Source: Flavobacterium aciduliphilum
Lineage (GTDB): Bacteria; Bacteroidota; Bacteroidia; Flavobacteriales; Flavobacteriaceae
DNA length: 64,000 bases
Direction of reading: 5' to 3'
NCBI RefSeq assembly: GCF_003268855.1
Contig: NZ_QLSZ01000001.1
Span: forward strand, 135,369 to 199,368
Shown here: positions 1-64,000 of the stretch, in pieces
Layout: each line of letters opens with the position of its first letter
Position numbering within the stretch: the first letter of the stretch is position 1
Notes under the pieces: model-generated
The model's database searches: none
What the model saw: only the letters and a program-made list of their open reading frames with translations
Told to the model about the DNA's origin: nothing
Translations under genes and position numbers: made by a program

Positions 1-422
1 TCACTAACTTGCGTATTTTCAACTTCTATGGGGCTAATATGCCTGAAGATTTTTTTATTCCGCAAATGATTCATTCGTTGAAAAGAAATGAAGATTTTTT
101 GATGACTAAAGGAGAACAAATGCGTGATTTTTTACATGTAGATGATGTTGTACAAGCCTTACTTTTAACAGCCAAAAACAGGAATTCATATTATGAAACA
201 ATGAATGTTTGCAGTGGTATTGGCACAAAATTATGCGACCTTGCTGAAGAAATCAACACTCAAATTTCAAGTAAGGCTCGAATTGTTTTGGGAGCGCTCC
301 CCTACAGAGCTAATGAAGTATGGGAAATGATTGGGTCAAACACTAAGATTAAAGAAAAATTAGGATTTTTGCCACAAGTTACGCTTGATAATGGCATCAA
401 AAGAACTATAAACAATTTGTAA
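1..422 (+). CDS. NAD-dependent sugar epimerase/dehydratase, C-terminal part (5' end outside window)
   Basis: The reading frame is already open at base 3 and ends at 420-422, so only about the last 140 residues are seen. The fragment begins with the LRIFNFYG stretch that follows the catalytic YxxxK helix in extended short-chain dehydrogenases. It then carries the RDFLHVDDVVQAL and NVCSG motifs that shape the nucleotide-sugar pocket. It probably makes or modifies a nucleotide sugar for surface polysaccharide; the exact sugar cannot be told without the N-terminal half. The stop codon overlaps the next start (TAATG), so it is translationally coupled to the GH26 gene. The TTG at base 9 is not a credible start. 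Confidence 0.85.
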   Translation, partial: TNLRIFNFYGANMPEDFFIPQMIHSLKRNEDFLMTKGEQMRDFLHVDDVVQALLLTAKNRNSYYETMNVCSGIGTKLCDLAEEINTQISSKARIVLGALPYRANEVWEMIGSNTKIKEKLGFLPQVTLDNGIKRTINNL

Positions 423-1600
423 TGAACTTATTTAAAAGATTTTCTCGATATATCTATGTGATTCTAGCCTTATCACTAGGCTTTTTTGTAGTCTATGGTC
501 TTTCTATGGTTAGTGAAAAATCGAAAGGACCAATAGAAACCGTCCTCACTAAAGCAGGATCGACTGTACAGGAAGTTGAAAAAACCATCATTTTAGATCA
601 AAGAGAAGGAACTCGTGAAGATAAATTGGCTTGGTTTAAAAACATTCGCTACCAAAAGGAAAAACTTGTACATTCTAAAATCATTCTTTTTGGAGCTTCC
701 GATGATAGCAAGAAAGAATCGTATGAAAATATCATCAATTTGGAAGATTCACTAGCTTTAACGTTTCCAATTATTCATATTTATCAAGCTTGGGGAGAAA
801 AAGATGAGCAACAATTTCCCATAAAAGAAGTTAATGCAATAGACGAAATTGGATCTGTTCCTATGATCACTTGGGAGCCATGGGTAAGTGATTTTAATGT
901 TGAAGATTTTCCAGGAATTCCAGCCGTAGAACAACGAGACAAGGGCGCTTTTACACAAGTTGCCAACGGTCTTTATGATGCCTTTCTTTCCAAATGGGCG
1001 CAAAGTGCCAAAGACTATGGTCACCCTATTTACTTAAGATTAGGTCACGAAATGAATGAGCCTTATCGTTATCCATGGGGACCTCAAAACGTAACACCGC
1101 AAGAATTTGTTGCGGGGTGGAAGCACGTACATGATCTTTTTAACAAGATTGGAGCCAAAAACATCATTTGGGTTTGGAGTCCTCATACCGCTTATGGCTA
1201 TTTTGATGATTACTATCCTGGGAATGAATATGTTGATATGGTTTCTACTGGTATTTTAAATTTTGGTACCAGTACTAATTGGAGTAAATGGTGGACCTTT
1301 GCTGAAATTTTTGGAAGTCATTACAAAGAATTGGCTTCTTACAAAAAGCCTATGATGATTGCCGAGTTTGGCTGTTTAAAACCTGGTGGAGATCGAGCAA
1401 AATGGTTTGGCGATGCGCTTCGAAATTTTCAAAAAAATTATCCTTTGGTAAATTCCATTGTTTTTTTCCACTATTCGGGTGATAAAACTACAACTGATAA
1501 ATCGGTGAACTGGTATATTAAAGATGATAAAAAAGTAACTTCAAAAATCAAAGAAACTCTCAAAACTTGGGATGCTTCCATAAAACAACCTAAAAATTAA
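422..1600 (+). CDS. membrane-anchored glycoside hydrolase family 26-type enzyme (beta-mannanase-like)
   Basis: A 392-residue protein with one N-terminal membrane segment (about residues 10-30) and a periplasmic or surface TIM-barrel. The clan-A catalytic pair is visible: the acid/base glutamate in GHEMNEP (E210) and the nucleophile in MIAEFG (E315). The aromatic MITWEPW and IIWVWSPH strands are typical of GH26. Known members hydrolyse beta-mannan or related beta-glycans, and several sit in exopolysaccharide operons where they trim the polymer. Its coupling to a sugar epimerase suggests that second role here, which is an inference. Substrate is not determinable from the sequence. Confidence 0.85.
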   Translation: MNLFKRFSRYIYVILALSLGFFVVYGLSMVSEKSKGPIETVLTKAGSTVQEVEKTIILDQREGTREDKLAWFKNIRYQKEKLVHSKIILFGASDDSKKESYENIINLEDSLALTFPIIHIYQAWGEKDEQQFPIKEVNAIDEIGSVPMITWEPWVSDFNVEDFPGIPAVEQRDKGAFTQVANGLYDAFLSKWAQSAKDYGHPIYLRLGHEMNEPYRYPWGPQNVTPQEFVAGWKHVHDLFNKIGAKNIIWVWSPHTAYGYFDDYYPGNEYVDMVSTGILNFGTSTNWSKWWTFAEIFGSHYKELASYKKPMMIAEFGCLKPGGDRAKWFGDALRNFQKNYPLVNSIVFFHYSGDKTTTDKSVNWYIKDDKKVTSKIKETLKTWDASIKQPKN

Positions 1601-1673
1601 TCTATTCAAAAAATAGTAAGAGAATTTTCCATACTTTTATAGACTTGAATCTAACGATTACTTACTATAAAAT

Positions 1674-2783
1674 ATGGAAGAAAACCACTATTCAGACGAT
1701 GTTTACGGAAGAGCACGAGTTAAAAACACTCCCGAACTCGATGCTTATTACCAAGAACTCGAAAAATTGGGCGCAGGTGCTTTATGGACTGTTGCTAATG
1801 ATATTGAACCTTGGGAGCCCAAATCAAACTCAGTTCCCATGCTCTGGAAGTATGATGATTTACGAGAATTAGTATTAAAATCATCTGAATTGGTTACTCC
1901 GGAACAAGCAGGTCGTCGTGTGGTTTATTTAGTAAATGACAAACGAAAAGATGTTTCGGCAGCGGTGGGTTGGCTCTACACAGGAATTCAAGTAACACGA
2001 CCTGGCGAATTTACATCGGCTCATCGCCATCGCGCGTCTGCTTTACGCTTTATCATGGAAGGTAACAAAGGGTATACAGTTGTAGATGGAAATAAAATCA
2101 TGCTGGAAGTAAACGACTTTGTTATCACTCCAAATTCGGCTTGGCACGAACACGGTGTAGAAGAAGACGGAGAGACATGTATTTGGCAAGATGGACTTGA
2201 TATTCCGTTAGTAAATGCTCTAGAAGCCAATGATTATGCTGTATACGATGGAAAACAACCTTTGATAAACCCCATCAATCACTCCCCTATCACCTTTGGT
2301 GGGGCTGGTTTACTTCCTGCTGATAGACAATGGGATAAGCCTTATTCTCCTTTATTCAAATACTCTTGGTCAACCGTATATCCAACTTTATTGGAAGTAG
2401 CTAAAGTCAATGAAATTAATCCTTTTGATGGGATTTTGATGCACTATTCCAATCCATTGACTGGAGGTCATGTGATGCAAACTATGGGTGCTGCTATGCA
2501 ATTACTTCCTCCTGGTTTTAAAGGTAAAGCACACAAACATACCGGTTCTTTTGTATATCAATGTGCTAAAGGAGAAGGCTATACAATTATAAACGGTACA
2601 CGTTTGGATTGGAAGGAACGTGATATTTTTTGTGTGCCCTCTTGGGCTTGGCACGAACATCATAATCTATCTGAAACAGAAGATGCTTTTCTATTCAATT
2701 TTAATGATTTACCTGTAATTGAAGGATTAGGGTTATTTCAAGGAAAAGAATTAGAAGAAAATAACGGACATCAAATGTATTAA
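1674..2783 (+). CDS. gentisate 1,2-dioxygenase (double cupin)
   Basis: A 369-residue bicupin. The first cupin holds the iron-binding histidines in SAHRHRASALRF (H117, H119) and WHEHG (H158/H160). The second cupin repeats the pattern in KAHKHTGS and WAWHEHH. Length and motif order fit gentisate 1,2-dioxygenase, which opens 2,5-dihydroxybenzoate to maleylpyruvate in the cytoplasm. Salicylate or 1-hydroxy-2-naphthoate dioxygenases of the same family are alternatives. A FAH-family hydrolase and maleate isomerase downstream support the gentisate assignment. The next gene starts 4 nt after the stop. No ring hydroxylase producing gentisate is in the window. Confidence 0.85.
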   Translation: MEENHYSDDVYGRARVKNTPELDAYYQELEKLGAGALWTVANDIEPWEPKSNSVPMLWKYDDLRELVLKSSELVTPEQAGRRVVYLVNDKRKDVSAAVGWLYTGIQVTRPGEFTSAHRHRASALRFIMEGNKGYTVVDGNKIMLEVNDFVITPNSAWHEHGVEEDGETCIWQDGLDIPLVNALEANDYAVYDGKQPLINPINHSPITFGGAGLLPADRQWDKPYSPLFKYSWSTVYPTLLEVAKVNEINPFDGILMHYSNPLTGGHVMQTMGAAMQLLPPGFKGKAHKHTGSFVYQCAKGEGYTIINGTRLDWKERDIFCVPSWAWHEHHNLSETEDAFLFNFNDLPVIEGLGLFQGKELEENNGHQMY

Positions 2784-2787
2784 ATAT

Positions 2788-4122
2788 ATGAAATCTCTAA
2801 AGACAAATATATACTTTAAAGTTGGAACAATTTTTTTCATAGGATTGTTATTACTCATTCCAACCTCAATGATTGAAAATCTAATTTATGAGAGAGAATC
2901 AACTCAAAAAGAGGCTATTAACGAAGTAAGCTCAAAGTGGGCAAATGAACAAACACTTTCAGGTCCATTTATTTCAATACCTTATGACAAATACATAAAA
3001 GAGTATTCAAAAAAAGATTCAACTACTAAAGTTGTTAAAGTAAAAGAATTCATACACATTCTACCCAATGAATTAAAAATTACTGGAAAAATAAACCCTG
3101 AACAACGAAACAGGGGGATTTATCAGATAGTGGTTTATAATTCTAAAATTACTATTTCTGGAAAATTTAAAAATTTCAACAGCAGTGAATACGATATTCC
3201 TGAAAAAGATATTATATTCAACAAAGCACAATTTACACTTGGAATTAATGACTTGCGAGGTATTGAAAAACAGATTAATTTAAATTGGAACGACAAATCT
3301 TATTCTTTTAATCCTGGTGTTATTTCTGATGATATAGTAAAAAGTGGAATGAATGCTCAAATTGAAATCAATCCCACAGATAATAGCTATAGCTCTTTTT
3401 CATTTGAAATAGATTTAAAAGGAAGTCAAATTTTATATTTTACACCTGTTGGAAAAACAACTGACGTTACAATTGAATCTTCATGGAAGACACCAAGTTT
3501 TAATGGCGCTTTTCTTCCTGATTCGAGAAAAGTAACAGACTCTGGATTTAAAGCCAATTGGAATATTTTACATTTAAATAGAAACTATCCACAAACATGG
3601 ACCAATAATACCTATAACATATCGAACTCTAGTTTTGGAATTGATTTGATTTTACCCGTTGGAAATTATCAAAAAACCTATCGTTCCATTAGATATGCGA
3701 TTTTGTTTATTGTGTTTACATTTATAGTTTTTTTCTTTATTGAGATATTAAATAAGATTTTCATCCATCCTATCCAATATATATTAGTTGGTATCGCTTT
3801 AATAGTATTTTACAGTTTATTATTATCTCTGTCAGAACATTTAAAATTTGATGTTTCATTTATTATTTCGGCCTTAGCAACACTGCTGCTAATAGCGGGA
3901 TATGTAAAGGCAATATTAAAATCTACTCCCTTAATGTACCTCATAAGTGGAATATTATTAATATTATATACTTTTATTTTTGTAATCATACAACTAGAGG
4001 ATTTTGCTTTACTAATTGGTAGTATTGGAATATTTATCATATTAGGTCTTGTAATGTATTTTTCAAGAAAAATTGATTGGTATAATTTAAATATTTCAGA
4101 AGAAAACGAAGAAAAAAAATAA
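2788..4122 (+). CDS. CreD-like inner-membrane protein
   Basis: A 444-residue protein with one N-terminal transmembrane helix (about residues 10-30) followed by the conserved LIPTSMIENLIYERE segment. A long periplasmic beta-rich domain (about 40-300) follows, then five or so closely spaced membrane helices to residue 435. This is the CreD family layout. CreD was named in enterobacteria as a CreBC-regulated envelope protein and its biochemical role is unclear. It sits 4 nt after the dioxygenase and 5 nt before the FAH hydrolase, so it is co-transcribed with them although it has no obvious part in ring cleavage. Confidence 0.8.
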   Translation: MKSLKTNIYFKVGTIFFIGLLLLIPTSMIENLIYERESTQKEAINEVSSKWANEQTLSGPFISIPYDKYIKEYSKKDSTTKVVKVKEFIHILPNELKITGKINPEQRNRGIYQIVVYNSKITISGKFKNFNSSEYDIPEKDIIFNKAQFTLGINDLRGIEKQINLNWNDKSYSFNPGVISDDIVKSGMNAQIEINPTDNSYSSFSFEIDLKGSQILYFTPVGKTTDVTIESSWKTPSFNGAFLPDSRKVTDSGFKANWNILHLNRNYPQTWTNNTYNISNSSFGIDLILPVGNYQKTYRSIRYAILFIVFTFIVFFFIEILNKIFIHPIQYILVGIALIVFYSLLLSLSEHLKFDVSFIISALATLLLIAGYVKAILKSTPLMYLISGILLILYTFIFVIIQLEDFALLIGSIGIFIILGLVMYFSRKIDWYNLNISEENEEKK

Positions 4123-4127
4123 ATACA

Positions 4128-5039
4128 ATGAAACTACTCACGTATACGCTAAAAGAAAATTTTGAATCACGACTAGGATTTATTCACAATAATCACATTA
4201 TAGACATGGAGGATTTTGGTGAAATTTCCAATTTTCCGCTTCCCAACGATATGTTGGATTTAATCGATATGGGATTTGAAATTATCGAAGAAATTACAGA
4301 AATGATTCAGGAAACGCCTGCGAATTTTTTTGAAGAGATTTCGTATGAAATGGATGAAGTTACCCTTCTCGCTCCCATTGAAAAACCAAGAAAAAACATC
4401 ATTGGAATTGGTTTAAACTATACCGAACATGTTGCCGAAAGTGCTCGAACTTTGGATACCACTGGAAAATTACCTCAAAAACCAATCATATTTTCAAAAC
4501 CACCAACAACAGTTACTGCAACAAATACTGAAATTATTAAGAATACCAAACTAACTCAACAACTAGATTGGGAAGTGGAATTGGCTGTTGTGATTGGTAA
4601 AAAAGGAAAATACGTTTCAAAAACAGATGCAATGGACTATGTTTTTGGCTATACAGTAATCAACGACATTTCCGCTCGTGACTGTCGAAGAGAAGGCCAA
4701 TGGATTGTCTCCAAAGGACAAGATACATTTGCACCTATGGGGCCAATTCTAGTAACTAAAGACGAAATCGAAAATCCACACAACTTAGATTTATCGCTAA
4801 AAGTAAATGGCGTTGAAAAACAAAATTCAAATACCAAATTTCTCTTATTTAATATTAATGATTTGATAGAGGATTTAAGTACGGTTTTCACTTTAGAACC
4901 TGGTGATATTATAGCAACAGGAACACCATCAGGAGTTGGAGCTGGAAGAGATCCTCAAGAATGGTTGTACGATGGCGATGTTGTAGAAGCCACAGTGGAA
5001 GGAATTGGAACAATAGTAAATACAGTTAAGGAAATATAA
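4128..5039 (+). CDS. fumarylacetoacetate hydrolase-family enzyme, candidate maleylpyruvate hydrolase
   Basis: A 303-residue FAH-fold protein. Visible family motifs are IGIGLNYTEH, the metal-ligand stretch DWEVELAVVIGK, INDISARD, GQDTFAPMGP and IATGTPSGVG near the C-terminus. Family members hydrolyse or decarboxylate 2,4-dioxo acids using Mg or Mn. Between gentisate dioxygenase and maleate isomerase, the expected reaction is hydrolysis of maleylpyruvate to maleate and pyruvate; this substrate is inferred from context. Fumarylpyruvate hydrolase is the main alternative, but no maleylpyruvate isomerase is nearby to feed it. Confidence 0.8.
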   Translation: MKLLTYTLKENFESRLGFIHNNHIIDMEDFGEISNFPLPNDMLDLIDMGFEIIEEITEMIQETPANFFEEISYEMDEVTLLAPIEKPRKNIIGIGLNYTEHVAESARTLDTTGKLPQKPIIFSKPPTTVTATNTEIIKNTKLTQQLDWEVELAVVIGKKGKYVSKTDAMDYVFGYTVINDISARDCRREGQWIVSKGQDTFAPMGPILVTKDEIENPHNLDLSLKVNGVEKQNSNTKFLLFNINDLIEDLSTVFTLEPGDIIATGTPSGVGAGRDPQEWLYDGDVVEATVEGIGTIVNTVKEI

Positions 5040-5049
5040 AATTAGTATT

Positions 5050-5095
5050 CAGCCTCAGTATTCTGTTTTCAGACTGCTTACTGTGACTGAGACTG
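5050..5095 (+). repeat. imperfect inverted repeat in the maleate isomerase leader
   Basis: CAGCCTCAGT (5050-5059) can pair with ACTGAGACTG (5086-5095), nine of ten positions. CAG/CTG words also recur between the arms. It ends 13 nt before the ATG of the maleate isomerase gene. It belongs to a pattern of short word repeats in the leaders of co-directional genes in this window; function is unknown. Confidence 0.6.
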
Positions 5096-5108
5096 TAAAT
5101 TGAGCATA

Positions 5109-5855
5109 ATGAAATACAGAATAGGACAAATAGTTCCATCATCAAATGTAACGATGGAAACGGAAATACCTGCCATTTTTCGTGCACGCGAAACCATTTT
5201 ACCCGAACGTTTTACGTTCCATTCGAGTAGAATGCGCATGAAAAAAGTAACCCAGGAAGAACTCAAAGCCATGGATGCCATGAGTTTAAAGTGTGCTCAA
5301 GAACTTTCCGATGCACATGTAGACGTAATGGGCTATGCGTGTTTAGTAGCTATTATGAGTATGGGGCGTGGGTATCATTGCGTTTCGGAAGTTAATTTAC
5401 ATCAAGAAACTATTGCCAACGAGTTCCCTACTCCTATTGTAACTTCTGCTGGCGCATTGATTAATGGTTTAAACGTTTTAGGTGCGAAACAAATTTCAAT
5501 CATAACACCTTATATGCGTCCGCTCACCGATAAAGTTGTCGATTATATTGAACATCAAGGCATCAAGGTCAAAGAAAGTATTGCGCTTGAAATCCCAGAC
5601 AATCTAGAAGTAGCCGCTCAAAATCCAATGAATTTGTTAGAAATTTACAAACAGCTCGATTTAACCGATGTAGACATCTTAGTCGCTTCTGCTTGTGTGC
5701 AAATGCCTTCTCTAGAAGCTATTGATTTGATTCAAGCGGAATGTGGCATTCCCGTTACATCTGCTGCTGTATGCACCACTTATGAAATGATGAAAAAACT
5801 CGGAATTGAAGCAAAATCAACTATTGGAGGTGCACTACTAAATGGTACTTTCTAA
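5109..5855 (+). CDS. maleate cis-trans isomerase (Asp/Glu racemase superfamily)
   Basis: A 248-residue protein counted from the ATG at 5109; a TTG nine bases upstream is a weaker start. The superfamily's two catalytic cysteines are in place: C78 in GYACLVAIMSMGRG and C196 in ASACVQMPS. The N-terminal KYRIGQIVPSSNVTMETE and central GALINGLNVLGAKQISIITPY match maleate isomerases and the related arylmalonate decarboxylases. It would convert maleate to fumarate for the TCA cycle, completing a glutathione-independent gentisate route with the two enzymes upstream. It is 69 nt from the FAH gene and followed by a strong hairpin, so it likely ends the operon. Confidence 0.85.
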   Translation: MKYRIGQIVPSSNVTMETEIPAIFRARETILPERFTFHSSRMRMKKVTQEELKAMDAMSLKCAQELSDAHVDVMGYACLVAIMSMGRGYHCVSEVNLHQETIANEFPTPIVTSAGALINGLNVLGAKQISIITPYMRPLTDKVVDYIEHQGIKVKESIALEIPDNLEVAAQNPMNLLEIYKQLDLTDVDILVASACVQMPSLEAIDLIQAECGIPVTSAAVCTTYEMMKKLGIEAKSTIGGALLNGTF

Positions 5856-5872
5856 AAAATTCGTAAACTAAA

Positions 5873-5898
5873 AAAGCCGTTTCAATTGAAACGGCTTT
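5873..5898. terminator. bidirectional intrinsic terminator
   Basis: A perfect 26-nt inverted repeat with AAAGCCGTTTC on one arm and GAAACGGCTTT on the other, between two converging genes (maleate isomerase and the M1 peptidase). It has A-tracts before it and T-rich sequence after it, so it can end transcripts from either side. Confidence 0.85.
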
Positions 5899-5919
5899 AC
5901 TTATAAATTCTCTTTTTTA

Positions 5920-8172
5920 TTATTTTTTTACTTTTGTAAACTCAAAATTTTGTCCACTAATTAATAGTGTAAAACCATCTTTAGTTGCATTAAATTGAAT
6001 GACTAATCCCGCTTGATCAATAGTAAATTTTCCGTTTCCTTTATCCTCTAATGGAGAAGAGGGTTGACCAGGAGAATTGATTACTAAACTATCATCCTCT
6101 TCAGAGAAGTTTATTTTTATTGGAATTTTAACACTTGTATAATCCCCCACATATGCGTCTAATCTAGGGGCTTTATCTACACCATTTTTAGCCTCTGTCC
6201 ATATATTATTTTCGTCATTTCTATCTGGGAAGACATTATCTGGATCTAGTGTAATCGATTCAAGTTCTTCTTTCGTATCCACTTTAAAAGTCCATGATTT
6301 ATTACGTTGCCAAATTTCTACAGGTAAATTTTTTCGCATCACGGTTCCACTTTTTGTTTTGATGTCCAAAACAACAGGCATGACCATTTTATCATAATTA
6401 TCAATTGTAATTTGAGCCCCATTTTTAGCATCTCCTTTGACATACTTTACTTTTGAAATTCCTTGATCGAGACTCCAATTATTAAGAAACCATCCTCTCC
6501 AAAACCATCCTAAATCTTCACCTGCAACATTTTCTATAGTTCTGAAAAAATCATCTGGCATCGGGTGTTTAAAAGCCCATCGTTCTACATAAGTTCTAAA
6601 AGCTTTATCAAAACGATCTACACCTAATATATTATTACGCAACATATCCAATCCAGAACCTGGTTTGTAATAAGCCAAGAACCCCAAATTAGCTTCTTTT
6701 AAATTATCTGGAGCTGCCATAACAGGTTCCATGTCTGGATTTGTTAACATACCGGCCATTTGATGCATGTTTGGATTACGTTGTTTGTATTCGCCATTGT
6801 TAAAATCTTGCGAACTTAATCCGTTGATAAAAGTATTAAATCCCTCATCCATCCAAGCAAATAATCTTTCGTTAGACCCAACTATCATAGGAAACCAACC
6901 GTGCCCAAATTCATGATCCGTAACACCCCACAACTCTTCTCCTTTTGATTTCAAATCACAAAATACAATTCCAGGATATTCCATACCCCCTTCATTTCCA
7001 GCTACATTTGTAGCTACAGTATAAGGGAATTCAAACCATCTTTTTGAATAGTTTTCAATTGATGTTTTGGTATATTCTGTAGCTCTTCCCCATGCACTTT
7101 GCCCTTCAGATTCTACTGGGTAAGCAGAAACGGCAAGTGCTTTCTTTCCACTTGGTAAATTAATTCGAGCGGCATCAATGATAAAGGCAGCAGAAGAAGC
7201 CCATGATACATCACGTGCATTTTTTGTTTTAAATCGCCATGTTAGAGAAGACTTACCTGAGGGTCTAGAATTGGTATTTGTCACTTCATCAGCAGTTCGA
7301 ATCATCACGGTTTTGTCACTATTTTTGGCAGATGCCCATCGCTTTTGTTGTTCAGCAGTATACACTTCCGATGGATTTTGCAAATCACCCGAACATACAA
7401 CTATGTGATTGGCTGGAGCTGTAATGCTTACATCGAAATCACCATATTCTAAATAAAACTCACCAGCTCCTAAATAAGGTCTTGTATTCCAACCTAATAC
7501 ATCATCATAAACGCACATTCTTGGATACCACTGAGCCACTGTAAAAATTTTACCATTTTTAGTTTCTACAACCCCCATACGATCGGAGCCATAATCAGGA
7601 GAAATAAAAGAAAAATCTATTTTGACTTTTACCACACCTCCATTTGCACCAACCGCCTGTGGCAAATCTACTTGCATTCTAGTATCGGTAATGGTGAATG
7701 TTGTTTCCTTTTCTTGAATTTTTCCTGCATTTGAAGTGATGATTTTTACCGATTTTATTTTAAATCCTCCATCAAAATCTTGTCCTTTAGCGCCATTTCT
7801 ACTTCCTTTTAAGGGAATAATTGCGTTACCACGAGAGTCTTTTTTAAATAAGTTTTGATCTACATTCATCCATAAAAATCCTAGCTTGTCAGGACTGTTA
7901 TTGGTATAAGTTAGTATTTCAGAACCTGAAATTTCTTTATTCTGATCGTTTAATGTAGCTGTAAGCGAATAATCCGCTCTATTTTGCCAATATTTGGCGC
8001 CAGGTTGTCCACTAGCAGATCTGGTTTCTGTTCCATTCTTTGTGTAAAAATTATTTGCGAATGTTTCGTTATAATTGTAGTTAGAAACAGGTTTTGTCTC
8101 TTGTGCTACACTTGTAAAACCAGCCAAAAGTAGTACACTCAAATGTAATGCATTAAAAAGAGTATTTTTCAT
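5920..8172 (-). CDS. secreted M1-family zinc metallopeptidase
   Basis: A 750-residue protein with an N-terminal signal peptide (hydrophobic stretch ending near residue 23, AQE). The gluzincin site is complete: HEFGH at 420-424, with the third zinc ligand E443 in WMDEGFN, 18 residues after the second histidine. The upstream GGMEYPG is the M1 exopeptidase-type motif. The N-terminal beta domain resembles M1 aminopeptidases. It probably trims peptides in the periplasm or outside the cell. No T9SS C-terminal sorting domain is visible; the C-terminus is instead a small beta-sheet region (about 690-750). Confidence 0.9.
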
Positions 8173-8264
8173 AAATTGAAAGGGTTAATTAATAAGCAAA
8201 GTAAATAAAAAAATGCTTCTGAAAACTCAAAAGCATTTAATTAGTATGTATATTTATAATTTTG

Positions 8265-8546
8265 TTACTCCAATTTAATAATTCTATTAATTGGAATGCC
8301 ATTCCCTTGTTTTAAAATGACTCTAGAATCTGTAACTCCCCAAACCGTGGTTTCGACAACTTTCTTTGAATGATCATCTTCGAAATAAATTTTTATTTTG
8401 GCGTGTTCCAAATTACCTAGAGATAGCGCACGATTCAAATCAGAACCTCTTTGTTTAATTGCAGTATGCTCATGTAATACTTCTTCGTGAGGAAAAGATA
8501 GACTCGCAATCTTTTCTTTTTCAATGATTTCGAATTCTGTTGTCAT
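8265..8546 (-). CDS. small uncharacterised flavobacterial protein
   Basis: A 93-residue soluble protein, not assigned to a named family. The N-terminal third is helical and charged. The last 40 residues look like a small beta-barrel (KIKIYFEDD, TTVWGVTDSRVILKQ, PINRIIKLE). It has no signal peptide or cysteines. It is transcribed alone, 92 nt upstream of the M1 peptidase on the same strand and divergent from the mutarotase gene. Function unknown. Confidence 0.7.
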   Translation of the reverse strand: MTTEFEIIEKEKIASLSFPHEEVLHEHTAIKQRGSDLNRALSLGNLEHAKIKIYFEDDHSKKVVETTVWGVTDSRVILKQGNGIPINRIIKLE

Positions 8547-8647
8547 GATCTTTGAATTTTAATTAATGATTATAATTATTGGTAGTTTAAAATTAATAAA
8601 ATATATTTACCTTTCATTACTATTTTAACTTAAATTTCAATTAATTG

Positions 8648-9502
8648 ATGACAATAACCCTAACCAATTCTAAATATTCTGCAAAAATTAACAGTCATGG
8701 CGCTGAATTATTTTCATTTAAGGCTTTTCAAAACGACCAAGAATATATATGGGATGGAAATCCAGACTATTGGGCTAAGCATGCGCCTATTCTTTTTCCA
8801 ATAGTAGGAACATTGAAAAACAACACGTACTATCATAATGAAAAAGAATACCACTTATTACGACATGGATTTGCAAGAGACATGAATTTTGAAGTGGCTC
8901 ATTGTTCCAAGACGAAAGTGATTTTTATATTAAAATCAAATGATGAAACTCGAAACCGATATCCTTTTGATTTTGAATTACAATTAATGTATACTTTAAT
9001 AGAAAATAAAATACTATTAAGCTATCAAGTCATAAATTGCGACTCACAATCGATTCCTTTTTCTATAGGAGCTCATCCTGCCTTTGCTTTAAATGTACCC
9101 TTTGAAAATTATAGTCTAGCATTTAATCGGCAAGAAACCTTAGCGTGTTCCATTTTAGAAAATGATTTAATTTCAAACCGGAGTTTAGAAATTGAATTAC
9201 AAAACAAAATACTCCCTTTACATTATTCACTATTTGAAAACGATGCTTTGGTTTTCAAAACAATACACTCTCGAGAGATTACTATTTTGAAAGAAAATTA
9301 TCCTTATGTAAGAATTACTTTCGAGGATTTTAACAATCTAGGTGTTTGGACAAAAGTGAGTGCTCCATTTATATGTGTTGAACCTTGGCTTGGTTATGCT
9401 GATTCGGTTGATGCTACAGGAAATCTTTTTGAAAAAGAGGGCATATTGATATTAAATAAAAATGAAACGTTTGAAGCTCAGTTTAGTATTGAAATTTTAT
9501 AA
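8648..9502 (+). CDS. aldose 1-epimerase family protein (LacX-like mutarotase)
   Basis: A 284-residue protein counted from the ATG at 8648; a TTG directly in front is disregarded. SHGAELFSF, QEYIWDGNPDYWAKHAPILFPIVG and HGFARDMNFE are hallmarks of the LacX branch of galactose mutarotase-like proteins. Conserved histidines lie in LRHGFARD and GAHPAF. The family interconverts alpha and beta anomers of aldoses or sugar phosphates; the substrate cannot be read here. It is followed 11 nt later by an acetyltransferase gene on the same strand. Confidence 0.85.
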   Translation: MTITLTNSKYSAKINSHGAELFSFKAFQNDQEYIWDGNPDYWAKHAPILFPIVGTLKNNTYYHNEKEYHLLRHGFARDMNFEVAHCSKTKVIFILKSNDETRNRYPFDFELQLMYTLIENKILLSYQVINCDSQSIPFSIGAHPAFALNVPFENYSLAFNRQETLACSILENDLISNRSLEIELQNKILPLHYSLFENDALVFKTIHSREITILKENYPYVRITFEDFNNLGVWTKVSAPFICVEPWLGYADSVDATGNLFEKEGILILNKNETFEAQFSIEIL

Positions 9503-9513
9503 AAATAGACACC

Positions 9514-10074
9514 GTGTTAGAAATTAATTTTCATCCCTTTAAAAATTTGGAAACTGAGCGACTGTTTCTCCGTAGGATTACTAGAGCTGATGTGGACGAA
9601 ATCATGGAACTGCGTAGTAATCCCGAAACTATGAAGTTTATTCCAAGGCCTCTTGTTACCTCAAAGGAACAAGCGATGGAACATTTTAAAATGCTTGATG
9701 AAAAAATTGAAGCAAATGAAGGCATCAACTGGGCCATCACAATAAAAGGAGAACCCAAATTAATTGGTATTATTGGTCATTATCGAATACAACCTGAAAA
9801 CCATCGGTGTGAAATTGGCTACATGATTTTACCACAATATAGTGGGAAGGGGTATACTACTGAAGCAATCCGAGTAGTTTTAGAATATGGCTTTCATGAT
9901 TTACAAATGCATTCTATTGAAGCTGTCATCGACCCAGATAATATTGCCTCAGAACGAGTATTGCAAAAAAATGGCTTTGTAAAAGAAGCCCATATTTTAG
10001 AAAATGAATTATGGAATGGCAAATTTTGGGATACCGTAATTTATTCTTTATTAAAAAAGAATTTTATTAAATAA
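9514..10074 (+). CDS. GNAT acetyltransferase, RimJ/RimL type
   Basis: A 186-residue protein with a GTG start at 9514. It begins with LETERLFLRRITRADVDEI, the usual RimL-type opening. The acetyl-CoA motif is GYMILPQYSGKGYTTEAIRVVL, followed by HSIEAVIDPDNIASERVLQKNGF. These proteins acetylate N-terminal amines of proteins or small amines. The target is unknown. It is co-directional with the mutarotase and probably in the same transcript. Confidence 0.85.
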   Translation: MLEINFHPFKNLETERLFLRRITRADVDEIMELRSNPETMKFIPRPLVTSKEQAMEHFKMLDEKIEANEGINWAITIKGEPKLIGIIGHYRIQPENHRCEIGYMILPQYSGKGYTTEAIRVVLEYGFHDLQMHSIEAVIDPDNIASERVLQKNGFVKEAHILENELWNGKFWDTVIYSLLKKNFIK

Positions 10075-10077
10075 AAG

Positions 10078-10308
10078 CTAATTAGAGAACTTTGGTAATG
10101 TTTTAATATATAATTCTTCCACTTTCTTACGTGCCCAATCGGTTTTTCGCAAAAAGGTCAAACTTGATTTAACACTTGGATTGTCATTAAAACATCTTAT
10201 TTTTATGAGTTCCCCTAAAGTGTCAAATCCATAATAATCTACTAATTGCTCTATCATTTTCTGAAGTGTAACTCCATGCAGCGGGTTGGTTTTCTTTTGA
10301 TTATGCAT
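10078..10308 (-). CDS. VF530-family (DUF2132) small DNA-binding-type protein
   Basis: A 76-residue protein starting at the ATG at 10308. The frame stays open to 10386, but that extension runs through a terminator hairpin and is not coding. The sequence [39 protein letters not shown] and [10 protein letters not shown] matches the VF530 family nearly throughout. The family structure is an all-alpha fold resembling DNA-binding domains; the biological role is not known. Its 3' end faces the acetyltransferase gene with only 3 nt between. Confidence 0.8.
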
Positions 10309-10325
10309 AGTGCAAATATATAGAT

Positions 10326-10354
10326 AAAAAAAGTCACCACTAAAAAATGGTGAC
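10326..10354 (-). terminator. intrinsic terminator of the outer-membrane barrel gene
   Basis: On the reverse strand GTCACCA pairs with TGGTGAC around an 8-nt loop and is followed by seven Ts. It lies 60 nt past the stop of the barrel gene at 10414. A smaller inverted repeat, TCCGA/TCGGA (10362-10377), precedes it. Confidence 0.8.
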
Positions 10355-10413
10355 CTTTCCGTCCGACGTGAATCGGAACTAACCAATAACTCTAAATAAT
10401 CCTAATTGTAAAA

Positions 10414-11049
10414 TTAGAATATGAATTTAAATCCAAAAGATAATGGAGTCGTCAATGAAACTCCTGCACCTGAAAGATTGTAACTTGAATCAACAGTTGC
10501 AACGTGAGCAAGAGAAAAATCTGTAGTTGTAGTTTTATCACCTGTTTTTGGAGTTAGAGTTGTTTGACTGAAATTAACTAAATTATAAGAAAACTCAACA
10601 GATAAACTTTTCGTTACAAAATAGTCAAATCCACTTGATATAGCAACTCCAAATTGATTAACTTTTAAATCAGAAACTTTTTCTTTACCTGAAATTATTG
10701 GTAATGCAGCCTGTCCAAAGAAATACAAACCTCCTGCTACATTATAATACTTTCTTGCTAAAGGTTGAACAACTAATAAACTTGCATCAGTAGTTTTCGT
10801 TACAGCTTCAGATTTCATTGAAATATTACCTACACCAACTCCTAAAGCTACAGATGGCGAAACAAAAGTTCCAACAATTGGTAAGATTGTCGTATTAGTA
10901 TTTTTTAAATCACCTGTTTTTGATTGTAAATAACCAACTTGAGCAGTTGCAAACCACGCTCCTTGTAATCCTTTACTTTCTTTTTTGTCTTGTGCATTTG
11001 CAGTTAATGTTGATAAAGCTATAGCTGCAACTAATAAAATTTTTTTTAT
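10414..11049 (-). CDS. outer-membrane beta-barrel protein with apparent ATA start codon
   Basis: Reading in frame upstream of the first ATG (10818) gives a perfect signal peptide, KKILLVAAIALSTLTANAQ, and then a 190-residue beta-rich barrel ending in GFKFIF, the terminal aromatic expected of outer-membrane proteins. The codon where ATG is expected reads ATA (11049-11047), preceded in frame by TAA AAC AAA. There is no ATG, GTG or TTG before codon 78, which lies inside the barrel. The gene is otherwise intact, with a promoter-like TAAATTTG upstream and a terminator downstream. Either ATA (or the ATT two codons on) is used, expression is lost, or the base is a sequencing error. The ligand or role is unknown. 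Confidence 0.75.
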   Translation of the reverse strand: MKKILLVAAIALSTLTANAQDKKESKGLQGAWFATAQVGYLQSKTGDLKNTNTTILPIVGTFVSPSVALGVGVGNISMKSEAVTKTTDASLLVVQPLARKYYNVAGGLYFFGQAALPIISGKEKVSDLKVNQFGVAISSGFDYFVTKSLSVEFSYNLVNFSQTTLTPKTGDKTTTTDFSLAHVATVDSSYNLSGAGVSLTTPLSFGFKFIF

Positions 11050-11075
11050 TTTGTTTTAGTTTTAAAATTATAGGA

Positions 11076-11083
11076 CAAATTTA
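11076..11083 (-). promoter_or_regulatory. -7 promoter element of the barrel gene
   Basis: On the reverse strand TAAATTTG matches the Bacteroidota -7 consensus TAnnTTTG. It is 26 nt before the ATA start codon, giving a leader of about 20 nt. No TTG is found at the usual -33 distance. Confidence 0.5.
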
Positions 11084-11163
11084 TAGGCTACATCGCACAT
11101 AAAAACTGATATATATCATACTTTTCATTTTTTTTGAAATCAATTTATTTTCTTTACGTTTAC

Positions 11164-11171
11164 TATTTTTG
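11164..11171 (+). promoter_or_regulatory. -7 promoter element of smpB
   Basis: TATTTTTG fits TAnnTTTG and lies 18 nt before the smpB ATG, implying a leader of about 12 nt. The nearest upstream TTG (11134-11136) is too far away for a standard -33 box. Confidence 0.5.
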
Positions 11172-11189
11172 TTACTACATTTGTTCCCG

Positions 11190-11642
11190 ATGAATAAAGT
11201 TGTAAACATACAAAACAAAAGAGCCCGTTTCGATTATGAAATACTAGACGTATATACGGCTGGAATCGTTTTAACTGGTACTGAAATAAAATCCATTCGA
11301 TTAGGAAAAGCTCAAATAGCAGAAAGTTTTTGTGAATTTCACAATGGCGAACTTTTTGTAATTAATACCTATATTGAAGAATACCTTTATGGAAATCAAT
11401 TCAACCATAAATCGAGAAGTGAACGAAAATTACTCTTAAATAAAAGAGAATTAAAATCTTTAGAGCGAAGCATTGAAACGAAAGGATTAACCATTATTCC
11501 GCTACGGTTATTTACTAATGAAAAAGGGATTGCCAAACTTGAAATTGCTTTGTGCAAAGGAAAAAAAACTTATGACAAGCGAGAGACACTCAAGGAAAAT
11601 GACACTAAAAGGGATTTGGATCGAATAAAGAAAATGTTTTAA
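11190..11642 (+). CDS. smpB: SsrA-binding protein SmpB
   Basis: A 150-residue protein from the ATG at 11190; the frame extends to a TTG at 11169, but that lies inside the promoter. The conserved body includes [29 protein letters not shown], then [15 protein letters not shown] and the basic tail [17 protein letters not shown]. SmpB carries tmRNA to stalled ribosomes for trans-translation. The tmRNA gene itself was not seen in the window. A HTH regulator follows 9 nt later on the same strand. Confidence 0.95.
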
Positions 11643-11651
11643 ACCCTTTTT

Positions 11652-12011
11652 ATGAAAGACCTTTTAAAAAACGGAAGAGAGAATAAAAAAATAACTACTC
11701 GTGAACTTGCTTTACTAACTAAAATTGATCAAGCATTAATTAGTAAGTTTGAAAACGGTCAAAGAATTCCAACAGAACTTCAAATAAAAGTATTAGCTTC
11801 CATATTAGAAATAGACCTTAATACGCTATTAGTAGCTTGGTACAAACAAAAACTATTAAACCGTATTGATTTTAATCCTCAATCCATACAAGCTATTACA
11901 GAAATACTAAATGAAAAAGGAATAACTTTAACGCAATCTCAAAAAGAAGTTCAAATAGCCGCTATTTTATCAGAAATCGATACTTTGAAAAACAAATTGA
12001 GCACTCTGTAA
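11652..12011 (+). CDS. XRE-family helix-turn-helix regulator
   Basis: A 119-residue protein. Residues 5-60 form a Cro/CI-type HTH (LKNGRENKKITTRELALLTKIDQALISKFENGQRIP). The C-terminal half is helical and ends in a short coiled-coil-like stretch (ILSEIDTLKNKLSTL), likely for dimerisation. No toxin partner or restriction enzyme is adjacent; it probably shares a transcript with smpB. Targets unknown. Confidence 0.8.
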   Translation: MKDLLKNGRENKKITTRELALLTKIDQALISKFENGQRIPTELQIKVLASILEIDLNTLLVAWYKQKLLNRIDFNPQSIQAITEILNEKGITLTQSQKEVQIAAILSEIDTLKNKLSTL

Positions 12012-12053
12012 AAAGTAAAATTTTGAACTTTTTAATTGTACAAAATACAGTCG

Positions 12054-12704
12054 CTAACTTTTATTTTTCAACAAAGGGACGAACTTAAAATCTCCCAACT
12101 CGTGTTTTTCAAATTGAGTTTCATTTTTACGAATCAACATCGTCATAATTTGTTCTTGCTCACCAACGGGAATGACTAGTCTTCCTCCAATTTTCAATTG
12201 AGCCATCAAGGCTTTTGGGATTTCTGGTGCACCGGCAGTTACAATAATACTATCAAAAGGAGCATGATTGGGCAAGCCTTTATACCCATCACCAAATGAC
12301 AAATACTTAGGACGAATCCCTAATTTTGGCAACAATAAAGACGTTTGTTTAAACAATTCATTTTGACGTTCTACAGAATAAACTTTTGCGCCTAAAAAAC
12401 ACAAAACGGCTGTTTGATAGCCACTCCCTGTACCTATTTCTAAAATTTTCTGGTCTTTTTTTACCTCAAGTAACTGGCTTTGAAAAGCAACCGTATAAGG
12501 TTGTGAAATAGTTTGTCCTGCTGCAATAGGAAACGCTTTGTCTTGATAAGCAAAATCTTCAAAACTAGAATTTAAAAACAAGTGTCTTGGAATTTTTTTT
12601 ATCGCTTCTAAAACATTTTTATCTTTTATTCCTTTTTCTTCCAATTGTTTAGCTAACTGATTTCTAAGTCCCTGATGTTTGTTTGTATCTTTCAATTGTG
12701 GCAA
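12054..12704 (-). CDS. pcm: protein-L-isoaspartate O-methyltransferase
   Basis: A 216-residue protein starting at a TTG (12704). It has the SAM-binding motif VLEIGTGSGYQTAVL written here as ILEIGTGSGYQTA, preceded by the PIAAGQTISQPYTVAFQ segment specific to this family. PCMT methylates isoaspartyl residues in damaged proteins to start their repair. It converges on the XRE/smpB pair and shares no transcript with it. Confidence 0.92.
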   Translation of the reverse strand: MPQLKDTNKHQGLRNQLAKQLEEKGIKDKNVLEAIKKIPRHLFLNSSFEDFAYQDKAFPIAAGQTISQPYTVAFQSQLLEVKKDQKILEIGTGSGYQTAVLCFLGAKVYSVERQNELFKQTSLLLPKLGIRPKYLSFGDGYKGLPNHAPFDSIIVTAGAPEIPKALMAQLKIGGRLVIPVGEQEQIMTMLIRKNETQFEKHELGDFKFVPLLKNKS

Positions 12705-12802
12705 GTATTTATTTTGGTAAAAATAGATTGAAAAATATCAAAAAGCAAATTCTAGATCCCAAATTGTTTTATTTTACAAGGAGTTGAATTTGGGTATTCC
12801 TA

Positions 12803-12832
12803 TTGGATTTTACTTAATATTTAGTACTTTTG
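12803..12832 (+). promoter_or_regulatory. promoter of the Gfo/Idh/MocA oxidoreductase gene
   Basis: TTG (12803-12805), 19 nt, then TACTTTTG (12825-12832), an exact match to the Bacteroidota TTG/TAnnTTTG pattern. The ATG is at 12848, so the leader should be about 9 nt. Confidence 0.7.
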
Positions 12833-12847
12833 ATAAATTTTTATTGT

Positions 12848-13816
12848 ATGCTTAAAATTGGCGTTTTAGGTGCGGGCCACCTCGGAAAAATACACCTCCG
12901 ATTGTTACAACAATCTGAAAAATATGAATTAGTTGGATTTTATGATGAAGATGCTGTTTATGCTGAAAAAATTGCAAGCGAATTTGGTTACAAACGATTT
13001 GACACCATCGCAAAGTTAATTCATGCTGTAGATGTTATAGACATTGTGACTCCTACCCTTTCGCATTATAAATGTGCTAAAGTGGCTATCAAAAGTGGTA
13101 AACATGTTTTCATTGAAAAGCCCATTGCAACTACCATTGAAGAAGCTGAAGAAATCATTGCCTTAGCTAATGAATATAATGTAAAAGGTCAAGTAGGTCA
13201 TGTAGAGCGATTCAATCCTGCCTTCATTGCTGTGAAGAATCAAATCGAGAACCCCATGTTTATCGAAACCCATCGCTTGGCCGAATTCAATCCGCGTGGT
13301 ACTGATGTTCCTGTCGTATTGGATTTAATGATTCATGATATCGATGCCATTTTGAGTGTTGTAAAATCAAAAGTAAAAGCCGTCCATGCTAGTGGCGTTT
13401 CTGTTTTGAGTCAGTCGCCCGATATTGCTAATGCTCGTATTGAATTTGAAAACGGTTGTGTGGCAAACATCACATCGAGTAGAATTTCGATGAAAAACAT
13501 GCGTAAATCACGTTTTTTTCAAAAAGACGCCTACATTTCAGTAGATTATTTAGATAAGATTTGTGAAGTGGTAAAAATGAAAGAGGCCCCCGAAGTTCCT
13601 GGCGATTTTGATATGATTTTGCAAAATGCAGAAGGCGAAAAAAAACAGATTTATTTTAACAATCCCGAAGTAGCACCCAACAATGCTATTCTTGATGAAT
13701 TAGAAACTTTTGCCGATGCAATTCTAAATAATACTACTCCAATCGTAACTTTAGAAGATGGAACCGAAGCTTTAAGAGTGGCGTATATGATTATTGATTC
13801 GATGAATAAAAAATAA
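12848..13816 (+). CDS. Gfo/Idh/MocA-family NAD(P)-dependent oxidoreductase
   Basis: A 322-residue protein from the ATG at 12848. The N-terminal Rossmann fold has the GxGxxG motif in IGVLGAGHLGKIHL, and the family EKP motif is in HVFIEKPIATT. The C-terminal domain (about 125-320) carries the conserved GHVERFNPAF and the DLMIHDIDAIL helix with the usual catalytic histidine. Members oxidise or reduce sugars, inositols or bile pigments; the substrate is not evident. The next gene is 77 nt downstream on the same strand. Confidence 0.88.
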   Translation: MLKIGVLGAGHLGKIHLRLLQQSEKYELVGFYDEDAVYAEKIASEFGYKRFDTIAKLIHAVDVIDIVTPTLSHYKCAKVAIKSGKHVFIEKPIATTIEEAEEIIALANEYNVKGQVGHVERFNPAFIAVKNQIENPMFIETHRLAEFNPRGTDVPVVLDLMIHDIDAILSVVKSKVKAVHASGVSVLSQSPDIANARIEFENGCVANITSSRISMKNMRKSRFFQKDAYISVDYLDKICEVVKMKEAPEVPGDFDMILQNAEGEKKQIYFNNPEVAPNNAILDELETFADAILNNTTPIVTLEDGTEALRVAYMIIDSMNKK

Positions 13817-13893
13817 TATTGACCTCAAATTCATAAATTAAAAAAAAATTAGAATTTGAACTAAAATAATTTAAAACAAACTAAACAAACATA

Positions 13894-14781
13894 ATGAAAA
13901 CAATAGCAGTAATTGGCGCAGGAACCATGGGCAACGGAATAGCTCACACGTTTGCACAAAGCGGTTTTACCGTAAAATTAATCGATATTTCAGAAAAATC
14001 TTTAGAAAAAGGTATGGCAACTATAGCTTCCAATCTGGATCGCATGGTTTCCAAAGGAACGATTTCTGAAGACGACAAACACAAAACCATTGGAAACATC
14101 ATTACGTATACTGACATCAAAGATGGTGTAGTGGGAACCGATTTAGTGGTTGAAGCAGCTACTGAAAATGTGACATTGAAACTCAATATTTTCAAACAAT
14201 TGAGTGAGATTTGTGACCACAATGTAATTTTGGCTACCAATACGTCATCCATTTCGATTACCCAAATTGCAGCGCAAGTAGTGCATCCTGAACGCGTAAT
14301 CGGAATGCACTTTATGAATCCGGTGCCGATTATGAAATTGGTAGAAATCATTCGCGGTTACAATACTTCGGATGAGGTGACTAAAATTATTATGGATTTA
14401 TCCGTAAAGTTAGGTAAAACGCCAACAGAAGTTAATGATTATCCTGGATTTGTAGCCAATAGAATTCTGATGCCCATGATTAACGAAAGTATAGAAACGT
14501 TATACAATGGCGTTGCTGGTGTTCAAGAAATTGATACCGTAATGAAACTCGGAATGGCTCATCCTATGGGCCCCTTGCAATTGGCAGATTTTATTGGATT
14601 AGACGTTTGTCTTTCAATATTAAACGTGATGTACGACGGATTCAAAAACCCAAAATACGCTCCATGTCCGCTTTTAGTTAATATGGTCATGGCTGGAAAA
14701 CTAGGCGTAAAATCGGGTGAAGGCTTTTATGATTATGCTGAAAGTAAAAAAGCTGAAAAAGTTTCTAAACAATTTAAATAA
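13894..14781 (+). CDS. 3-hydroxybutyryl/3-hydroxyacyl-CoA dehydrogenase
   Basis: A 295-residue protein. The NAD-binding motif is VIGAGTMGNGIAHTFAQSG at the N-terminus. The catalytic dyad region follows: ATNTSSISITQIA, GMHFMNPVPIMKLVEIIRG with the active histidine, and PGFVANRILMPMINE. Length and sequence fit the stand-alone bacterial enzymes that interconvert 3-hydroxyacyl-CoA and acetoacetyl-CoA-type substrates (Hbd/PaaH group). It may serve beta-oxidation or aromatic-acid breakdown; no neighbouring gene decides this. Confidence 0.92.
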   Translation: MKTIAVIGAGTMGNGIAHTFAQSGFTVKLIDISEKSLEKGMATIASNLDRMVSKGTISEDDKHKTIGNIITYTDIKDGVVGTDLVVEAATENVTLKLNIFKQLSEICDHNVILATNTSSISITQIAAQVVHPERVIGMHFMNPVPIMKLVEIIRGYNTSDEVTKIIMDLSVKLGKTPTEVNDYPGFVANRILMPMINESIETLYNGVAGVQEIDTVMKLGMAHPMGPLQLADFIGLDVCLSILNVMYDGFKNPKYAPCPLLVNMVMAGKLGVKSGEGFYDYAESKKAEKVSKQFK

Positions 14782-14795
14782 TCATCAAGTCAAAT

Positions 14796-14839
14796 GTCGA
14801 AAGTCTTAAAGTAAATGCTTTCGACTTTCGACTTTCGAC
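14796..14839 (+). repeat. TTTCGAC word repeat with hairpin
   Basis: GTCGAAAG (14796-14803) pairs with CTTTCGAC (14818-14825), and TTTCGAC is then repeated two more times in tandem to 14839. It fills most of the 64-nt gap in front of the DUF1015 gene and ends 6 nt before its ATG. Confidence 0.7.
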
Positions 14840-14845
14840 TAAAAT

Positions 14846-16063
14846 ATGAGCAAAATAATCCCTTTCAAAGCCGTTCGTCCAACGCCTGATAAAGTAGCTT
14901 TAGTGACTTGCAGAAACTATGACGATTATTCTCCTGCTGAACTAGCGGCTTGGTTGAACTTCAATCCGTATTCGTTTTTGCACGTGATCAATCCTGCCTA
15001 TGTACATGCGCAAAAAATCACCTTAGACAAACGTTTTAAAGGTGTGGCTCATAAGTATCAGGATTTTAAAAACGAGGGCATTTTTATAGCCGATGAAATA
15101 GCTTCTTTTTTTGTATATGAAATTCAAACCAAAGTACAGACATTTACCGGAATTGTTGCAGGAACATCCATTGAAGATTATAAAAATAATAGTATCAAAA
15201 AGCATGAAGACACGCTGCAATATCGTGTCGAATTGTTTAAGGATTATTTGCATCAAACCGAGTTTAACACGGAACCTGTTTTAATAACATATCCTGATAA
15301 AGCAGAAATTAATACTTGGATTTCGAAAAAGAAAAACGAACAACCTCTATATCATTTTTCAACCACCAATAAAGAAAAACACACCCTTTGGAAGGTTGAC
15401 GACTTGAATGAGTTACAATGGCTAGAACAACAATTTGAGAATATTCCCGAATTGTATATCGCCGATGGTCACCACCGTTCGGCTTCGGCAGAACTTTTAT
15501 ACGATCAAGATTGTCATTTGGGCAACGCGAATTTAGACTATTTTATGAGTTTTTTAATCGCTGAAAGCAACGTTAAAATTTATGAATTCAATCGAATCAT
15601 TCGCGATTTGAATGGTCATTCGAAAGAAACATTTTTAAAACTATTGTCAGAGCATTTTATCATCAAATCGAAAGAACAAGAATTGTGGAAACCGCAGGGC
15701 AAGTTTGAATTTGGCATGTATTTGGACGGAAATTTTTATGCTCTTTTCTATAAATTGGAAAATAACAATTCGTCACTTTTAGAAAATTTGGATGCACAAA
15801 TTTTGTATGACAAAGTACTGCAACCCATTTTAGGCATTGAAGATTTACGAAACGACGAACGCATCGAATATATTCCGGGTAAACAATCTATTTTAACCCT
15901 TAAAGAGCTAGTAGACGAGGGCGAATTTGAAGTAGGATTCATGCTTTTTCCAAGTGATATTTCAGAAATTAAAGCTTTAGCTGATAACAATTTAATAATG
16001 CCTCCAAAAACTACGTATATCGAACCAAAATTTCGAAGTGGATTGATGGTATATGAGTTGTAA
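14846..16063 (+). CDS. DUF1015 family protein
   Basis: A 405-residue cytoplasmic protein. Family marks are the opening IIPFKAVRPTPDKVALV and the central YIADGHHRSASA, where the GHHR motif is nearly invariant. The C-terminal part (PGKQSILTLKELVDEGEFEVGFMLFP) also matches. DUF1015 proteins are widespread and are often encoded near serine or 2-hydroxyacid metabolism genes; no activity is firmly established. It follows the acyl-CoA dehydrogenase-type gene and precedes yggS on the same strand. Confidence 0.85.
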   Translation: MSKIIPFKAVRPTPDKVALVTCRNYDDYSPAELAAWLNFNPYSFLHVINPAYVHAQKITLDKRFKGVAHKYQDFKNEGIFIADEIASFFVYEIQTKVQTFTGIVAGTSIEDYKNNSIKKHEDTLQYRVELFKDYLHQTEFNTEPVLITYPDKAEINTWISKKKNEQPLYHFSTTNKEKHTLWKVDDLNELQWLEQQFENIPELYIADGHHRSASAELLYDQDCHLGNANLDYFMSFLIAESNVKIYEFNRIIRDLNGHSKETFLKLLSEHFIIKSKEQELWKPQGKFEFGMYLDGNFYALFYKLENNNSSLLENLDAQILYDKVLQPILGIEDLRNDERIEYIPGKQSILTLKELVDEGEFEVGFMLFPSDISEIKALADNNLIMPPKTTYIEPKFRSGLMVYEL

Positions 16064-16169
16064 GTTCTAATGGAATAGAATAAAGAGAAAAGAAATAGAT
16101 ACATTTTCCAGAACAGAAATTGGAGAAATTTATAAAATCTGAGTTCCAAAATAAAATAGCATTAATGAA

Positions 16170-16829
16170 ATGTCAATAGCACAAAACCTTCTCAACATAA
16201 AATCTCAACTTCCTGAATCTGTAACGCTGGTGGCCGTTTCTAAAACCAAACCTGTTGCAGACTTGATGGAAGCTTATCATGCTGGGCAACGCATTTTTGG
16301 GGAAAACAAAATCCAAGAGATGACTGAAAAATGGGAACAAATGCCCAAAGACATTCAATGGCACATGATTGGTCATGTACAATCCAACAAAGTAAAATAC
16401 ATGATTCCCTATGTGAAGTTAATTCACGGTGTGGATAGTTTAAAATTGCTGAAAGAAATCAATCGTTTGGCTCTAAAATGGCGTAAAAAAATAGATTGCT
16501 TGTTGCAAATTCATATTGCGGAGGAAGAAACCAAATTTGGATTGGACGAAAAGGAATTAAAAGAATTATTAGCATCTGAAGAATTTAAAACTTTTGACAA
16601 TATTCGTGTGGTTGGATTAATGGGAATGGCTACTTTTACTGACAATCAAAATCAAATAAAAAGAGAATTTCAACATTTAAAAACCCTTTTTGATACTTAC
16701 AGTCAACTAAAAACAGAAAACTGTCAACTTAAAACGTTATCCATGGGAATGTCTGGCGACTACCAGACCGCTATTGAATGTGGGAGCACGATGGTTCGCA
16801 TTGGAAGCAGTATCTTTGGAACGAGATAA
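16170..16829 (+). CDS. YggS-family PLP homeostasis protein
   Basis: A 219-residue single-domain alanine-racemase-type barrel. The PLP lysine is in LVAVSKTKP. GENKIQEMTEKWE, WHMIGHVQSNKVKY and LSMGMSGDYQTAIECGSTMVRIGSSIFG are conserved. These proteins bind pyridoxal phosphate and buffer its level rather than catalyse a reaction. A stretch before the LSMGMSGDY motif, coded by 16698-16735, reads YSQLKTENCQLKT and looks like a repeat-derived insertion of about a dozen residues. Confidence 0.93.
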   Translation: MSIAQNLLNIKSQLPESVTLVAVSKTKPVADLMEAYHAGQRIFGENKIQEMTEKWEQMPKDIQWHMIGHVQSNKVKYMIPYVKLIHGVDSLKLLKEINRLALKWRKKIDCLLQIHIAEEETKFGLDEKELKELLASEEFKTFDNIRVVGLMGMATFTDNQNQIKREFQHLKTLFDTYSQLKTENCQLKTLSMGMSGDYQTAIECGSTMVRIGSSIFGTR

Positions 16830-16855
16830 TGGAAAAAAGAAAATAAAATAAAGAG

Positions 16856-16885
16856 AAAAAACTTTTTACTAATCACTAATCACTC
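16856..16885 (+). repeat. CTAATCACT word repeat in a gene leader
   Basis: ACTTTTTACTAATCACT followed by ACTAATCACT and then CACTT runs straight into the TTG start at 16888. The same words occur at 56752-56811 in front of the helicase-like gene. Confidence 0.6.
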
Positions 16886-16887
16886 AC

Positions 16888-18249
16888 TTGTACGCAATAC
16901 TCGACATAGAAACCACTGGAGGTCAATTCAATGAAGAAGGAATTACCGAAATAGCCATTTATAAATTTGATGGTCATGAGGTTGTGGATCAATTTATTAG
17001 TTTGGTGAATCCTGAAAAAGAAATCCAACCTTTCGTAGTAAAATTGACGGGAATCAATAATGCCATGCTACGTTCTGCGCCAAAGTTTTATGAAATTGCG
17101 AAACGCATTATTGAAATTACAGAAGGCTGTATTGTTGTGGCCCACAATTCATCATTTGATTATCGAATATTGCGAACAGAATTTAATCGACTCGGATATA
17201 GTTATATTCGTCCCACACTTTGTACTGTGGAATTATCTAAAAAATTAATTCCAGGAATGGATTCGTATAGTTTGGGAAAATTAGTTCGTGCACTAGGAAT
17301 TCCAGTCTCGGATAGACATCGAGCCAATGGAGATGCCCTTGCGACAGTAAAATTATTCAAATTATTACTCACAAAAGATACGGAAAAAGTAATTTTAAAC
17401 CAATTGGTTAAAGCCGACATCAAGAGTGGTTTATCGCCAAAATTGCTCGATATTGTAGAAAGTTTACCATCTAGAACCGGAATTTACTATATCCATAATG
17501 AAAAAGGAACGCTTATTTATATTGGAAAAAGCAAGAATATCAAAAAAAGAGTAAACCAACATTTTACAGGAAAAACAAATAAGTGTAAAAAAATACAATT
17601 AGAAGTTTTCGCTGTTACTTATGAAGAAACAGGAAGCGAACTCATTGCCTTACTAAAGGAAAGTGAAGAGATTAAAATCAACAAACCCATTTACAATCGG
17701 GCACAACGCAAAAGTATTTTTCAATGGGCTTTGTATGAATCGTTGGACGAAAATGGATACTTAAATTTGCGACTTCAAAAAGCAGATGGTAGAAAAAAAG
17801 AAATCACAGCTTTTACATCCATTCAGGAAGGAAAAAATGCCTTGTTTAGAATTACAGAAAAATACCGTCTATGTCAAAAATTGAACGGTTTATATGAAAC
17901 TCAAAAAGGGTGTTTTCAGCATAAAATAAAAGAATGTAATGGTGCTTGTCTTGGCAAAGAACCTTCAACAACCTATAACGAACGTGTCGAGGCGTTTATT
18001 CATGATATGTCTTTTGAAAACAACAACATGATTATTATGGATAAAGGAAGAAGAGTTGATGAGCGAAGTGCTATTCTTATTGAAAACGGATTGTACAAAG
18101 GGTATTGTTTTTATGATTTGAATTATCAAATTACAAATATTGATGTTTTAAAAAACATTCTAATTCCAATGCATAATAATCGAGATACAAGAACTATTAT
18201 TCAAAGTTATTTGAGAAAAAATAAGGTATTAAAAATAATGAAATTTTAG
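16888..18249 (+). CDS. DEDDh exonuclease fused to GIY-YIG endonuclease domain
   Basis: A 453-residue protein with a TTG start giving MYAILDIETTGG. Residues 1-165 are a DnaQ-like 3'-5' exonuclease: D6 and E8 in LDIET, the VVAHNSSFDYRIL aspartate, and H/D in HRANGDALATV. Residues 195-285 are a GIY-YIG nuclease domain like the UvrC N-terminus (TGIYYIHNEKGTLIYIGKSKNIKKR). The rest (about 285-453) resembles the UvrC/Cho cysteine-bearing region (CQKLNGLYETQKGC, ECNGACLG). It probably acts in DNA repair by incising and trimming damaged strands. The combination is known in several bacterial groups; here the full partner UvrC is not in the window. Confidence 0.88.
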   Translation: MYAILDIETTGGQFNEEGITEIAIYKFDGHEVVDQFISLVNPEKEIQPFVVKLTGINNAMLRSAPKFYEIAKRIIEITEGCIVVAHNSSFDYRILRTEFNRLGYSYIRPTLCTVELSKKLIPGMDSYSLGKLVRALGIPVSDRHRANGDALATVKLFKLLLTKDTEKVILNQLVKADIKSGLSPKLLDIVESLPSRTGIYYIHNEKGTLIYIGKSKNIKKRVNQHFTGKTNKCKKIQLEVFAVTYEETGSELIALLKESEEIKINKPIYNRAQRKSIFQWALYESLDENGYLNLRLQKADGRKKEITAFTSIQEGKNALFRITEKYRLCQKLNGLYETQKGCFQHKIKECNGACLGKEPSTTYNERVEAFIHDMSFENNNMIIMDKGRRVDERSAILIENGLYKGYCFYDLNYQITNIDVLKNILIPMHNNRDTRTIIQSYLRKNKVLKIMKF

Positions 18250-18272
18250 TATTTGTAAATTAGAACCACACT

Positions 18273-19214
18273 TTGGAAAATTATTTAATCACTATCATTG
18301 GCCCAACTGCTATTGGAAAAACTTCCTTAAGCATTGCTTTGGCCCAACATTATAATTGTGCTATTCTTTCTTGTGACAGCCGTCAATTTTTCAAGGAAAT
18401 GAGTATTGGAACAGCTGTTCCAAACCATATAGAACTATCTAGTGCAACACATCATTTTATTCAAAATAAATCGGTATTCGAACGCTATTCTGTCGGAGAT
18501 TTTGAAAAAGAAGCGCTTGCCAAATTGGACGAATTGTTTTTGAAAAGCAACGTTCAGATTATGGTAGGTGGTTCCGGATTGTATGTAGATGCCGTATTGA
18601 AAGGATTTGATGATTTTCCAGAAATTGATTCGAAAATTAGAACTGAAATCCATTCGAAATATGATACCTCAGGAATCGAAAATTTACAAAAGACTTTGCA
18701 AGAATTAGATCCTGATTATTACAACAAATTGCTTTCTGAAAACCCACAAACGTTGCAAAACCCACAGCGCATGAAACGCTTTGTAGAAATCTGTCTTGGA
18801 ACTGGAAAACCTTATTCTTCCTTTATTAATCAGAAAAAAAACAATAGAACCTTTATTCCTATTATTATTGGTTTGGAAGCCGATAGAGACGTGCTATATG
18901 ATAGAATCAACCAACGCGTCGATAGTATGATAGGTGAAGGTTTATTGGCAGAAGCCGAAAAATTGTATCCTTACAGGCAGTTAAATGCCTTGCAGACTGT
19001 TGGCTATAGAGAATTGTTTGACTACTTTGATGGAACCATTACGTTGAATTTTGCCATTGAAGAAATCAAGAAAAACACCCGCCGATTTGCCAAACGTCAA
19101 TTAACATGGTTTAAACGTACTGAAAATGCTACTTGGTTTGATTATTTAATGGATAGAAAAAAGATAATTCATTTTATAGATGGTCAAATTAGGAATACAA
19201 ATTCAAGTACTTAG
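18273..19214 (+). CDS. miaA: tRNA dimethylallyltransferase MiaA
   Basis: A 313-residue protein with TTG start at 18273. The P-loop GPTAIGKTSL is at residues 10-19. SCDSRQFFKEMSIGTA and the GGSGLYVDAVLKGF motif follow. Near the C-terminus are LQTVGYRELFDYFDG and KKNTRRFAKRQLTWFKR. It transfers a dimethylallyl group to A37 of tRNAs reading UNN codons. It follows the exonuclease fusion gene by 23 nt and is probably co-transcribed with it. Confidence 0.95.
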   Translation: MENYLITIIGPTAIGKTSLSIALAQHYNCAILSCDSRQFFKEMSIGTAVPNHIELSSATHHFIQNKSVFERYSVGDFEKEALAKLDELFLKSNVQIMVGGSGLYVDAVLKGFDDFPEIDSKIRTEIHSKYDTSGIENLQKTLQELDPDYYNKLLSENPQTLQNPQRMKRFVEICLGTGKPYSSFINQKKNNRTFIPIIIGLEADRDVLYDRINQRVDSMIGEGLLAEAEKLYPYRQLNALQTVGYRELFDYFDGTITLNFAIEEIKKNTRRFAKRQLTWFKRTENATWFDYLMDRKKIIHFIDGQIRNTNSST

Positions 19215-19262
19215 AGAAATTTAAATATTTTTTTTAGACTATGTAAAAAAACATAATTAAAA

Positions 19263-19994
19263 ATGCCTATAGCTCCAAACTTCACATCTATTCTCACCAA
19301 AGATTGGGAAATCAATTTTTTACAATGTTATCCAAACGGTTTATTAAAACATACCGAATTATGCAATTTATTTCAACTAACAGCGGCATTACATGCTGAA
19401 TTGGGAGGCATTAGTTTTAGAGACATGCAAGCCTTTCATCAAGCTTGGGTGTTGAGTAGGATGCGAGTTGAAGTCAAACGATTGCCCAAATGGAACGATA
19501 CTGTTACTGTCAAAACTTGGATACAATCTTTAGAAAACTCTCGTTCAATACGTTGTTTAGAGTTGTATTTGAATGATGAAAAGCTAGCCGGTTGTGAGAC
19601 GTATTGGGCAGTTTTCAATACCCAAACACGGCGTCCAGAGTCATTAGCATTGCCACATGATCATTTTGAGAAATTCTCAAACAATCATGCTACAACCCTT
19701 AGTTTTTCAAAAATTGACTTCCCTTCTACTTATGATGAAATCACGAGATATACTGTATTGCTATCCGATTTAGACATTGTAAATCATGTAAATAGCGTAA
19801 AATATTTGGAATGGTGTTTGAATTATATAGATCCTAAAGCACTAGTACAACAAGAGCTTACTTCTTTTGACATGAATTATATCAAGGAAGTGTCACTCCA
19901 TGAATCTGTGACTTTAGCTCAAAATAAAAATACTTTTGTTATAACTAAAGCAGGAAAAGTCTGTTTTGGGTTACAGCTTGAAATGAAACCCTAG
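19263..19994 (+). CDS. acyl-ACP thioesterase (FatA/FatB-like, double hotdog)
   Basis: A 243-residue protein. Two hotdog halves are visible. The first has FQLTAALHAELGG, AWVLSRMRVEVKRLPKW and TWIQSLENSRSIRCLELY. The second has TVLLSDLDIVNHVNSVKYLEWCL with the NHVN catalytic pattern. It releases fatty acids from acyl carrier protein. Its ligands and role in membrane lipid supply are not clear from context. It ends the forward run that began at 12848; a candidate structured RNA and a terminator follow. Confidence 0.85.
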   Translation: MPIAPNFTSILTKDWEINFLQCYPNGLLKHTELCNLFQLTAALHAELGGISFRDMQAFHQAWVLSRMRVEVKRLPKWNDTVTVKTWIQSLENSRSIRCLELYLNDEKLAGCETYWAVFNTQTRRPESLALPHDHFEKFSNNHATTLSFSKIDFPSTYDEITRYTVLLSDLDIVNHVNSVKYLEWCLNYIDPKALVQQELTSFDMNYIKEVSLHESVTLAQNKNTFVITKAGKVCFGLQLEMKP

Positions 19995-20018
19995 ACTTCT
20001 ATATTCTACAAATTAAGT

Positions 20019-20093
20019 AGCCCTGATGGAAACGGCATCCTTTTTCTTGTTTCTTTAACAAGGAAAAGATACAGTGAACAGCAGGAATAGCTC
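20019..20093 (+). ncRNA. candidate structured RNA, copy 1
   Basis: The segment opens with AGCCCTGATGGAAACGGCAT and closes with ACAGCAGGAATAGCTC, with a CTTGTTTCTTTAACAAG hairpin between. The AGCCCTGAT opening and GCAGGAATA closing recur at 58049-58115. The layout reminds me of a conserved element common in flavobacterial intergenic regions (possibly the Flavo-1 RNA motif), but this name is from memory and untested. No protein frame spans it. Confidence 0.45.
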
Positions 20094-20094
20094 A

Positions 20095-20120
20095 TAAAAA
20101 AGCTCCAATTTCTTGGAGCT
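20095..20120 (-). terminator. intrinsic terminator of the response regulator gene
   Basis: AGCTCCAA (20101-20108) and TTGGAGCT (20113-20120) form a perfect 8-bp stem with a 4-nt loop. On the reverse strand it is followed by a T-run, just after the stop of the response regulator gene. Confidence 0.85.
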
Positions 20121-20126
20121 ATAGAT

Positions 20127-20831
20127 TTATTTCTTAATTACTAATCGAAATCCTTCGCCATGAATATTTAAAATTTCCACATTAGGATCATCTTTAAGAT
20201 ATTTTCTTAATTTGGCGATGTAGACATCCATGCTTCGCGAGGTGAAGTAATTATCGTCTCTCCAAATCTTTGTAAGCGCTAATTCACGGGGCATTAAATC
20301 TTCTACATAAAGCGTTAGCATTTTCAACAATTCATTTTCTTTTGGAGAAAGTTTGATAGGTTCTTTTCCTGGAAATGTTAAAAAACGTAATTTAGAGTTT
20401 AGGTGGAATTTACCGATTTGAAATTCAAATTGTGCCGAGTCTGTCTTTGTCTCGGAAGATTTACGTTGCATGATGGCTTTTATTTTCATCAATAAAACTT
20501 CAGAATCGAAGGGTTTATTGAGATAATCATCGGCTCCAACTTTATATCCCTTTAATACGTCTTCTTTCATGGTTTTGGCAGTTAAAAAAACGAGAGGCAC
20601 TTCTTTATTTTTTTCTCTAATTTCTTTAGCTAAAGTGAAACCGTCTTTGTAGGGCATCATGACATCCAGAATGCACAAATCGAAGGTGTCTTTTTTAAAC
20701 TTTTCGAAACCTTCCATACCATTTTTAGCCAAAGTAACTTCAAAGTCGTTCAGCATGAGGTAGTCTTTCAAGATGGCACCAAAATTTTGATCATCTTCTA
20801 CCAACAATATTTTTTTGTTTTCTTTTTCCAT
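20127..20831 (-). CDS. OmpR-family response regulator
   Basis: A 234-residue protein. The receiver domain (1-120) has the acidic pair in LLVEDDQNF, the phospho-acceptor D56 in LCILDVMMP and K in FLTAKTMKEDV. The winged-helix effector (about 135-232) has PIKLSPKENELLKML and SRSMDVYIAKLRKYLKDD. It is encoded 6 nt after its histidine kinase partner. It most resembles regulators of the RprY group in Bacteroidota. Regulated genes are unknown. Confidence 0.92.
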   Translation of the reverse strand: MEKENKKILLVEDDQNFGAILKDYLMLNDFEVTLAKNGMEGFEKFKKDTFDLCILDVMMPYKDGFTLAKEIREKNKEVPLVFLTAKTMKEDVLKGYKVGADDYLNKPFDSEVLLMKIKAIMQRKSSETKTDSAQFEFQIGKFHLNSKLRFLTFPGKEPIKLSPKENELLKMLTLYVEDLMPRELALTKIWRDDNYFTSRSMDVYIAKLRKYLKDDPNVEILNIHGEGFRLVIKK

Positions 20832-20837
20832 ATTTTT

Positions 20838-22424
20838 TTAATTTATTAGTGGAACTTTTATAATAAATGTACTTCCTTTTCCTTTTTCACTTTCGACAAA
20901 AATCTGACCATTATGATCTTCAACAATCCGCTTTACATAGGCTAATCCTAATCCATGACCTTTCACATTATGCAAATCGCCTGTATGCTCTCTATAAAAT
21001 TTTTCGAAGATTCTTTTTTGAGCCGTTTTACTCATACCCGCTCCTTCGTCTTTAACTTTAACAACAATAAAGTCTTTTATGTTTTCAGTGTAAACAGTAA
21101 TAACGGGAGAATTTGGAGAATATTTTATCGCATTATCTAAAATATTAACAATAACATTCGTAAAATGCACATCATTTAACAAAACCGTACTTCTTTCTGC
21201 ATCAAGATGAGCAGTGATTTTACCTTGTCTATCTTCAATAATCAAATGAACGTGTTCAATGGCATCTTCAATAATATCATGAATATTGAGAGGCTCTTTT
21301 GTAATTTCAAGTTCTTTTCTCTCGAGTTTTGAAATTCGAAGTACATTCTCAACTTGAGCATGCATGCGTTTGTTTTCATCTCGAATCATTTGCAAATACC
21401 TAAATATCTTCTCTTTATCTTCTATAACCTTAGGATTTTTAATAGCATCTAAAGCTAAATTTATAGTAGCAATAGGTGTTTTAAATTCGTGTGTCATATT
21501 ATTAATAAAATCAGTCTTAATTTCAGAAATTTGACGTTGTTTTATCAATTGATGCAATGCGTTCGAGTAGGCAATGATGATGATTAATGTAAAAATTATA
21601 GAGAGTAACGTAATCGCAAGTACATCTGAAAATAAGAACTTCTTCTTTTGTGGGAATGAAATCAACAACGAATACTTAGATCTCCCTTCATTATCTAAGA
21701 AAATGGGAATTGAAAACGTATTACTTTTATCAAATACAAAATGCTCTGAACGTATTTTTGTAGCAAGTCCGTTGCTGTATACATTAAATTCAAAAGGAGT
21801 TTTTACTCCGTAAACGTCTAACTCATTAGCTAATAATTTTTGTAGATTTTCTTTTGAAACTCTATCTTGAATAGGATAATTAGCCGCAACATCTTTATAT
21901 TGAATTTCAAATCCGGCGCGTTCTAATATTTCTAATTTTCCTGATTTTTCAATAGTTATATCAGGAGTGATTTTATTTTTTAGTTCAGAATTATCAAAAG
22001 AATTACCGCTAAAAATCTCCGTTTTTCTTTTAGCAGCATAACTTTTTAATTTTGCATTCTCTGCTTTTTTGTCAAAGAGCGTCGAAAATATATCATAATC
22101 TTCAGCAATAATACTATTCGAATAAATTATAGTTTCGTTTGTCTTGGCATTTCTTTGATAATAGCCATATTCAAGAAAATCATTTTTTTGGGGAGTTATT
22201 CCCTTTGTCTGTTTTAATTTTTCGTATTTATTGTAAAACGAATATTCCTCTTGTGCTTGAAGTTTGTCGGCTACATTCCCCAAGACTTGTTTAATATGAA
22301 ATGTAAATTGTTCTTCGCTTTTTTCTAATGAGGTTTCAAACCAATATACTTGGACTAAAATAATCCCAATAAGGGAAATACTCATTAACAAAACTAAGAG
22401 TCGAAATACAAATTTATTCATCAT
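20838..22424 (-). CDS. membrane sensor histidine kinase
   Basis: A 528-residue protein with membrane helices at about 8-27 and 266-286 enclosing a periplasmic sensor of some 240 residues. The phospho-accepting H312 is in NNMTHEFKTPIATINLAL. The ATP-binding domain has N box NVIVNILDNAIKYS, G1 VKDEGAGM and G2 GHGLGLAYVKRIVEDH. It is the cognate kinase for the response regulator immediately downstream, similar in layout to RprX-type kinases. The signal is unknown. Confidence 0.92.
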   Translation of the reverse strand: MMNKFVFRLLVLLMSISLIGIILVQVYWFETSLEKSEEQFTFHIKQVLGNVADKLQAQEEYSFYNKYEKLKQTKGITPQKNDFLEYGYYQRNAKTNETIIYSNSIIAEDYDIFSTLFDKKAENAKLKSYAAKRKTEIFSGNSFDNSELKNKITPDITIEKSGKLEILERAGFEIQYKDVAANYPIQDRVSKENLQKLLANELDVYGVKTPFEFNVYSNGLATKIRSEHFVFDKSNTFSIPIFLDNEGRSKYSLLISFPQKKKFLFSDVLAITLLSIIFTLIIIIAYSNALHQLIKQRQISEIKTDFINNMTHEFKTPIATINLALDAIKNPKVIEDKEKIFRYLQMIRDENKRMHAQVENVLRISKLERKELEITKEPLNIHDIIEDAIEHVHLIIEDRQGKITAHLDAERSTVLLNDVHFTNVIVNILDNAIKYSPNSPVITVYTENIKDFIVVKVKDEGAGMSKTAQKRIFEKFYREHTGDLHNVKGHGLGLAYVKRIVEDHNGQIFVESEKGKGSTFIIKVPLIN

Positions 22425-22489
22425 AACAAAATTAGTATTTTAACAATAATTTTGTTAATAGATTAACCAAACATTAACAACTCAAGTTA

Positions 22490-24160
22490 TTATTGCGTTT
22501 TTAGCAAAACACTAAGTAGTTGGTCGATTTCTTTTTTAGTATTTTCAAAATTTTCATTATTTATTACGAATTGACTTCGTTCTTTCCGTTCTTCATCCGA
22601 TAGTTGATTGTTCATTCGTTGAATAATTTTATCTCTTGTGGTATTATCTCTTTTTAAAACTCTTTCAATTCGATTCTCAGTAGGCGCAGTAACAGTAACT
22701 ATCATATCACAATCTTTGTAACCACCACTTTCAAATAATATAGCCGTCTCTTTAAAAATAAAGGGAGCATTCTTATGTTCCAGAACCCAATTCTTAAAGT
22801 GTTTTTTTACAGCAGGATGTACAATACTATTTAATTTTTTTAGTTGTTCTGAGTCTTTAAAAACTAAAGCAGCTAATTTATCTCTGTTAATTGTTCTGTC
22901 TGAATTAAGAATATCATTTCCAAAAACAACAGCTATTTTGGAAATAATTTCAGGCTGTTCCATTACTTTTTTGGCTTCTACATCTGAGATATATACAGGA
23001 ACACCCTTTGATTGAAGGTATTGCGCTATGGTTGTTTTTCCGCTACCAATTCCTCCTGTCAAGCCAATAATTTTTGGGATTCTTAAAATTTTATCATCCG
23101 TATTTTCTACGATTTTTTTTTCAGTAACAAAACTTCCTTTTTCTTCAAAATGATTTTCTTCTGAAATTTTAAAAAACAATTTTGGATATTTTTTTTTAGG
23201 ATCTCTTTTTAAAATTGAAATAAAAAAATGTGATTCTAAAAAACTGACACCATACCCAAAAAACTGCTTCCAAACCGCAATAACCGAGAGTCCTCCTATT
23301 ATAACACTTTTATTTTGAATAGATGCTAATAGAAAAACACAAACAAAATAGACAAAATAAAGTTTCAATCCCCAATCAAAAAGAAGGAATACTGAAAGAA
23401 AAGAAAGTACTAAACCTATTACAAATAAAGAAGGAAACCAATAGGTTATTTTTTTATATTCTGGATACCAGCTGTTTAATATAGGTCTTGCCTTACCAAA
23501 TTTTGATACCTGTATACTAAATTTCTCCCAATCAATTCTTCGTTTATGATATACAAATGCTTTTGGAAATAATCTTGTATCAAATCCTAACTTCCATAAC
23601 CTTATCGACAAATCTGGATCTTCTCCTGGGTGAATATTACCAAAACCTTTAGACATTTCAAAAGCTTTCTTTGAAATCCCCATATTAAAACTTCTAGGTT
23701 GAAATTTATCTATCTTCTCTGAACCTCCTCTTATTCCTCCCGTAGTGATAAAAGAAGTCATGGCAAAATTTATAGCTTTTTGAATCGTAGAAAATGACTT
23801 TAATGCTTTATCTGGTCCTCCAAAACAATCGACAAACTTTTCATCCAGAGCATTTTCAACTTCATTTAAATAATCCTTAGGAATAATACAATCGGAATCG
23901 AAAATGATAAAATAATCCCCTTTTGCATTTTTCATTCCAAAATTTCTAGAATCACCTGGTCCAGAATTCGGTTTATAATAATAGGATATTAACAACATGT
24001 TTTTGTATTTCTCTACAATATTTTGACACGTTGTTTCTGACCCATCCTCAACGATAACTATTTCAAATTCTTTGCTATATGATGTTTTTACTAAACTTTC
24101 TAATAATTCATCAATTTCATCAGGTCTATTATAAACTGGAATAATTATTGAAAAAAACAT
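22490..24160 (-). CDS. coaE: glycosyltransferase family 2 fused to dephospho-CoA kinase
   Basis: A 556-residue open frame holding two unrelated proteins. Residues 1-230 are a GT-A glycosyltransferase (FSIIIPVYNRPDEIDELL, DSD in IIFDSDCII, RGGSEKIDKFQPRSFNMG), followed by about three membrane helices (240-315). Residues 364-556 are a full dephospho-CoA kinase with P-loop GLTGGIGSGKTT and the VHPAV and ESGGYKDCDMIV motifs. The linker (about 325-363) is hydrophilic, with no ATG or plausible start just before the kinase. CoaE makes the last step of coenzyme A synthesis and is normally separate and essential. Internal initiation or a lost stop are both possible. Confidence 0.85.
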   Translation of the reverse strand: MFFSIIIPVYNRPDEIDELLESLVKTSYSKEFEIVIVEDGSETTCQNIVEKYKNMLLISYYYKPNSGPGDSRNFGMKNAKGDYFIIFDSDCIIPKDYLNEVENALDEKFVDCFGGPDKALKSFSTIQKAINFAMTSFITTGGIRGGSEKIDKFQPRSFNMGISKKAFEMSKGFGNIHPGEDPDLSIRLWKLGFDTRLFPKAFVYHKRRIDWEKFSIQVSKFGKARPILNSWYPEYKKITYWFPSLFVIGLVLSFLSVFLLFDWGLKLYFVYFVCVFLLASIQNKSVIIGGLSVIAVWKQFFGYGVSFLESHFFISILKRDPKKKYPKLFFKISEENHFEEKGSFVTEKKIVENTDDKILRIPKIIGLTGGIGSGKTTIAQYLQSKGVPVYISDVEAKKVMEQPEIISKIAVVFGNDILNSDRTINRDKLAALVFKDSEQLKKLNSIVHPAVKKHFKNWVLEHKNAPFIFKETAILFESGGYKDCDMIVTVTAPTENRIERVLKRDNTTRDKIIQRMNNQLSDEERKERSQFVINNENFENTKKEIDQLLSVLLKTQ

Positions 24161-24178
24161 GTTCTATTTATTTTGAAA

Positions 24179-24186
24179 CAAATATA
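24179..24186 (-). promoter_or_regulatory. -7 promoter element of the glycosyltransferase-CoaE gene
   Basis: On the reverse strand TATATTTG matches TAnnTTTG, 18 nt before the ATG at 24160. It lies between the terminator of the preceding gene and the start codon. Confidence 0.5.
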
Positions 24187-24200
24187 CTTTAATAACAAAC

Positions 24201-24230
24201 AAAAAGTCCTGCAATAGCAGGACTTTTTTT
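24201..24230 (-). terminator. intrinsic terminator of the T9SS cargo gene
   Basis: AGTCCTGC (24205-24212) and GCAGGACT (24217-24224) form a perfect 8-bp stem with an AATA loop, flanked by A and T tracts on both sides. It separates the FnIII protein gene from the glycosyltransferase fusion. Confidence 0.9.
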
Positions 24231-24249
24231 CAATTCGATTTTGTAAAAA

Positions 24250-26376
24250 TTATTCTTTTACAACTTTTATTGTTTTGATTTGATCATTAGCAGTTACTTT
24301 AACTAGATAAGTTCCAGCCGCTAAAGAAGACATATCAACTTGACCTTGAACATCATTATTTGCTTTAACTATCATTTCTTGACCTAATAAGTTAATAACT
24401 TGTATTTTAGTTATAGATGTATTATTAGAAATAGTTAAGACATCTTTCACTGGATTAGGATAGAATGTAAATCCTTCGCTAGAAAACACATTAGAACTTA
24501 ATGAAGCATCATATGCTGAAATCATAAAATCTCTTGCACTAGTTGTTGGAACTGAGCTATATTTCCAAACCCCAATATAGATTGTATCATTTGGTGTTAA
24601 TCCTGTTAAACTTAATAACGACATCAAATTGTTAGCTCCTGCTGGACCTCCATCATCATCACAACCAATTTGAGTCAACGAACCACACGTTCCAGTAAAT
24701 GCTGCTACAATAGAATCTGATATTGAGTTAGAAGAAGCAACTTGTGTCTCAATAGTTAAACTTCCTGATGCAGGAACTTGAACAGTATACCAAACATCAG
24801 AATTAGACAATGACTGGCAAGAAGGTGTAATTCCTGCAGTAGTAGTTGCTCCATATAATGTTCCAGAGACTGCATTATCTGCAAAAACACCTCCTGGTGT
24901 TAAAGTAATAGCATTAGAACATAAATCATTAGCTGGAGGCGTAGCAAATGTAGTAAATGAAATAGTTACCCAAACGCTATCAGAACCCGAACCACAATTT
25001 GATCTTACATGAAAATAATACGTTGTCAACGGAGTCAATGAATTAGCATCATATGAAAGTGCATTTGTAACTGTCCCCGAAGTAGTTGGATCGGAAGCAT
25101 TAGTATCTAACACATATTCATAACTTACAGGCGCTACAGGAGGCACACCCCATGACAATGTTACAGTAGAATCTGTTAATGCCGAATATGCTACATTTAC
25201 AGGTTCCACACACGCTGGTGATGGTTCCCAAATTACATCATCAATCAACACACTATATCCAGGAACACCTGTATGTCTAAAAGCAAGTACTTGATTAGTT
25301 CCTGGTGCAGTTCCTAAATAAGCAACAAATTGATCATAAACAGTAGTTGAAGTAGTTGTAAAAGTTTGAACTGCTACGAAAGAAGTGGCATCTGATGGGT
25401 TTGTTAAATACCCTACTTCAATATTACCTCCTAAAGTAAAGTTTCCTCTAGCTTTAAAACGTAATCTATGCGTATTATCTCCTGCGTTTGAAACTGGAAT
25501 CATTGAAACAATTCCCTGACTTGTAGCACTTGACCCATACAAATACAAGTTATTGGGTTGTGAAGGTGCAGAAGCTGATGCTTGAACATAAGTATTTCCT
25601 CCTGTTCCTACTCTAGCCCAACAAACTGGAAATTCAACTGCCGCATCAAAATTTTCAGAAAAATCAGTCACAGCATTACACAATGTTGCAAAAGTAGCCA
25701 TACTACTCCATGCAGAAGAATCTGTACTACTACAAACAGAACGTACCCAAACATAATAGGTAGTTGCCGTAGTCAATAAAGGCAAATCAACGGTTGTAGT
25801 ACCTGCTCCAACAGCTCCAGTCGCTGTATCAGTAGTCAACGGTGCAGTGTTAGTAGTTGATAAATAATATTCATAACCATTACCAGGATCTGTTACTGAA
25901 GTATTCCATGAAATTGTTGCTGATGTAGTCGTTATATTAGACACAACCACACCAGTAGGTGCGATACATGTGGGCGGTGTTCCACAAATAACATATCTAG
26001 TTCTACAAACTTGCTCTCCACCACATGCTCCATCATCTAAGTGAGTGTAAAAATAAATATCCCCAGAAACAGTAGCTACCCATGTAACAGAACCTGTCCC
26101 GGTTGTTTCTGCAGTTGCTCCAGAATCTGTACTTAATGTTACAATATCTGTCGTAACAGAACTCCCAAAAGTATAGGTTTCTCCTTGCGTAACAGTTACT
26201 ACCGAATACTCACTTGCATATCCACAAGTAGTAATATTATTTTGTGTCAACCCGTCACAAGTAGCAATAGTATAAGTACTTGATGGCCACTGTCCATTGT
26301 CAGACGTTAAACATTGAGCTGAAAGTAAGGATGAGAATCCAAACATCAACATAAATAATAAAGTAATTTTTTTCAT
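24250..26376 (-). CDS. secreted multidomain FnIII protein with T9SS type A sorting domain
   Basis: A 708-residue protein with a signal peptide (to about residue 20, SAQ). There are two fibronectin type III repeats (about 138-232 and 388-477), recognisable by ATISWNTS, TTYYVWVRSVC and TVTLSWGVPP, TTYYFHVRSNC. Between them is a MAM/jelly-roll-like region (FSENFDAAVEFPVCWARV to YSVLIDDVIW). Another beta domain spans 480-625. The C-terminal 75 residues are a Por/T9SS type A signal (FTFYPNPVKDVLTIS, TYLVKVTANDQIKTIKVVK). It is exported and probably anchored on the cell surface; binding target unknown. Confidence 0.9.
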   Translation of the reverse strand: MKKITLLFMLMFGFSSLLSAQCLTSDNGQWPSSTYTIATCDGLTQNNITTCGYASEYSVVTVTQGETYTFGSSVTTDIVTLSTDSGATAETTGTGSVTWVATVSGDIYFYTHLDDGACGGEQVCRTRYVICGTPPTCIAPTGVVVSNITTTSATISWNTSVTDPGNGYEYYLSTTNTAPLTTDTATGAVGAGTTTVDLPLLTTATTYYVWVRSVCSSTDSSAWSSMATFATLCNAVTDFSENFDAAVEFPVCWARVGTGGNTYVQASASAPSQPNNLYLYGSSATSQGIVSMIPVSNAGDNTHRLRFKARGNFTLGGNIEVGYLTNPSDATSFVAVQTFTTTSTTVYDQFVAYLGTAPGTNQVLAFRHTGVPGYSVLIDDVIWEPSPACVEPVNVAYSALTDSTVTLSWGVPPVAPVSYEYVLDTNASDPTTSGTVTNALSYDANSLTPLTTYYFHVRSNCGSGSDSVWVTISFTTFATPPANDLCSNAITLTPGGVFADNAVSGTLYGATTTAGITPSCQSLSNSDVWYTVQVPASGSLTIETQVASSNSISDSIVAAFTGTCGSLTQIGCDDDGGPAGANNLMSLLSLTGLTPNDTIYIGVWKYSSVPTTSARDFMISAYDASLSSNVFSSEGFTFYPNPVKDVLTISNNTSITKIQVINLLGQEMIVKANNDVQGQVDMSSLAAGTYLVKVTANDQIKTIKVVKE

Positions 26377-26414
26377 ATAAAAACTTTTTAAGTATTAATG
26401 GGTTAAAAGTACAT

Positions 26415-26448
26415 AAAAAAACTCGAAATATAAAATTTCGAGTTTTTT
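26415..26448 (-). terminator. intrinsic terminator of fabV
   Basis: AAACTCGAAAT and ATTTCGAGTTT form an 11-bp stem around a 5-nt loop, with A-tract and T-tract on the two sides. It sits 20 nt past the fabV stop codon. Confidence 0.9.
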
Positions 26449-26466
26449 TGTTATTTCTTTTATAAT

Positions 26467-27657
26467 TTATTTTATACTTGAAATGTCTACTAGTTCATTA
26501 GTATCCGCTTGATAATCTACTCCTTCAAAACCAAAACCAAATAAATTAAGAAAATCTTGTTTGTAGCCTGCTAAATCTCCTATAGCGGGTAAAGTTTCGG
26601 TTGAAGCTTCTTTCCAAAGTGCTGCGACTTGATCTTGAACATCCTCACGCATTTCCCAATCATCAATTCTAATTCTTCCCTTTGAATCCGTAGGTATTTC
26701 TTGCCCAGAGTATAATCTTTGGCTATACAATCGTTGCATTTGCTCTATACACCCCTCATGAATTCCTTTTTCTTTCATCGTTTTGTATAATAACGAAATA
26801 TAAAGCGGTATAACAGGAATTGCGGAGCTTGCTTGAGTTACTAGAGCTTTATTGACCGATACATAAGCTTTACCTCCTACTCCTTCCATCTTTTTTGAAA
26901 TTTCAAAAGCTGTAGCTTCCAAATGATCTTTGGCTCTACCAATAGTCCCTTTACGATATACGGCCTCGGTAACCTCTGGACCTATGTATGAGTAGGCTAA
27001 CGTCATCGCTCCTGTAGCTAAAACATTCGCTTCTATTAAGGCATCCATCCACATTGACCAATCTTCTCCTCCCATTACAACTACAGTATTGTCAATATCA
27101 TCTTGATTAGCAGGTTCTATGGTCACCTGACTCACTTTTCCTGTATGAAAATCAACAGTACTATTGGTAAACGTTGAGCCAATAGGTTTTAGAGTTGAAC
27201 GATGTAAAACCCCTGTCATTGGATGTAATCGTACTGGGGATGCTAAACTGTATATCACTAAATCAACCTGACCTAAATCATTCTTAATCAAATCTATTAC
27301 CTGTTCTTTAACTTCATTTGAAAAAGCATCTCCATTAATACTTTTAGCATACAATCCTTCATTATGTGCTTCTTTTTCAAAAGCCGCTGAGTTATACCAT
27401 CCTGGGGTGGCCGTTTTCCCTTCTGAAGCTGGTTTTTCAAAAAATACTCCAATAGTTGCTGCGTCACATCCAAAAGCACTTGTTATCCTTGAAGCCAATC
27501 CGAAACCAGTGGATGCCCCTATCACTAATACTTTTTTTGCTCCTTCTATTTTCCCTTTAGATTTTACATAATTAATCTGATTTTTCACATTTTGCTCACA
27601 CCCTTTAGGATGAGCTGTTAAACAGATAAAACCCCGCATTCTTGGTTCTATAATCAT
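26467..27657 (-). CDS. fabV: enoyl-ACP/enoyl-CoA reductase FabV
   Basis: A 396-residue protein, longer than FabI-type reductases as expected for FabV. It opens with IIEPRMRGFICLTAHPKGC. The NADH fold has VLVIGASTGFGLASRI. The family's catalytic Y-x8-K is in YRKGTIGRAK. It performs the last reduction of fatty-acid elongation and is known to be insensitive to triclosan in other bacteria. It has its own promoter inside the recN tail and its own terminator. Confidence 0.95.
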   Translation of the reverse strand: MIIEPRMRGFICLTAHPKGCEQNVKNQINYVKSKGKIEGAKKVLVIGASTGFGLASRITSAFGCDAATIGVFFEKPASEGKTATPGWYNSAAFEKEAHNEGLYAKSINGDAFSNEVKEQVIDLIKNDLGQVDLVIYSLASPVRLHPMTGVLHRSTLKPIGSTFTNSTVDFHTGKVSQVTIEPANQDDIDNTVVVMGGEDWSMWMDALIEANVLATGAMTLAYSYIGPEVTEAVYRKGTIGRAKDHLEATAFEISKKMEGVGGKAYVSVNKALVTQASSAIPVIPLYISLLYKTMKEKGIHEGCIEQMQRLYSQRLYSGQEIPTDSKGRIRIDDWEMREDVQDQVAALWKEASTETLPAIGDLAGYKQDFLNLFGFGFEGVDYQADTNELVDISSIK

Positions 27658-27688
27658 ATCTAATTTATTTTTGTTTGTATGTTATGAG

Positions 27689-27718
27689 CAAAGATAATTC
27701 ATTTTTTTAGTTAAGCAA
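27689..27718 (-). promoter_or_regulatory. promoter of fabV
   Basis: On the reverse strand TTG (27718-27716), a 19-nt spacer, then TATCTTTG (27696-27689): a full match to the Bacteroidota consensus. The -33 box lies within the last codons of recN. The ATG is 31 nt beyond the -7 box. Confidence 0.75.
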
Positions 27719-29359
27719 TTCTTTTGCATGCATTAATGCTGCTTCTGAAATTTTAGATCCCGAGAGCATTTGGGCTATTTCCACTACTCGTTCTTCCGAA
27801 TTTAAAACCTTAATTTCTGATTGTGTATGGTGCTCATGAATTACTTTAAAAACTTTGAAATGTTCAGCGCCTTTAGACGCAATTTGAGGCAAATGAGTAA
27901 TTGCAAAAACCTGAATATTAGCACTCATATCCTTCATCACATCAGCCATTTTGGAAGCAATTTCTCCGGAAACCCCCGTATCAATCTCATCAAAAATTAT
28001 GGTCGGTAAATTCAAATATTTAGAAATGATAGATTTTATAGCCAACATAATTCTAGACAATTCTCCTCCCGATGCAATTTTTTTTAGTAATCCAAAATTC
28101 GACCCTTTATTGGCTGAAAATAAAAATTCAATTTCGTCTTTCCCATTATAAAAAAACTCATTTTTCTCTTCAATAAGAATATTAAATCGAGCATTTTCCA
28201 TTCCGAGTTTATTTAAAACATCGGTTAATTGATTTTGAAGGATTGGGACAATCTTATTTCGGTTCGCATGAATTATTTTAGCCAATTCATCTAACTTTTG
28301 ATTTTGAATGTTGATAGATTCTTGTAGAGCTGCTATTTCTTCCTGAAGTGACGAAACTGAAATCATTTTTTCATCAAGCTCTAGTTGTATTCTCAACAAC
28401 TCGTCCACTGTGGCTACTTGATGTTTCTTTTGCAGACTGTAAATAACTTGTAATTTATCGCTACTTTTCTGTAAAAGTTCAGGATCAGAAGAGGCAGAAT
28501 CCGCTATTTTAATAAGCTCACGCTCCATGTCATCACACTCGATCAACAAGCTATTGATACGTTCAAACATGTCCTGAAATTCTTGAGAAATAGGTGTCAT
28601 TTTTTGGAAAACACTTTTTATTTCTTTCAAATTTTGCAGAATCCCAAAATTCTCGTCTGAAACGAGTTGTAATGATCGCCCAATACTTTCTTTTATAAAT
28701 TCTACATGGGTTAATTTCTCAACGATACGTTCTAAATCTTCTTGCTCTCCTGTTTTTAAATTAGCTTCTTTTAATTCATTCAGTATAAAAGCATTATATT
28801 CTTGCTCTTTTTGATTTTGATGGAGCCTGTTTTGCTTATCTAATAATTCTGAATGACATTTTTTAAATAATTTTAATTGAACGGAAAAGTTCTGAATCAA
28901 ATCCTCATGCCCAGCAATTTTATCAATCACTCGAAATTGCATCCCCTCTGAAAATAATTCTTGGGTTTGATGTTGTGAATGAATATCAACTAAAACTTGA
29001 CTTAAATCTTGAAGAGTGTTAAGATTTACCGGTGTATCATTAATGAATGCTCTAGTTTTTCCTGAAGGTAAAATCTCTCTACGAATTATGGTATCGTCAT
29101 CATAATCAATATCATTCTCATCAAAAAAAGTCTGTAACCCATAATTTTTAATATTAAAATGAGCTTCAATAACACATTTTTCATCTTTATTTTTCAAAGA
29201 ACTTAAATCGGCTCTTTTTCCCAATACTAATCCAAGTGCGCCAAGTAAAATTGATTTACCCGCACCTGTTTCACCAGTAATAACAGAAAAGCCATCTGAA
29301 AATTTTACTGATAACTTTTCAATTAGAGCAAAATTCTCAATTCCTAGATACGTAATCAT
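27707..29359 (-). CDS. recN: DNA repair protein RecN
   Basis: A 550-residue SMC-like ATPase. Walker A is GETGAGKSILLGALGLVLGKR near the N-terminus. Two long coiled-coil arms occupy about 155-375. The signature IASGGELSRIMLAIKSI and Walker B TIIFDEIDTGVSG follow, then VFAITHLPQIASKGAEHFKV. RecN gathers broken DNA ends in double-strand break repair. It lies 12 nt after the DUF4835 gene in the same transcript. Confidence 0.95.
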   Translation of the reverse strand: MITYLGIENFALIEKLSVKFSDGFSVITGETGAGKSILLGALGLVLGKRADLSSLKNKDEKCVIEAHFNIKNYGLQTFFDENDIDYDDDTIIRREILPSGKTRAFINDTPVNLNTLQDLSQVLVDIHSQHQTQELFSEGMQFRVIDKIAGHEDLIQNFSVQLKLFKKCHSELLDKQNRLHQNQKEQEYNAFILNELKEANLKTGEQEDLERIVEKLTHVEFIKESIGRSLQLVSDENFGILQNLKEIKSVFQKMTPISQEFQDMFERINSLLIECDDMERELIKIADSASSDPELLQKSSDKLQVIYSLQKKHQVATVDELLRIQLELDEKMISVSSLQEEIAALQESINIQNQKLDELAKIIHANRNKIVPILQNQLTDVLNKLGMENARFNILIEEKNEFFYNGKDEIEFLFSANKGSNFGLLKKIASGGELSRIMLAIKSIISKYLNLPTIIFDEIDTGVSGEIASKMADVMKDMSANIQVFAITHLPQIASKGAEHFKVFKVIHEHHTQSEIKVLNSEERVVEIAQMLSGSKISEAALMHAKELLN

Positions 29360-29371
29360 GAGACAGTTAAA

Positions 29372-30262
29372 TTAGTTCTTAATTGTAGCCCATTTTGCTG
29401 CATTTAAAGGAGAAATCTTTGTTAACTGATCAACTAAACCTTCTGCAGAAACATTTGGACCTCCAGTAAATATAGACACAATTTCATCGGCTTTAGAATC
29501 AAAAAAGACGCGAGATAAGTAAGAATTAGGTCTTGAATCGTATAATAACGCCAATGTATTTATTGCCTTTACAATGGACGCTTTTGCTGTTTTACTATTT
29601 TTTGCCATCATGTCTAAACCCTCAAAATGGTACTGAAACATCGCTTCTCTGTATGGTCTGAACGTTGGAGAAAGCATATCGTTAACAAGATAATATCGAT
29701 TTTGAGTTTTGTCCGTTTGTGACCAGCCTTTAATTCCAGAAGGAGCTGCTAACACAACAATAGATTGAGCCGATTGAAAATAATCCGCACCACTATCCAA
29801 TTTAAATGTCTCCGCGTCAACCCCAATAATGATGTAACAATAATAAGCTATTGTTGAAATCAAATTAGAATCAAAATTATTTGGATTGTAGTATAAATTT
29901 TGAAATTCAATGTATTGAAAATTAAAATCTTTATCATTAATATTCAAGATGGGAGCTGAAAAATTTGAATTGTAAATGGGTCTTGAGGCTTGTACTTGAA
30001 TACTTGCTTCAAAATTGTTAGAATCATAGGAGTTGAGGGTAATAAACATAGAACAGTTTATTTTCTCATTGTCCTTATATGTTTTCTCAGTCCAAGCCGT
30101 TTTATTAATAAACTCCGTAAGTGAAGATTCTAACGTTTTAAATATTTGAGTATTAGCATTTGTAATTTTATCATAATTAACCACCACCTTACAATTTAAT
30201 TCTTGAGCCTGTATTGTAATGGCAAAAAACGTTAAAAAGACACTATATATTATTTGTTTCAT
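29372..30262 (-). CDS. DUF4835 family exported protein (PorD-like)
   Basis: A 296-residue protein with a signal peptide (to about residue 19, QAQELNC). The family signature is the mature N-terminus LNCKVVVNYDKITNANTQIFKTLE, followed by RPIYNSNFSAPILNIND and PLLYNPNN-like segments. Some Bacteroidota annotations link this family to type IX secretion under the name PorD; that label is from memory and tentative. Its start overlaps the coaBC end by 20 nt, and the pairing coaBC-DUF4835-recN recurs in flavobacteria. Confidence 0.75.
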   Translation of the reverse strand: MKQIIYSVFLTFFAITIQAQELNCKVVVNYDKITNANTQIFKTLESSLTEFINKTAWTEKTYKDNEKINCSMFITLNSYDSNNFEASIQVQASRPIYNSNFSAPILNINDKDFNFQYIEFQNLYYNPNNFDSNLISTIAYYCYIIIGVDAETFKLDSGADYFQSAQSIVVLAAPSGIKGWSQTDKTQNRYYLVNDMLSPTFRPYREAMFQYHFEGLDMMAKNSKTAKASIVKAINTLALLYDSRPNSYLSRVFFDSKADEIVSIFTGGPNVSAEGLVDQLTKISPLNAAKWATIKN

Positions 30263-31463
30263 AATGCAAAATTACTTTGTTTAAAATATCAATAGCTACG
30301 GCCTCTTTTGTTTTTAATTCAAATGATTCCATAAAAAAATGTTTATCAATAAACGTTACTTTATTGGTTGATGTTCCAAATCCCGCTCCTGTATCTTGTA
30401 ACGAATTTAAGACAATCATATCTAAGTTTTTTTTCTGAATTTTTGCCTTAGCATTCTCAACTTCATTTTCTGTTTCAAGGGCAAATCCTATTAGAAATTG
30501 ATTCTTTTTAGATTGACCCAAAGATGCTAAAATATCTTGAGTTTTCTCTAATTCGATCGTAAAATTTGCATCGTTTTTTTTAATCTTCTGTTCTGCCTTT
30601 TGCTTGGGTCTGTAATCGGCAACAGCAGCTGCAGCAATAGCAACATCTACTTCATCATAAAAACGATGACATGCTTCATACATTTGAGCCGCAGAAACTA
30701 CATCAACTCGTTCAATCAATTCATTTTTGGTTTGCAAATGCGTTGGACCTGTTACTAAAATCACTTTTGCTCCCAGACTTGCGGCATGATTTGCAATATC
30801 AAATCCCATTTTTCCTGAGGAATGATTTCCTATAAAACGTACAGGATCTATCGATTCGTATGTCGGACCAGCAGTAACCAATATTTTTTTATTTCGTAAA
30901 GGTAACTGATTGGCAATATGCGCCTCAATAAAGGAAATAATATTTTCAGGTTCTGCCATTCTTCCTTCTCCTATCAAACCACTAGCTAACTCTCCTGATT
31001 CTGCCGGAATCATGATATTCCCATATTGTTGCAGTAGCTCAAGAGACGCGATAGTGGAAGGATGTTTGTACATGTCTAAGTCCATTGCAGGTGCAAAATA
31101 AACTGGACATTTAGCAGACAAATAGGTTGCTACCAATAAATTATCAGAGTTCCCATTAGCCATTTTAGCAAGCGTATTGGCCGTTGCTGGAGCAATCACC
31201 ATAAAATCGGCCCACAAACCTAATTCTACATGATTATTCCACTGAACTTGGTCTGACTCTTCATTTGTAAACGAAGATAAAACCGGGTTTTTTGACAATG
31301 TTGACAGCGTAAGAGGAGTAACAAAATCTAAAGAAGCAGGTGTCATGATTACTTGAACCTGAGCACCTGCTTTTATGAATAGTCGTACTAAATTAGCTGT
31401 TTTATATGCAGCAATACCACCAGAAATGCCTAGTACTATTTTCTTACCGCTTAAAACAGACAT
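30243..31463 (-). CDS. coaBC: bifunctional phosphopantothenoylcysteine decarboxylase / phosphopantothenate-cysteine ligase
   Basis: A 406-residue protein. Residues 1-180 are the FMN-dependent decarboxylase (KIVLGISGGIAAYKTANLVR, NHVELGLWADFMVIAPATANTLAKMANG, FAPAMDLDMYKHP). Residues 187-405 are the CTP-dependent ligase (KKILVTAGPTYESIDPVRFIGNHSSGKMG, AAAVADYRPK, ALETENEVENAKAK). Together they make 4'-phosphopantetheine for coenzyme A. CoaE is also in this window, in the fusion at 22490-24160. Confidence 0.95.
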   Translation of the reverse strand: MSVLSGKKIVLGISGGIAAYKTANLVRLFIKAGAQVQVIMTPASLDFVTPLTLSTLSKNPVLSSFTNEESDQVQWNNHVELGLWADFMVIAPATANTLAKMANGNSDNLLVATYLSAKCPVYFAPAMDLDMYKHPSTIASLELLQQYGNIMIPAESGELASGLIGEGRMAEPENIISFIEAHIANQLPLRNKKILVTAGPTYESIDPVRFIGNHSSGKMGFDIANHAASLGAKVILVTGPTHLQTKNELIERVDVVSAAQMYEACHRFYDEVDVAIAAAAVADYRPKQKAEQKIKKNDANFTIELEKTQDILASLGQSKKNQFLIGFALETENEVENAKAKIQKKNLDMIVLNSLQDTGAGFGTSTNKVTFIDKHFFMESFELKTKEAVAIDILNKVILHYETNNI

Positions 31464-31471
31464 TATTACTA

Positions 31472-31789
31472 TTATTTATTAGTATCTTTGTAATAAATTT
31501 TACCTTCTAGCCATTCTTGAACCGCTAATGCATGAGGCTTAGGCAATTTTTCATAAAATTTAGATACTTCTATTTGTTCTTTATTTTCAAAAATTTCTTC
31601 CAAACTATCATTGTATGTAGCAAATTCCTCTAGCTTATCAATCAATTCTCTTTTAATTTCGGTATTGATTTGGTTAGCTCGTTTTGCCATGATTGTGATT
31701 GCTTCGTAAACATTCCCAGTAGGCTCTTCAATAGCTCGTTTATTGTAAGTTATTGTATTTACTGGTGCATTGGTTTTCTTTAAATCCAT
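31472..31789 (-). CDS. rpoZ: RNA polymerase omega-type subunit (Bacteroidota RpoZ)
   Basis: A 105-residue protein with the Bacteroidota omega pattern: GNVYEAITIMAKRANQINTEIKRELIDKLEEF in the conserved core. It helps assemble and stabilise RNA polymerase. It lies 8 nt before coaBC and 9 nt after bamD, the order seen in many bacteroidetes and matching the rpoZ-coaBC neighbourhood of other bacteria. Confidence 0.85.
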   Translation of the reverse strand: MDLKKTNAPVNTITYNKRAIEEPTGNVYEAITIMAKRANQINTEIKRELIDKLEEFATYNDSLEEIFENKEQIEVSKFYEKLPKPHALAVQEWLEGKIYYKDTNK

Positions 31790-31798
31790 AACTGTTTA

Positions 31799-32593
31799 TT
31801 ATTTTGAAAATTGTTGTAATTCTTTATCTATTTTAGCAAGCATATCATCCGCTTTCGCTTTGTACTTGGTGTCTGCTTTAAATTTCATCAAACTATTGTA
31901 TGCTGTCTTTGCAACATTTAAACGTTCTTGCATCTTACTAGGCACGCTATTTATAGCCAATTGATATGCCGAATCAAATTTGTAATACAAAGCATCTTCT
32001 TTAAAAACGGTTCCTGGGAAATCCGAAATAAAATTGTCGAATGCGATTTGAGCGGCTTTAAAATCAGAAATCGTGTTGTATTGCTTTGCGTTTTCAAAGG
32101 CTTTCTTTTCTAACTTAAATTTCAATTCTTTTACAAGACCATTTGCTTCAGTCATGTAGGTTGAATTAGGAAAAGCATCAATGAAATTCTGCAATTTATC
32201 TAATGCTTTTTCAGTATCAGCTTGATCTAAGCTGTAGACAGGTGATAATTTTGAATAACACTTTGCACCCAAAAATGCAGCTTCTTCATGTTTTTCACTT
32301 TTAGGATAACTAGAAGCAAAATTTTCAAATTGATACCCTGCTAAATAATATTGCTCGGTTTTGTAATATGACTGAGAAAACATATAAAACAATTTCTCTG
32401 CTTGAGGCTTGCCTTTGTAGGAGGGTGTAATTTGTTCAAAGAGTCTAATAGCTCTTTGGTACTTCCCTTTGTCATACATTTTAGTAGAAACCTCATACTT
32501 AACAGCAATATCATCCGATTTTAGCGCTTTCTGATATTCACTACACGATGAAAAAAAGACAACAACAACAATTAGTGAAACTATTTTATTCAT
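31799..32593 (-). CDS. bamD: outer-membrane assembly lipoprotein BamD
   Basis: A 264-residue lipoprotein; the lipobox is FFSSCSEYQ with the modified Cys near residue 17. The rest is tetratricopeptide-like: YDKGKYQRAIRLFEQI, AEKLFYMFSQSYYKTEQYYLAGYQFENF and LDKLQNFIDAFPNSTYMTEA. BamD works with BamA to insert beta-barrels. It heads the rpoZ-coaBC-DUF4835-recN transcript, with a promoter element and a 98-nt leader containing a TCGGTTT/AAACCGA inverted repeat. Confidence 0.92.
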   Translation of the reverse strand: MNKIVSLIVVVVFFSSCSEYQKALKSDDIAVKYEVSTKMYDKGKYQRAIRLFEQITPSYKGKPQAEKLFYMFSQSYYKTEQYYLAGYQFENFASSYPKSEKHEEAAFLGAKCYSKLSPVYSLDQADTEKALDKLQNFIDAFPNSTYMTEANGLVKELKFKLEKKAFENAKQYNTISDFKAAQIAFDNFISDFPGTVFKEDALYYKFDSAYQLAINSVPSKMQERLNVAKTAYNSLMKFKADTKYKAKADDMLAKIDKELQQFSK

Positions 32594-32651
32594 TTTTTAT
32601 TTTATAATTGCTCGGTTTACCAAAGATTTAGCTTTCAAAAAAACCGAACTG

Positions 32652-32659
32652 CAAAATTA
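32652..32659 (-). promoter_or_regulatory. -7 promoter element of bamD
   Basis: On the reverse strand TAATTTTG matches TAnnTTTG, 58 nt before the bamD ATG. The transcribed leader would contain the inverted repeat TCGGTTT (32612-32618) / AAACCGA (32641-32647). Confidence 0.45.
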
Positions 32660-32691
32660 GTTAATTAATTAGAGATTACGAAATATTTTTT

Positions 32692-33576
32692 TTATTTTTC
32701 ATTCAGTGTTTTTGTAAACTCACAAAGCTTATCAGCTAGCCCTTGATTTACATTTACAAGAGGCAAACGAACTGTATTTTCAGACAACCCCAGAATCTTA
32801 AAAACTTCTTTAATTCCTGCAGGATTCCCTTGTTCAAATATCATATCTATTGCATCTGCCAAGGCATAATGTAACTCATAAGCTTGATCTACTTTTCGCT
32901 CTAAACCTAATCGAACCATTTGAGAAAACTGCTTGGGAAACCCCTCTCCTATTACAGATATTACACCACTTCCTCCTGCTAAAATCATAGGCAACGTAAT
33001 CATATCATCTCCTGAAATCACAAGAAAATTATCCGGTTTATTTTGCAACAACTTCATCGCTTGAACAAGATCACCAGCCGCTTCTTTGATTGCTACAATG
33101 GAATCAAATTCTTTCGCTAATCGATGAACGGTAGCTGGCAACATATTGCTTCCCGTCCTACCAGGCACATTATACAAAATAATTGGTTTTGGACTCATCG
33201 TTGCAATAGCTTTAAAATGTTGGTAAATCCCTTCTTGAGTAGGCTTATTATAGTAAGGAGAAACCGATAGTATCGCAACAAAATCAGAAAAATCTCTCGA
33301 TTGTAATTCCTCAATAACTTCATTTGTATTGTTGCCTCCAACTCCAAGTACAAGAGGTAATCTTCCTCGATTTGCATCTACAACCGTTCGAATCACCAAT
33401 TCTTTTTCAGATTTAGTCAAAGTAGCACTCTCCGCTGTAGTACCCAAAACTACGAGATAATCAATTCCATTATCAATTTGATAATTTACTATTTTTACTA
33501 GTGCCTCAGTATCTACAGAGAAATCCTTTTTGAACGGAGTGACAAGCGCTACTCCTGTCCCTATTAATGCTTGCAT
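32692..33576 (-). CDS. dapA: 4-hydroxy-tetrahydrodipicolinate synthase
   Basis: A 294-residue TIM barrel. [10 protein letters not shown] at the start, [46 protein letters not shown] with the catalytic tyrosine, and [14 protein letters not shown] with the Schiff-base lysine are all present. It condenses pyruvate with aspartate semialdehyde in lysine and diaminopimelate synthesis. It starts 1 nt after the DUF6913 gene stop, so the two are coupled. Confidence 0.95.
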
Positions 33577-33577
33577 A

Positions 33578-34096
33578 TTATATTTTGTTAAGTATTTTCA
33601 AATATTTAAATAATTCTTCTAAAAAAACCGCGTAATTTTCAGCATTGGAATGAATCATAAAGTGATTGAGTCTTTTATCAACAGAAGTAAAACCCACTTT
33701 AAATTTAGCTTTAGATTCATAAGTAGCAAGTAAAAGTGGCGTTTTTTCTACATCATAATAACTTATTAACATATCAAAATTTTGTGCAACAAAACACTTG
33801 TACGCTTCTCCTGAAACTGATGATGTCCAACTCAAATTTTTATAACTAAAAACAGGATACTTAAAACTTTCATTTTTTTTTAGCTTGTCTTTGAATACTA
33901 ATAGTTGAATATTCCCTCTATTTATTCCATTATTAAGCAACTCTTCAACAAATTTTTCTCGTTCAAAAAAGTATGTTTCGTCCAAAATAATCCCCACATT
34001 GACTACAGAACTTTCTGAATTTAAAAGCGTTGAGTTATTCAAACGCTTTTTAACTATTTTTTTTGTCCAAAAGTTCTTTATTTTAATCAAAAACAT
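33578..34096 (-). CDS. DUF6913-type uncharacterised protein
   Basis: A 172-residue basic, soluble protein without signal peptide. The segments [26 protein letters not shown] and [26 protein letters not shown] fit the flavobacterial family I know as DUF6913, found upstream of dapA; the number is from memory. The fold suggests a Rossmann-like or glycosyltransferase-like arrangement, but no catalytic motif is clear. It heads the dapA operon, with a TAAATTTG element 19 nt upstream. Confidence 0.65.
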
Positions 34097-34114
34097 TGTA
34101 TTTTTACTTGTTTA

Positions 34115-34122
34115 CAAATTTA
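34115..34122 (-). promoter_or_regulatory. -7 promoter element of the DUF6913-dapA operon
   Basis: On the reverse strand TAAATTTG matches TAnnTTTG and lies 18 nt before the DUF6913 start. No TTG is found at the usual -33 distance. Confidence 0.45.
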
Positions 34123-34175
34123 ATCAATTTTAGTATATTATTCAGATGGTAAATCTAAAAAACTATAACGTTGTA

Positions 34176-34922
34176 ATGAAATATTTTGTTTTATTATTAA
34201 CATTTACAGCAACGCTTTCGTGTACTAGTCCTAAATATGCCGTTACAAAAATCGAAGGCAAAAAAATCGGGATTACTGAATCTCAAGTGGGAAAATCTGA
34301 AATAGAAAATTACATCAAACCTTATAGAGACAAAATAGATGCTGATTTGAATGAAGTTCTTGCCTATTCCCCAGAAAATTTGGATAAATCGGGAGAGTGG
34401 CAAACCAATATTGGTTGCTTTTTAGCCGACATTACTTTTGAAAAATCAAATCCAATATTTGAAAAAAGAACCTCAAAAAAAATTGATATTTGTTTACTAA
34501 ATCATGGCGGAATTCGAACCATTATTCCAAAAGGGCCCGTAACAGCTCGTAATGCTTATGAAGTTATGCCATTTGAAAACAGTGCTGTAGTTATCGGATT
34601 ACCTTCTGAACAAATCACCGAAATTGCCAACTACATTGTGAACGAAAAGAAGCCACATCCTCTTGCAGGTTTAACATTTACCATAGCCAAAGACAATACG
34701 GTAAAGGACTTGTTAGTTCAAGGAAAACCACTTGAGGCAAATCGGACGTATTATGTGGTAACTTCAGATTATTTATCTAACGGTGGTGACAACATGACAT
34801 TCTTTAAAAAAGGAACTTCACGGGTCGATTTGGATTATAAATTGCGAAATATCATCATAGATTATTTCAAAGATGTGGATACCTTGAGAGTAAATAAAAC
34901 GATAAGAATTACAAAAGAATAG
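34176..34922 (+). CDS. lipoprotein with stand-alone 5'-nucleotidase C-terminal domain
   Basis: A 248-residue protein from the ATG at 34176, which gives a proper lipoprotein signal (KYFVLLLTFTATLSCTS); an in-frame ATG at 34146 would bury it. The body is only the substrate-binding half of UshA-type 5'-nucleotidases: CLLNHGGIRTIIPKGPVTARNAYEVMPF and TSDYLSNGGDNMTFFKKG. The catalytic half is encoded separately by the next gene, 21 nt downstream. The two products presumably assemble at the outer membrane or periplasm. Confidence 0.85.
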   Translation: MKYFVLLLTFTATLSCTSPKYAVTKIEGKKIGITESQVGKSEIENYIKPYRDKIDADLNEVLAYSPENLDKSGEWQTNIGCFLADITFEKSNPIFEKRTSKKIDICLLNHGGIRTIIPKGPVTARNAYEVMPFENSAVVIGLPSEQITEIANYIVNEKKPHPLAGLTFTIAKDNTVKDLLVQGKPLEANRTYYVVTSDYLSNGGDNMTFFKKGTSRVDLDYKLRNIIIDYFKDVDTLRVNKTIRITKE

Positions 34923-34943
34923 GGATTTTAAACGTATACAAAA

Positions 34944-37868
<2,925 letters not shown>

Positions 37869-37914
37869 TTACTTGTGGCAGCACTAAAGTAATTAATAAT
37901 TTGAAATAAAAAAA

Positions 37915-38388
37915 TTATGATTGTAAAATCGTTTGGATTTGACTGAATAATTGACCGTCACTAAGAATAGCACCTTCTAGAATATAATTAAATAATTCTT
38001 GATTTCTATCCATTGTATATTCCTTTTTTCCAATATGAATTTCGATAGCATCCGTAAATAAATGGTCACTCAACCACTGTAATCCTTCTTTAGCAAGAAA
38101 ATCCACACTGGTATCATTCGTTTTTAACACAATGGAGTGAATACTTTTTTCTTCACAAAAAAATAAAAACACATGATTTTTTGAAAAATGTTCTAAATAT
38201 CTCGCATTTGTTAGAACTCCCTCCCAAATTAAATCAGAAAAAACATCCAATTCTTGTTCTGCGACCGTTGACTGTTCCTCTTTTAATGCATCCCATTCTT
38301 TTTTATCAATTGATTGTGTTGCCAAAAAATTAGCAAACTCTTGGTGTAAGGACTCAAACTGTTCTTTGGTTAGTCTTTTGTATTTCAT
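37915..38388 (-). CDS. DUF6495-type uncharacterised protein
   Basis: A 157-residue soluble acidic protein from the ATG at 38388; a TTG five codons upstream is disfavoured. It opens KYKRLTKEQFESLHQEFANFLATQSIDKKEWD and has WEGVLTNARYLEHFSKNHVFLFF, which I associate with a flavobacterial family DUF6495 (number from memory). No motif indicates an activity. It lies between rplI and ligA on the same strand, separated from rplI by a terminator. Confidence 0.65.
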   Translation of the reverse strand: MKYKRLTKEQFESLHQEFANFLATQSIDKKEWDALKEEQSTVAEQELDVFSDLIWEGVLTNARYLEHFSKNHVFLFFCEEKSIHSIVLKTNDTSVDFLAKEGLQWLSDHLFTDAIEIHIGKKEYTMDRNQELFNYILEGAILSDGQLFSQIQTILQS

Positions 38389-38431
38389 GTTTATTTTAAA
38401 CAATATTTATTTCAAATTGAGCTATAAAAAA

Positions 38432-38455
38432 AAATCCCGATAGAAATCGGGATTT
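38432..38455 (-). terminator. intrinsic terminator of the rpsF-rpsR-rplI operon
   Basis: AAATCCCGAT and ATCGGGATTT form a perfect 10-bp stem with an AGAA loop. On the reverse strand a T-tract follows. It lies 20 nt past the rplI stop. Confidence 0.9.
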
Positions 38456-38475
38456 ATGAGTGTAAAACATGCAAA

Positions 38476-38916
38476 TTAAGCTTCAGCTACGATTTCGTAA
38501 GCTAACTCAACAACAACATCTCTGTGTAATCTTACAGATGCTGTGTATTTACCTGTTCTTTTAACAGTACCACTAGTGATAAATTTACGATCAACTGGCT
38601 GACCAGCAGCTTCTAAAGCAGCAGCAATATCAATATTTGTAACAGATCCAAATAATTTTTCACCACCTGCTTTTGAAGAAATTTTGATCTCTAAAGCTTT
38701 CAACGCTTCAGCTAATTTCTTAGCATCATCAATGATTTTAGCTTCTTTGTGTGCTTTTTGTTTTAAGTTTTCTGCCAATACTTTTTTAGCAGAAGGAGTC
38801 GCTAAAGCAGCAAACCCTTGAGGAATTAAATAATTACGACCGTAACCAGCTTTTACTGTAACCACATCGTCTTTAAAACCTAAATTCTGTACGTCTTTTT
38901 TTAATATAAGTTCCAT
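38476..38916 (-). CDS. rplI: ribosomal protein bL9
   Basis: A 146-residue protein. The N-terminal rRNA-binding domain is MELILKKDVQNLGFKDDVVTVKAGYGRNYLIPQGFA, followed by the long connecting helix and a C-terminal domain with AGGEKLFGSVTNIDIAAAL. It is the third gene of the conserved rpsF-rpsR-rplI operon, 15 nt after rpsR, and just before a terminator. Confidence 0.97.
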   Translation of the reverse strand: MELILKKDVQNLGFKDDVVTVKAGYGRNYLIPQGFAALATPSAKKVLAENLKQKAHKEAKIIDDAKKLAEALKALEIKISSKAGGEKLFGSVTNIDIAAALEAAGQPVDRKFITSGTVKRTGKYTASVRLHRDVVVELAYEIVAEA

Positions 38917-38931
38917 AATCTTGCCTCTTTA

Positions 38932-39228
38932 TTATTTTAGTAAATCAGCCACATATGGCATTAATGCTAAGTGACGTGCTCTTTTTACAGCAACAGACAC
39001 TTTTCTTTGAAATTTCAATGAAGTTCCTGTTAATCTACGAGGTAAGATTTTACCTTGCTCATTAACAAATTTCAATAAGAAATCTGGATCTTTATAATCA
39101 ATATATTTGATTCCTGATTTTTTGAAACGACAATATTTTTTTGTCTTGTTTGTTTCAATGTTTAAAGGCGTTAAATATCTAATATCTCCGTCTTTTTTTC
39201 CTTTTGCAGATTGCTCTATTGTAGACAT
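38932..39228 (-). CDS. rpsR: ribosomal protein bS18
   Basis: A 98-residue protein with the family core [31 protein letters not shown] and the basic C-terminus [33 protein letters not shown]. It binds the 30S platform next to S6. It is 15 nt upstream of rplI and 5 nt after rpsF. Confidence 0.97.
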
Positions 39229-39233
39229 ACTAA

Positions 39234-39572
39234 TTACGCTTTTTGTTTTAATTTTTCTCTTCTTCTTTCAGCCCAAGAAATAGCTTCTTTATCTAAACTC
39301 ACAGTTAGAAAACGCATCACTCTCTCATCACGTCTAAATTCTGTTTCGAAAGCAATAAGCACTTCAGGTGCTACTTGGAATTCAAATAAGTGATAAAAAC
39401 CACTTTTTTTGTTTTGGATTTCATACGCTAATTTTTTTAAGCCCCAATCCTCTTTGGATACCATCTTAGCCCCTTTGCTTGTAAGAAAATCTTCAAATTT
39501 GCTTACTGTTTCCTTTATCTGAGTTTCAGATAAAACGGGATTCAAGATGAAAACAGTTTCATAATGTTTCAT
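39234..39572 (-). CDS. rpsF: ribosomal protein bS6
   Basis: A 112-residue protein with [22 protein letters not shown] at the start and [19 protein letters not shown] in the middle. It pairs with S18 in the small subunit. It is first in the operon and has a full promoter match upstream. Confidence 0.97.
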
Positions 39573-39604
39573 AAAATTTGATTTTAATTATTCAAAATTG
39601 GGTG

Positions 39605-39635
39605 CAAATGTACAAATAAATACCACAATCCACAA
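39605..39635 (-). promoter_or_regulatory. promoter of the rpsF-rpsR-rplI operon
   Basis: On the reverse strand TTG (39635-39633), a 20-nt spacer, then TACATTTG (39612-39605). The rpsF ATG is 32 nt beyond the -7 box. No S6:S18-binding leader structure was recognised in the short leader. Confidence 0.7.
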
Positions 39636-39724
39636 TAGAGAACACAAAAAAATTATAGTAATTCGAATTAGACGTTTAAGTACAAAAAAAATCGACAAAA
39701 CTATATTTTATTGCTTTTACTTTA

Positions 39725-39732
39725 TATATTTG
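39725..39732 (+). promoter_or_regulatory. -7 promoter element of the LytTR regulator gene
   Basis: TATATTTG matches TAnnTTTG, 20 nt before the ATG at 39753. A longer open frame starting at 39711 would include it and is therefore rejected as the start. Confidence 0.5.
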
Positions 39733-39752
39733 TAATACCCAAATATTTTTAC

Positions 39753-40448
39753 ATGAAACTTAATTGTATTGTTGTAGACGATAGCACCATACAGAGAGCT
39801 GTTTTAGTTAAATTAATAAACAATCATTCCTTTTTAAATTTACTTGGGGATTTTGAAAATCCTATTGAAGCTAAGAATTGTATTGAAACAGCCCTGATTG
39901 ATATTATGTTTTTAGATATTGAAATGCCAATAATTAGTGGTTTCGATTTTATAGACAGTCTAAAAATAAAACCTCAAATCATTATTACCTCTTCTAAAGC
40001 AGATTATGCCTTAAAAGCATTTGAATATAATGTTACTGATTATATACAAAAACCTATAAATGTAAACCGATTTAACGTTGCAATTAAAAAAGCAATCGAA
40101 TTATATAATTTTCGTAGAGAAAATAATGAAGAAGATGGAGAATTCATTTTTATAAAAAGTAATTTAAAAAAACTCAAAGTATATCTTAATAAGATCAAGT
40201 GGATTGAAGCATATGGTGATTATGTAAAAGTAGTCACGGAAGATGAAACAAACCTTGTACTATCTACCATGAAAGCTTTTGAAAATGAATTACCTAACAA
40301 GAAATTCATACGAGTTCATAAATCTTACATTATTAATATTGAAAAAGTAGAACGGTATAGTAGTAAATCGGCTGAAATAGGTGTGTTCAATATCCCTCTG
40401 AGTAGAACTAAAAAAGAAAATCTAATCAAAGCATTGGCTTCTCTTTAA
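39753..40448 (+). CDS. LytTR-type response regulator
   Basis: A 231-residue protein from the ATG at 39753. The receiver has VVDDSTIQRAVL, the phospho-site D55 in MFLDIEMP and the DYIQKPI lysine. The effector (about 130-230) is a LytTR DNA-binding domain: FIFIKSNLKKLKVYLNKIKWIEAYGDYVKVVTE and FIRVHKSYIINIEKVERY. Partner kinases of this class (YesM/LytS type) are not in the neighbourhood. Its end overlaps the converging priA by 4 nt. Confidence 0.92.
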   Translation: MKLNCIVVDDSTIQRAVLVKLINNHSFLNLLGDFENPIEAKNCIETALIDIMFLDIEMPIISGFDFIDSLKIKPQIIITSSKADYALKAFEYNVTDYIQKPINVNRFNVAIKKAIELYNFRRENNEEDGEFIFIKSNLKKLKVYLNKIKWIEAYGDYVKVVTEDETNLVLSTMKAFENELPNKKFIRVHKSYIINIEKVERYSSKSAEIGVFNIPLSRTKKENLIKALASL

Positions 40449-42889
40449 TAAAAATCTACATTTACAACCACTTTAATCGCACGATAATTCGATATGGACT
40501 CAAAACTATTCCTAATTTTTTGAATGGTATTTTTTGTAGTTTGAATCGACACCTCTTGAGGAATTTTTATCATAATGGTACGGATGTATTCATTACGAAT
40601 TCTATTAATTCCGGGTTCTTCTGGACCAAGAACAGGTATTTGAAGTTGTTGTTGCATTACTTGATACATCCACATAGCACCTGATTTTAATTTTTCATAA
40701 TCTTGATGCTTTAGTGTAATTTTTATCAGCCTAAAGAAAGGGGGATATTGAAAGATGCGACGCTCATACAATTGTTCTTTGTACATCCCCAAAAAATCAT
40801 TGTGAGTCACTTGTTGAATAATATTATGATTAACCGAGTACGTTTGTATAATTACTTTCCCTCTTTTGTCAGCACGTCCGGCACGCCCAGCCACTTGAGT
40901 CATCATTTGAAAACTTCGCTCAAAGGCCCTAAAATCGGGATGATACAACATATTATCGGCATTCATTATCCCCACCAAAGAAACGTTGTCAAAATCCAAC
41001 CCTTTGGCCAACATTTGTGTTCCGACCAAAATATCAATTTCACGATTTTTAAAGCTATCTATCAATTTTTCAAAACTAAACTTTCCTCGCGTGGTATCTT
41101 GATCCATTCGCTTGATGTTTTTTGTTGGAAATAAGGCAGCCAACTCTAACTCTATTTGTTCTGTTCCAAATCCTTTTGTATAAATATCAACACTTGAACA
41201 AGCGTGACAATGAGTAGGTTTGGCTATAGCATACCCACAATAATGACATCGTAATTGGTTTTTAAATTTATGATAGGTCAGACTCACATTGCAACTGGTA
41301 CATTGAGGAATATGGCCACAAGTAATACATTCTAAAATGGGAGAAAAACCTCTTCTGTTTTGAAATAAAATCACTTGCTCGCGCAGATTTAATGCTTCAG
41401 TAATATTTTCAATTAACGTCTGACTGAAATGCCCTTTCATTCTTTTTTTGAAGTAGTTTTCTTTTAAATCTACTAAAATAACCTCTGGTAATGGCGTTTT
41501 TCCAAAACGTTCTGCTAGGGTCACCAAACCGTATTTTTTTGTCTCGGCATTAAAATAGGTTTCTAAACTTGGAGTAGCGGACCCTAAAACTACTTTAGCT
41601 TTGTGTGCTTTAGCCAATACAATTGCGGCATCCCGTGCATGGTATCGCGGTGCTGGGTCTTGTTGCTTAAAGGTTTGTTCATGTTCCTCATCTATAAGAA
41701 TTAATCCTAGATTAGAAAAAGGCAAAAATAACGCTGACCGAGCACCTATTACAATTTTTGCTTTGTCTGATTTTTCGAGAACTTGATGCCAAACTTCTAC
41801 TCGTTCGTTATTGGAAAATTTCGAATGAAAAACCGCCACTTGATTTCCAAAATAAGCCGTCAAACGGGAAACTAATTGTGTGGTTAATGCAATTTCAGGT
41901 AACAAATACAATACTTGTTTTCCAGTTGCAATAAACGACTCTATTAATTTGATGTAAATTTCTGTTTTGCCCGAAGCTGTTACCCCATGTAATAAGGTTA
42001 CATCTTTCGTTTTAAAAAGAGTCTCAATTTCATCATAAGCCTCTTGTTGTATCTCACTCAACATCAACTCAATCGCTTTTTTATTCTTGTGAAAAGTAAC
42101 TCTATCTTCTTGGATATAATATTCTTCAAAAATATCTTTATCAATTAACGCTTTAATTACAGCGGTTGAAACTTGTGCCTGTGCGAGTACTTGTTTTACA
42201 GATATTGGTTTTTGTTCTTGTGCTTTTAATTGAAAATAAGCCAATATCGTCTCTTTTTGCTTGGCGCCTTTGAGTGAATCCAACAAGTTCATTAAACTTT
42301 CGTCTGAAGAAAAGGTTTCATGTAAACGAATATAACGAAGTAACTTGGGTTTGTATTCTTCTTGAAGTTCCTCTTGAAGCGAAAGGACATTTTTAGCTAA
42401 TAATTTTTGAATAATTGGAAAAACATTCTTTTTATTTAGGATAGCCATAACATCTTGAACCTTAAGAGAACTCTGATGTTGAAGGGCTTCAAAAATCAAA
42501 AACTCATCATCGGTCAAACTTTTTTCATCAACAACGATGTCCTTTTTTTGAGAGATGATTGTTTCACTCTCTAATATAAATGCAGAAGGCATAGCTGTTC
42601 GATACACTTCTCCAAGCGTACACATATAATAGGATGCTACCCATTTCCAATGTTCAATTTGAAAAGAATTGACTATCGGTTTGTCATCTAAAATTTCATG
42701 AATTTCCCTAGCTTCATACAAGGTTGGAGGTGTTTGATGCAATGAAACGACAATCGATGTATACATTTTGTTTTTGACAGGAACAGCCACACGCATACCT
42801 ATTTCAACATAATGAAACTCGGCTTCTGAAACGCTATAGGTAAACGTTCTTGGCAAAGAAAGCGGCACAATTACATCAATAAAAAACAT
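40445..42889 (-). CDS. priA: primosomal protein N' (replication restart helicase PriA)
   Basis: An 814-residue superfamily 2 helicase. An N-terminal DNA-binding domain occupies about 1-100. Walker A is LLHGVTASGKTEIY and motif II LILIDEEHEQTFKQQDPAPRYHARD. Between the helicase motifs lies the zinc-binding insert with paired CxxC motifs (CITCGHIPQCTSC, CHYCGYAIAKPTHCHAC). It reloads the replisome at stalled forks. Neighbouring yihY is 12 nt upstream on the same strand. Confidence 0.95.
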   Translation of the reverse strand: MFFIDVIVPLSLPRTFTYSVSEAEFHYVEIGMRVAVPVKNKMYTSIVVSLHQTPPTLYEAREIHEILDDKPIVNSFQIEHWKWVASYYMCTLGEVYRTAMPSAFILESETIISQKKDIVVDEKSLTDDEFLIFEALQHQSSLKVQDVMAILNKKNVFPIIQKLLAKNVLSLQEELQEEYKPKLLRYIRLHETFSSDESLMNLLDSLKGAKQKETILAYFQLKAQEQKPISVKQVLAQAQVSTAVIKALIDKDIFEEYYIQEDRVTFHKNKKAIELMLSEIQQEAYDEIETLFKTKDVTLLHGVTASGKTEIYIKLIESFIATGKQVLYLLPEIALTTQLVSRLTAYFGNQVAVFHSKFSNNERVEVWHQVLEKSDKAKIVIGARSALFLPFSNLGLILIDEEHEQTFKQQDPAPRYHARDAAIVLAKAHKAKVVLGSATPSLETYFNAETKKYGLVTLAERFGKTPLPEVILVDLKENYFKKRMKGHFSQTLIENITEALNLREQVILFQNRRGFSPILECITCGHIPQCTSCNVSLTYHKFKNQLRCHYCGYAIAKPTHCHACSSVDIYTKGFGTEQIELELAALFPTKNIKRMDQDTTRGKFSFEKLIDSFKNREIDILVGTQMLAKGLDFDNVSLVGIMNADNMLYHPDFRAFERSFQMMTQVAGRAGRADKRGKVIIQTYSVNHNIIQQVTHNDFLGMYKEQLYERRIFQYPPFFRLIKITLKHQDYEKLKSGAMWMYQVMQQQLQIPVLGPEEPGINRIRNEYIRTIMIKIPQEVSIQTTKNTIQKIRNSFESISNYRAIKVVVNVDFY

Positions 42890-42901
42890 AATTTTAAAAT
42901 A

Positions 42902-43852
42902 TTAATGAAGCATATTGATTTGTTCCAATTCTTTTTCATGTTTATGCTTTAATCTGGAAATGGTTTGATTTAATTCGAAACCCAACAGTAAAATCATACT
43001 ATTAATCCATATAAAAAACATCACAATCAACAACGTTCCTATGGAACCATACAACTCATTATATTTTGAGAATTTCAACACCCAAATCCCAAAAAAATAA
43101 GAGGTCATAACAGTTAATATGGTTGTAAAAACCGAACCTATCGAAAAAAACGGACGTTTTCTATCGTGTTTGGTTCCAAATTTAAAAAGTATCGATGTTG
43201 TGAGCAATAACATGACAATCACAAAAACGAAGCGTCCCATTTGTATCAGCGGAATATCATCTGAAAGAACATCTTGAAGCTTAGTTTTTTGAATAATCAC
43301 TTCAAAAATAACGATAGCTGCAACCGTAATGATTAAAATAAACGATAACAAAATTGACAAACCTAACGCTACGATATACTGCCTAATATACTTTCGTTTA
43401 AGGGTTACATGCTTCGAATTTTCAAATCCACCTAAAATAGCATTTACCCCATTAGCCATAAGAAAAATAGCCATAAAAAAACCAGACGACAACAACCCCG
43501 AATGACTGTTGTGAAGAATGTCATTTAGAATTTTTGCTACAGCATCAAATGTAGTGGGTGGCAAACTTTGCTGTACAAATTGCATAAAATCTTCTTGAAA
43601 TCCTTGCAACGGAATGAATGGAATTAAATTCAGAATAAATAAGGCGAAAGGAAACAACGCCATAAAAAAACTAAATGCAATAGCTGTGGCTCGATAAGAA
43701 ACGGCACCCTCGACTATTCCTAAAACATACAACTCCAACAAATCATAGAGCGACAATCCGTGAAGCCAAGGCAATTTAATTGATTTCCCAAACAAAATTA
43801 ATGGTTTAACGACGGGAATCTTCAACAATTTATCTTCAATTTCTATAGACAT
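42902..43852 (-). CDS. YihY/BrkB-family inner-membrane protein
   Basis: A 316-residue protein with about six membrane helices between residues 50 and 290, among them ATAIAFSFFMALFPFALFILNLIPF and GSIGTLLIVMFFIWINSMILLLGFELNQ. These are the family's most conserved segments. Earlier naming as ribonuclease BN has been withdrawn for E. coli; the function is not established. It lies 3 nt after nadC and 12 nt before priA. Confidence 0.88.
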   Translation of the reverse strand: MSIEIEDKLLKIPVVKPLILFGKSIKLPWLHGLSLYDLLELYVLGIVEGAVSYRATAIAFSFFMALFPFALFILNLIPFIPLQGFQEDFMQFVQQSLPPTTFDAVAKILNDILHNSHSGLLSSGFFMAIFLMANGVNAILGGFENSKHVTLKRKYIRQYIVALGLSILLSFILIITVAAIVIFEVIIQKTKLQDVLSDDIPLIQMGRFVFVIVMLLLTTSILFKFGTKHDRKRPFFSIGSVFTTILTVMTSYFFGIWVLKFSKYNELYGSIGTLLIVMFFIWINSMILLLGFELNQTISRLKHKHEKELEQINMLH

Positions 43853-43855
43853 TGA

Positions 43856-44713
43856 TTAAAATGCTTTTAGACTTAAATCCATATTGTACACCGAATGAGT
43901 CAAGGCTCCCGATGAAATATAAGTCACGCCACAGTCGGCATAGTGACGAATTGTATTTTCATTGATATTTCCCGAAGATTCTGTTTGACATTGTGTACCA
44001 ATCATCGCTACAGCTTTTTTAGTATCCTCAAAATTAAAATTATCAATCAGAATTCTATGAATCCCATCCGATTGAAGAATTTCTTGAATTTCTACGAGAT
44101 TTCGGGCTTCGACAATAATTTTCAAGTCTTTCTGATGATCTTTTAAATAGTCCTTTGTAAGTGCAATCGCTTTGGTAATTCCTCCAGCAAAATCAATATG
44201 ATTGTCTTTTAGCATAATCATATCATACAAAGCAAATCTATGATTTTCTCCGCCACCAATGGTTACAGCCCATTTTTCGCAAGCGCGGAATCCAGGGGTT
44301 GTTTTTCGAGTATCGAGCACTTTTGTTGGTGTCCCTTCTAATAAGTCAACATATTTCTTAGTTTTGGTGGCAATAGCACTCATACGTTGCATGGCATTCA
44401 ATACCAAACGCTCGGCTTTTAAAATCGACTGGGAACTGCCCGACACATGAAAAACGACATCGCCGTGGTTTACTGGACTGCCATCTTCTATGAAAGTCTC
44501 TACTTTTAGTTGGGGGTCTACATACTGAAAAACCATTTTAGCAAAAGCTACGCCAGCAATAATTCCAGTGTCTTTAACCAATAGCTTTGCATTCCCTTGT
44601 GCAGTTGTCGGAATACAAGCTAAAGAAGAATGATCGCCATCGCCTACATCTTCTCGAATGGCATTTTGTATTATTATTTGGAGTTCGTTTTGAAATTGGG
44701 CTTCTGAAATCAT
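43856..44713 (-). CDS. nadC: nicotinate-nucleotide diphosphorylase (carboxylating)
   Basis: A 285-residue protein of the quinolinate phosphoribosyltransferase family: AIREDVGDGDHSS at the N-terminus, RLVLNAMQRMSAIATKTKKYV, DTRKTTPGFRACEKWAVTIGGGENHR, and IIVEARNLVEI. It turns quinolinate and PRPP into nicotinate mononucleotide in NAD synthesis. NadA and NadB are not in the window. It is followed 3 nt later by the yihY-type gene. Confidence 0.95.
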   Translation of the reverse strand: MISEAQFQNELQIIIQNAIREDVGDGDHSSLACIPTTAQGNAKLLVKDTGIIAGVAFAKMVFQYVDPQLKVETFIEDGSPVNHGDVVFHVSGSSQSILKAERLVLNAMQRMSAIATKTKKYVDLLEGTPTKVLDTRKTTPGFRACEKWAVTIGGGENHRFALYDMIMLKDNHIDFAGGITKAIALTKDYLKDHQKDLKIIVEARNLVEIQEILQSDGIHRILIDNFNFEDTKKAVAMIGTQCQTESSGNINENTIRHYADCGVTYISSGALTHSVYNMDLSLKAF

Positions 44714-44866
44714 AATTTATTTTTATGGGCTAAAGTAATTAAAAAATGTTAGTTTAGAAGATACTGTGACCTTGAAAACTTGACCTCTCATTGCTAATTT
44801 TCTTCTCATGTCCTACCAGAAAAAGAAATGCTTTTGGTTTCAAATTCTCAATACAAAATGAATACA

Positions 44867-46270
44867 CTATCTCTCGTCAGGAAAAATTTTTCCCGGATTT
44901 AAAATATTATTGGGATCGAACACCCGTTTGATACTTTCCATAAGCTCTAAATGAGTTCTTGTAAAAACAATATCCATATAGTTTTTTTGTACATATCCGA
45001 TGCCATGTTCACCCGAAAGCGTTCCTTTTAAATCCTTTGTCAATTCAAATATCTTACGAATTCCTTTCGGTACTTCTGTATGCCAACTTTCATCGGTCAT
45101 GTCTCCTTTAATAATATTAACATGCAAATTTCCATCGCCAGCATGTCCATAACAAACAGACTTGAATCCATATTCCGAGCCAATTTTTTTTATCCCTTGC
45201 AACAATTCGGGTAACGCATATCTAGGCACTACGGTGTCTTCTTCTTTATAAATCGAATTGGATTTGACAGCTTCAGCAACAGAACGTCGCATTTTCCAGA
45301 GTGCCTTTTTTTGATCTTCGGTGTCGGCAAACAATACTTCGTCTATTTCGAACGATTCTAGCACTTCCATGATTTTCTCTGCTTCTTGCATCAAAACATC
45401 TGGATAATTGCCATCAACTTCTATCAACAAATGCGCCTGAATAGCATCCTTTACTTGAACATTCAATCCGTCAACAAATTTTAATGTCCAATCAATGGCA
45501 TCTCGTTCCATAAACTCTAAAGCACTTGGAATAATTCCCGCTCTAAAAATAGCAGAGACTGCCTCACACGCTTGATGAACTTGAAAAAATGGGACAAGCA
45601 TTAAAATATTATGAGTGTTTTGTGGCAATACTTTTAAAACGATTTTAGTAATCACTCCTAGTGTACCTTCACTTCCCACCATTAATTGAGTTAGATTGTA
45701 CCCTGTTGAATTTTTTAGGGTATTGGCACCTGTCCAAATGATTTCCCCATTGGGTAATACGACTTCTAAATTAAGCACGTAATCTTTGGTTACCCCATAC
45801 TTTACAGCTCTTGCACCTCCCGAGTTTTCGGCAACATTGCCTCCAATCCAACAACTTCCTTGACTACTGGGATCAACAGGATAAAACAATCCTTTTTCAG
45901 CGACCGCTTCCCTCAAAACTTGAGTAATCACTGCGGGTTCTACTATAACTTGAAGATTTTTTTCGTCAATGTCCAAGATGCTGTTTAGGCGTTCCATTGA
46001 CAAACCAATTCCTTGATAAACAGATAAGGCTCCTCCACTTAAGCCCGTTCGTGCCCCAATGGGAGTTGTAGGAATTTTATACGTATTGGCAAGTTTTATA
46101 ATTTGAGCTATTTCTTCAACACAGGCTGGTTTTACAACTACATTCGGAGGAAAAACATAATCCTCAGTTTCATCATGTCCGTAGTGTTTTCGCGTATCAA
46201 TATCGGTAAAAACATATTGTTCCCCTACAATAGCTTCAAGTTTTTGAATAATCTCAGGACTTAATTGCAT
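44867..46270 (-). CDS. GlcD-type FAD-linked oxidase (glycolate or D-lactate dehydrogenase family)
   Basis: A 467-residue protein. The PCMH-type FAD domain spans about 35-215 (PTTPIGARTGLSGGALSVYQGIGLSMERLN, GGNVAENSGGARAVKYGVT, VGSEGTLGVITKIVLKVLP). The C-terminal domain has CYGHAGDGNLHVNIIKGD and GTLSGEHGIGYVQK, where the histidines bind metal and substrate. The family oxidises 2-hydroxy acids to 2-oxo acids. No GlcE/GlcF subunits adjoin, so it may act alone or with a distant FeS subunit. Confidence 0.9.
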   Translation of the reverse strand: MQLSPEIIQKLEAIVGEQYVFTDIDTRKHYGHDETEDYVFPPNVVVKPACVEEIAQIIKLANTYKIPTTPIGARTGLSGGALSVYQGIGLSMERLNSILDIDEKNLQVIVEPAVITQVLREAVAEKGLFYPVDPSSQGSCWIGGNVAENSGGARAVKYGVTKDYVLNLEVVLPNGEIIWTGANTLKNSTGYNLTQLMVGSEGTLGVITKIVLKVLPQNTHNILMLVPFFQVHQACEAVSAIFRAGIIPSALEFMERDAIDWTLKFVDGLNVQVKDAIQAHLLIEVDGNYPDVLMQEAEKIMEVLESFEIDEVLFADTEDQKKALWKMRRSVAEAVKSNSIYKEEDTVVPRYALPELLQGIKKIGSEYGFKSVCYGHAGDGNLHVNIIKGDMTDESWHTEVPKGIRKIFELTKDLKGTLSGEHGIGYVQKNYMDIVFTRTHLELMESIKRVFDPNNILNPGKIFPDER

Positions 46271-46325
46271 CTTCTAAAAAATTTAATGTAAAAATAGGTT
46301 TTTTAAATGGATTCACAAACATTCC

Positions 46326-47231
46326 CTAGGTAAGAAAATAATACCATAGCCAAGTGGTTACCAACGATATCGGAATGCCAACCGCAACCATCATACTACT
46401 TAATTTTGGTTTTAACCCATAACTACTTGCTACAATCGCGGAAGTAATCATCGGTGCCATAGCCGATTCTACTATAGAAACGTTATGTTCCAATCCTTCT
46501 TGTTTTAAAAGGATGCGATACAAAACAAAAAAGAATAAGGGAGTAAGTACCAATTTAAAAAGCAACCCCAACGCTAGAAATCCCCAATGTTTGCTTCTTT
46601 TATCTATTTATAATTGCAGTCCGACCGCCACAAGAGCTATTGGAGTAACCGTATTACCCAATCTAAAAAAAACGTGTTGAAGCATGGGTGGAAAATCAAA
46701 GCGAATCAGAGCGCATAACAAGGCAAGCATAAAGAAAATAAACGGAGGAAAATAAAACACTTTGCTGGCTATTGCTTTTACACTAGTTGTGCTTGATGAA
46801 AAAAGTGTCGCTACTAAAATACCTAACGTAGCTACAACCACAAAAGAGCTTGGTTGGTCAACTATGATGGCGGTTTTTAATCCTTTTTCTCCAAACATAG
46901 CCTCAATTAGAGGAAATCCAACGAAAGAAGTGTTTCCCAATCCAGCAGTTAAAATCAAACATCCTGTTAATTTTTTAGACCACTTAAAATAGTTTCCAAG
47001 GGTGTAAAAAAACAGAAAAGAAAGCAAAAACCCAATCCAAGCCACGCCTAAAGGATATAAAAGCGCTACAGAAAGTTCAATTTTTGGGATATAATATAAC
47101 GCCAATGCTGGGATAGAAATATGGATAACATATTGATTTAAAATATGATGAGAATTTTTAGGAAATTGTGGTATTTTTTGAAATAAAAACCCCAAAAACA
47201 AGCAAACAAACAAAAGAATAATATTCTCCAT
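46326..47231 (-). pseudogene. AEC-family (auxin efflux carrier-like) transporter interrupted by an in-frame stop
   Basis: One continuous frame of 302 codons except for a single TAA at 46610-46608. Codons before it encode 207 residues with six or so membrane helices (FLFQKIPQFPKNSHHILNQYVIHISIPAL, GLGNTSFVGFPLIEAMFGE). Codons after it continue IDKRSKHWGFLALGLLFKL to a normal end with two or three helices. 300 residues is normal for AEC permeases. The family contains putative proton-coupled exporters of organic acids or hormones. A single base change (for example AAA to TAA) would explain it. No frameshift is needed. Confidence 0.85.
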
Positions 47232-47248
47232 ATCGAACGATTAATGAA

Positions 47249-47256
47249 CAAATTTA
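47249..47256 (-). promoter_or_regulatory. -7 promoter element of the AEC transporter pseudogene
   Basis: On the reverse strand TAAATTTG matches TAnnTTTG, 17 nt before the ATG. Its survival suggests that the nonsense mutation is recent. Confidence 0.4.
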
Positions 47257-47320
47257 AGTTGTAAAAAAGAATTTTAGCTATTTTTTCATTTTTTTGTAAT
47301 TTTACAAAAACACTTTTTCA

Positions 47321-48406
47321 TTGAAAACACCTCCTACTCCATCGGCGTTAACTGAAATTCAAGGCATTGAACCACCTAATATTTTGAATCAAGCTGTAGT
47401 AAACCAATATAAAGTAAGTCGGAAAAAACAGCTATCGTCAGAAGAAATGGTTTCCAAAATCGTACAAGGAGATACCGTAACATTAAGTAGGGCGATTACT
47501 TTGATTGAAAGTACGCACCCTAATCATTTAGCTAAAGCGAACGAGGTCATTAAAGGATGCTTACCCTATGCCAACGCTTCCGTTCGAATTGGTATAACTG
47601 GAGTACCTGGTGTAGGAAAAAGTACCTTTATTGAGGCATTCGGAAAACATTTGACTTCTATTGGAAAAAAAGTTGCCGTGTTGGCAGTCGACCCAAGTTC
47701 GACGCTAAGTCACGGAAGTATTCTGGGTGATAAAACCCGAATGGAAGAACTCGTAAAAGATGAAAATGCCTACATTCGTCCAAGTGCTTCTGGGGAAAGT
47801 CTAGGAGGTGTTGCGCGAAAAACCCGTGAATCCATAATATTATGTGAAGCATGTGGATTTGACACTATTATTGTTGAAACTGTGGGCGTGGGACAAAGTG
47901 AAACTGCCGTTCATAGCATGGTGGACTTCTTCTTATTACTTAAAATTTCGGGGGCAGGCGATGAATTACAAGGAATTAAAAGAGGGATTATGGAAATGGC
48001 CGATGCCATCGTGATAAACAAAGCCGATGGAGACAATATTGCCAAAGCGAAACTAGCCAAAACCGAATTCAACAGAGCCTTACACTTATTTCCAGCTAAA
48101 AAATCGGGCTGGACTCCAATGGCATCAACGTGTAGTGCTTATACCAAAGCAGGTATAGAAGACGTTTGGAATACTATTTCAGCGTATTTTGAATTGGTAA
48201 AAAACAATCATTATTTTGAAGAAAAACGTCAAGAACAAAACCAATTTTGGATGATGGAAACGATAAATGAACACTTAAAATCGAGTTTTTACAACCATCC
48301 TGAAATTGTTAGATTGTTGGAGGAAAATAAAAAAGCGGTACAAAACAATGAAATCTCACCCTTTGCAGCAGCAATGAATTTATTACAACGCTATTTTAAA
48401 GATTAA
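47321..48406 (+). CDS. meaB: methylmalonyl-CoA mutase-associated GTPase MeaB
   Basis: A 361-residue G3E-family GTPase with TTG start at 47321. The P-loop is ITGVPGVGKSTFIEAFG, followed by LAVDPSSTLSHGSILGDKTRM, ETVGVGQSETAV with the switch aspartate region, and VINKADGDNIAKAK for guanine recognition. MeaB protects and reloads the adenosylcobalamin-dependent mutase. The mutase genes themselves are not in the window. The last 4 nt overlap the next, convergent gene. Confidence 0.93.
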   Translation: MKTPPTPSALTEIQGIEPPNILNQAVVNQYKVSRKKQLSSEEMVSKIVQGDTVTLSRAITLIESTHPNHLAKANEVIKGCLPYANASVRIGITGVPGVGKSTFIEAFGKHLTSIGKKVAVLAVDPSSTLSHGSILGDKTRMEELVKDENAYIRPSASGESLGGVARKTRESIILCEACGFDTIIVETVGVGQSETAVHSMVDFFLLLKISGAGDELQGIKRGIMEMADAIVINKADGDNIAKAKLAKTEFNRALHLFPAKKSGWTPMASTCSAYTKAGIEDVWNTISAYFELVKNNHYFEEKRQEQNQFWMMETINEHLKSSFYNHPEIVRLLEENKKAVQNNEISPFAAAMNLLQRYFKD

Positions 48407-48633
48407 TCCTCTTCAAACGCTTCCATTTCTTTGTCGTAGAATTCTCCAGCCAAAACAATCAAATGCTCCATTTCAGACTCTAATTCCGTTTGGTCTTCTT
48501 CTTCAATATCGTCCAAAAATTCGACCTCATCATCTTTAAGGTTAATAATAAATCTAGGAAAATCAAGATGAATCACAAAGATATCATCCGGAAAATCAGA
48601 ATTGTCTGCTAGAACGAACTTAGGTAATTGCAT
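48403..48633 (-). CDS. small acidic uncharacterised protein
   Basis: A 76-residue, very acidic protein (QLPKFVLADNSDFPDDIFVIHLDFPRFIINL followed by a Glu/Asp-rich tail). I recognise the type from other flavobacteria but know no function. The arrangement is a short beta-hairpin plus acidic helix. It ends 4 nt into meaB on the opposite strand and follows the MATE gene by 12 nt, so it is probably its co-transcribed neighbour. Confidence 0.7.
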   Translation of the reverse strand: MQLPKFVLADNSDFPDDIFVIHLDFPRFIINLKDDEVEFLDDIEEEDQTELESEMEHLIVLAGEFYDKEMEAFEED

Positions 48634-48645
48634 AGGGTAAAGTTT

Positions 48646-50016
48646 TTAATTTTTAATCATTATTTGTGTCAGGTAATGGAAGCGAAGATACAAAAATAAA
48701 GCAGCGGCTGTCAAACCTGCTAACAAGCCAATCCAGACACCAACAGCTTTTAAATCGGTATAAATTCCTAAATAGTATGAAATAGGAAAACCAACAATCC
48801 AGTACGCAAAAAAAGTAATATACATAGGAACTTTTACATCTTGTAATCCACGTAAAGCTCCAATAACAACCACTTGTATGCCATCTGAAATCTGAAAAAT
48901 AGCCGCAATTAACAGTAAGTTTGCCGCAATGACTACCACTTCTTGATTATCGACCAATTGCATTGGATTATCCATATCTAAAAACAGAGGCGGTACTATT
49001 TGATGAAAAATGACAAATAAAATAGCAAACAGTATTTCGACAATGATGGTTAGCAAAAAAATAGAACGTGCCACTACCACCAATTTTTTATAATCTTGCA
49101 ATCCTTTATGATTACTCACTCGAATCATTGAAACCACGTTTAACCCCATGGCAAACATAAAAGTCATAGAAGCCAAACTCAGCGCAATTTGATTGGCCGC
49201 CTGACTCGTTTTACCGATATTGCCACAAAGCCAAATTCCGGCTGTAAACAACACGACTTCAAACAGCATTTGTAAAGCTGAAGGCACACCTAAATTAACG
49301 ATTTTACTCAGTGTTTCTTTTCGGATTTCATCCAAACTAAAATTATGAAAGTACGTTTTGAGTTGTGCTTGTCTTGACAAAATGACGTGCATAAAAACCA
49401 ACATGGCGATTCGTGAAATAACAGTCCCCAGTGCGGCTCCTAGTATTCCCATTTTTGGAAAAAACCATACCCCATATATCAAACAATAATTAATAATCAC
49501 ATGGACTACATTTGCCATAACGATAGCATACATTGAATACTTTGTCATGGAAAGACCATCGGCAAATTGCTTATAGCCTTGATAAATAATTAGGGGTACC
49601 AACGAAAATCCAACCCAGTCTAAATAGGGTTTTGCCAAAGCAATCACTTCTTTAGGTTGATGTAATAATTCCATTAAAGGTTTTCCTAAAACAATCAAAC
49701 CGAAGAGCATAAAACCAAGAATAATGCAAAGCAGCAGACCATTATGAAAAGCGGCTCGAATTTTTTGAGTATTCTTTTCAGCATCTGCCTCTCCCACTAT
49801 TGGAGTAATAGCCGTTGAAAAACCAATTCCTAAAGATAGCGCAATAAATATCATGCTGTTGCCAAGTGAAACAGCCGCAAGTTCAGTAGCTCCCAACTTT
49901 CCCACCATGATGTTATCTACAATACCAATGAGAGTGTGCCCTAACATCCCTAAAATTACGGGATAGGCCAATCTAATATTGTATTTAAATTCTTTGGTGT
50001 ATTGTGTGAGATTCAC
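48646..50016 (-). CDS. MATE-family efflux transporter
   Basis: A 456-residue protein with about twelve membrane helices, starting at a GTG (50016). Family segments are AYPVILGMLGHTLIGIVDNIMVGKLGATELAAVSLGNSM and the inter-repeat GMLGHT/ADAEKNTQ. It exports cationic drugs or metabolites using a Na or H gradient. The TACATTTG element at 50035-50028 lies only 11 nt upstream, implying a very short leader. Confidence 0.92.
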   Translation of the reverse strand: MNLTQYTKEFKYNIRLAYPVILGMLGHTLIGIVDNIMVGKLGATELAAVSLGNSMIFIALSLGIGFSTAITPIVGEADAEKNTQKIRAAFHNGLLLCIILGFMLFGLIVLGKPLMELLHQPKEVIALAKPYLDWVGFSLVPLIIYQGYKQFADGLSMTKYSMYAIVMANVVHVIINYCLIYGVWFFPKMGILGAALGTVISRIAMLVFMHVILSRQAQLKTYFHNFSLDEIRKETLSKIVNLGVPSALQMLFEVVLFTAGIWLCGNIGKTSQAANQIALSLASMTFMFAMGLNVVSMIRVSNHKGLQDYKKLVVVARSIFLLTIIVEILFAILFVIFHQIVPPLFLDMDNPMQLVDNQEVVVIAANLLLIAAIFQISDGIQVVVIGALRGLQDVKVPMYITFFAYWIVGFPISYYLGIYTDLKAVGVWIGLLAGLTAAALFLYLRFHYLTQIMIKN

Positions 50017-50027
50017 TTTTTTTTGTG

Positions 50028-50035
50028 CAAATGTA
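50028..50035 (-). promoter_or_regulatory. -7 promoter element of the MATE gene
   Basis: On the reverse strand TACATTTG matches TAnnTTTG, 11 nt before the GTG start. This implies a nearly leaderless transcript. Confidence 0.4.
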
Positions 50036-50174
50036 ACGTAAATCCCCTTATGTTTATTTGAATTTTATAAGACTTGAGTAATTACATCATCTAAAATCGT
50101 ATTTTTATAAAAATTTTTTAAACGGGATTCCAACCTTTTTTCAAAAAAAACACTCTATATCGAAAACCTTTATT

Positions 50175-50711
50175 GTGATACCAGACGAAATCTTATTAGC
50201 GTGTAAAAAAATGCAACGTGATGCACAGCGGCAAGTGTACGAATATATGTCGCCCAAATTGTATCACACCTGCAAACGCTATCTCAAAAAAGAAGAAGAA
50301 ATCGAAGAAGTGTTGGCCGATTCCTTTTATACTATTTTTACCAAAATGGACCAATTGAAAGAACTTTATGCATTTGAAGCGTGGTCTCGAAAAATTACGG
50401 TGAATAATTGTTTACGATGTATTAAAAACCAAGTAAATTTCAACCTCTATCTTGAAGATACTCATTATAAAATACAACCCGAAAGTGTGCCCGACACCCA
50501 GCTTGAAGAAGAAGACTTATTAAAATTGCTAGACCTTTTGCCACAGGGTTGTAAAACGGTTTTTAATTTATTTGCTATTGAAGGCTATGGACACAAAGAG
50601 ATTGCAGTAATGCTACATATTTCTGAGGGAACTTCAAAATCGCAGTTGAACGTTGCCAAAAGCAAGTTGAAGGAACTTGTGAACACACATTTTTACAAAA
50701 AAACAAACTAA
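50175..50711 (+). CDS. ECF-type RNA polymerase sigma factor
   Basis: A 178-residue protein with GTG start. Region 2 is QRQVYEYMSPKLYHTCKRYLKKEEEIEEVLADSFYTIF, and region 4 is LPQGCKTVFNLFAIEGYGHKEIAVMLHISEGTSKSQLNVAKSKLK. Such two-domain sigmas are typical of Bacteroidota extracytoplasmic signalling. The next gene starts 2 nt after its stop and encodes a membrane protein with the layout of an anti-sigma factor. Confidence 0.9.
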   Translation: MIPDEILLACKKMQRDAQRQVYEYMSPKLYHTCKRYLKKEEEIEEVLADSFYTIFTKMDQLKELYAFEAWSRKITVNNCLRCIKNQVNFNLYLEDTHYKIQPESVPDTQLEEEDLLKLLDLLPQGCKTVFNLFAIEGYGHKEIAVMLHISEGTSKSQLNVAKSKLKELVNTHFYKKTN

Positions 50712-50713
50712 AC

Positions 50714-51622
50714 ATGGACCATCAAGATCATTTATTTAATAATATAAAATCGGCTGCTGAAAAAGCTGAATCTCAAGATTTCCCTGGAATGGAAAGAGTT
50801 TGGTCTCGTATTGACGCCAAACTCGACACAAGAGTAGAAAAGAAAAATAAAAACTATTGGAGAATCCTTATACTGGCTGCGTCTGTTTTGCTGTTCGTTT
50901 CCATTGGGTATCACTTTTTAAAGGCTGATAAAAGCGTTGACATACCACAAAATGCTATAGTAAAATCAACAGAAACTAGTCATTCAAAAAACGAATTAAA
51001 CGCTGACACTACTGCTGTTGCGATACAAAATCCATCCATTAAACCCAATGCGCATGACATTTTGAAAAAACAAATTACTTCCCAAAACGAAGTTGCTTCT
51101 CATGATACTCCTGATGCATTTGCAGATAGAGGCGATATAGAATCAGATTCTGTTCTTTCCACTAAAAAAGAGACGATCCATAAAAATACATTCTTACAAC
51201 CTGTCCCGTCAAATTGGTATGGAAACCGAAAATTTGAATCAAGAAGTGTGGTACATCAAGAAGAAGAACCACAACATAAACAAACCGACAAAACCGTTAA
51301 GGAAGATGCAAAAAAAATAGATCCTTTGCTGATTTTGAACGGGGAAATCTCTAAAAAACAATTAGAAAATCTTGACGAAGATGAGATTGAGTCGATTTTA
51401 GAATTACCAGAACCTTTATACATCATTAATAGTGTGTATTACACCGAAAAAGAATTATTTGGTCCAAATCCTACAAGTCCTTATGCGCCATTAAACAAGC
51501 AAAAAATTGAAACGATTTCGGTTTTACAACCTGAAGAAGCCGTGAAAATTTATGGTGAAAAAGGAAAAAAGGGGATTGTTATTATTACAACAAAGAATGG
51601 AAAACCATTGGATAAAAAATAA
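50714..51622 (+). CDS. putative anti-sigma membrane protein with TonB-plug-like C-terminus
   Basis: A 302-residue protein: cytoplasmic N-terminus of about 48 residues, one membrane helix (50-69), and a long polar periplasmic region. The last 45 residues (IETISVLQPEEAVKIYGEKGKKGIVIITTKNG) closely resemble the end of the plug domain in SusC/TonB-dependent receptors. Position right behind the sigma factor argues for an anti-sigma role, although the cytoplasmic part lacks an obvious zinc motif. The plug-like end could contact an outer-membrane partner or signal; that is inference. Confidence 0.7.
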   Translation: MDHQDHLFNNIKSAAEKAESQDFPGMERVWSRIDAKLDTRVEKKNKNYWRILILAASVLLFVSIGYHFLKADKSVDIPQNAIVKSTETSHSKNELNADTTAVAIQNPSIKPNAHDILKKQITSQNEVASHDTPDAFADRGDIESDSVLSTKKETIHKNTFLQPVPSNWYGNRKFESRSVVHQEEEPQHKQTDKTVKEDAKKIDPLLILNGEISKKQLENLDEDEIESILELPEPLYIINSVYYTEKELFGPNPTSPYAPLNKQKIETISVLQPEEAVKIYGEKGKKGIVIITTKNGKPLDKK

Positions 51623-51634
51623 TTTTCATAAAAA

Positions 51635-51674
51635 AACCCGATGCGTTCTCCTAACTTCATCGGGTTCTGTTTTT
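51635..51674. terminator. bidirectional terminator
   Basis: AACCCGATG (51635-51643) and CATCGGGTT (51658-51666) form a 9-bp stem, with an A-tract before and a T-tract after. It separates the converging anti-sigma and ABC-F genes. Confidence 0.85.
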
Positions 51675-51685
51675 TTTTATTCTGA

Positions 51686-53320
51686 TTACTTTTCGATTTC
51701 TTTCAAAGAATCCATTTTCTTGTGAGCCAAAAATCCTTTGATATCTTCAAAATGCTCTTTGACGCGTTTGTTTCCAAATTCAAACACTTTCTCAGCCAAT
51801 CCATCTAAGAAATCCCTGTCGTGAGAAACTAAAATCAACGTCCCATCAAAATCCCGTAAGGCGTCTTTAATAATATCTTTGGTTTTCATGTCTAAGTGGT
51901 TGGAAGGCTCATCCAAAATTAATAAATTCACTGGTTCCAACAACAATTTAATCATGGCCAAACGTGTTTTTTCACCACCCGACAGCACTTTCACTTTTTT
52001 CTGAATATCTTCGCCTTGGAACATGAACGCTCCGAGAATATTTTTAATTTGTGTACGAACATCGCCAACCGCAATTCGGTCAATCGTTTCAAAAATGGTC
52101 GCATTTTCATCTAATTGAGCCGCTTGATTTTGAGCAAAATAACCAATTTGAGCGTTATGTCCAATTTCAACAGAACCCCCATTGATTTCGATTTCTTTCA
52201 TGATGGCTTTAATCATGGTCGATTTTCCTTCACCATTTTTACCCACAAAAGCTACTTTTTGTCCGCGCTCGATAACCAAATTAGCGTCTTTGAAAATGAG
52301 TTTATCCCCATACGATTTTTCTAAATCTTTTACAATGACAGGATACTGACCCGATCGAACCGAGGGTGGAAATTTTAACTTCAATGCCGAGTTATCAATT
52401 TCATCGACTTCAATAGGGACAATTTTTTCTAACATTCTAACACGCGATTGCACTTGCTCCGTTTTAGAAAAGGTGCCTCTAAATCGTTCGATAAACGCTT
52501 GATTATCGGCTATAAATTTTTGTTGTTCTTCATACGCTTTTTGCTGATGGATTCTTCTGTCTTTTCGCAATTCTAAATAATGCGAATATTTGGCTTTGTA
52601 ATCGTAAATTCTACCCATAGTCACTTCAATCGTTCTATTGGTGATGTTATCTACAAAAGCTCTATCGTGCGAAATCACCATGACTGCTTTGGCTTGATTA
52701 ATCAAAAACTCCTCTAACCATTCGATACTGTCCATATCTAAGTGGTTGGTTGGCTCATCTAATAAAATCAAATCGGGTTTGGTTAAAAGGATTTTTGCCA
52801 ATTCAATACGCATTCGCCATCCTCCCGAAAATTCTTTGGTAGGACGATTGAAATCTTCTCTCTCAAAGCCAAGACCTTTTAGAATTTTTTCAACTTCGGC
52901 TTCGTAATTGACTTCTTCTATGGAATAATATTTTTCAGACAATTCCGAAACTTTCTCAATCAATTTCATGTAATCGTCACTTTCATAATCGGTACGAATG
53001 GTCAATTGTTCGTTGATTTCGTCGATTTCTTTTTTCATATTCAACACCGCAGCAAAAGCTTTAGAGGTTTCTTCCATCACGGTGCAATGGTCTTCGGTCA
53101 ATAAATGTTGCGGCAAGTAGGCAATCACAGCATCCCCTGGCGCTGAAATACTTCCACGAGTGGGTTTATTTACCCCAGCCACTATTTTCAATAAGGTTGA
53201 TTTACCCGCACCATTTTTACCCATCAAGGCAATTTTGTCGGTTTCATTGATCGCAAAAGTTACTTCACTAAAAAGCGTGGTGCCACCAAATTCGACAGCT
53301 ATATCGTTTACTGTAATCAT
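51686..53320 (-). CDS. ABC-F family ATPase
   Basis: A 544-residue protein with two ATPase domains and no membrane segments. Walker A motifs are MGKNGAGKSTLL and VGKNGEGKSTMI; signatures are EFSGGWRMRIELAKILL and VLSGGEKTRLAMIKLLL; both Walker B sites end LDEPTNHLD or LDEPSNHLD. The linker between them (about 235-315) is helical and charged as in ribosome-acting ABC-F proteins. It may help the ribosome pass stalls or resist antibiotics; subfamily not settled (YbiT-like by length). Confidence 0.92.
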   Translation of the reverse strand: MITVNDIAVEFGGTTLFSEVTFAINETDKIALMGKNGAGKSTLLKIVAGVNKPTRGSISAPGDAVIAYLPQHLLTEDHCTVMEETSKAFAAVLNMKKEIDEINEQLTIRTDYESDDYMKLIEKVSELSEKYYSIEEVNYEAEVEKILKGLGFEREDFNRPTKEFSGGWRMRIELAKILLTKPDLILLDEPTNHLDMDSIEWLEEFLINQAKAVMVISHDRAFVDNITNRTIEVTMGRIYDYKAKYSHYLELRKDRRIHQQKAYEEQQKFIADNQAFIERFRGTFSKTEQVQSRVRMLEKIVPIEVDEIDNSALKLKFPPSVRSGQYPVIVKDLEKSYGDKLIFKDANLVIERGQKVAFVGKNGEGKSTMIKAIMKEIEINGGSVEIGHNAQIGYFAQNQAAQLDENATIFETIDRIAVGDVRTQIKNILGAFMFQGEDIQKKVKVLSGGEKTRLAMIKLLLEPVNLLILDEPSNHLDMKTKDIIKDALRDFDGTLILVSHDRDFLDGLAEKVFEFGNKRVKEHFEDIKGFLAHKKMDSLKEIEK

Positions 53321-53325
53321 TTTAG

Positions 53326-53350
53326 ACTGTTAGATTGTTAGATAATCAGA
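53326..53350 (-). repeat. GATTGTTAGA word repeat in the ABC-F leader
   Basis: GACTGTTAGATTGTTAGATA repeats the word TGTTAGAT twice directly in front of the ABC-F start codon at 53320. It is another member of the leader word-repeat pattern seen in this window. Confidence 0.5.
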
Positions 53351-53364
53351 TTTTTTGAAAGGTG

Positions 53365-53372
53365 CAAAGATA
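53365..53372 (-). promoter_or_regulatory. -7 promoter element of the ABC-F gene
   Basis: On the reverse strand TATCTTTG matches TAnnTTTG, 44 nt before the ATG. The word repeat above lies in the resulting leader. Confidence 0.45.
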
Positions 53373-53474
53373 GATGAATTGTTTAGAAAGTATCTATATT
53401 TATAGGATCTGAACAACTAATTTCTATTGGCTTGGATTTACCTATACCATCTATCCCATTAAGTAGATGCTAAA

Positions 53475-53503
53475 AAAGCTACACCTTTTACTAGTGTAGC
53501 TTT
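53475..53503. terminator. orphan terminator-like hairpin
   Basis: AAAGCTACAC and GTGTAGCTTT form a perfect 10-bp stem with a 9-nt loop and an A-tract on the left. No gene on either strand ends near it; the closest features are the ABC-F promoter to the left and the structured DNA behind the methyltransferase gene to the right. It may be a remnant of a lost gene's end. Confidence 0.55.
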
Positions 53504-53545
53504 GTTGTGATTTCTTTTTGAGTATAACTTTATCTGAAAATGGCA

Positions 53546-53632
53546 CACGAAAGGATGAGCTACGCTGAACTTCGTTTCGTGCACCAGCAAGTAGTTTTAT
53601 ATCTATTACTACTACGAAGTCGGGAGACTTCG
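53546..53632. repeat. hairpin-bearing intergenic element beside the methyltransferase gene
   Basis: CACGAAA (53546-53552) pairs with TTTCGTG (53575-53581), and CGAAGTC (53615-53621) pairs with GACTTCG (53626-53632) around GGGA. A weak open frame (53540-53743, forward) crosses it but has no protein-like features. The second hairpin overlaps the last codons of the methyltransferase gene, so its C-terminal residues are read from repeat DNA. Confidence 0.55.
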
Positions 53633-54208
53633 AAGAGCTGGGCTGTCAACTTTAAACAAAGTAATTCCCCAAAAAACTTTTTCAGATTGTTTGACTACTT
53701 CTTTTCTTTTCAATTGATATTCTTCACTTATTTCTTGAATTAAATCTTCTCGAATTCCATAAAATGAAAAAATAAAATATCCTCCATCATTTAAGTATTT
53801 TGAATATCGCCTTAATATTTTCATTTGATCGTCTAAATAATAAAGCACTTCATTAAAAATTATTATATCAAATTTTTCTTCTGGAGTAAATTGCTGAATA
53901 TCTGAAACTATAAATTTTGAATTAATGAAACTTTCTTTTTTAGCCCTAGAAATTGCATTAGATGATAAATCAACTCCTAAAATAAATTCATAGTTAACAC
54001 CTTTTAAATATTTATTTAAAGATCCGTATCCACAGCCTAAATCTAAAATCTTCAAATTTTTAAATTCACAACCTTTTATTAAATCTACAATTTTAGAATA
54101 TCTTAAATTCTCTTCATCCATAAAGTCCCACTTTCCTATACTATACTTATAATTCCAACTAATCTTCTTTTTAAACCACTTTAAATTCCTTTTAAAATTT
54201 AATTTCAT
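53612..54208 (-). CDS. class I SAM-dependent methyltransferase, repeat-derived C-terminus
   Basis: A 198-residue protein. The SAM-binding motif is LKILDLGCGYGSLNKYL and the following acidic motif is FILGVDLSSNAISRAKK; motif IV is FDIIIFNEVLYYLDD. The N-terminal 50 residues are basic and aromatic. Substrate unknown: small O- or N-methyltransferases of this type are common in polysaccharide and secondary-metabolite loci. The final residues, after FKVDS, are PALRSLPTS, encoded by the CGAAGTC-GGGA-GACTTCG hairpin, which suggests the original end was replaced. It is more AT-rich than its surroundings and isolated, consistent with transfer. Confidence 0.8.
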   Translation of the reverse strand: MKLNFKRNLKWFKKKISWNYKYSIGKWDFMDEENLRYSKIVDLIKGCEFKNLKILDLGCGYGSLNKYLKGVNYEFILGVDLSSNAISRAKKESFINSKFIVSDIQQFTPEEKFDIIIFNEVLYYLDDQMKILRRYSKYLNDGGYFIFSFYGIREDLIQEISEEYQLKRKEVVKQSEKVFWGITLFKVDSPALRSLPTS

Positions 54209-54261
54209 TTTTATTTAATAAAACCGCAATGTCCCGTTGCAGTATTTATATAAAAAAATCA

Positions 54262-54463
54262 GCGTGAGACAGTTGCTTGTACTCGTAGCTGAGGGAGTCG
54301 AAGCCCTATAAAACAAAGTAAAGCAACGCTCACGTTTTTCGTGAGCGAAAACTTAACCTTCCCTGTTGTATAATGAAATTTCGACTTTTCAGCTACAGGT
54401 AGATTAGCAAACGCTAATATTATTTTTCGATAAAATGGTGTACTCCTAATAATGAGCACCTTG
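54262..54463 (+). other. structured intergenic segment with competing hairpins
   Basis: Within the 953-nt gap between the methyltransferase and lipoprotein genes. CGTGAG (54263-54268) plus GTTGCTT (54272-54278) can pair with AAGCAAC (54321-54327) plus CTCACG (54329-54334). Alternatively GCTCACG (54328-54334) pairs with CGTGAGC (54340-54346). TTAGC/GCTAA and GGTG-CTC/GAG-CACC stems follow, and CCATCAC/GTGATGG lies at 54522-54545. No T-run follows any of them, and there is no protein-like frame. Confidence 0.5.
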
Positions 54464-54592
54464 CAAAGGTATAAAAAATAATATTTTATCTATATCTGCA
54501 ATTCATTTATTAATAGAAAATCCATCACGCTTTAATTTGTGATGGTAAATCAGTACGTTTTCGAGAGGGTGCATTGGGGTAATTGATATCAT

Positions 54593-54886
54593 CCGTTCGT
54601 TTTTTATACAAATCCCAACAGTTTTAAAGCTATTCCGTTGGGTTTTGAGTCAAATCCGTTAGGCTTTGGCGTCAACCTGTATTCCCGTGAGGTAAAACCG
54701 TTAGGTTTTGGCGTAAGTCCATACGGCTTTGGAGCAAAACCTTACAGCTGTGGGTCACGGGAATACGACTTTGGTGCATGGCACTAGTGCCACGCTTCAA
54801 AACCAAACGGATTTGACTCAAAACCATACGGCGGCGGTCCAAAACTATACGACTTTACCTCAAAGTCGAACGATTTTGTTTTTTTG
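54593..54886. repeat. 21-bp tandem array of paired palindromic boxes (14 units)
   Basis: Fourteen consecutive units of exactly 21 bp, degenerate, of the form CCNTACGG then N then TTTG-N3-CAAA then N. Each unit holds two small palindromes, CC(4)GG and TTTG(3)CAAA, about one helical turn apart. The array is also symmetric: 54641-54660 is a perfect 20-bp inverted repeat of 54806-54825, and 54679-54690 of 54755-54766 (12 bp). A 14-bp perfect palindrome, TGGCACTAGTGCCA, sits at 54779-54792. The copy of TCCGTTCG at 54592-54599 recurs at 54931-54938. Frames across it give heptapeptides (PYGFGAK; TALVQNR-like) but lack start codons, so it is unlikely to be coding. Confidence 0.85.
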
Positions 54887-54998
54887 CCTTCTTGTAAATT
54901 TTAATTCGTGAGGGGAAATTGTCAAATACGTCCGTTCGAGTGTTTTTTGTGTAATGAAATGAAGCAAAAAATGTATCGAGAACCAATATGAGCAAACA

Positions 54999-55144
54999 CT
55001 ACAAACTCAACCTAAACGCTTCAATGACAGGATTGGCTTTCCCAAAATCGACTTCTTGAATGAACAACTCAACCGCTTTGGGCGTGGCAATACTTGGCAA
55101 CACATTGGCTTGATTGTTGTTTCTAATAACTACACTAATGTTAG
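54999..55144 (-). pseudogene. 5'-truncated copy of the DUF2007 gene
   Basis: The frame NISVVIRNNNQANVLPSIA through PVIEAFRLSL and a TAG stop is nearly identical to the last 48 codons of the DUF2007 gene at 55810-56025, but the first 23 codons and any start are missing. At the DNA level 54998-55144 matches 55809-55955 over 147 bp with only scattered substitutions. It forms one arm of a direct repeat enclosing the lipoprotein gene. Confidence 0.85.
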
Positions 55145-55161
55145 CGTAATGTAAACTAAAA

Positions 55162-55728
55162 TTAGTTTTTTAATATGAAAATCCATTTCCATTTACTTGG
55201 ATCTCCAATACCAACACCAGGTGTATATAAGAACAATTTTGCAGTAGCAGATGGATTATTTGCTCTGTAGTTATTTACAATTTCTAAATATCTTATAGCA
55301 TCAAAAATTTGTGAATAATTGTAAGAGGTTCCAGATGGATTAAATACATTTTCAAACACCGGATCTGGTACTGCAACAAATGTATTGATATAATTGTATT
55401 GGTTAGCTGGTAAAAAAGAGGTTGGAAAATGAATTTGACCTTCACCCATCCAAATGATGTCACCATCGAATAATTTCGTATTTAACTCACTATAAAACAA
55501 TTTGATATTACCGAAATCCGCAGGTGGACTATATTGATTACTAACTGTAAATGTACTCGTTTGATTTGGAAAAATGAACTCATTTCCTCCTTCAAATGTA
55601 TTTGTTTGATAATCAACTTTCAATAACAAAATCTTATTTTGCTGAGCTTGATTATTTAAATTATCGTTAGATCTTGAATCACAAGAAATTTGAGACAATA
55701 CGACAAGTAATAAAAAAATATATTTCAT
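55162..55728 (-). CDS. uncharacterised lipoprotein
   Basis: A 188-residue lipoprotein: signal KYIFLLLVVLSQISC with the lipidated Cys at residue 16, followed by an Asn/Asp-rich linker typical of surface-exposed Bacteroidota lipoproteins. The mature domain (about 35-188) is beta-rich with many aromatic residues. No family recognised. It lies alone between the two copies of the DUF2007 repeat, so it seems to have arrived with, or caused, the duplication. Confidence 0.75.
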   Translation of the reverse strand: MKYIFLLLVVLSQISCDSRSNDNLNNQAQQNKILLLKVDYQTNTFEGGNEFIFPNQTSTFTVSNQYSPPADFGNIKLFYSELNTKLFDGDIIWMGEGQIHFPTSFLPANQYNYINTFVAVPDPVFENVFNPSGTSYNYSQIFDAIRYLEIVNNYRANNPSATAKLFLYTPGVGIGDPSKWKWIFILKN

Positions 55729-55808
55729 GATAATCGTTTTTTATAAAGACACGAAAAATGAAAAAAGGTTGCGTTTAAGATTATATTTTTTTCGATTACG
55801 AGAAAAAA

Positions 55809-55955
55809 ACTACAAACTCAACCTAAACGCCTCAATGACAGGATTAGCTTTTCCAAAATCGACTTCTTGAATGAACAACTCAACCGCTTTGGGCGTGGCA
55901 ATACTTGGCAACACATTGGCTTGATTGTTGTTTCTAAGAACTACATTAATGTTAG
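55809..55955. repeat. 147-bp direct repeat, parental copy
   Basis: Same strand and same length as 54998-55144, with a handful of single-base differences (for example CGCTTCAATG against CGCCTCAATG). This copy lies inside the intact DUF2007 gene. Spacing between the copies is 664 bp and contains the lipoprotein gene. Confidence 0.9.
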
Positions 55956-56025
55956 AGGCTTCTAGTCTTTCTTTTAATGTTACTGCGAGTAGTTCTTCTC
56001 CTGAAAATATTTTGATTAAGCCCAT
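55810..56025 (-). CDS. DUF2007 family protein
   Basis: A 71-residue protein: GLIKIFSGEELLAVTLKERLEASNINVVLRNNNQ and the later VELFIQEVDFGKANPVIEAF match the DUF2007 (putative signal-transducing) family, a small ferredoxin-like fold. Function is not established. Two copies of TGTATATTGTA (56030-56054) and two of ACTGAAAAC (56088-56109) occupy the leader in front of it. Confidence 0.8.
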   Translation of the reverse strand: MGLIKIFSGEELLAVTLKERLEASNINVVLRNNNQANVLPSIATPKAVELFIQEVDFGKANPVIEAFRLSL

Positions 56026-56029
56026 TTTT

Positions 56030-56109
56030 TGTATATTGTATTGTTGTATATTGTAATTTACTTGATGTGATTCCTACGGAATGACAAACTGAAAACTGTG
56101 ACTGAAAAC
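56030..56109 (-). repeat. word repeats in the DUF2007 leader
   Basis: TGTATATTGTA occurs at 56030-56040 and again at 56044-56054, and ACTGAAAAC at 56088-56096 and 56101-56109. They fill most of the 88-nt gap between the helicase-like gene and DUF2007. Confidence 0.5.
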
Positions 56110-56113
56110 CAAA

Positions 56114-56734
56114 CTATTCCTCATCTTCCCTTTCGAAGAAAAGGGGTTCAATCATGATTTTATCCGCTACAGCTTCTATACGCTCGGTGATTTGAGAACA
56201 AAAAAACAAACGTTGCGTTTTTTCTATACTTGCAGAAAGTCTTAAAATCACGGCATCCATACGTTGTTTGAAAAGTATATCGGCATCATCAACGATGAAC
56301 ATTTTTACCGTATTCATATTGAAACCCGCAGAGGAAAACAAATGATTGATTTTGTTGGGCGTTCCTATTAATATGTCTAATCCCATCGAGATGACGTTTT
56401 TATCATAATCGGTATCGCCTTTATCATGTACTCCGAAAACACTTAAATCGGTATAGGTACCGTATTTCAAAAAAAGATCTTCCATTTCGAGCACCTTTTC
56501 TTTGTTTTCTACAATGATAAGAGCACGCGTACTTTCTCCTACTGTTTTTTCCAAACGTTGGATGACATTGAGAACTATTGTTGTGGTTTTTCCTGTTCCT
56601 TCTGGCGATTGAATCACGGCATCTGCCCCACTTTTTATGGTTGAAAACGTTTCCTGTTGCATGTCATTCGCTTCAGTTAATCCGCTCTCAATAAGCGCTT
56701 GCTGTAATTTTGGATTTATTTTTTTTAATTGCAT
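56114..56734 (-). CDS. single-RecA-domain DEAD-box-like protein
   Basis: A 206-residue protein equal to only the first helicase domain: Q-motif-like GLTEANDMQQETFSTI, P-loop SPEGTGKTTTIVL, a GTPNKINHLF motif Ib segment, and VDDADIL in place of DEAD, then a variant motif III (LFFCSQIT for SAT). There is no second RecA domain, so it cannot be a standard helicase. It could be an RNA-binding or regulatory relative of DEAD-box proteins. The same length is conserved enough (intact start and stop, 77 nt from the next gene) that a truncation within this strain is not evident. Confidence 0.75.
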   Translation of the reverse strand: MQLKKINPKLQQALIESGLTEANDMQQETFSTIKSGADAVIQSPEGTGKTTTIVLNVIQRLEKTVGESTRALIIVENKEKVLEMEDLFLKYGTYTDLSVFGVHDKGDTDYDKNVISMGLDILIGTPNKINHLFSSAGFNMNTVKMFIVDDADILFKQRMDAVILRLSASIEKTQRLFFCSQITERIEAVADKIMIEPLFFEREDEE

Positions 56735-56751
56735 TTTTTCTAGTAAATAGT

Positions 56752-56811
56752 AATTGGTGAAAAGTGATTAGCAAAGACTTTTTACTAATAACTTTTCACT
56801 AATCACTTAAA
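56752..56811 (-). repeat. GTGATTAG/CTAATCAC word repeat in a gene leader
   Basis: AGTGATTAG lies at the left end and CTAATCACTT at the right end, with ACTTTTTACTAAT and ACTTTTCACTAAT between, so both direct and inverted pairings are possible. It lies between the NtrC-like gene stop and the helicase-like start and shares words with 16856-16885. Confidence 0.6.
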
Positions 56812-57975
56812 TTATTTGCTTGCGAACAACTTCACATCCAATTCAGAAATTTCGGTTCCACCCAATATAATCAAGCGTTCTACTACATTTCTTAATTCAC
56901 GTATGTTTCCTGTCCAATCGTATTCTTGTAATAACTTGATGGCTTCTTTAGAAAATGATTTTTGCGCATTTCCTTGTTCTTCGGCAATTTTTGAGGCAAA
57001 ATGTTCGACGAGCAAAGGAATGTCATCTCGGCGGTCATTCAAAGCTGGAACATTAATTAATATTACAGCTAATCTGTGGTACAAATCTTCACGAAAACGT
57101 CCTTCTTCAATTTCCTTTTTCAAATCTTTATTGGTAGCGGCAATTACTCGTACATTAACTTTAATATCTTTTTCAGCACCCACTCTTTGAATCAGGTTTT
57201 CTTGCAAAGCACGAAGCACTTTTGCTTGAGCTGCCAAACTCATGTCGCCAATTTCATCCAGAAATAAAGTGCCTCCATCGGCGGCTTCAAATTTTCCAGC
57301 ACGGTCTTTCACTGCCGAGGTAAAAGCGCCTTTGATATGTCCAAACAATTCGCTTTCAATCAATTCAGAAGGGATTGCCGCACAATTGACTTCAATAATT
57401 GGTGCATCGGCACGCTCACTTTTTTGGTGTAATTGGTGTGCTACCAATTCTTTTCCGGTTCCATTGGGGCCTGTAATTAAAACTCTAGCATCCGTTTGAG
57501 CCACCTTCTCAATCATTTGCTTGATGTGATTAATTGGTTCTGAATTTCCAATCATCTCATAATTCTTACTGACTTTTTTCTTAAGAATTTTATTTTCAAC
57601 AACCAATTGCTTTTTGTCTAAAGCGTTGCGAACGGTATTCAATAAACGATTTAAATCGGGTGGTTTTGAGATATAATCAAAGGCTCCTAAACGCATGGTA
57701 TTGATAGCGGTTTCCATATCACCATGACCTGAAATCATTACAATAGGAATTTCAGGTTTGATTTTTTTTACGGCTTCTAAAAGTTCTTCACCGTCCATTT
57801 TGGGCATTTTGATGTCACACAAAACCAAATCATAGTCGGCATTTTTAATTTTTTCTAAACCTTGAACGCCGTCTTCTGCCTCTTCTACTTGGTAAGCTTC
57901 ATTTTCTTCAGAAAGTATCTTCACTAAAACCCTTCTAATAGACGCTTCGTCTTCTATGATAAGTATTTTTGACAT
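56812..57975 (-). CDS. NtrC-family sigma-54 activator-type regulator lacking the DNA-binding domain
   Basis: A 387-residue protein: receiver domain (1-120, with phospho-site in LVLCDIKMPKMDG) and AAA+ domain (about 140-375, with Walker A GPNGTGKELVAHQLH and GGTLFLDEIGDMS). The sigma-54 contact loop reads GAFTSA (216-221) instead of the usual GAFTGA. The protein ends NVVERLIILGGTEISELDV with no Fis-type HTH, which normally adds 60 residues. It may act without specific DNA binding, or may have another function. A word-repeat leader lies upstream. Confidence 0.85.
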   Translation of the reverse strand: MSKILIIEDEASIRRVLVKILSEENEAYQVEEAEDGVQGLEKIKNADYDLVLCDIKMPKMDGEELLEAVKKIKPEIPIVMISGHGDMETAINTMRLGAFDYISKPPDLNRLLNTVRNALDKKQLVVENKILKKKVSKNYEMIGNSEPINHIKQMIEKVAQTDARVLITGPNGTGKELVAHQLHQKSERADAPIIEVNCAAIPSELIESELFGHIKGAFTSAVKDRAGKFEAADGGTLFLDEIGDMSLAAQAKVLRALQENLIQRVGAEKDIKVNVRVIAATNKDLKKEIEEGRFREDLYHRLAVILINVPALNDRRDDIPLLVEHFASKIAEEQGNAQKSFSKEAIKLLQEYDWTGNIRELRNVVERLIILGGTEISELDVKLFASK

Positions 57976-57984
57976 AGTTTTTTA

Positions 57985-58028
57985 TTTAACCGCAAAGTTC
58001 GCAAAGTTTTTCACAAAGTTCGCAAAAA
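57985..58028 (-). repeat. GCAAAGTTC word repeat in the NtrC-like leader
   Basis: Three copies of the word CGCAAA (two as part of GTTCGCAAA) and two of CAAAGTTCGCAAA in 44 nt, directly in front of the start codon at 57975. Similar Bacteroidota intergenic strings are familiar to me but their function is unknown. Confidence 0.55.
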
Positions 58029-58048
58029 TCCAAAATTGTTATTCTATT

Positions 58049-58115
58049 AGCCCTGATTGAAGGGAAAAACATCCCGATTTTTTATCGGGATTTTTGGAAT
58101 GAAAGCAGGAATAAG
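58049..58115 (+). ncRNA. candidate structured RNA, copy 2
   Basis: AGCCCTGATTGAAGGGA at the start and GCAGGAATAAG at the end match the ends of 20019-20093; the middle is replaced by a terminator-like hairpin CATCCCGAT/ATCGGGAT with a T-run. It lies on the forward strand between two reverse-strand genes, so it would be its own transcript. The family is unconfirmed. Confidence 0.4.
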
Positions 58116-58146
58116 GATTACTGATAAAGCCCTACCCTTTCGCTCA

Positions 58147-59454
58147 TTAATATTTCAACCATTTATAAAGTTCTTTCCATGTTGGTTTCTTTCCGTACAT
58201 GAGAATCCCTACACGATAGATTTTGGATGCAAACCATACCACACCAAGAAACGTACCAAAAAGAATCGTCATCGATAAAACTATTTGCCACCAAGGCACC
58301 CCAAATGGAATTCGCATCAACATGACAATTGGTGAGGTGAGCGGAATCATAGAAAATACTGTAGCAACTGTTCCGTGAGGATCGTTCATTACTGTAAAAA
58401 ACCCAATGTAAACGCCCAGAATTAAAGGCATGATGATAGGTAATAAAAATTGTTGTGAATCGGTTTCATTATCAACTGCCGCTCCAATAGAGGCATAAAA
58501 CGAGCTGTAAAGGAAATAACCTCCTATGAAATAAATAATAAATGAGATTAAAATTGTTGCGATGGGTAAGTTCCATATCTCTTTAAGATACATTTGAATA
58601 TCGACATTCATTCCTTTTTGAGCCATTTCCATAGCTTGATGTGCCTGAGCAGCACTTCCGCCCCCTACTTGAATTCCAAATACCGAGGATAGGATAACCA
58701 TGGCAGAGATTCCCAAGATAGCCCAAATTAAGAATTGAAGTATTCCTGCTAAAGAAGTCCCTATAATTTTTCCCATCATCAATTGGAAAGGTTTCACAGA
58801 GGAAATAATGACTTCAATAATGCGCGATGTTTTTTCTTCAATGACACTTCGCATTACCATATTGCCATAAATCACGATGAACATCATTATTAAATATCCA
58901 AAAGCACCGCCTATTCCAATTTTAATTTCATTCAATCCTTTTAAAGCTTCTTCTCCCGAAGCTTTTTCAAGATTAATATCCACTTCAGCTTTGGCATTAT
59001 TTATTTTCAAAGTATCCAAACCTACTCTTTGAAAATTTTCTGCCGTTATTTTCTTTGCAATAATGTCTTCCAAATCTTCAATAAACATGACACTCGGGCT
59101 ATCATTAGATATGTATTGAATCTTTTTCTCTAGCGACACATTATTAGTATCGTTTGGAATGACTAAAAGTCCTTCATAGCTTTTACTAACGATACTGTCT
59201 TTTAGGATTTTTAAATCAACTTTTGAAAAATCAACATATTTGTATTCCTCATCGCTCTTAAATTCATTTACAAATCTCCCTGTTTCATCATGAATGGCTA
59301 TGGTTTTCATGTCGGCTTTCATTTGACTTAAATAACCGACAAAAACGCCAATTCCAACAAAAAGAAGCGGACTCAAAAATGTCATGACAATAAACGATTT
59401 GTTTCGTACTTTGGCAATAAATTCCCTTTTTATGATTAGAAGTAGTTTGCTCAT
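58147..59454 (-). CDS. ABC-2 type transporter permease (NatB-like)
   Basis: A 435-residue protein: N-terminal membrane helix (about 20-40), a large extracytoplasmic domain (45-180), then five or six membrane helices from 190 to 410 with the conserved VIEEKTSRIIEVIISSVKPFQLMMGKIIGTS segment. It pairs with the ATPase gene 84 nt upstream. The family exports sodium, lipids or antibiotics; the substrate here is unknown. A GATTATTAGATTATTGG word repeat lies in its leader. Confidence 0.88.
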   Translation of the reverse strand: MSKLLLIIKREFIAKVRNKSFIVMTFLSPLLFVGIGVFVGYLSQMKADMKTIAIHDETGRFVNEFKSDEEYKYVDFSKVDLKILKDSIVSKSYEGLLVIPNDTNNVSLEKKIQYISNDSPSVMFIEDLEDIIAKKITAENFQRVGLDTLKINNAKAEVDINLEKASGEEALKGLNEIKIGIGGAFGYLIMMFIVIYGNMVMRSVIEEKTSRIIEVIISSVKPFQLMMGKIIGTSLAGILQFLIWAILGISAMVILSSVFGIQVGGGSAAQAHQAMEMAQKGMNVDIQMYLKEIWNLPIATILISFIIYFIGGYFLYSSFYASIGAAVDNETDSQQFLLPIIMPLILGVYIGFFTVMNDPHGTVATVFSMIPLTSPIVMLMRIPFGVPWWQIVLSMTILFGTFLGVVWFASKIYRVGILMYGKKPTWKELYKWLKY

Positions 59455-59538
59455 TTTTAAGATTATTAGATTATTGGATAAAGACTTCTCGATTTTTACG
59501 AGGTTACATGTAAAAACTTAACCGTCTTTTCTACCCAT

Positions 59539-60459
59539 CTATTGGGTTACTGTTTGAATAAAAATATCATTTACACTCGGAATTTTCTCCATAAAATGAG
59601 TTACTTGACCACGAGCAATTAATATGTTTAATAATTCGTTTGGCGTGGCTGTTCCTAAATTGATTTCAAGTTTCAACTCGTCATTTAACGATTTAAAATC
59701 TGTTTGAGAGAGTGTAAATTTCTGAGATAAATCATACATCAACCCTTCAATATTATCGCTCAAAATACCAACTTCATAGCTATTGGTTCTGAATTGTTTC
59801 TTTACATCGATTACTTTTCCTTCAATTAGTTTGTTGGACTTATGAATCAATGCGATATAATCACACATTTCTTCTACGCTTTCCATGCGATGTGTAGAGA
59901 ATATTACTGAAGTTCCCTGACGATTCAACTCAATGATTTCGTCTTTAATCAAATTGGCATTTACTGGGTCAAATCCAGAAAAAGGTTCGTCTAGAATTAA
60001 TAATTTAGGTTTATGCAAAACCGTTACTACAAACTGGATTTTCTGAGCCATTCCTTTGGACAATTCCTGAATTTTTTTGTTCCACCAGCCTTTGATTTCG
60101 AGTCGTTCAAACCAATAATCCAATTGTACTTTGGCTTCTTGTTTGGACAATCCTTTCAATTGAGCCAAATACAAACACTGTTCGCCTACTTTCATGGTTT
60201 TATACAAACCTCTTTCTTCTGGCATATAGCCAATATAGGCAACATGTTCTGGTTTAAGTGGCTCACCATCAAGAATAACTTCACCACTATCGGGCATTGT
60301 TATTTGATTGATAATTCTAATTAGAGAGGTTTTACCCGCACCATTTGGACCTAATAGTCCGTAGATGCTCCCATGCGGAACAGAGAGAGAAACTTCGTTG
60401 AGTGCCGTATAATCTCCATATTGTTTGAGGACTTTGTTTACTTCAAGTATATTCTTCAT
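59539..60459 (-). CDS. ABC transporter ATP-binding protein (NatA-like)
   Basis: A 306-residue protein. Walker A is LLGPNGAGKTSLIRI, the signature ELSKGMAQKIQFV, Walker B LLILDEPFSGFDP and the H-loop IFSTHRMES. The last 85 residues form the C-terminal domain seen in exporters of ABC-2 type. It would energise the permease encoded next on the same strand. Confidence 0.9.
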   Translation of the reverse strand: MKNILEVNKVLKQYGDYTALNEVSLSVPHGSIYGLLGPNGAGKTSLIRIINQITMPDSGEVILDGEPLKPEHVAYIGYMPEERGLYKTMKVGEQCLYLAQLKGLSKQEAKVQLDYWFERLEIKGWWNKKIQELSKGMAQKIQFVVTVLHKPKLLILDEPFSGFDPVNANLIKDEIIELNRQGTSVIFSTHRMESVEEMCDYIALIHKSNKLIEGKVIDVKKQFRTNSYEVGILSDNIEGLMYDLSQKFTLSQTDFKSLNDELKLEINLGTATPNELLNILIARGQVTHFMEKIPSVNDIFIQTVTQ

Positions 60460-60589
60460 TTAAATTCCAAATTTTTTAAAATGCAATTTCCAATTATTTA
60501 AATTGATTTTTGAACTTGCCATTGCTAGTAACATTGAATTGGTAAAAGTAAAGAATTAGTACTAATTACAAAGGATTTGTTACAAAAAA

Positions 60590-60616
60590 CCCACCCTTAT
60601 TAAAAACAAGGATGGG
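60590..60616 (-). terminator. intrinsic terminator of the grpE-dnaJ operon
   Basis: CCCACCCTT and AAGGATGGG form a 9-bp stem including one G-U pair. On the reverse strand the hairpin is followed by a T-run. It lies 68 nt past the dnaJ stop. Confidence 0.75.
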
Positions 60617-60683
60617 AAAAATTGCTATGAAAAAGAAATTACTTGTTTCCAAGTAATAATCAAATGTAAGAAAAATATTTTTA

Positions 60684-61805
60684 TTATGAAAACATATCTT
60701 TAACTTTTTCAAAAAAAGATTTGTCACTTTTTTCAGGATTAGGGATAAAGTTAGCGTCATTTAAAGATTTTTCAAAAAACTGACGTTGTTCTTTTGTCAA
60801 TGTTTTTGGAGTCCAAACATTAACATGAACTAATAAATCCCCACTTCCATAACTGTTTAAACTAGGGATTCCCTTCCCTTTTAAACGTAAAATTTTACCC
60901 GACTGAATTCCCTCTTCCAATTTGATTCTAACTTTACCGTTCACAGTATCTATTTCTTTTGACACTCCTAGAGCAGCTTCTGCAAAACTAATATACAAAT
61001 CAAAGTGAAGATTTTCACCTTCTCTTTTTAGAAAGTCATGTTCGAGTTCCTCAACGGCCACAATTAAATCTCCCGCAACACCATTGCCTGGTGCATCATT
61101 TCCTTTTCCTGTAACTTTTAATTGCATTCCATCAACGACTCCAGCAGGAATTTTTATGGAAACTGTTTCGTCCTCAAGAATCATTCCGTAGGCATCTGCA
61201 TTGTTAGGTTTGCTTTCTATGGTTTGTCCCGCACCTCCACAAACATGACAAGTTGTAGCCGTTTGCATACGTCCCAGAATGGTATTGGTTACTTTCAACA
61301 CCTGACCCTGACCGTTACATGTAGGACATGTTTTATATTTTACGCCTGGCGCTTGTATTTTACGTTTTACCTTAACTTTTTTCTCCACACCATTAGCAAT
61401 TTCCTCTAAGGTTAATTTAACCTTAATTCTCAAATTGCTTCCTTTCACTCTTCGTTGCCCCCCTGAAGAGCCTCCAAATCCACCGAAACCACCTCCTCCA
61501 AAGGCACTTCCAAAGATATCACCAAATTGACTGAAGATATCATCCATATTCATGTGATGTCCACCGCCAAAACCACCAGCTCCATCGAAAGCTTGGTGCC
61601 CATATTGATCGTAACGGGCTTTTTTATCGGGGTCACTTAACACTTCGTATGCTTCAGCAGCCAATTTGAAATTTTCTTCCGCTTCTTTATTGCCTGGATT
61701 CTTATCAGGATGGAACTCTATCGCTTTCTTACGATAGGCTTTTTTAATTTCTTCTGGTGTCGCACTTTTTGTGATACCTAATATTTCGTAAAAATCTTTT
61801 TTCAT
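60684..61805 (-). CDS. dnaJ: chaperone DnaJ with a reduced zinc domain
   Basis: A 373-residue protein: J domain (1-70, HPD in FHPDKNPG), Gly/Phe region (75-115) and C-terminal domains. The zinc region has only two CxxCxGxG motifs, CPTCNGQG and CHVCGGAG, which correspond to the inner pair. The places of the outer motifs read [10 protein letters not shown] and [10 protein letters not shown] without cysteines, so zinc centre I is missing. It is 49 nt downstream of grpE and works with DnaK, whose gene is not in the window. Confidence 0.93.
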
Positions 61806-61854
61806 TATTCGTATTTATAAAACATAGACAAGTAACAACCTGTCCTAAAAGATA

Positions 61855-62403
61855 TTATTGTCCAATTACAACTTTCGGGAAACGAATAATTTTGTCTCCC
61901 AATTTGTACCCTTTTTCAATCACATCAACGATTTTCCCTTTCAAATCGTCTGATGGAGCAGGAATTTGAGTGATTGCTTCTGCAAAATCAGCATCAAATG
62001 AATCTCCACTTTTAACGTCAACTTCTTCCAACCCTTTAGAAACTAAGGTGGTTTTTAGCTTTTCATGAATCAATTCAACCCCCTTCAAAAGCACTTCATC
62101 CTCTGATTTTGAAATTTGAGCCAAGGCTCTATCAAAATCATCCAATACTGGCAACATGGCTTGTAACACTTCTTGATTGGCCGTTTTGAATAAGTCTATT
62201 CGTTCTTTAGCGGTGCGTTTTTTGTAATTTTCAAACTCAGCAAAAAGGCGTAAAAACTTATCTTTTTCTTTCGCTAATTCTTCTTCTAATTTTTGTTCTG
62301 CTGTCAATTCTTCGGCGGTTTCAACCTCTCCAACCACTGCCTCCTCATTTGGAGTTACCACTTCATTATCCAAGACCTCTTTTTCTGAATTTTCAGTACT
62401 CAT
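61855..62403 (-). CDS. grpE: nucleotide exchange factor GrpE
   Basis: A 182-residue protein from the ATG at 62403; the open frame extends 25 codons upstream into the promoter region and that part is not coding. The N-terminus is acidic and probably coiled-coil, followed by KDKFLRLFAEFENYKKRTAKER and the C-terminal beta domain VLEKGYKLGDKIIRFPKVVIG written here with VIEKGYKLGD. It exchanges ADP on DnaK. It heads the grpE-dnaJ transcript. Confidence 0.94.
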   Translation of the reverse strand: MSTENSEKEVLDNEVVTPNEEAVVGEVETAEELTAEQKLEEELAKEKDKFLRLFAEFENYKKRTAKERIDLFKTANQEVLQAMLPVLDDFDRALAQISKSEDEVLLKGVELIHEKLKTTLVSKGLEEVDVKSGDSFDADFAEAITQIPAPSDDLKGKIVDVIEKGYKLGDKIIRFPKVVIGQ

Positions 62404-62463
62404 GTTTTTATTTTTAAAAAATTTATTGAATTTCATTCCTATTTTACAACACACATCAGTGTG

Positions 62464-62495
62464 CAAAAGTACTGCCATTTCTTTAAAAATGTCAA
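62464..62495 (-). promoter_or_regulatory. promoter of grpE-dnaJ
   Basis: On the reverse strand TTG (62495-62493), a 21-nt spacer, then TACTTTTG (62471-62464). The -33 region contains the direct repeat TGACA-ATT-TGACA (62502-62490). The leader is about 54 nt. No CIRCE or HrcA-type inverted repeat was recognised. Confidence 0.7.
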
Positions 62496-62598
62496 ATTGT
62501 CATTTATTTATTTTCCTACACTTTCAAAACAAAGATATTTTCAAAGCTAAACATTGCTTAGAACATGTAAAATTATGGGCTACTGCTGTTCCAGAACG

Positions 62599-63501
62599 TT
62601 ACAAAACATCTTGCAATGCTTTTTCTAAAGTATCAAATTGAAAAAGGAATCCATTTGTTAAGGCGCGTTTTGGAAGCACCTTTTTACTGTCAAACAACAA
62701 GCTAGACATCTCTCCAAGCACTGCCTGCATTACAAATTGAGGAATATTTGGCAACATAATTGTTTTTTTTAGAATGTTAGATATCATGCGGGTCATCTCG
62801 GCATTTGTGTTCGATTGAGGCGCTACTGCATGAACAACCCCTTGTATTTTTTTTTCTAAAACAAAACGATATAAGTTTACTAAATCCTCAATATGAATCC
62901 ACGATTGAATTTGTTTTCCCGAACCAAAACAAGCACCGACATACTTTTTAATTGGAGCTGTCATCGCCTCTAAAACACCCCCTTCTTTTGACAACACCAC
63001 GCCTGTTCGAACCAATGTTACTGAAAGTGACAACGATTGAAATTGAAGCGCTGCATGTTCCCATTGCTGAACGACATTCCCTAAAAAATCATTGGATCGT
63101 TCAGGACTTTCTTCATCATAAACCGCCACTAAACTATTAGGATAACAAGCTATTCCTGATGCTGAAATGAGATGTTTTACTTGATTGGGTTTCTTTTGAA
63201 GCAATTCAAAGAGTAGGCTTAACGAATGTACACGACTTTCTACTATTTCTTGTCGGTATTTTTTTGTCCAACGTTTTGAAATTGAAGCGCCTGCCAAATG
63301 AATGATTGCATCAACTCCCTCAATACAAGCCTCATCTAAAATTCCTTCTTTAGGATTCCAATAATACCCTTGAGCTTTTTCAAAATGTTTTATTTTTTGA
63401 CGTGATGTGGTCAAAAAAAGGACTTCATACTGATGTTGTACAAGCTGTTCGATCAACTTTTTACCAATGAGTCCTGTGGCACCTGTAAGTAATACTCTCA
63501 T
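62599..63501 (-). CDS. TIGR01777-family NAD(P)-dependent epimerase
   Basis: A 300-residue protein with the extended SDR fold: VLLTGATGLIGKKLIEQLVQH, DAIIHLAGASISKRWTKKYRQEI and SASGIACYP, where the YxxxK tyrosine motif is altered as in the TIGR01777 group. C-terminal FDSKKVLPKRALTNGFLFQF matches the DUF1731 tail of the family. Members include the eukaryotic SDR39U1 and E. coli YfcH; substrate unknown. It lies alone between the grpE promoter and a terminator. Confidence 0.9.
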   Translation of the reverse strand: MRVLLTGATGLIGKKLIEQLVQHQYEVLFLTTSRQKIKHFEKAQGYYWNPKEGILDEACIEGVDAIIHLAGASISKRWTKKYRQEIVESRVHSLSLLFELLQKKPNQVKHLISASGIACYPNSLVAVYDEESPERSNDFLGNVVQQWEHAALQFQSLSLSVTLVRTGVVLSKEGGVLEAMTAPIKKYVGACFGSGKQIQSWIHIEDLVNLYRFVLEKKIQGVVHAVAPQSNTNAEMTRMISNILKKTIMLPNIPQFVMQAVLGEMSSLLFDSKKVLPKRALTNGFLFQFDTLEKALQDVL

Positions 63502-63544
63502 GTTTTTTTATTAGTGAGTGCAAGTTACATTAATTTTGATAAAA

Positions 63545-63570
63545 AAATCCCAACTAAAACATTGGGATTT
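63545..63570 (-). terminator. intrinsic terminator of the GIN-domain gene
   Basis: AAATCCCAA and TTGGGATTT form a perfect 9-bp stem with an 8-nt loop, with A- and T-tracts on the two sides, 23 nt after the stop of the GIN-domain gene. Confidence 0.85.
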
Positions 63571-63593
63571 CCTACAACTAAAAATAAATAAAT

Positions 63594-64000
63594 CTAAAAA
63601 CTCGAAATAGATCCTCCTGAGGATTCTTCTTTAGATATGTTTTTGGGACTTCCGGCGTAATCGATAGAAGCGCCCGAATTTGCTTTTGCGATGAAGTTTA
63701 ATATCGGATGAACTTCCGTAGCGCTGCCACTTGAAGCCTCGGCTGTGACCTCATTTGCAAGTAAATCTTCCGCATGAATCTCGGCACCACTCGTAGAAGC
63801 TGTTCGAACTTTTAATGTTTTTCCTGACAACTTCATCGAACTTCCGCTCGTTGATTCTGCATAAATAACATCATACTCTAAGTCTGCCTCAATTTCGGCA
63901 CCACTTGTCGTTTCAAGGTGGATTTCAGTACTATTTAAAGCACTTTTTAAAGTACCACTTGTTTTAAGTTGCGAACCGCTTGTGGCTTCCAACCCTTCTA
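63594..64000 (-). CDS. GIN domain protein (DUF2807), C-terminal part
   Basis: The frame is open to the end of the window; the N-terminus is outside. About 135 residues of right-handed beta-helix repeats are visible: runs of short turns ending in TSGAEI, SSGSAT and NSGASI, a pattern characteristic of the putative autotransporter-adhesin head GIN domain. Such proteins are usually exported (lipid-anchored or with a signal peptide) in Bacteroidota; the function is unproven. The TTG at 63992 is not the real start. Confidence 0.8.
   Translation of the reverse strand, partial: EGLEATSGSQLKTSGTLKSALNSTEIHLETTSGAEIEADLEYDVIYAESTSGSSMKLSGKTLKVRTASTSGAEIHAEDLLANEVTAEASSGSATEVHPILNFIAKANSGASIDYAGSPKNISKEESSGGSISSF

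Follow-up and report, generated by a model that had tools for sequence, protein, structure and literature searches.

The tandem array described here is probably, though far from certainly, a noncoding minisatellite of 14 diverged and nearly self-complementary 21-bp units, able to form a hairpin over nearly its whole length, that has been held in register by slippage of whole units and by copying between loci. It lies in a stretch of 64,000 nucleotides from Flavobacterium aciduliphilum (contig NZ_QLSZ01000001.1), which we call the window. Features are given in window coordinates in Table 1, together with the arrays of similar spacing from the survey described below.

Table 1. Features of the array locus and survey arrays with 21-22 bp spacing
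Feature	Position	Strand	Basis or spacing
ORF, methyltransferase-like by eye, behind leader; ATG at 54208	53612..54208	-	
Structured 5′ leader RNA, just upstream of ATG 54208	54243..54424	-	match to model R1
Bacteroidota-type -7 box TANNTTTG (TACCTTTG), possible leftward promoter between array and leader	54464..54471	-	
Flank, 95/100 columns identical in paralogue; dyad CCATCAC-N10-GTGATGG inside	54492..54591	.	
Tandem array, 14 diverged 21-bp units, consensus CCGTACGGCTTTGGTGCAAAA	54593..54886	.	autocorrelation, unit table
Left outer inverted-repeat arm, 20 bp perfect	54641..54660	+	
Left inner arm, 12 bp perfect	54679..54690	+	
42 bp (two units) absent from paralogous array	54727..54768	.	alignment gap
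Right inner arm, 12 bp perfect	54755..54766	-	
Right outer inverted-repeat arm, 20 bp perfect	54806..54825	-	
Second 42 bp (two units) absent from paralogous array	54817..54858	.	alignment gap
146-bp copy (97%) of DUF2007-like gene end, apparent mark of recent insertion	54999..55144	-	
Array L084			spacing 21
Array L085			alternating 21-mers, lag 42
Array L116			alternating 21/22, lag 43
Array L061			spacing 21
Array L102			spacing 22
Array L076			spacing 22

The array occupies 294 bp (14 x 21) between two genes and is noncoding. Its self-match was 0.52, 0.55 and 0.51 at lags of 21, 42 and 63, and 0.14-0.33 at the remaining lags from 8 to 65; the value at lag 21 lay above all of 2000 shuffles (0.2525 +/- 0.027, maximum 0.348). 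The near-equal values at the three lags indicate that no indel disturbs the phase, and bear out the exact 21-bp period over 14 diverged units that an earlier note on this DNA had described. TRF, run with a minimum score of 30, did not list the array because the units are too diverged. The units are continuous and have no spacers between them, unlike the identical repeats and unique spacers of a CRISPR, and Rfam 15 gave no family match to the array (best 19.1 bits, to mir-39, versus a gathering score of 62).

Each unit had been described as a pair of small palindromes, CC(4)GG and TTTG(3)CAAA, half a period apart. The consensus does nearly match its own reverse complement, at 16 of 21 positions where shuffles give 11.1 +/- 1.6, but the boxes are idealised: CC(4)GG is intact in 6 of the 14 units, TTTG and CAAA each occur in 7, and TTTG(3)CAAA is complete in three (units 3, 7 and 11). 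In any periodic sequence that is its own reverse complement, each dyad axis entails another at a distance of half a period. The second palindrome of the pair is thus forced by periodicity and does not count as a separate observation. The outer and inner inverted repeats are exact, and neither pair extends. By their coordinates, the spacers between outer and inner arms are 18 and 39 bp, differing by 21, which agrees with the 21-bp indel that had been claimed. An inverted-repeat search yielded 75-nt arms (54594-54668 and 54798-54872) with 71% complementarity. The long inverted symmetry is only modestly above that of unit-order shuffles (p = 0.02, 200 shuffles; uncorrected, with 14 arrays). Predicted folds of both strands were far better than those of shuffled sequence (100 shuffles each), with z -8.7 (-121 kcal/mol) on the minus strand and z -5.4 (-106.5 kcal/mol) on the plus strand, so that a long hairpin, as had been suggested, appears possible.

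ORFs of 56 and 60 aa overlap the array, as would be seen if it encoded a protein of heptad repeats. The probability of this reading is negligible: stops occur in every one of the six frames, both in the array (54570-54890) and in its paralogue, by which a coding heptad repeat was rejected for both paralogues and is refuted at this locus. Two frames of the array in L020 lack stops, which indicates that such arrays can pass for hypothetical proteins, as the note had surmised.

The source genome (2.74 Mb, 29 contigs) contains one paralogous array, on contig 2 (L009, about 4755-4967), behind a pyrophosphatase-like gene. The other BLAST matches in this genome at E up to 1 were three of 16-17 bp, with E 0.2 or more. 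The main alignment of the paralogues covers 54204-54831 of the window at 78% identity (494 of 636 columns); a second, shorter one extends to 54888. The paralogue has 10 units to the 14 of the window, and the two gaps of exactly 42 bp show that units are gained or lost whole. Since in-register exchange of this kind preserves the period without selection on geometry, the earlier argument from a kept period to such selection is weakened. Identity to the paralogue is 33-40/50 in four blocks of the leader region (54200-54392), and 39/50 and 45/50 in array blocks 54592-54641 and 54642-54691. From these values, and from the similarity of the flank, we infer that the two leader loci are older and that array and flank were recently copied from one to the other. 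The block may instead be under selection: parts of it (the flank, and the array at 45/50 but not at 39/50) are more alike than the leader. A second short repeat, at 53521-53588 and in L009 (61/68 identical), is common to both array loci and lies some hundreds of bases past the leader.

Between array and leader, the -7 box is a candidate element of a promoter of the -7 box / -33 TTG type of Bacteroidota; no -33 TTG lies 16-21 bp from it. On the other side of the array, a direct repeat of 146 bp (97%; 54999-55144 and 55810-55955) flanks an ORF of 188 aa. Searches of the stretches of eight relatives by tblastn gave no match to the methyltransferase-like ORF or to the 188-aa ORF, and no 21-bp array was found in these stretches at the threshold used. 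The genes that we presume to be DUF2007-like and ABC-F-like are separated by about 87 bp in G021 (76% across the regulator region) and by 1.4-2.4 kb in G013 (81%), G012 and G023; in the other four relatives the ABC-F-like gene was not seen beside the DUF2007-like gene. Because the relatives' stretches lack matches and the outer genes are adjacent in G021, the whole piece from the methyltransferase-like ORF through leader and array to the 188-aa ORF has the appearance of an insertion, marked by the 146-bp copy.

This apparent insertion, and the two copies with a common flank at unrelated loci, would fit a minisatellite inside a non-autonomous mobile element, in which array and flank moved as one between loci. 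BrickBuilt of Porphyromonas provides a precedent in the same phylum and is, by analogy, the nearest known system in kind. In the accessible part of its description (PMC4596501), BrickBuilt is an intergenic 23-bp minisatellite in a MITE of Porphyromonas gingivalis, with 19 copies per genome and terminal inverted repeats resembling IS5-family elements; terminators and/or polyadenylation sites are predicted around 10 of the 19 copies, and hypothetical ORFs of unconfirmed expression are annotated over it. As far as that account goes, both arrays are intergenic, are built of imperfect tandem units roughly two helical turns long, gain and lose whole units, are predicted to form long stem-loops, and have a leader-like flank and multiple copies with a common flank (two here). 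BrickBuilt differs in its unit sequence, and the two features that define it in the same account, the 23-bp unit and the terminal repeats, are absent here: the unit is 21 bp, and no inverted pair of at least 10 bp joins the outer flanks within 54300-55200. The array is also present in two copies only, and on its left it merges into a leader that is repeated independently. We regard a mobile element as an unlikely explanation.

The spacing was surveyed in 121 stretches (2.33 Mb) that were not chosen for arrays, 20 from the own genome and the remainder from the genus and wider phylum; L115, which was chosen for its array, was omitted. Intergenic sequence was that outside ORF calls of at least 80 aa, ignoring ORFs made up mostly of an array, so that some short genes were counted as intergenic. 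The composition-corrected score made no call at 4.5 or more on Markov sequences, and a small control of 150 kb of E. coli K-12 gave no intergenic row at 4.8 or more. In the sample, 36 intergenic and 63 coding rows scored at least 4.8; seven coding rows at lag 21, a lag as in heptad proteins, were set aside. At or above 6.4, a cut picked after the list was seen, there were 18 intergenic rows. Six are noncoding arrays of 21-22 bp spacing and other sequence (Table 1), and eight, at lag 13-14, are at least partly 7-bp repeats. L135 looks like tandem tRNA genes, L088 (lag 33) is probably a short gene, L110 (lag 35) is a repeat of about 105 bp, and L072 is known from its lags alone (39 and 42). Lag 21 recurred twice among the 18 weaker intergenic rows, in L122, apparently coding sequence, and in L097, known from the lag alone. 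A further 291 kb of loci, assembled for other purposes and partly overlapping, added two 21-bp arrays, L049 and L053. Low-score rows at lag 20-24, which looked AT-rich or coding, were not counted, and L109 and L122 were rejected as noncoding arrays because they look like repetitive coding sequence. L093 was rejected as CRISPR-like; its repeats (L093:3100-4300) end in CAAACCACAAC and are spaced about 66 bp apart.

In 166 stretches (2.48 Mb), TRF, which requires higher identity than the composition-corrected scan, found 35 noncoding arrays of at least 3.5 copies. Nineteen had a period of 7, and only L084, L085 and the heptamer-like L119 a period of 21 or 42. Arrays of short period, mostly 7 bp, were the commonest noncoding tandem repeats sampled (L097, L102:319-486, L119, L127, L129, L188, L195).

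By eye, the 21-22 bp arrays appear unrelated in sequence, except for L020, the paralogue and a set in G423. The fixed spacing asserted in the earlier note thus recurs with other sequences, but as 21, 22 or alternating 21/22 bp. Unit length, whose constancy the note had made its own test, is somewhat variable among related arrays, and an exact two-turn rule fails for the 22-bp and 21/22 arrays here and for the 23 bp reported in the accessible part of PMC4596501; such a rule is attractive but loose. It is conceivable, and we put it forward with considerable doubt, that intergenic arrays widespread in Bacteroidota, and perhaps in other phyla (L018), have largely free letters and a spacing held at 21-22 bp by a geometric rule at the DNA level, in their making or in their function, and that they typically lie behind gene ends or terminators.

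Positions were compared for 12 arrays, with the paralogous pair counted as two and genes taken from ORF calls. Ten adjoin a gene 3′ end: seven lie between tandem genes, all seven nearer the upstream 3′ end than the next start, and three between convergent ends (L183, L116, L020). L085 and L061 are the exceptions. The flanks of ten of the 12 were read for terminators, and a hairpin and T-run was found between stop codon and array in 5/12 (the paralogue, L183, L076, L102, L084); the array of the window is 276 bp from the nearest ORF end and has no such terminator. A location past the gene end, and often past its terminator, argues against a role in the mRNA 3′ end and favours a role as DNA or tolerance in a quiet spacer.

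Placement behind gene ends would also suit an array that acts on read-through transcripts, as a hairpin RNA or as a back-up terminator, and predicted folds were very stable (z <= -4 on at least one strand, 60 shuffles) in 6/12 arrays, namely this array, its paralogue, L053, L084, L116 and L018. The other six folded weakly, with z above -4 (L061, L076, L049, L085, L102, L020), and five arrays already lie behind a hairpin and T-run. Folding both strands of the 12 arrays gave no consistent advantage to the sense strand; selection on an RNA strand was therefore rejected, and the hairpin RNA proposed earlier lost ground. We consider an RNA-level explanation improbable. Symmetry beyond unit shuffling was seen elsewhere in L053 and L116 (p 0.01) and L027 (0.025; uncorrected, 14 arrays), with p 0.09 or more in the other 10 of 14. 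Consensus self-complementarity was nearly 3 sd or more above shuffles in three of 14 arrays (this array, the paralogue and L116), with approximate bounds for the paralogue and with L116 divided at a constant 21 despite its 21/22 alternation, and was about 2 sd above in L053 and L024. Palindromic units, clear in these three alone, were rejected as a feature of the class. Palindromic units and strong hairpins are common to some arrays, not all.

Of 199 genus genomes, the own among them, three matched the array by BLAST with three candidates scored per genome: the own (self and paralogue), G062 (28 bp) and G146 (24 bp). A shorter exact pattern was confined to the own genome among these 199, and a two-unit pattern with up to three mismatches occurred in 3 of 395 phylum genomes (own; G423, whose repeat of about 21-22 bp is a different one; and G491, where one site is known from this match alone). 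The exact pattern was found in 11 stretches of a genome-contig collection, among which L020 and L018 are strong 21-bp arrays. L020, an uncultured Bacteroidetes contig, contains 11 matches within a single array, whose unit pattern is that of the array in the window. L018:373-606, from a Phycisphaerales contig outside Bacteroidota, is a 21-bp array with a ACCGCGCGGT-like core. Three places in G423 (L024, L027, L029) have 21-22 bp arrays of related AAAGCCCGCGGGCTTT-type units, indicating that the repeat sequence is dispersed in that genome. No phage or plasmid homologue of the array was found at E 0.01, and no viral contig contained the exact pattern.

The L020 and G423 arrays, the recurrence of 21-22 bp with other sequences, the dyads of this unit and the phase kept through gaps could together mean that the array is under selection as a platform for a nucleoid protein or for one that binds DNA cooperatively, with its boxes on one helix face. 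Set against this, array sequences differ even within one genome, the array is hardly present in congeners, marked self-complementarity is limited to three of 14 arrays, and 22-bp and 21/22 arrays leave one helix face at 10.5 bp per turn. A single platform sequence spread through the genome was rejected, as there are two full sites only. The sequence-specific binding protein of the earlier note gains little support where most arrays have their own sequence; the L020 unit pattern in another organism qualifies that case, and would not be predicted by independent slippage. A protein platform seems to us unlikely.

Other known repeats correspond less closely in kind. Plasmid iterons are direct repeats of roughly 17-22 bp at two-turn spacing. 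The array shares the direct repeats and the two-turn spacing, but its contig looks chromosomal and no replication initiator ORF was seen nearby by eye. REP and BIME elements are one common sequence in many dispersed copies; the palindromic sequence of the array has two full sites in the own genome, and in a strict tandem period. It resembles them, from the accessible parts of PMC3733652 and PMC3116915, in being extragenic palindromic DNA. TAACTGA heptamer arrays are likewise intergenic short tandem arrays in Bacteroidota, with 7-bp units in the portion of PMC4679880 available, whereas our array has no signal at lag 14 (0.22). A literature search, with most subscription journals outside it, gave no account of a 21-22 bp array class in Bacteroidota among the matches listed, of which BrickBuilt and the heptamer repeats were relevant.

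The leader RNA beside the array is a separate, testable lead. BLAST with 54200-54610 matched 19 of 299 genus genomes (own included), G157 and G172 by 26-38 bp alone. An alignment of 19 copies, from which the incomplete L054 was dropped and the short matches L057, L058 and L060 were left out, has 34 predicted pairs, 15 with two-sided changes. All 19 copies show a pseudoknot of perfect 6-8 nt complements that co-change in three classes. The covariance model built from these copies found the leader in 73/150 genus genomes and in 20/247 phylum genomes from 8/121 genera (own genome included, with four copies). In 37 model-aligned matches, 239 cells changed on both sides versus 72 +/- 7 in shuffled alignments; this alignment leans towards structure and includes, as one row, an echo from the opposite strand of the window (32.7 bits). 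Copies besides that of the window are in L036, L037, L041-L056 and L209-L247. The genes behind them often look surface-protein-like; going by the first part of each gene as read by eye, lipoprotein-like, secreted LamG-like and type III methyltransferase-like ones are frequent. L235 and L238 have no gene behind the leader within the range tested. Rfam 15 gave no match to the leader at E up to 5, and on 12 leader-holding loci no leader match at E up to 0.5 and one tRNA only. The leader is a covarying RNA family without an Rfam match. Structured 5′ regions without Rfam hits are reported for F. psychrophilum in the accessible part of PMC9723704, and the leader may be among them.

We return to the minisatellite reading. 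Growth and shrinkage of the array would occur by slippage or unequal exchange between units, and its arms may be kept alike by template switching across the dyad, for which quasipalindrome correction is the general basis. Array and 100-bp flank would have been copied between the two loci, into a weakly constrained spacer like those in which other arrays lie past gene ends and terminators. If the array has an effect today, it would be a local and dispensable one at the DNA level, as a cruciform-prone spacer upstream of a promoter. Some observations argue against this reading: from slippage alone one would expect periods to spread widely, whereas 21-22 bp stands out among non-heptamer arrays, and the long-range symmetry exceeds that of shuffled units. 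A neutral reading is also partly one of absence of evidence.

None of slippage, template switching and inter-locus copying accounts for the 21-22 bp common to differing arrays, which suggests a possible DNA-level constraint on the length at which arrays form or survive. The spacing, more than the sequence, is thus the part of the array that needs explanation. Inherited sequence does not readily account for a period common to arrays with no evident sequence in common, so something may measure about two turns of DNA. If that were identified, one origin of spurious hypothetical proteins would be accounted for, and arrays behind terminators might turn out to act as spacers or insulators.
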